This document shows, one piece after another, positions 1 through 12,466 of a DNA stretch of 12,466 nt. The number at the start of each line of letters is the position of its first letter. Within the stretch, counting starts at the first letter, position 1. The stretch is from Betaproteobacteria bacterium (GTDB taxonomy: Bacteria > Pseudomonadota > Gammaproteobacteria > Burkholderiales > CANMPU01). The position numbers and the translations under genes were made by a program. Under the pieces are notes generated by a model. That model worked only from the letters and a program-made list of their open reading frames with translations. It had not been told where the DNA came from and did no database searches. The DNA is taken from NCBI GenBank assembly GCA_947499755.1, contig CANMPU010000008.1:1-12466 (forward strand). Direction: 5' to 3'.

Positions 1-949
1 TTTCTCGTCCTCTATGGCTTGCTTTTCTTGATTACGTTTACGTAGCGCTAATTCGTATAATCGAGACTTTAACATAGCCAACGCTTCCGCTTTGTTGCGA
101 TGTTGTGAACGGTCATTCTGACATTGAACCACGATGCCAGACGGGGCATGGGTGATTCTGACCGCAGAGTCCGTTTTGTTAATATGCTGTCCGCCAGCGC
201 CAGACGCTCTGTAGGTATCAATGCGCAAATCTGCGGGGTTGATATCTATTTCGATAGATTCGTCTACTTCTGGATAAACGAAGACGCTTGCAAATGAGGT
301 GTGGCGACGGTTACCAGAATCGAAAGGGGATTTACGCACCAAACGGTGTACACCAGATTCGGTGCGTAGCATCCCATACGCATACTCGCCACTTATTTTC
401 AACGTCGCATTTTTGATGCCAGCAACATCCCCTGGAGATTCTTCCAAAATCTCAACAGTGAAAGTCTGTCGTTCGCAATAGAGTATGTACATACGCTCTA
501 ACATTTGCGCCCAGTCTTGCGCCTCTGTTCCGCCAGAGCCCGATTGAATATCCACAAAACAATTGTTCGGGTCCATCGGGTTGGAAAACATTCGTTTGAA
601 CTCAATATCTTCGACAATCTTCTCTAAGTGACGTACTTCAAGTGCTATGGTTTCTAGCATGCTGTCGTCATTCTCATCTTTAGCTAAGACGAATAATTCC
701 TGTGTTTCGATAAATTGTTTTTCGAGTTTTTCTAAGGGGATGACTGTACTTCCCAGCAATTTTCGTTCCCTATTTAATTCTTGAGATCGCTTTTGATCGC
801 GCCAAATATCCGGATCCTCCAAGAGAGTCGAAATCTCCGCTAAACGAGTTGTTTTCCCGTCAAAGTCAAAGATACCTCCGTAAATCAGACCTTAAATTTG
901 CGATGTGTTGTAGTGTGGTGGAAATGCTGTTTAAGCGATCTGCGTCCAT
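1..949 (-). CDS. prfB: Peptide chain release factor 2 (RF2), programmed +1 frameshift, 3' end off window
   Basis: RF2 recognises UGA and UAA stop codons and triggers peptide release on the ribosome. The ATG at 949-947 opens a 27-codon leader frame ([10 protein letters not shown]...RRYL) ending at TGA 868-866. The protein continues in the +1 frame from GAC at 867-865 ([13 protein letters not shown]...) without a stop to base 1, so the CDS is a join of 949-869 and 867-1. About 316 residues are visible; the family is about 365 long, so roughly 50 C-terminal residues lie outside. The stop-codon-reading tripeptide SPF (bases 330-322, in [15 protein letters not shown]) marks RF2 rather than RF1, and the catalytic GGQ (bases 195-187, in [19 protein letters not shown]) is intact. 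A weak CAGGG lies upstream of the start. The gene follows ccmI on the same strand across 99 bases. Regulation is by the autogenous frameshift: low RF2 makes ribosomes pause at TGA and shift. Confidence 0.97.
865..879 (-). promoter_or_regulatory. RF2 programmed +1 frameshift site
   Basis: Read on the minus strand the site is GGAGG TAT CTT TGA C. The internal Shine-Dalgarno-like GGAGG (879-875) is separated by TAT from the slippery CTT codon (871-869), which is followed by the in-frame stop TGA (868-866) and C. Spacing matches the Escherichia coli prfB element (AGGGGG TAT CTT TGA C). Slippage of the CTT-decoding tRNA to TTT puts the ribosome on GAC. Unusually, CTT TGA occurs twice in a row in the zero frame, with a second TGA at 862-860. 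The function follows from the well-studied family; the sequence match is direct. Confidence 0.95.
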
Positions 950-1048
950 TAGGTGCCCTGCGAGTTATCAAAAAAAATAAATAAAAATGCAAAAAATTAG
1001 CGACTAAAAGTATACATCTAAGCAGGAAGGTATTGAGGCCTAGTTTTA
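950..1048 (-). promoter_or_regulatory. AT-rich gap between ccmI and prfB; possible weak prfB promoter
   Basis: This 99-base gap contains a possible -10 hexamer TATACT (minus strand, 1014-1009), which would give a leader of about 55 bases, but no convincing -35 box is seen 16-18 bases upstream. Between it and the prfB start lies a tract made almost only of A and T (966-1000), appearing as several T-runs on the coding strand. A 4-bp TTAG/CTAA hairpin followed by six T is too small to call a terminator. prfB could therefore be reached by readthrough from the ccm operon, by its own promoter, or both. Confidence 0.3.
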
Positions 1049-1912
1049 CTATTTTCCTTTGGGCGAGGCCATGGTTTTCTGGCTAATTAATTGCGCACGC
1101 GCACGTTCAAGTAACATTAGAAGTATTTTTCTGTCTTCGCTGTCCGCAGAAAGCTGATCTTCTACGCGTGTCCAATGATCAATGGCGCCACGATAATCTT
1201 TACTTTGAAATGCCGCCATACCCGCAAGAGAATTGAGTTTGAGATGTTTTGCATCCAGCTTTAGCGCTCCATTAATAATCACTAGCGCCTCCGCTGCTAC
1301 GTTGCCTTCGTTTGCAAGAATGGACGCTTCAGCGTAGTCGGCCGCCACGGCAGTGTCTTGTTTAAGCAGGGCATAGGCCTTAGCGTAGGCTTGCGTCGCT
1401 TGGGGATATTGTTCTAAGACCATGTAGGACTTGCCTAGCATTACCCAACCCTGCGCGTCGTTCGGCTCTTGTTTCAATCTTGTCGCGAGCTTATTAACCA
1501 TGGACTCAATTTGGGTCAACCCGATCTCTTGTTGCTCGAGGTCCGTAGTGTTAGGAAGATGGCCGATCTTCAAATAGATTAACAATGCACATAATGGCAT
1601 TAAGATCACTAGAGAAATGATTAAAACAATGTTGGATGATTGACGCTTGGGCGGTTCAATTTCTGTCGCGTCAGACGATTCAGTAAGTAGCCGCTGGCCT
1701 AACTCATCCCGTGCTTCAATATATTGTGCGTGTTGTAGTACACCTGTCGCCTTATCTACGTCTAATTCGGCCAGCTGTTCTCGATAGAGATCGATATTTG
1801 TCATACCCGCGCGCGTGCTGCTCGAAATTGCACGGGTTCTCAATAAAGGCGTCACGACGAACGCTAGTGCAATAGCGATTAAAACGCTAATTAGTATCCA
1901 AAATAAAGTCAT
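1049..1912 (-). CDS. ccmI: Cytochrome c maturation protein CcmI (CycH), TPR protein
   Basis: CcmI is the apocytochrome c chaperone of the System I heme ligation complex; it holds the C-terminus of unfolded apocytochrome in the periplasm and presents it to CcmF/CcmH. The 287-residue product has the expected plan: TM helix at about 4-24, a cytoplasmic loop with the family-typical DLYREQLAELD (41-51), a second TM at about 94-115, then a periplasmic region of TPR-like helices (about 133-255, for example NDAQGWVMLGKSYMVLEQY) and a short lysine-containing tail. It is shorter than some CcmI proteins, which exceed 400 residues, but both TM segments and the TPR region are present. Its start overlaps the ccmH stop by 4 bases (ATGA, 1909-1912), implying translational coupling. 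It is the last ccm gene; prfB follows. Confidence 0.93.
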   Translation of the reverse strand: MTLFWILISVLIAIALAFVVTPLLRTRAISSSTRAGMTNIDLYREQLAELDVDKATGVLQHAQYIEARDELGQRLLTESSDATEIEPPKRQSSNIVLIISLVILMPLCALLIYLKIGHLPNTTDLEQQEIGLTQIESMVNKLATRLKQEPNDAQGWVMLGKSYMVLEQYPQATQAYAKAYALLKQDTAVAADYAEASILANEGNVAAEALVIINGALKLDAKHLKLNSLAGMAAFQSKDYRGAIDHWTRVEDQLSADSEDRKILLMLLERARAQLISQKTMASPKGK

Positions 1913-2370
1913 CGACGTTCGTTATCAGCGCCTAGCAGTTCAGCGAGTCGGCGTGTATCGTTTTCAGCGAGAGGTACGCCTACCACTTTTTTTGCGCGCT
2001 GTCTTAAATGGACAAACAGGAAAACCAAACCTACGACTAATAATATAAATGGACCAAACCACAGTGCTATTGTTGATACTCGTAGTGCTGGTTTAAAGCG
2101 CACGAATTCGCCGTAACGTTGCACCATGAAATTTACGATCTCCTCGTCACTCATGCCGGCTTTAATTTTATCGCGCATTTCAGCGCGAAGATCTATCGCG
2201 AGATTAGCGTGCGAATCAGCGAGAGATTCATTTTGACAAACCAGGCAACGTAAATCCTGCGCAAGATCCAAGACGTGCTTCTCTAGCACTGCATCGTGGG
2301 CGAATGGTTGTGCTTCCTTTGCGCAAACCTCAAACGCGATTAGCGTTGCGAAAACGAGTATCCACTTCAT
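1909..2370 (-). CDS. ccmH: Cytochrome c maturation protein CcmH (CcmL/CycL type)
   Basis: CcmH is a membrane-anchored periplasmic thiol-disulfide protein that acts on the CXXCH cysteines of apocytochrome c together with CcmG, and is part of the heme ligation complex with CcmF and CcmI. The 153-residue product has a signal peptide (1-17, MKWILVFATLIAFEVCA), the hallmark LRCLVCQN motif with Cys42 and Cys45, the helical region with SLADSHANLAIDLR (49-62), the conserved MVQRYGEFVRFKP stretch (82-94) and one C-terminal TM helix (about 102-121). It is the short form, without the fused TPR domain of Escherichia coli CcmH; that part is the separate ccmI gene here. It overlaps ccmG upstream (2367-2370) and ccmI downstream (1909-1912) by ATGA. 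Confidence 0.95.
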   Translation of the reverse strand: MKWILVFATLIAFEVCAKEAQPFAHDAVLEKHVLDLAQDLRCLVCQNESLADSHANLAIDLRAEMRDKIKAGMSDEEIVNFMVQRYGEFVRFKPALRVSTIALWFGPFILLVVGLVFLFVHLRQRAKKVVGVPLAENDTRRLAELLGADNERR

Positions 2371-2891
2371 TGTTGCAGTTCCGTGATTAACGGAAGGATA
2401 CGATCCTTAAGGCCTTGTGGGGTCATCGGGCCTATTTGTTTATAGCGTATGACTCCTAATCGGTCGATGAGATAGGTTTCAGGAACGCCGTAGACCCCAT
2501 ACTCGATTCCGATTCTACCGTCGCTATCCGAGATCGTCGCCACGTACGGATTTCCTTGGCGCGCTAGCCAATCCAACGCTGCGCCGCGCTGGTCTTTATA
2601 GTTCATTCCGTAAAGAGGCACTTTGCCGCTGCGAGATAATTCCAGTAGCAGTGGATGTTCTTCGGCGCATGACGTGCACCATGAGGCCCACACATTTAGT
2701 AGCCATATTTGCCCTTTGAGGTCAGTTGGCGCAAGACGTTTATTTGGGTCGTCCAGTAATGGTAAATTAAAGCTTGGTGCCGTTTTTCCAACTAAGGGTG
2801 ATGGGATTTCGTGCGGATTCCTTGTTAGACCGATAGCCAAAAAGACGACCAAGATCAGAAACAGAACTACGGGAAAAAGAAATTTATTCAC
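2367..2891 (-). CDS. ccmG: Thiol:disulfide interchange protein CcmG (DsbE)
   Basis: CcmG is a membrane-tethered thioredoxin-fold protein that passes reducing equivalents from DsbD/CcdA-type proteins towards apocytochrome c or CcmH in the periplasm. The 174-residue product has an N-terminal TM anchor (about 4-22), the family segment PSPLVGKTAPSFNLP (30-44), the active site WASWCTSC with Cys72 and Cys75, and the cis-proline loop GVPETYLID (135-143, Pro137). The length is normal for DsbE. The dipeptide between the cysteines is Thr-Ser, whereas CcmG proteins usually have a proline there (for example WCPTC), which may alter the redox potential. It overlaps ccmF by ATGA (2888-2891) and ccmH by ATGA (2367-2370). 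Confidence 0.95.
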   Translation of the reverse strand: MNKFLFPVVLFLILVVFLAIGLTRNPHEIPSPLVGKTAPSFNLPLLDDPNKRLAPTDLKGQIWLLNVWASWCTSCAEEHPLLLELSRSGKVPLYGMNYKDQRGAALDWLARQGNPYVATISDSDGRIGIEYGVYGVPETYLIDRLGVIRYKQIGPMTPQGLKDRILPLITELQQ

Positions 2892-4876
2892 GAACCGTTA
2901 GGGTCAGGGGCGGCTAGTTGAGTAACGACAGCTTGCTTGCGACGTGCGAACCGATAGCGGTGATCGAAGGTCGCGATCAAACCACCCAATGCCATTATGA
3001 AGAACCCGCCCCATATCCATCGTATCAAGGGTTTGTAATAAACGCGCACACTCCAAGCACCACCGTCCAAAGGCTCACCTAAGGAAACGTATAAATCACG
3101 AAAAATTCCGGTATCAATCGCTGCCTCCGTCATCGCCATATCTGAAGTTTGGTAAATTCGTTTCTCTGGGTATAGAACAGACGCCAACACCCCATTGTTG
3201 TAAACATTAAACGATCCTCGGCGTGCTTTGTAGTTGGGCCCGGGTACCTCGCTTACGCCATTAAATTGAAATGCGTATGCGCCGACTGTCACGCGCTCCC
3301 CAATCTCCATGCGTACGTCCTTTTGTGTTTCGTAACCTTTAACAATGGTAACGCCGAGTATAAAAATCGCAACGCCTAGGTGCGCGAATTGCATTCCATA
3401 ATAACTCGCCGGTTGTTTGGCGATGCGCGTCAGAATACTTTTGAATTCACCGAATAGCTGGATACGGTCATTTAGGTTTATTACGCCAGAAAAAATAACC
3501 CAGGTAGCCAACAGCAGGCCGAGCGCAATAAGCGGTCTCCAATTACCAAGTATAAAAGGCAAGACTAACGCGCTAACGATACTAGCGTAAAATGCCCAGC
3601 GCAAACGAACGACCAAATCCGGAACGCTCGCTTTTTTCCAGTGCGCCATTGGACCAATCGCCATCAAAAACACCGCAGGGACGAGTAGTGGGACAAAAAT
3701 CAGGTTAAAGTAGGGTGGGCCTACCGATATTTTCCCTAGGCCTAACACGTCGTGCAGCAGAGGATAAAGTGTGCCAAATAAAACCGATGCCGCAGCAGTA
3801 ATGAGTAATACATTATTGCAGAGTAACAAGGTCTCTCTGGAGACTAAGTCAAACTTGCCTCCCAGACCGATACGCGGCGCGCGCCACGCAAAAAGCAACA
3901 AAGAACTTCCGATAACGCAACTCAGAAACACAAGTATAAACACGCCGCGTTTCGGGTCGGTTGCAAATGCGTGTACTGAAGTCAAAACGCCAGATCTAAC
4001 AAGAAAGGTGCCTAAAAGGCTCAACGAAAATGCAGTAATCGCGAGTAGTACCGTCCAGCTTTTAAAACACCCGCGCTTTTCCGTTACAGCAAGAGAGTGT
4101 ATTAACGCGGTGCCGACCAACCAAGGCATGAACGACGCATTTTCAACTGGATCCCAAAACCACCAGCCGCCCCAACCGAGTTCGTAATACGCCCAACCGC
4201 TACCGAGCATGATTCCTAAAGTGAGAAAAACCCATGCGGCAGTAGTCCATGGTCGCGACCAACGCGCCCAGGTTGCATCAAGACGAGCGCTCAGCAGGGC
4301 GGCAATCGCAAATGCGAACGCGACCGAGAAGCCGACATAGCCCATATAAAGGATAGGCGGGTGTATCACCATGCCAGGGTCTTGCAACAGGGGATTTAAA
4401 TCGTTGCCTTCCAGCGGCGCGGGGAAAAGGCGCTGGAAAGGATTGGATGCAAATAATATAAAGATTAGAAATCCAACACTGATTATTCCCATGACGCCGA
4501 GGACGCGCGCTACAATTTCTTCGGGTAAATGTTGGCTAAAAAGTGTAACAGCGACGCTCCAAACTGAGAGTATCAATACCCAAAGTAGCATCGATCCTTC
4601 GTGGGAACCCCACGTCGCGGCGAAACGATAGGCCAGTGGTAAATGAGAGTTGGAATTTGCCGCTACGTTGAGAACGGAGAAATCGCTATTTACAAATGAG
4701 GTCGTTAAACAAGCAAAGGCGATTGCGACAAAAACAAATTGCCCTTGCGCGATAGGGCGTGCGGTCGCTATCCATGCGGCGTTGCGACGTGCGGCGCCGA
4801 ATAAGGGCAAACTACCCTGCGCCAACGCCAACACCAGGGCAAGAATTAACGCAAAATGACCGATTTCTGGAACCAT
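2888..4876 (-). CDS. ccmF: Cytochrome c heme lyase subunit CcmF
   Basis: CcmF is the large inner-membrane subunit that receives heme from holo-CcmE and attaches it to apocytochrome c. The 662-residue product has the length and many hydrophobic helices of the family. The tryptophan-rich WWD heme-handling segment is at 233-251 (GWGGWWFWDPVENASFMPW). Histidines at 172 (MVIHPPILYMGY), 260, 302 (SVHAFATDP) and 499 (QFAHLG) match the four functionally important CcmF histidines. The C-terminus has the usual periplasmic loop (about 515-615) and a last TM (about 617-636). The start lies 8 bases after the ccmE stop and the end overlaps ccmG by ATGA. It would be the direct partner of the unusual CcmE-OmpA fusion encoded just upstream. 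Confidence 0.97.
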   Translation of the reverse strand: MVPEIGHFALILALVLALAQGSLPLFGAARRNAAWIATARPIAQGQFVFVAIAFACLTTSFVNSDFSVLNVAANSNSHLPLAYRFAATWGSHEGSMLLWVLILSVWSVAVTLFSQHLPEEIVARVLGVMGIISVGFLIFILFASNPFQRLFPAPLEGNDLNPLLQDPGMVIHPPILYMGYVGFSVAFAFAIAALLSARLDATWARWSRPWTTAAWVFLTLGIMLGSGWAYYELGWGGWWFWDPVENASFMPWLVGTALIHSLAVTEKRGCFKSWTVLLAITAFSLSLLGTFLVRSGVLTSVHAFATDPKRGVFILVFLSCVIGSSLLLFAWRAPRIGLGGKFDLVSRETLLLCNNVLLITAAASVLFGTLYPLLHDVLGLGKISVGPPYFNLIFVPLLVPAVFLMAIGPMAHWKKASVPDLVVRLRWAFYASIVSALVLPFILGNWRPLIALGLLLATWVIFSGVINLNDRIQLFGEFKSILTRIAKQPASYYGMQFAHLGVAIFILGVTIVKGYETQKDVRMEIGERVTVGAYAFQFNGVSEVPGPNYKARRGSFNVYNNGVLASVLYPEKRIYQTSDMAMTEAAIDTGIFRDLYVSLGEPLDGGAWSVRVYYKPLIRWIWGGFFIMALGGLIATFDHRYRFARRKQAVVTQLAAPDPNGS

Positions 4877-4884
4877 ACGGGATA

Positions 4885-5727
4885 CTACTGTTCGCCTTCA
4901 ACCGATACTTCTACACGGCGATCGGGCTGCAGGCACTCACTGAGCGCTTTGCCTTTCATGCCCTTGCATTCACTTGGTGTTGTCTTGGGTTCCGATTCCC
5001 CTTTACCGCTTGCCACGATGGGGTTGGCAATGCCCTTACTTTCCAAATAACTTTTAACTGCGTTGGCGCGCCGCTCAGAAAGTTTTTGGTTAAAACGAGT
5101 ACTACTGCGGTAGTCGGGGTGGCCGGTCACCATAATGACTTTGAAATTAACGCCGTCAAGACTTTGGGAGAGGCTATCCAATTTTTCCATGCCTTCTGAT
5201 TTGAGCACAGATTTGTTGGTGTCGAATAATGCATCCGCCGTCAATTCTATTTTTTTCCGGGCCATTTTCGCCGGCGCCTCTTTATTCATTGTGGGTGTGG
5301 ATTGTGACCGTGCCTGTTCCAAAGCGTGTGCCGCTTCTGGCGGCATGTAATTTTCATCGTGCTTAGCTAAAACCTCATCCGCGCGAAATACGCCGTTGGC
5401 CTCCATATGACCTTGCGCGACTACCCCTTTTCCTTCTTTAAATAGATCGGGCAATATCCCAGAATAAACGACGGGTACGCTCTGCGCCATGTCGGTGACG
5501 ACAAAACGCACGCTTAATCCATCTTTCCCGCGTTCTAAGCTGCCTGTGGTCACTAAGCCTCCCACGCGAAAACTACGCCCCAGAGGGGCTTCGTGCGCCG
5601 CGATTTGTGAAGGCGTAAAAAAAAACACCAAGTTATTGCGGAAGGCATTGACCACTAATGCGGTGACCACACCGATGACGGCGAGTCCGCCGACTATAAA
5701 AATCATTTTTTTATGACGTGGTTTCAT
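4885..5727 (-). CDS. ccmE: Heme chaperone CcmE fused to a C-terminal OmpA-like peptidoglycan-binding domain
   Basis: CcmE binds heme covalently in the periplasm and carries it from CcmC/CcmD to CcmF. Residues 1-131 look like a complete CcmE: cytoplasmic basic start and TM anchor (about 8-29), the FFFTPSQI stretch (35-42), the beta-barrel core with RVGGLV (54-59) and the heme motif HDENYMPPE (123-131), with His123 as predicted covalent attachment site and Tyr127 as likely ligand. CcmE normally ends about 20-30 residues later, near 150 in total. Here a polar linker (about 132-158) leads into an OmpA C-terminal domain (about 159-278) with [35 protein letters not shown] and [12 protein letters not shown]. 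Asp205 and Arg220 match in spacing the diaminopimelate-binding pair of OmpA domains. The frame is open throughout. The start overlaps ccmD by 17 bases; ccmF starts 8 bases after the stop. Confidence 0.95.
4894..5253 (-). other. OmpA-like domain within the ccmE fusion
   Basis: Codons of residues about 159-278 encode the extra domain. Visible OmpA-C hallmarks are the first-strand [14 protein letters not shown] (166-179), the signature VTGHPD...[17 protein letters not shown] (200-228), SGKGESEP (240-247), and the closing [14 protein letters not shown] (265-278), which closely resembles the end of enterobacterial OmpA. Cys254 and Cys265 are placed like the disulfide pair of Escherichia coli OmpA. 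The usual GHTD is GHPD here, but the aspartate is kept. Peptidoglycan binding is inferred from the family. Confidence 0.93.
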
Positions 5728-5896
5728 TTTGTTTCGCGTTAGCTAGCGCACGAGCCATATTCAGCCGTCTAAGTAGAGTCCGTTTGCGCAAAACGAGACT
5801 GATCATTTCGACAGAGATCGCAAAAGCGGCGAGCCCGTAAGACCCCCACACGTAAAACGCGTAACCACCCATGTTAAAAAAAGCGTGCCAATTCAT
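5711..5896 (-). CDS. ccmD: Heme exporter protein CcmD
   Basis: CcmD is a small single-TM protein that helps CcmC release holo-CcmE in the CcmABCD complex. With the ATG at 5896-5894 it is 61 residues, starting [22 protein letters not shown], the classic CcmD N-terminus of aromatic residues and a tyrosine (Tyr20). A TM helix spans about 12-32 and is followed by a basic tail ([11 protein letters not shown]). A longer reading frame from 5938 exists, but its first 14 codons lie inside the ccmC gene and do not resemble CcmD. The ATGA overlap with the ccmC stop (5893-5896) supports the shorter start. It overlaps the ccmE start by 17 bases. Confidence 0.93.
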
Positions 5897-6642
5897 TTTA
5901 GCGTTTCCAAAATATCTGTGACCCAGGCGCTGCGGCATTCGCGCTCAAGAATAAGCTGGCGTACGCGAACCAAACTTACGGCAATCGAGTACATCCAGCA
6001 TGCCGCCGCCATAATCAACATGCCAGCAAACATCGTCTGCGCCATGGTTGGTGCCGTGGTCATATTTACGGATGCGCCCTGATGTAAGGTATTCCACCAT
6101 TGCACGGAAAAGTAAACGATAGGAATATTCACTACGCCCACCAATAGGAATACCGCGCCTGCCTTATCACGACGCACGGGATTATCTATGGCGGCTTGCA
6201 ACGAAATGAAGCCTATATAGAGAAACAGTAAGATTAGTTCGGACGTCAACCTGGCATCCCACACCCACCAAGCGCCCCACATCGGCTTACCCCAAAACGA
6301 ACCAGTCCACAGCGCGATAAAGGTAAACATTGCGCCAGTCGGTGCCAACGCCGAAGCCATCATGTGCGAAAGGCGCGTGTTGAATGCTAGCCCCAGAGCA
6401 CAGTACGACGCCATCACCAGATAGATAAACATGGACATCCAGGCCGCTGGAACATGGATGAAAATAATCCGATACGCTTCGCCTTGCTGAAAGTCCGTAG
6501 GGGCAACAAAAAATGAAATGCTCAACCCAAGGCTAAATAGCAATGCGGCGGCAATGGAAAACCATGGCACTAATTTTCCCGCAAGGGGATAAAATGTTAC
6601 CGGCGCCGAGTATTTAAGCCAAATAGATGAGATAGAAGCCAT
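5893..6642 (-). CDS. ccmC: Heme transporter CcmC
   Basis: CcmC presents heme to CcmE in the inner membrane and is required for its covalent loading. The 249-residue product has about six TM helices, the WWD domain at about 117-135 (WGKPMWGAWWVWDARLTSE), and the two conserved heme-ligand histidines His63 (IFIHVPAAWMS) and His187 (WWNTLHQG), offset by three from the Escherichia coli residues. Length is typical. The start at 6642 lies 3 bases after the ccmB stop, and the 3' end overlaps ccmD by ATGA. Confidence 0.97.
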   Translation of the reverse strand: MASISSIWLKYSAPVTFYPLAGKLVPWFSIAAALLFSLGLSISFFVAPTDFQQGEAYRIIFIHVPAAWMSMFIYLVMASYCALGLAFNTRLSHMMASALAPTGAMFTFIALWTGSFWGKPMWGAWWVWDARLTSELILLFLYIGFISLQAAIDNPVRRDKAGAVFLLVGVVNIPIVYFSVQWWNTLHQGASVNMTTAPTMAQTMFAGMLIMAAACWMYSIAVSLVRVRQLILERECRSAWVTDILETLK

Positions 6643-6645
6643 GCT

Positions 6646-7314
6646 TTAGTCTTGTGAGACTCTTAGTGCAGCGGCGATCGCTAACGGACCAAAAAATAAA
6701 GTAAATACAAGAAGCGCGGCCAATAGAGACAAATGCGCTTCCACGCCTTGACCACTTAAACTAGCATCGACCGCACTCGTAGCAAAAATGAGAACGGGCA
6801 TATATAGCGGTAATACTAATAATGCGATTAAGGTGTTCCCACCGCGCAGCCCCAATGTTAACGCAGCACCGATGGCGCCTACCATACCCAAAATCGGCGT
6901 CCCTAAGGCTAACGATATCACGAGTATCCATAAACTGTGGGCGGGCAAGTCAAATTGCAAGCCTAATGCTGGAGCAACCAAAATGATCGGCAGCCCAGAA
7001 ACCAGCCAGTGCGCGAGTATTTTAGCAAGTACCAGCAAAGACAGTGACTGGGGCGCCAATAGAAATTGCTCTAGAGTCCCGTCTTGACAGTCGCTGGAAA
7101 ACAGGCGGTTTAAAGAAAGCAATGAAGTTAACAGAGCCGCAACCCATATAACTCCCGGCGCGATTAAGCGTAATTTATTTATTTCCGGACCCACGCCCAT
7201 TGCGAATAAGCTGGTTATGATCGCAAAAAAGAATAAAGCCGTCAAAATATCTGACCTGCGACGCAGGTAAAGCGTGAGATCTCTGGCAAGCACGGCAAAA
7301 AATACGGAACGCAT
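6646..7314 (-). CDS. ccmB: Heme exporter membrane subunit CcmB
   Basis: CcmB is the membrane subunit that pairs with the ATPase CcmA; the CcmAB unit uses ATP to free heme-loaded CcmE from CcmC/CcmD. The ATG at 7314-7312 gives 222 residues, the normal family length, beginning MRSVFFAVLARDLTLYLRRR. Six hydrophobic segments follow, together with the conserved LLSLNRLFSSDCQDGTLEQ region. An in-frame start at 7482 would add 56 residues but lies within ccmA and gives a non-CcmB, cysteine-rich leader, so it is rejected. An AGGA sequence lies about 11 bases before the chosen start. The gene begins 2 bases after the ccmA stop. Confidence 0.95.
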   Translation of the reverse strand: MRSVFFAVLARDLTLYLRRRSDILTALFFFAIITSLFAMGVGPEINKLRLIAPGVIWVAALLTSLLSLNRLFSSDCQDGTLEQFLLAPQSLSLLVLAKILAHWLVSGLPIILVAPALGLQFDLPAHSLWILVISLALGTPILGMVGAIGAALTLGLRGGNTLIALLVLPLYMPVLIFATSAVDASLSGQGVEAHLSLLAALLVFTLFFGPLAIAAALRVSQD

Positions 7315-7316
7315 GG

Positions 7317-7934
7317 CTAGAGTCCTAATGCCAGACGTTTGAGCGTACCACCCGGAATATCTAGCTCCCGATGAGAAGAGATCACCGCAATACCATTCTG
7401 CGCGAGATGAGCGCCAACAATGGTTCGCAATAGATCGCTTGCAGATGAATCGAGTGCCGCAAAGGGTTCGTCGAGCAACCACAACGTTGCTTTGCTAAGT
7501 AATAGCTTTGCGAGTGCAACGCGTCTTTTTTGTCCCTGAGATAACACGCGGAATGGTAATTGTGCAGCCGCCGTGATCCCAAATCGTTGCAGAGCAGCAC
7601 CAACTTCACTAGAACTTACCGGCGCCGCAGATATTCTTGAACTAACCATTAAATTTTCAAGCGCGCTTAAGTCGTCTTTTTGTGCGTTCAGGTGGCCAAT
7701 ATAAGAGAGCGTTTTTTTATATTCTCCCCCAAGCGCATTGATGGTCACGCCATCCCAAAGAACTTTCCCACTGGTCGGAGGCAGTAGTCCAGTCAATATA
7801 CGTAATAGGCTGGTTTTACCGCACCCATTTTTGCCTTGGACGTGGAGCAGATCGCCGTTTTTAAGGGACAGATTTAGGCGACTGAAGAGGCAATGGTCGC
7901 CACGCACGCACTCAAGATCGATGGCTTGCAGCAT
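7317..7934 (-). CDS. ccmA: Heme exporter ATP-binding subunit CcmA
   Basis: CcmA is the cytoplasmic ATPase of the CcmABCD complex that releases holo-CcmE. The 205-residue product shows Walker A GKNGCGKT (34-41), an ABC signature in the CcmA form LSQGQKRRVALA (131-142), Walker B LWLLDEP (151-157) and the switch histidine in SSHRELD (His188). The LSQGQ form and short length are typical of CcmA rather than other ABC ATPases. Its ATG shares one base with the recJ stop (TAATG), so translation is probably coupled to recJ. No strong Shine-Dalgarno sequence is seen before it. Confidence 0.97.
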   Translation of the reverse strand: MLQAIDLECVRGDHCLFSRLNLSLKNGDLLHVQGKNGCGKTSLLRILTGLLPPTSGKVLWDGVTINALGGEYKKTLSYIGHLNAQKDDLSALENLMVSSRISAAPVSSSEVGAALQRFGITAAAQLPFRVLSQGQKRRVALAKLLLSKATLWLLDEPFAALDSSASDLLRTIVGAHLAQNGIAVISSHRELDIPGGTLKRLALGL

Positions 7935-9637
7935 TAGTTAGCTTGCCAATGCTGCACTGCAAGCTGCAAGCTCGTGGTGTTTTTGAATTCATTGACCTCC
8001 ATGCGATACACAGCGCATATATTACGCGGCAGCGCATTTGTTTCGGAGAACAATATCGCGTCAAAAAAACGCTCAGATTTACGCAGTTTTAATTTCAAAT
8101 GTTTTCCGCCAACTATTCGTTGCGTGTCGACGACAAAGTCATCGCAAAACTGTGGTTGCGGAAACCCCTGACCCCAAACGTCTTGCTGTAATCGACGCGC
8201 AAATTCCAATGTCATGTTATCGTGCGCCAACGGGCCATCTGTTTCGATTACGCGAGACAATTCTGCCGGCGTAATTAATGATCGGACCGTTTGTTCAAAA
8301 GCTTTGCTAAATTCGGCAAAATCGTTTTGCTGGAGTGTCAATCCGGCCGCCGCCGCGTGGCCACCAAATTGGCGCAGCAACCCCGGCCATTTTTTTGAAA
8401 TTAAATCCAAGGCATCGCGCATGTGTAATCCGGATATGGAACGCCCCGAGCCTTTGATTTCTCCCTCGTTGCCTAACGCAAATACAATGGTAGGACGATG
8501 AAATCGGTCTTTTAGGCGTGACGCGAGTATTCCTATTACGCCAGAGTGCCAGGAGGGGTCAAATAAGCTGATGCTATAGCTATCTGACGCGTCGATCGCA
8601 TCGACAATTTCCGCAAGAGAATCTTGCATATCAGATTGAATCTCGCGACGCCTGTGGTTTAAGTCCTCAAGTGTCTTTGCGATTTTATTCGCTATGTTCT
8701 CGTCATCAGTAATTAGACACTCAATGCCCAGAGACATGTCCTGCAATCGTCCGGCTGCATTCAGGCGCGGGCCAATGGCATAGCCAAGATCAAAGGCCGA
8801 TGCGCGACGTATGTCGCGAGCGGCCACACGGAATAACGCAGATATTCCACAACAGGCTAAATTTGCGCGCATGCGTTTTAACCCTTGTTGCACCAAAATG
8901 CGATTATTGTGATCGAGATTTACGACGTCTGCGACTGTGCCCAATGCAACTAAATCTAACAGGCGTGCCAAATTATCTGCGGTATTTGTAGTCTCTTTTG
9001 ACAGGCTATTGCGTTCGCGTAACTCCGCACGTAATGCAATCATGACGTAAAAAATGACGCCAACGCCGGCTAAATACTTGCTGGGAAATTCGCATCCTGG
9101 TTGGGAAGGGTTGACGATACATTTTGCCTTGGGTAATTCATCCCCTGGAAGATGATGGTCGGTGATACAAACCACAATACCTAAGCGGTTCGCTTCCGCG
9201 ACCCCGGCTACACTTGCAATGCCATTGTCGACCGTAATGATGATGTCGGGGTTTTTATTTTCATACGCCTCACGTACAATTTCGGCGGTCAATCCATAGC
9301 CGTGTTCAAATCGATTTGGGACAAGGTAATCAACAATAGCGCCAAATTCACGTAATGCTCTTATGCCGACGGCGCAAGCGGTAGCGCCATCCGCGTCATA
9401 ATCAGCGATGATCAAAATTTTCTTGTGTTCTTCTATTGCGTCTGCCAAAAGGGCAGCCATTTCCCGCACATTTTTGAAATGATCATAAGGCGTCAAGCGA
9501 GATAATTCTGTTTCGAGTTGCGATACGCTTTCGATGCCCCGTGCTGCATAGATACGCGCCAATACGGTATCTAGCCCATTGCTAACTAAAGCAGAGTGTG
9601 AGGGTGCAGAGACGGGGCGCTGCGAGATATTTACCAT
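7934..9637 (-). CDS. recJ: Single-stranded-DNA-specific exonuclease RecJ
   Basis: RecJ degrades single-stranded DNA 5' to 3' in the cytoplasm during RecF-pathway recombination, mismatch repair and base-excision repair, using Mn2+ or Mg2+. The 567-residue product, close to the usual 570-580, has the DHH-family motifs in order: ADYDADGATA (78-87), VDNG (136-139), TDHH (159-162), LVALGTVADVV (229-239) and GPRLNAAGRL (289-298), then the DHHA1 motifs GSGRS (396-400) and FGGHAAAAG (424-432), and a C-terminal OB-like region. The ATG at 9637 gives a start resembling relatives (LDTVLARIYAARGI), but no clear Shine-Dalgarno sequence precedes it. It appears to be first gene of the recJ-ccm run and is divergent from lolC. 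Confidence 0.97.
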   Translation of the reverse strand: MVNISQRPVSAPSHSALVSNGLDTVLARIYAARGIESVSQLETELSRLTPYDHFKNVREMAALLADAIEEHKKILIIADYDADGATACAVGIRALREFGAIVDYLVPNRFEHGYGLTAEIVREAYENKNPDIIITVDNGIASVAGVAEANRLGIVVCITDHHLPGDELPKAKCIVNPSQPGCEFPSKYLAGVGVIFYVMIALRAELRERNSLSKETTNTADNLARLLDLVALGTVADVVNLDHNNRILVQQGLKRMRANLACCGISALFRVAARDIRRASAFDLGYAIGPRLNAAGRLQDMSLGIECLITDDENIANKIAKTLEDLNHRRREIQSDMQDSLAEIVDAIDASDSYSISLFDPSWHSGVIGILASRLKDRFHRPTIVFALGNEGEIKGSGRSISGLHMRDALDLISKKWPGLLRQFGGHAAAAGLTLQQNDFAEFSKAFEQTVRSLITPAELSRVIETDGPLAHDNMTLEFARRLQQDVWGQGFPQPQFCDDFVVDTQRIVGGKHLKLKLRKSERFFDAILFSETNALPRNICAVYRMEVNEFKNTTSLQLAVQHWQAN

Positions 9638-9809
9638 GCGAAAATGTAGTGCACGTTGCTAAATCTACGTTGAAGTGTGTATTAAACAATAATTTTACCA
9701 CAGCGTTGCAAAACTTTAGCGCACAGATAGGGTGAAGTAGCGGAAAATGCCCCATTGGTCTAGAAATATGGCACACTCTTAACCGCAAATAACTCATTCA
9801 ATAATCATA
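9638..9809. promoter_or_regulatory. Divergent recJ/lolC intergenic region
   Basis: These 172 bases separate recJ (minus) from lolC (plus) and should hold promoters for both the recJ-ccm run and lolCD. Candidate -10 boxes include TAAAAT (minus strand, 9697-9692) and TTTAAT (minus strand, near 9681-9686) for recJ. For lolC, AATAAT at 9800-9805 is too close to the start unless the mRNA is almost leaderless. None has a convincing -35 partner. No small gene, hairpin terminator or riboswitch was recognised. Confidence 0.4.
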
Positions 9810-11054
9810 GTGCGAGCTTACGAACTGTTTGTTGGTTTAAGGTATACGCGCGCCAGACGGCGTAATCATTTCGTTTCCTTTATCTCCTTTGCGTCCGCCG
9901 CAGGTATTGCGCTAGGCGTTGCAACGCTGATCGTTGTCCTCTCCGTCATGAACGGTTTTCAAAAAGAAGTGCGTGATCGTATGCTAAGTGCAGTTGCACA
10001 CGTGCAAATTAGCGGATACGGGAATTCATTGGCCAATTGGGAGGGCGTGGCTGACATTGCGAGAAAAAACGAACAGGTGGTCGCCAGTGCACCTTTTGTC
10101 AATGCACAAGGTCTATTGTCCTATAGCGATGCAGTACAAGGTGCAGCGATCCGAGGAATACTACCCGAGCAGGAAGAATCAGTCGCGGAATTTTCTCAAC
10201 ACATGGTCGCTGGGAGTGAGAAAAATTTACGCGCTGGTGACTTCGGCATTGTTCTAGGAACCGAACTCGCGCAAGTATTGAGAGTAAAGCTCGGTGACAA
10301 ATTGATACTCATTGCGCCGCAAGGCCAGATCACACCGGCAGGCGTATTGCCACGAATGAAACAATTTACCGTCGTCGGAATATTTAAACTAGACCACTAC
10401 GAATTTGACGCGGGTCTTGCGTTGATACACATGCGAGACGCCCAGGTATTATATCGAATGGGCGAAAATGTATCCGGCGTGAGATTAAAATTACGTGATC
10501 TACAGCAGGCCCCACGAGTTGCTCGCGAACTCGCAATGCATCTTCCAGAAGATACTTATGCAAGCGATTGGTCCGACTATAACAAGAATTGGTTTATCGC
10601 ACTGCAAATAGAAAAGCGCATGATGTTTATCATTTTAGTTTTGATTGTGGCGGTTGCTGCGTTTAATTTAGTATCTACCTTGGTGATGGTAGTTACCGAG
10701 AAACAATCCGATATTGCGATTCTGCGTACTTTGGGCGCTACCCCGATTAGTATCATGAGAATATTTATGGTCCAGGGGATATTGATCGGATTTATCGGAT
10801 CGGGATTGGGTGTTTTGGGCGGCGTTCTTCTTGCCGTGAATATCGACGTCGTTGTTCCATTCATCGAACATTTACTAGGTGTCCAATTTTTGGCGAAAGG
10901 CATTTATTACATTGCTGAATTGCCCTCCGAAGTCCATTGGCAGGATGTGACAATGATAGCGGTTGTTTCATTTGCATTTAGTTTATTGGCGACGCTCTAC
11001 CCAAGCTGGAGCGCATCGAAGGTTAACCCCGCAGAGCAACTGCGTTACGAATAA
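9810..11054 (+). CDS. lolC: Lipoprotein-releasing ABC transporter permease, LolC/LolE family
   Basis: This is the membrane subunit of the LolCDE machine, which extracts mature lipoproteins from the outer leaflet of the inner membrane and hands them to LolA. The 414-residue product has the family layout: N-terminal [25 protein letters not shown]1 (about 24-47), a large periplasmic domain (about 48-270), then TM2 (272-294), TM3 (319-343) and TM4 (380-400), with the cytoplasmic coupling stretch [15 protein letters not shown] (297-311). The loop [16 protein letters not shown] (171-186) resembles the LolC hook that binds LolA. Start is GTG (9810-9812); an upstream in-frame TAA at 9780 and absence of ATG leave it the only reasonable start, though no Shine-Dalgarno sequence is visible. 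Only one such permease lies next to lolD, so it may act as a homodimer (LolF-like). Confidence 0.95.
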
Positions 11055-11086
11055 GGCTATGCATATCGATAGTGGTGAGTTTTTCT

Positions 11087-11785
11087 ATGTCTGAAATTAA
11101 CGGTGCGGCTATTTCCTGTTCAAATCTGACTAAATCTTTCCGGCAAGGGAACGCGGAAATTAAAGTCTTAGCTGGCGTCAATCTCGTGGTAAAAAACGGC
11201 GAGCGCGTCGCCATCGTCGGCGCGTCGGGTTCTGGTAAAAGTACCTTGTTGCATTTGCTCGGCGGGTTGGATCGCCCCAATGACGGTGAAGTACGAATTC
11301 GAGGCGAGGATATCTTTGCGCTAGATGAAATACGTAAGTGTTGCCTACGGAACGAAAAGCTTGGTTTTGTCTATCAGTTTCATCATTTGTTACAGGAATT
11401 TTCTGCGCGGGAGAACGTGGCGATGCCACTACTTATTCGCGGAGTAGAAAAAGCGATGGCTTATAGTCAGGCGCAAGAAATATTGGTAAAAGTCGGTTTG
11501 GGGAATAGAGTCGATCATAGGCCAAGTGAACTGTCGGGCGGTGAGCGCAGCCGTGCGGCACTAGCGCGCGCTCTGGTAACGCGGCCAGCCTGTGTGCTAG
11601 CAGATGAACCCACGGGGAATCTAGATCAACATATAGCGCAACAAGTATTCGATCTCATGTTGCAGCTCAATCACGAGTTTGGCATCAGTTTTGTCATTGC
11701 AACGCATGACCCATTAATCGCGAAAAAAACAGACCGTACGCTGAGACTACACAATGGCATGCTTGTGGAAGAAACGCAGCACTAG
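11087..11785 (+). CDS. lolD: Lipoprotein-releasing ABC transporter ATP-binding subunit LolD
   Basis: LolD is the cytoplasmic ATPase that drives lipoprotein release by the Lol transporter. The 232-residue product matches the family length of about 230. It has Walker A GASGSGKS (45-52), the family-typical LLHLLGGLD (54-62), the Q-loop segment [11 protein letters not shown] (92-102, Gln97), ABC signature LSGGE (149-153), Walker [12 protein letters not shown] (170-180) and the switch His207 (ATHD). ATG 11087 is preferred because GGTGAG sits 7 bases upstream as a ribosome-binding site. GTG codons at 11072 and 11075 are in frame and would add 4-5 residues. It follows lolC by 32 bases in the same operon. 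After the signature, SRAALARAL replaces the commoner QRVAIARAL. Its stop codon overlaps that of the convergent Sel1 gene. Confidence 0.96.
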
Positions 11786-12466
11786 TCTTGCGACTGTAGT
11801 TTTTTCAGGCGACTTGCTGCGTAACTGTCTCCCAATGCGGCTGCTTTTTGATACCATTTAATCGCTTCTTCAATATTTTTTTCTACCCCTAAACCATTTT
11901 CGTACATCACACCGAGATTGCTCTGCGCATCTTTTGCGCCTTGTTCTCCTGCTTTTTGGTACCACGTAATTACTTGCGAATAGTTTTTATCGATACTGTT
12001 ACCTTGGAGATACATGCTACCCAAATTAGTTTGCGCACGTACCTCTCCTTGATCTGCCGCCTTGGTATACCACTTCACCGCTTCAGCGCCGTTGCGTTTT
12101 ATCGTACTGTAGGCCCAGCCTAACGCCGTTTGTGCTTCAAGATCGTCCTGCTCAGCAGCTAAACGCAACCACTTTATGGCCTCGTCGGCGTTTTTATGCA
12201 CGCCTTCAACGTAGAGATACATCTGTCCGAGAGCCTTTTGCGCTTTGATATGGCCTTGTTCTCCCGCGCGAGAAAGCCACTCAAGTGCTAGCCCGAGGTC
12301 CGGCTCTGTCCCTTCACCATTTTTATACATGAGAGCAAGATTGAATTGCGCACTCACGAAATTATTTTCTGCGGCCTTGTTAAACCATTCGAGTGCTTTG
12401 CTTAGATCTTGCTCGTCGCCCGTGCCATTTTGATACATAAGAGCAAGCTTGTATTGCGCGATTGCG
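11782..12466 (-). CDS. Sel1-repeat (SLR/TPR-like) protein, N-terminus off window
   Basis: The visible 227 residues consist of six tandem Sel1-like repeats plus a 14-residue tail ([14 protein letters not shown]). Repeats follow the pattern AQxNLGxMYxNGxGVxKNxxEAIKWYxKAAEQGD. Such alpha-solenoid repeats bind partner proteins; family members act in envelope stress, secretion or signalling, so no exact role can be given. The frame stays open to the right edge: codons beyond the ATG at 12438-12436 still encode a repeat start ([14 protein letters not shown]), so that ATG is internal, and the true start with any signal peptide lies outside. The gene is convergent to lolD, with overlapping stop codons at 11782-11785. 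Confidence 0.9.
11827..12465 (-). repeat. Six tandem Sel1-like repeats (coding)
   Basis: Units at the protein level, from N- to C-terminus: 12358-12465, 12250-12357, 12142-12249, 12043-12141, 11935-12042 and 11827-11934. Five units are 36 residues and the fourth is 33, having lost the Asn-Gly-x-Gly loop. The units are clearly related in protein but have diverged in DNA, so this is an old repeat array rather than a recent expansion. Confidence 0.88.

Follow-up and report, generated by a model that had tools for sequence, protein, structure and literature searches.

The ccmE gene of the window, by which we mean the whole 12,466-base stretch of DNA that was analyzed (contig C8 of the draft genome of an uncultured betaproteobacterium, with 1,153,661 bases in 193 contigs, 68.19% complete), is fused in frame to a stretch encoding the C-terminal domain of OmpA (OmpA-C). 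The reading that we favor, at a probability of roughly 0.6, is a recent in-frame duplication of the ompA 3′ end onto ccmE, after which the sole CcmE of the cell would still work and the intact OmpA-C domain would be carried as a passenger. That the insertion is real, all readings other than that of an artefact being taken together, is quite likely.

The fused frame and its genomic setting

The frame lies at 4885..5727 on the reverse strand, as do all other features of the window for which we give coordinates, and comprises 280 codons with no internal stop before a TAG at 4885–4887; the window contains no ambiguous bases (N). Its CcmE part (residues 1–148; 5284..5727; 3′ limit uncertain by about 10 residues) consists of a transmembrane (TM) anchor, a core domain at residues 34–130, and a tail of ordinary length, and carries the heme-binding HxxxY motif as His123 and Tyr127. 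Pfam CcmE (PF03100) matches residues 34–130 with 128.7 bits (E 1.2e-37; curated cut-off 24.6 bits), and the NCBIfam CcmE model NF009729 spans residues 1–146 with a score of 218 against a cut-off of 171. The OmpA part (residues 149–280, 132 codons; 4888..5283) is matched at residues 167–253 by Pfam OmpA (PF00691) with 60 bits (E 2.9e-16; curated cut-off 27.2 bits), and the NCBIfam OmpA models listed for the fusion all fall below their cut-offs. Solved structures matched by the sequence include those of CcmE (8ce8 chain E, E 6.5e-30) and of OmpA C-terminal domains (4erh, E 2.8e-22). An earlier interpretation made from the letters of the DNA (the sequence-only reading) had described a single open frame holding two domains with their key residues, and the fusion is as that reading saw it: the 280 codons run through without a stop, and the Pfam matches together with alignment recover His123 and Tyr127 in one domain and Asp205 and Arg220 in the other. 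The window protein shares the TM anchor, core domain, heme motif, and place in the ccm operon with CcmE, the System I heme chaperone (PF03100; PDB 8ce8 chain E, 1sr3, and 1j6q), but has about 132 extra residues matching OmpA-C where known CcmE ends after a short tail.

The ccm operon is complete around the fusion (ccmA, B, C, D-like, F, G, H, and I), and these flanking genes bear out the earlier description of an ordinary ccm operon with the fusion at the ccmE place. Upstream lie ccmA (7317..7934), named by its place and a general ABC transporter ATPase domain (PF00005), ccmB (6646..7482, a mechanically called frame that begins inside ccmA, with the CcmB profile matching from residue 61 and the true start probably further in), ccmC (5893..6642; Pfam and NCBIfam), and a ccmD-like frame of 61 aa (5711..5896) that overlaps the ccmE start and is named on the basis of sequence and place alone. 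Downstream, 8 bases (4877..4884), presumably the original ccmE–ccmF junction, separate the stop codon of the fusion from the ATG of ccmF (2888..4876; Pfam and NCBIfam), which is followed by a gene for a thioredoxin-like (Redoxin) protein (2367..2891; Pfam) that is ccmG/dsbE by place, then by ccmH (1909..2370; Pfam) and the TPR protein gene ccmI/cycH (1049..1912; Pfam). The operon is flanked by frames that we take, from recognition of their sequences rather than from scores, to be recJ-, lolC-, and lolD-like on one side and prfB on the other; the prfB start (865–949) presumably carries its usual programmed +1 frameshift site (CGG AGG TAT CTT TGA C, 880–865), an ordinary feature. At 11782–12465 a Sel1-repeat protein with six matched stretches is cut by the contig end.

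We did not find a second ccmE in the 68.19% of the genome represented in the draft, and the fusion is the single CcmE found there, as had been supposed when it was called probably the only CcmE for this cluster. Cytochrome c domains were matched six times on four contigs of the genome, with CXXCH in the frames there, which suggests that the cell depends on a functional Ccm system. In a tree of CcmC, CcmE, and CcmF built from 66 of 80 loci, the window belongs to a clade that also holds Nitrosospira, Nitrosovibrio, Nitrosomonas, Gallionella, uncultured Nitrosomonadales, and others (support 0.952, with weaker inner nodes); CcmF is at most 70% identical.

Source and junctions of the OmpA part

Over its OmpA part the fusion is identical at 129 of 132 residues to P0002, a standalone OmpA-only protein of 207 aa that comes from an ENA contig, may represent another strain, and whose residues 76–207 align to residues 149–280 of the fusion. 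The BLASTP alignment begins at P0002 residue 76, and OmpA's own N-terminal part with its signal peptide is absent from the fusion. The C-terminal domain and its peptidoglycan-contact residues are shared with betaproteobacterial OmpA (PF00691; P0002 and P0080; PDB 4erh and 2mqe), but the fusion lacks the N-terminal part and would have CcmE as its inner-membrane anchor.

A search of the draft genome with the DNA of the OmpA region gave one other match, an 86-bp identity between 4886..4971 and bases 1–86 of contig C192, which hold the 3′ end of the native ompA. The two copies agree through the second base of the stop codon and diverge at its third, where C192 reads TAA and the window reads TAG, followed by 8 bases and the ccmF start. 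Past the ompA end, C192 has a predicted terminator hairpin (−20.3 kcal/mol, z −4.58) and then a TRZ/ATZ-family hydrolase (665 bits, above cut-off); the contig also encodes UbiG (283 bits, above cut-off) and a HAD-family protein that resembles phosphoglycolate phosphatase but scores below the cut-offs of the best specific phosphatase models (213 against 359; phosphoglycolate phosphatase, 178.8 against 180). Because the hydrolase, ubiG, or both adjoin OmpA in 22 of 29 OmpA loci of relatives (the best P0002 matches at E 1e-28 or better, from 27 genomes; neither is present in the other 7, 2 of which are on truncated stretches), C192 very probably represents the ancestral ompA locus, carrying the native ompA end in its original place, with a second copy of the ompA 3′ part in the window. 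The body of the native ompA was not found in our search of the genome bin, and the two copies are comparable over 86 bp alone; that the whole OmpA half was copied from the cell's own ompA is, beyond those 86 bp, something that we infer through P0002. Given the 86-bp identity to C192 and the 129 of 132 residues shared with P0002, the OmpA half looks like a recent copy rather than an old part of a CcmE family. We also looked for an 86-bp assembler overlap recurring at contig ends and found none at the three ends tested, a result without bearing on the fusion. The only other OmpA-family profile match in the bin, on contig C116, we take, again by recognition from sequence, to be a Pal-like lipoprotein beside TolB-like and YbgF/CpoB-like frames.

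The CcmE side of the junction can be read against the nearest CcmE, P0241, which is identical to the fusion at 95 of 110 residues (38–147) and whose C terminus ...HALEQAQAQSTTTLK (...STTTLK) falls where the window reads ...STPTMN and then passes into OmpA (KEAPAKMA, as in P0002). Because P0241 ends where the OmpA part begins, the CcmE of the window appears complete, with the ompA 3′ copy seemingly inserted at its stop codon. The C-terminal part alone of P0241 was used for this comparison; its first 61 residues, in place of the TM anchor, cannot be aligned with CcmE, and the record (an ENA contig of 695 bases) is probably a chimera or a frameshifted short contig. The 5′ junction is not exact, a laxer alignment starting the OmpA similarity about 10 residues earlier, at 5313, and the simplest inference from the alignments is that about 132 codons (396 bp) entered at the stop codon of ccmE, costing CcmE few residues or none. 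This insert would not include the ompA terminator, from which a polar effect on ccmF–I would be expected. A CAG-TAG ending shared by ccmE and ompA was considered as the cause of the 3′ breakpoint and set aside, since only 5 of 173 loci have it and the last residue of P0241 is Lys.

At least the last part of the OmpA half is repeated in the genome, C192 begins inside that repeat, the draft is fragmented and incomplete, and the fusion has been seen in one genome only, all of which would suit a chimeric assembly or amplification artefact in which the ompA 3′ end was wrongly spliced between ccmE and ccmF; the unalignable start of P0241 indicates that data of this kind do include short contigs with chimeras or frameshifts. 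Such an artefact would nevertheless require a false join where CcmE naturally ends and a second at the third base of the ompA stop codon, both at gene boundaries, with the frame preserved and ccmF starting 8 bases further on. Graph assemblers join no sequences that lack shared or spanning k-mers. The identical fusion protein (P0001) is also listed on a contig of 25,474 bases, longer than the window contig (12,466 bases) and apparently from a second assembly, although both could rest on the same reads. Three residues separate the fused half from P0002, and a spliced native gene would carry them only if they are also present in this cell's own ompA. We regard an artefact as rather unlikely.

Peptidoglycan-contact residues and a possible wall tether

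The OmpA part has Asp205, Asn213, Leu216, Ser217, Arg220, and Ala221, and the Asp, Asn, Leu, and Arg expected at +0, +8, +11, and +15 are thus all present. The diaminopimelate site of TagL has the same spacing (Asp486, Asn494, Leu497, and Arg501), and two further residues important in that site are matched by Ser217 and Ala221, as described in parts of PMC8253398; Asp271 and Arg286 of Acinetobacter OmpA are likewise 15 residues apart in sections of PMC5974059 and PMC6572160. Among 119 aligned OmpA relatives, which are the best P0002 matches and not a broad sample, Asp205, Asn213, Leu216, Ser217, and Arg220 are invariant and Ala221 is present in 118. Pro204, next to Asp205, is unusual, the position being Ala or Thr in all 119. 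We had considered Pro204 and Arg157 as signs of decay of the copy and dropped them, the OmpA copy and P0002 having one private residue each in 116 columns (residues 160–275). This absence of decay fits a recent origin and is silent on selection.

The fusion might have been kept because it holds the heme chaperone at the peptidoglycan, as MotB and TagL hold complexes. The TagL-like spacing of the four contact residues and their invariance among the relatives, the periplasmic location that the OmpA-C domain would have, and the lack of decay relative to P0002 are consistent with such a tether, and MotB, TagL, and specialized TssL, like the fusion, combine an inner-membrane anchor with a periplasmic OmpA-C domain (parts of PMC8253398, in which MotB is named). 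Those proteins anchor large machines, however, whereas here the OmpA-C domain is joined to a mobile heme chaperone, in a fusion that looks recent. Sections of PMC10457321 describe E. coli CcmE as a mobile chaperone linking CcmABCD and CcmFHI, and a firm tether would hinder such movement. Pro204 departs from all 119 relatives right beside Asp205, and because the OmpA copy looks recent and was found once, its intactness needs no selection. We consider it improbable that the fusion was retained as a functional tether, and a just-acquired, wall-pinned heme chaperone, made by copying the ompA end onto the sole ccmE, is likewise improbable. The sequence-only reading had gone further and suggested that such a CcmE could couple cytochrome maturation to wall growth. 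An established type of CcmE with that role is not supported: the OmpA part appears to be a young copy, seen in one genome only, and offers no argument from age or selection.

Occurrence of the fusion and its probable origin

The length of the protein after position 132 sets the window apart among 174 ccmE loci (the window and 173 others, some of which share a genome; loci picked for long stop-to-stop frames are included): 148 residues follow in the window and at most 51 in the others, the median of all 174 being 21, and none of the 173 other loci has a match to the OmpA half. In a search of 399 genomes of the order, the own genome included, 268 gave some match at E 1e-25, and no listed match except the window spans both halves; of the rows listed for other genomes, 20 have frames of at least 230 aa, and 19 of these, all but that of G329, were examined. 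The PF03100 profile detected CcmE in 133 of 200 genomes of the phylum, where the 14 above-cut-off rows from other genomes with frames of at least 230 aa were examined and none is a fusion; frames below 230 aa hardly leave room for both domains. Searching 60 relatives with P0001 gave no other fusion among the matches listed, and none of these relatives, the own genome apart, is of the host's family. Across about 5.8 billion proteins, P0001 alone has both Pfam domains among the best 120 of the 8000, 2665, and 8000 candidates scored. L082, which matched P0001 residues 1–215, turned out to be a plain CcmE followed by a stop. A literature search on C-terminal extensions and fusions of CcmE, judged by the titles and abstract openings of the papers listed, brought up no CcmE–OmpA fusion, and there is none in the sections used of PMC3601427, whose table has a Cys variant of CcmE only, or of PMC3884852. 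The sequence-only reading, which knew of no described CcmE of this form, had proposed a database search for proteins combining CcmE with OmpA-C; among the matches listed the fusion stands alone, with no counterpart in the 173 other loci and no second lineage that would make it a conserved family. That it nonetheless represents an old CcmE–OmpA family, widespread but so far unsampled, is very improbable, for although database coverage of its kin is thin (the nearest full-length CcmE among the matches listed in the protein database search is 77% identical) and the 60 relatives drawn include none from the host's family, the 86 bp identical to the native ompA end, the near identity to P0002, and the lack of any other fusion in these searches argue against it.

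In the recent duplication that we favor, a rearrangement would have copied approximately the last 132 codons of ompA, through the stop codon and without the terminator, into the end of ccmE, with the frame kept and apparently no CcmE residue lost; template switching or another form of illegitimate recombination is the probable route. The 280-aa product would insert into the membrane by the N-terminal anchor of CcmE and bind heme on His123 as usual, and the intact OmpA-C domain would trail in the periplasm, where OmpA-C normally works. According to sections of PMC6204919, the chain of E. coli CcmE becomes flexible at about residue 128, and soluble CcmE constructs tagged at the C terminus can take up heme in vitro, so a C-terminal passenger on CcmE should be tolerated. 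An alanine inserted near the heme histidine of CcmE abolishes function, according to parts of PMC3601427; in the fusion, this histidine lies far from the CcmE/OmpA junction. As the only CcmE found, the fusion protein most likely still serves the c-type cytochromes of the cell, and its OmpA domain is most likely a tolerated and presumably near-neutral passenger, which may bind peptidoglycan weakly or transiently.

Domain fusions in draft genomes call for a search for a further copy of the donor segment. If real, the present case is a very young gene fusion, in which the donor end can be recognized at its own locus and the recipient is apparently intact, and it would be a clear example of how a new domain architecture can begin. 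It would also provide a natural construct with which to ask whether CcmE tolerates, or uses, a peptidoglycan anchor and, if the protein is wall-pinned, a natural test of the need for CcmE to move freely between CcmABCD and CcmFHI.
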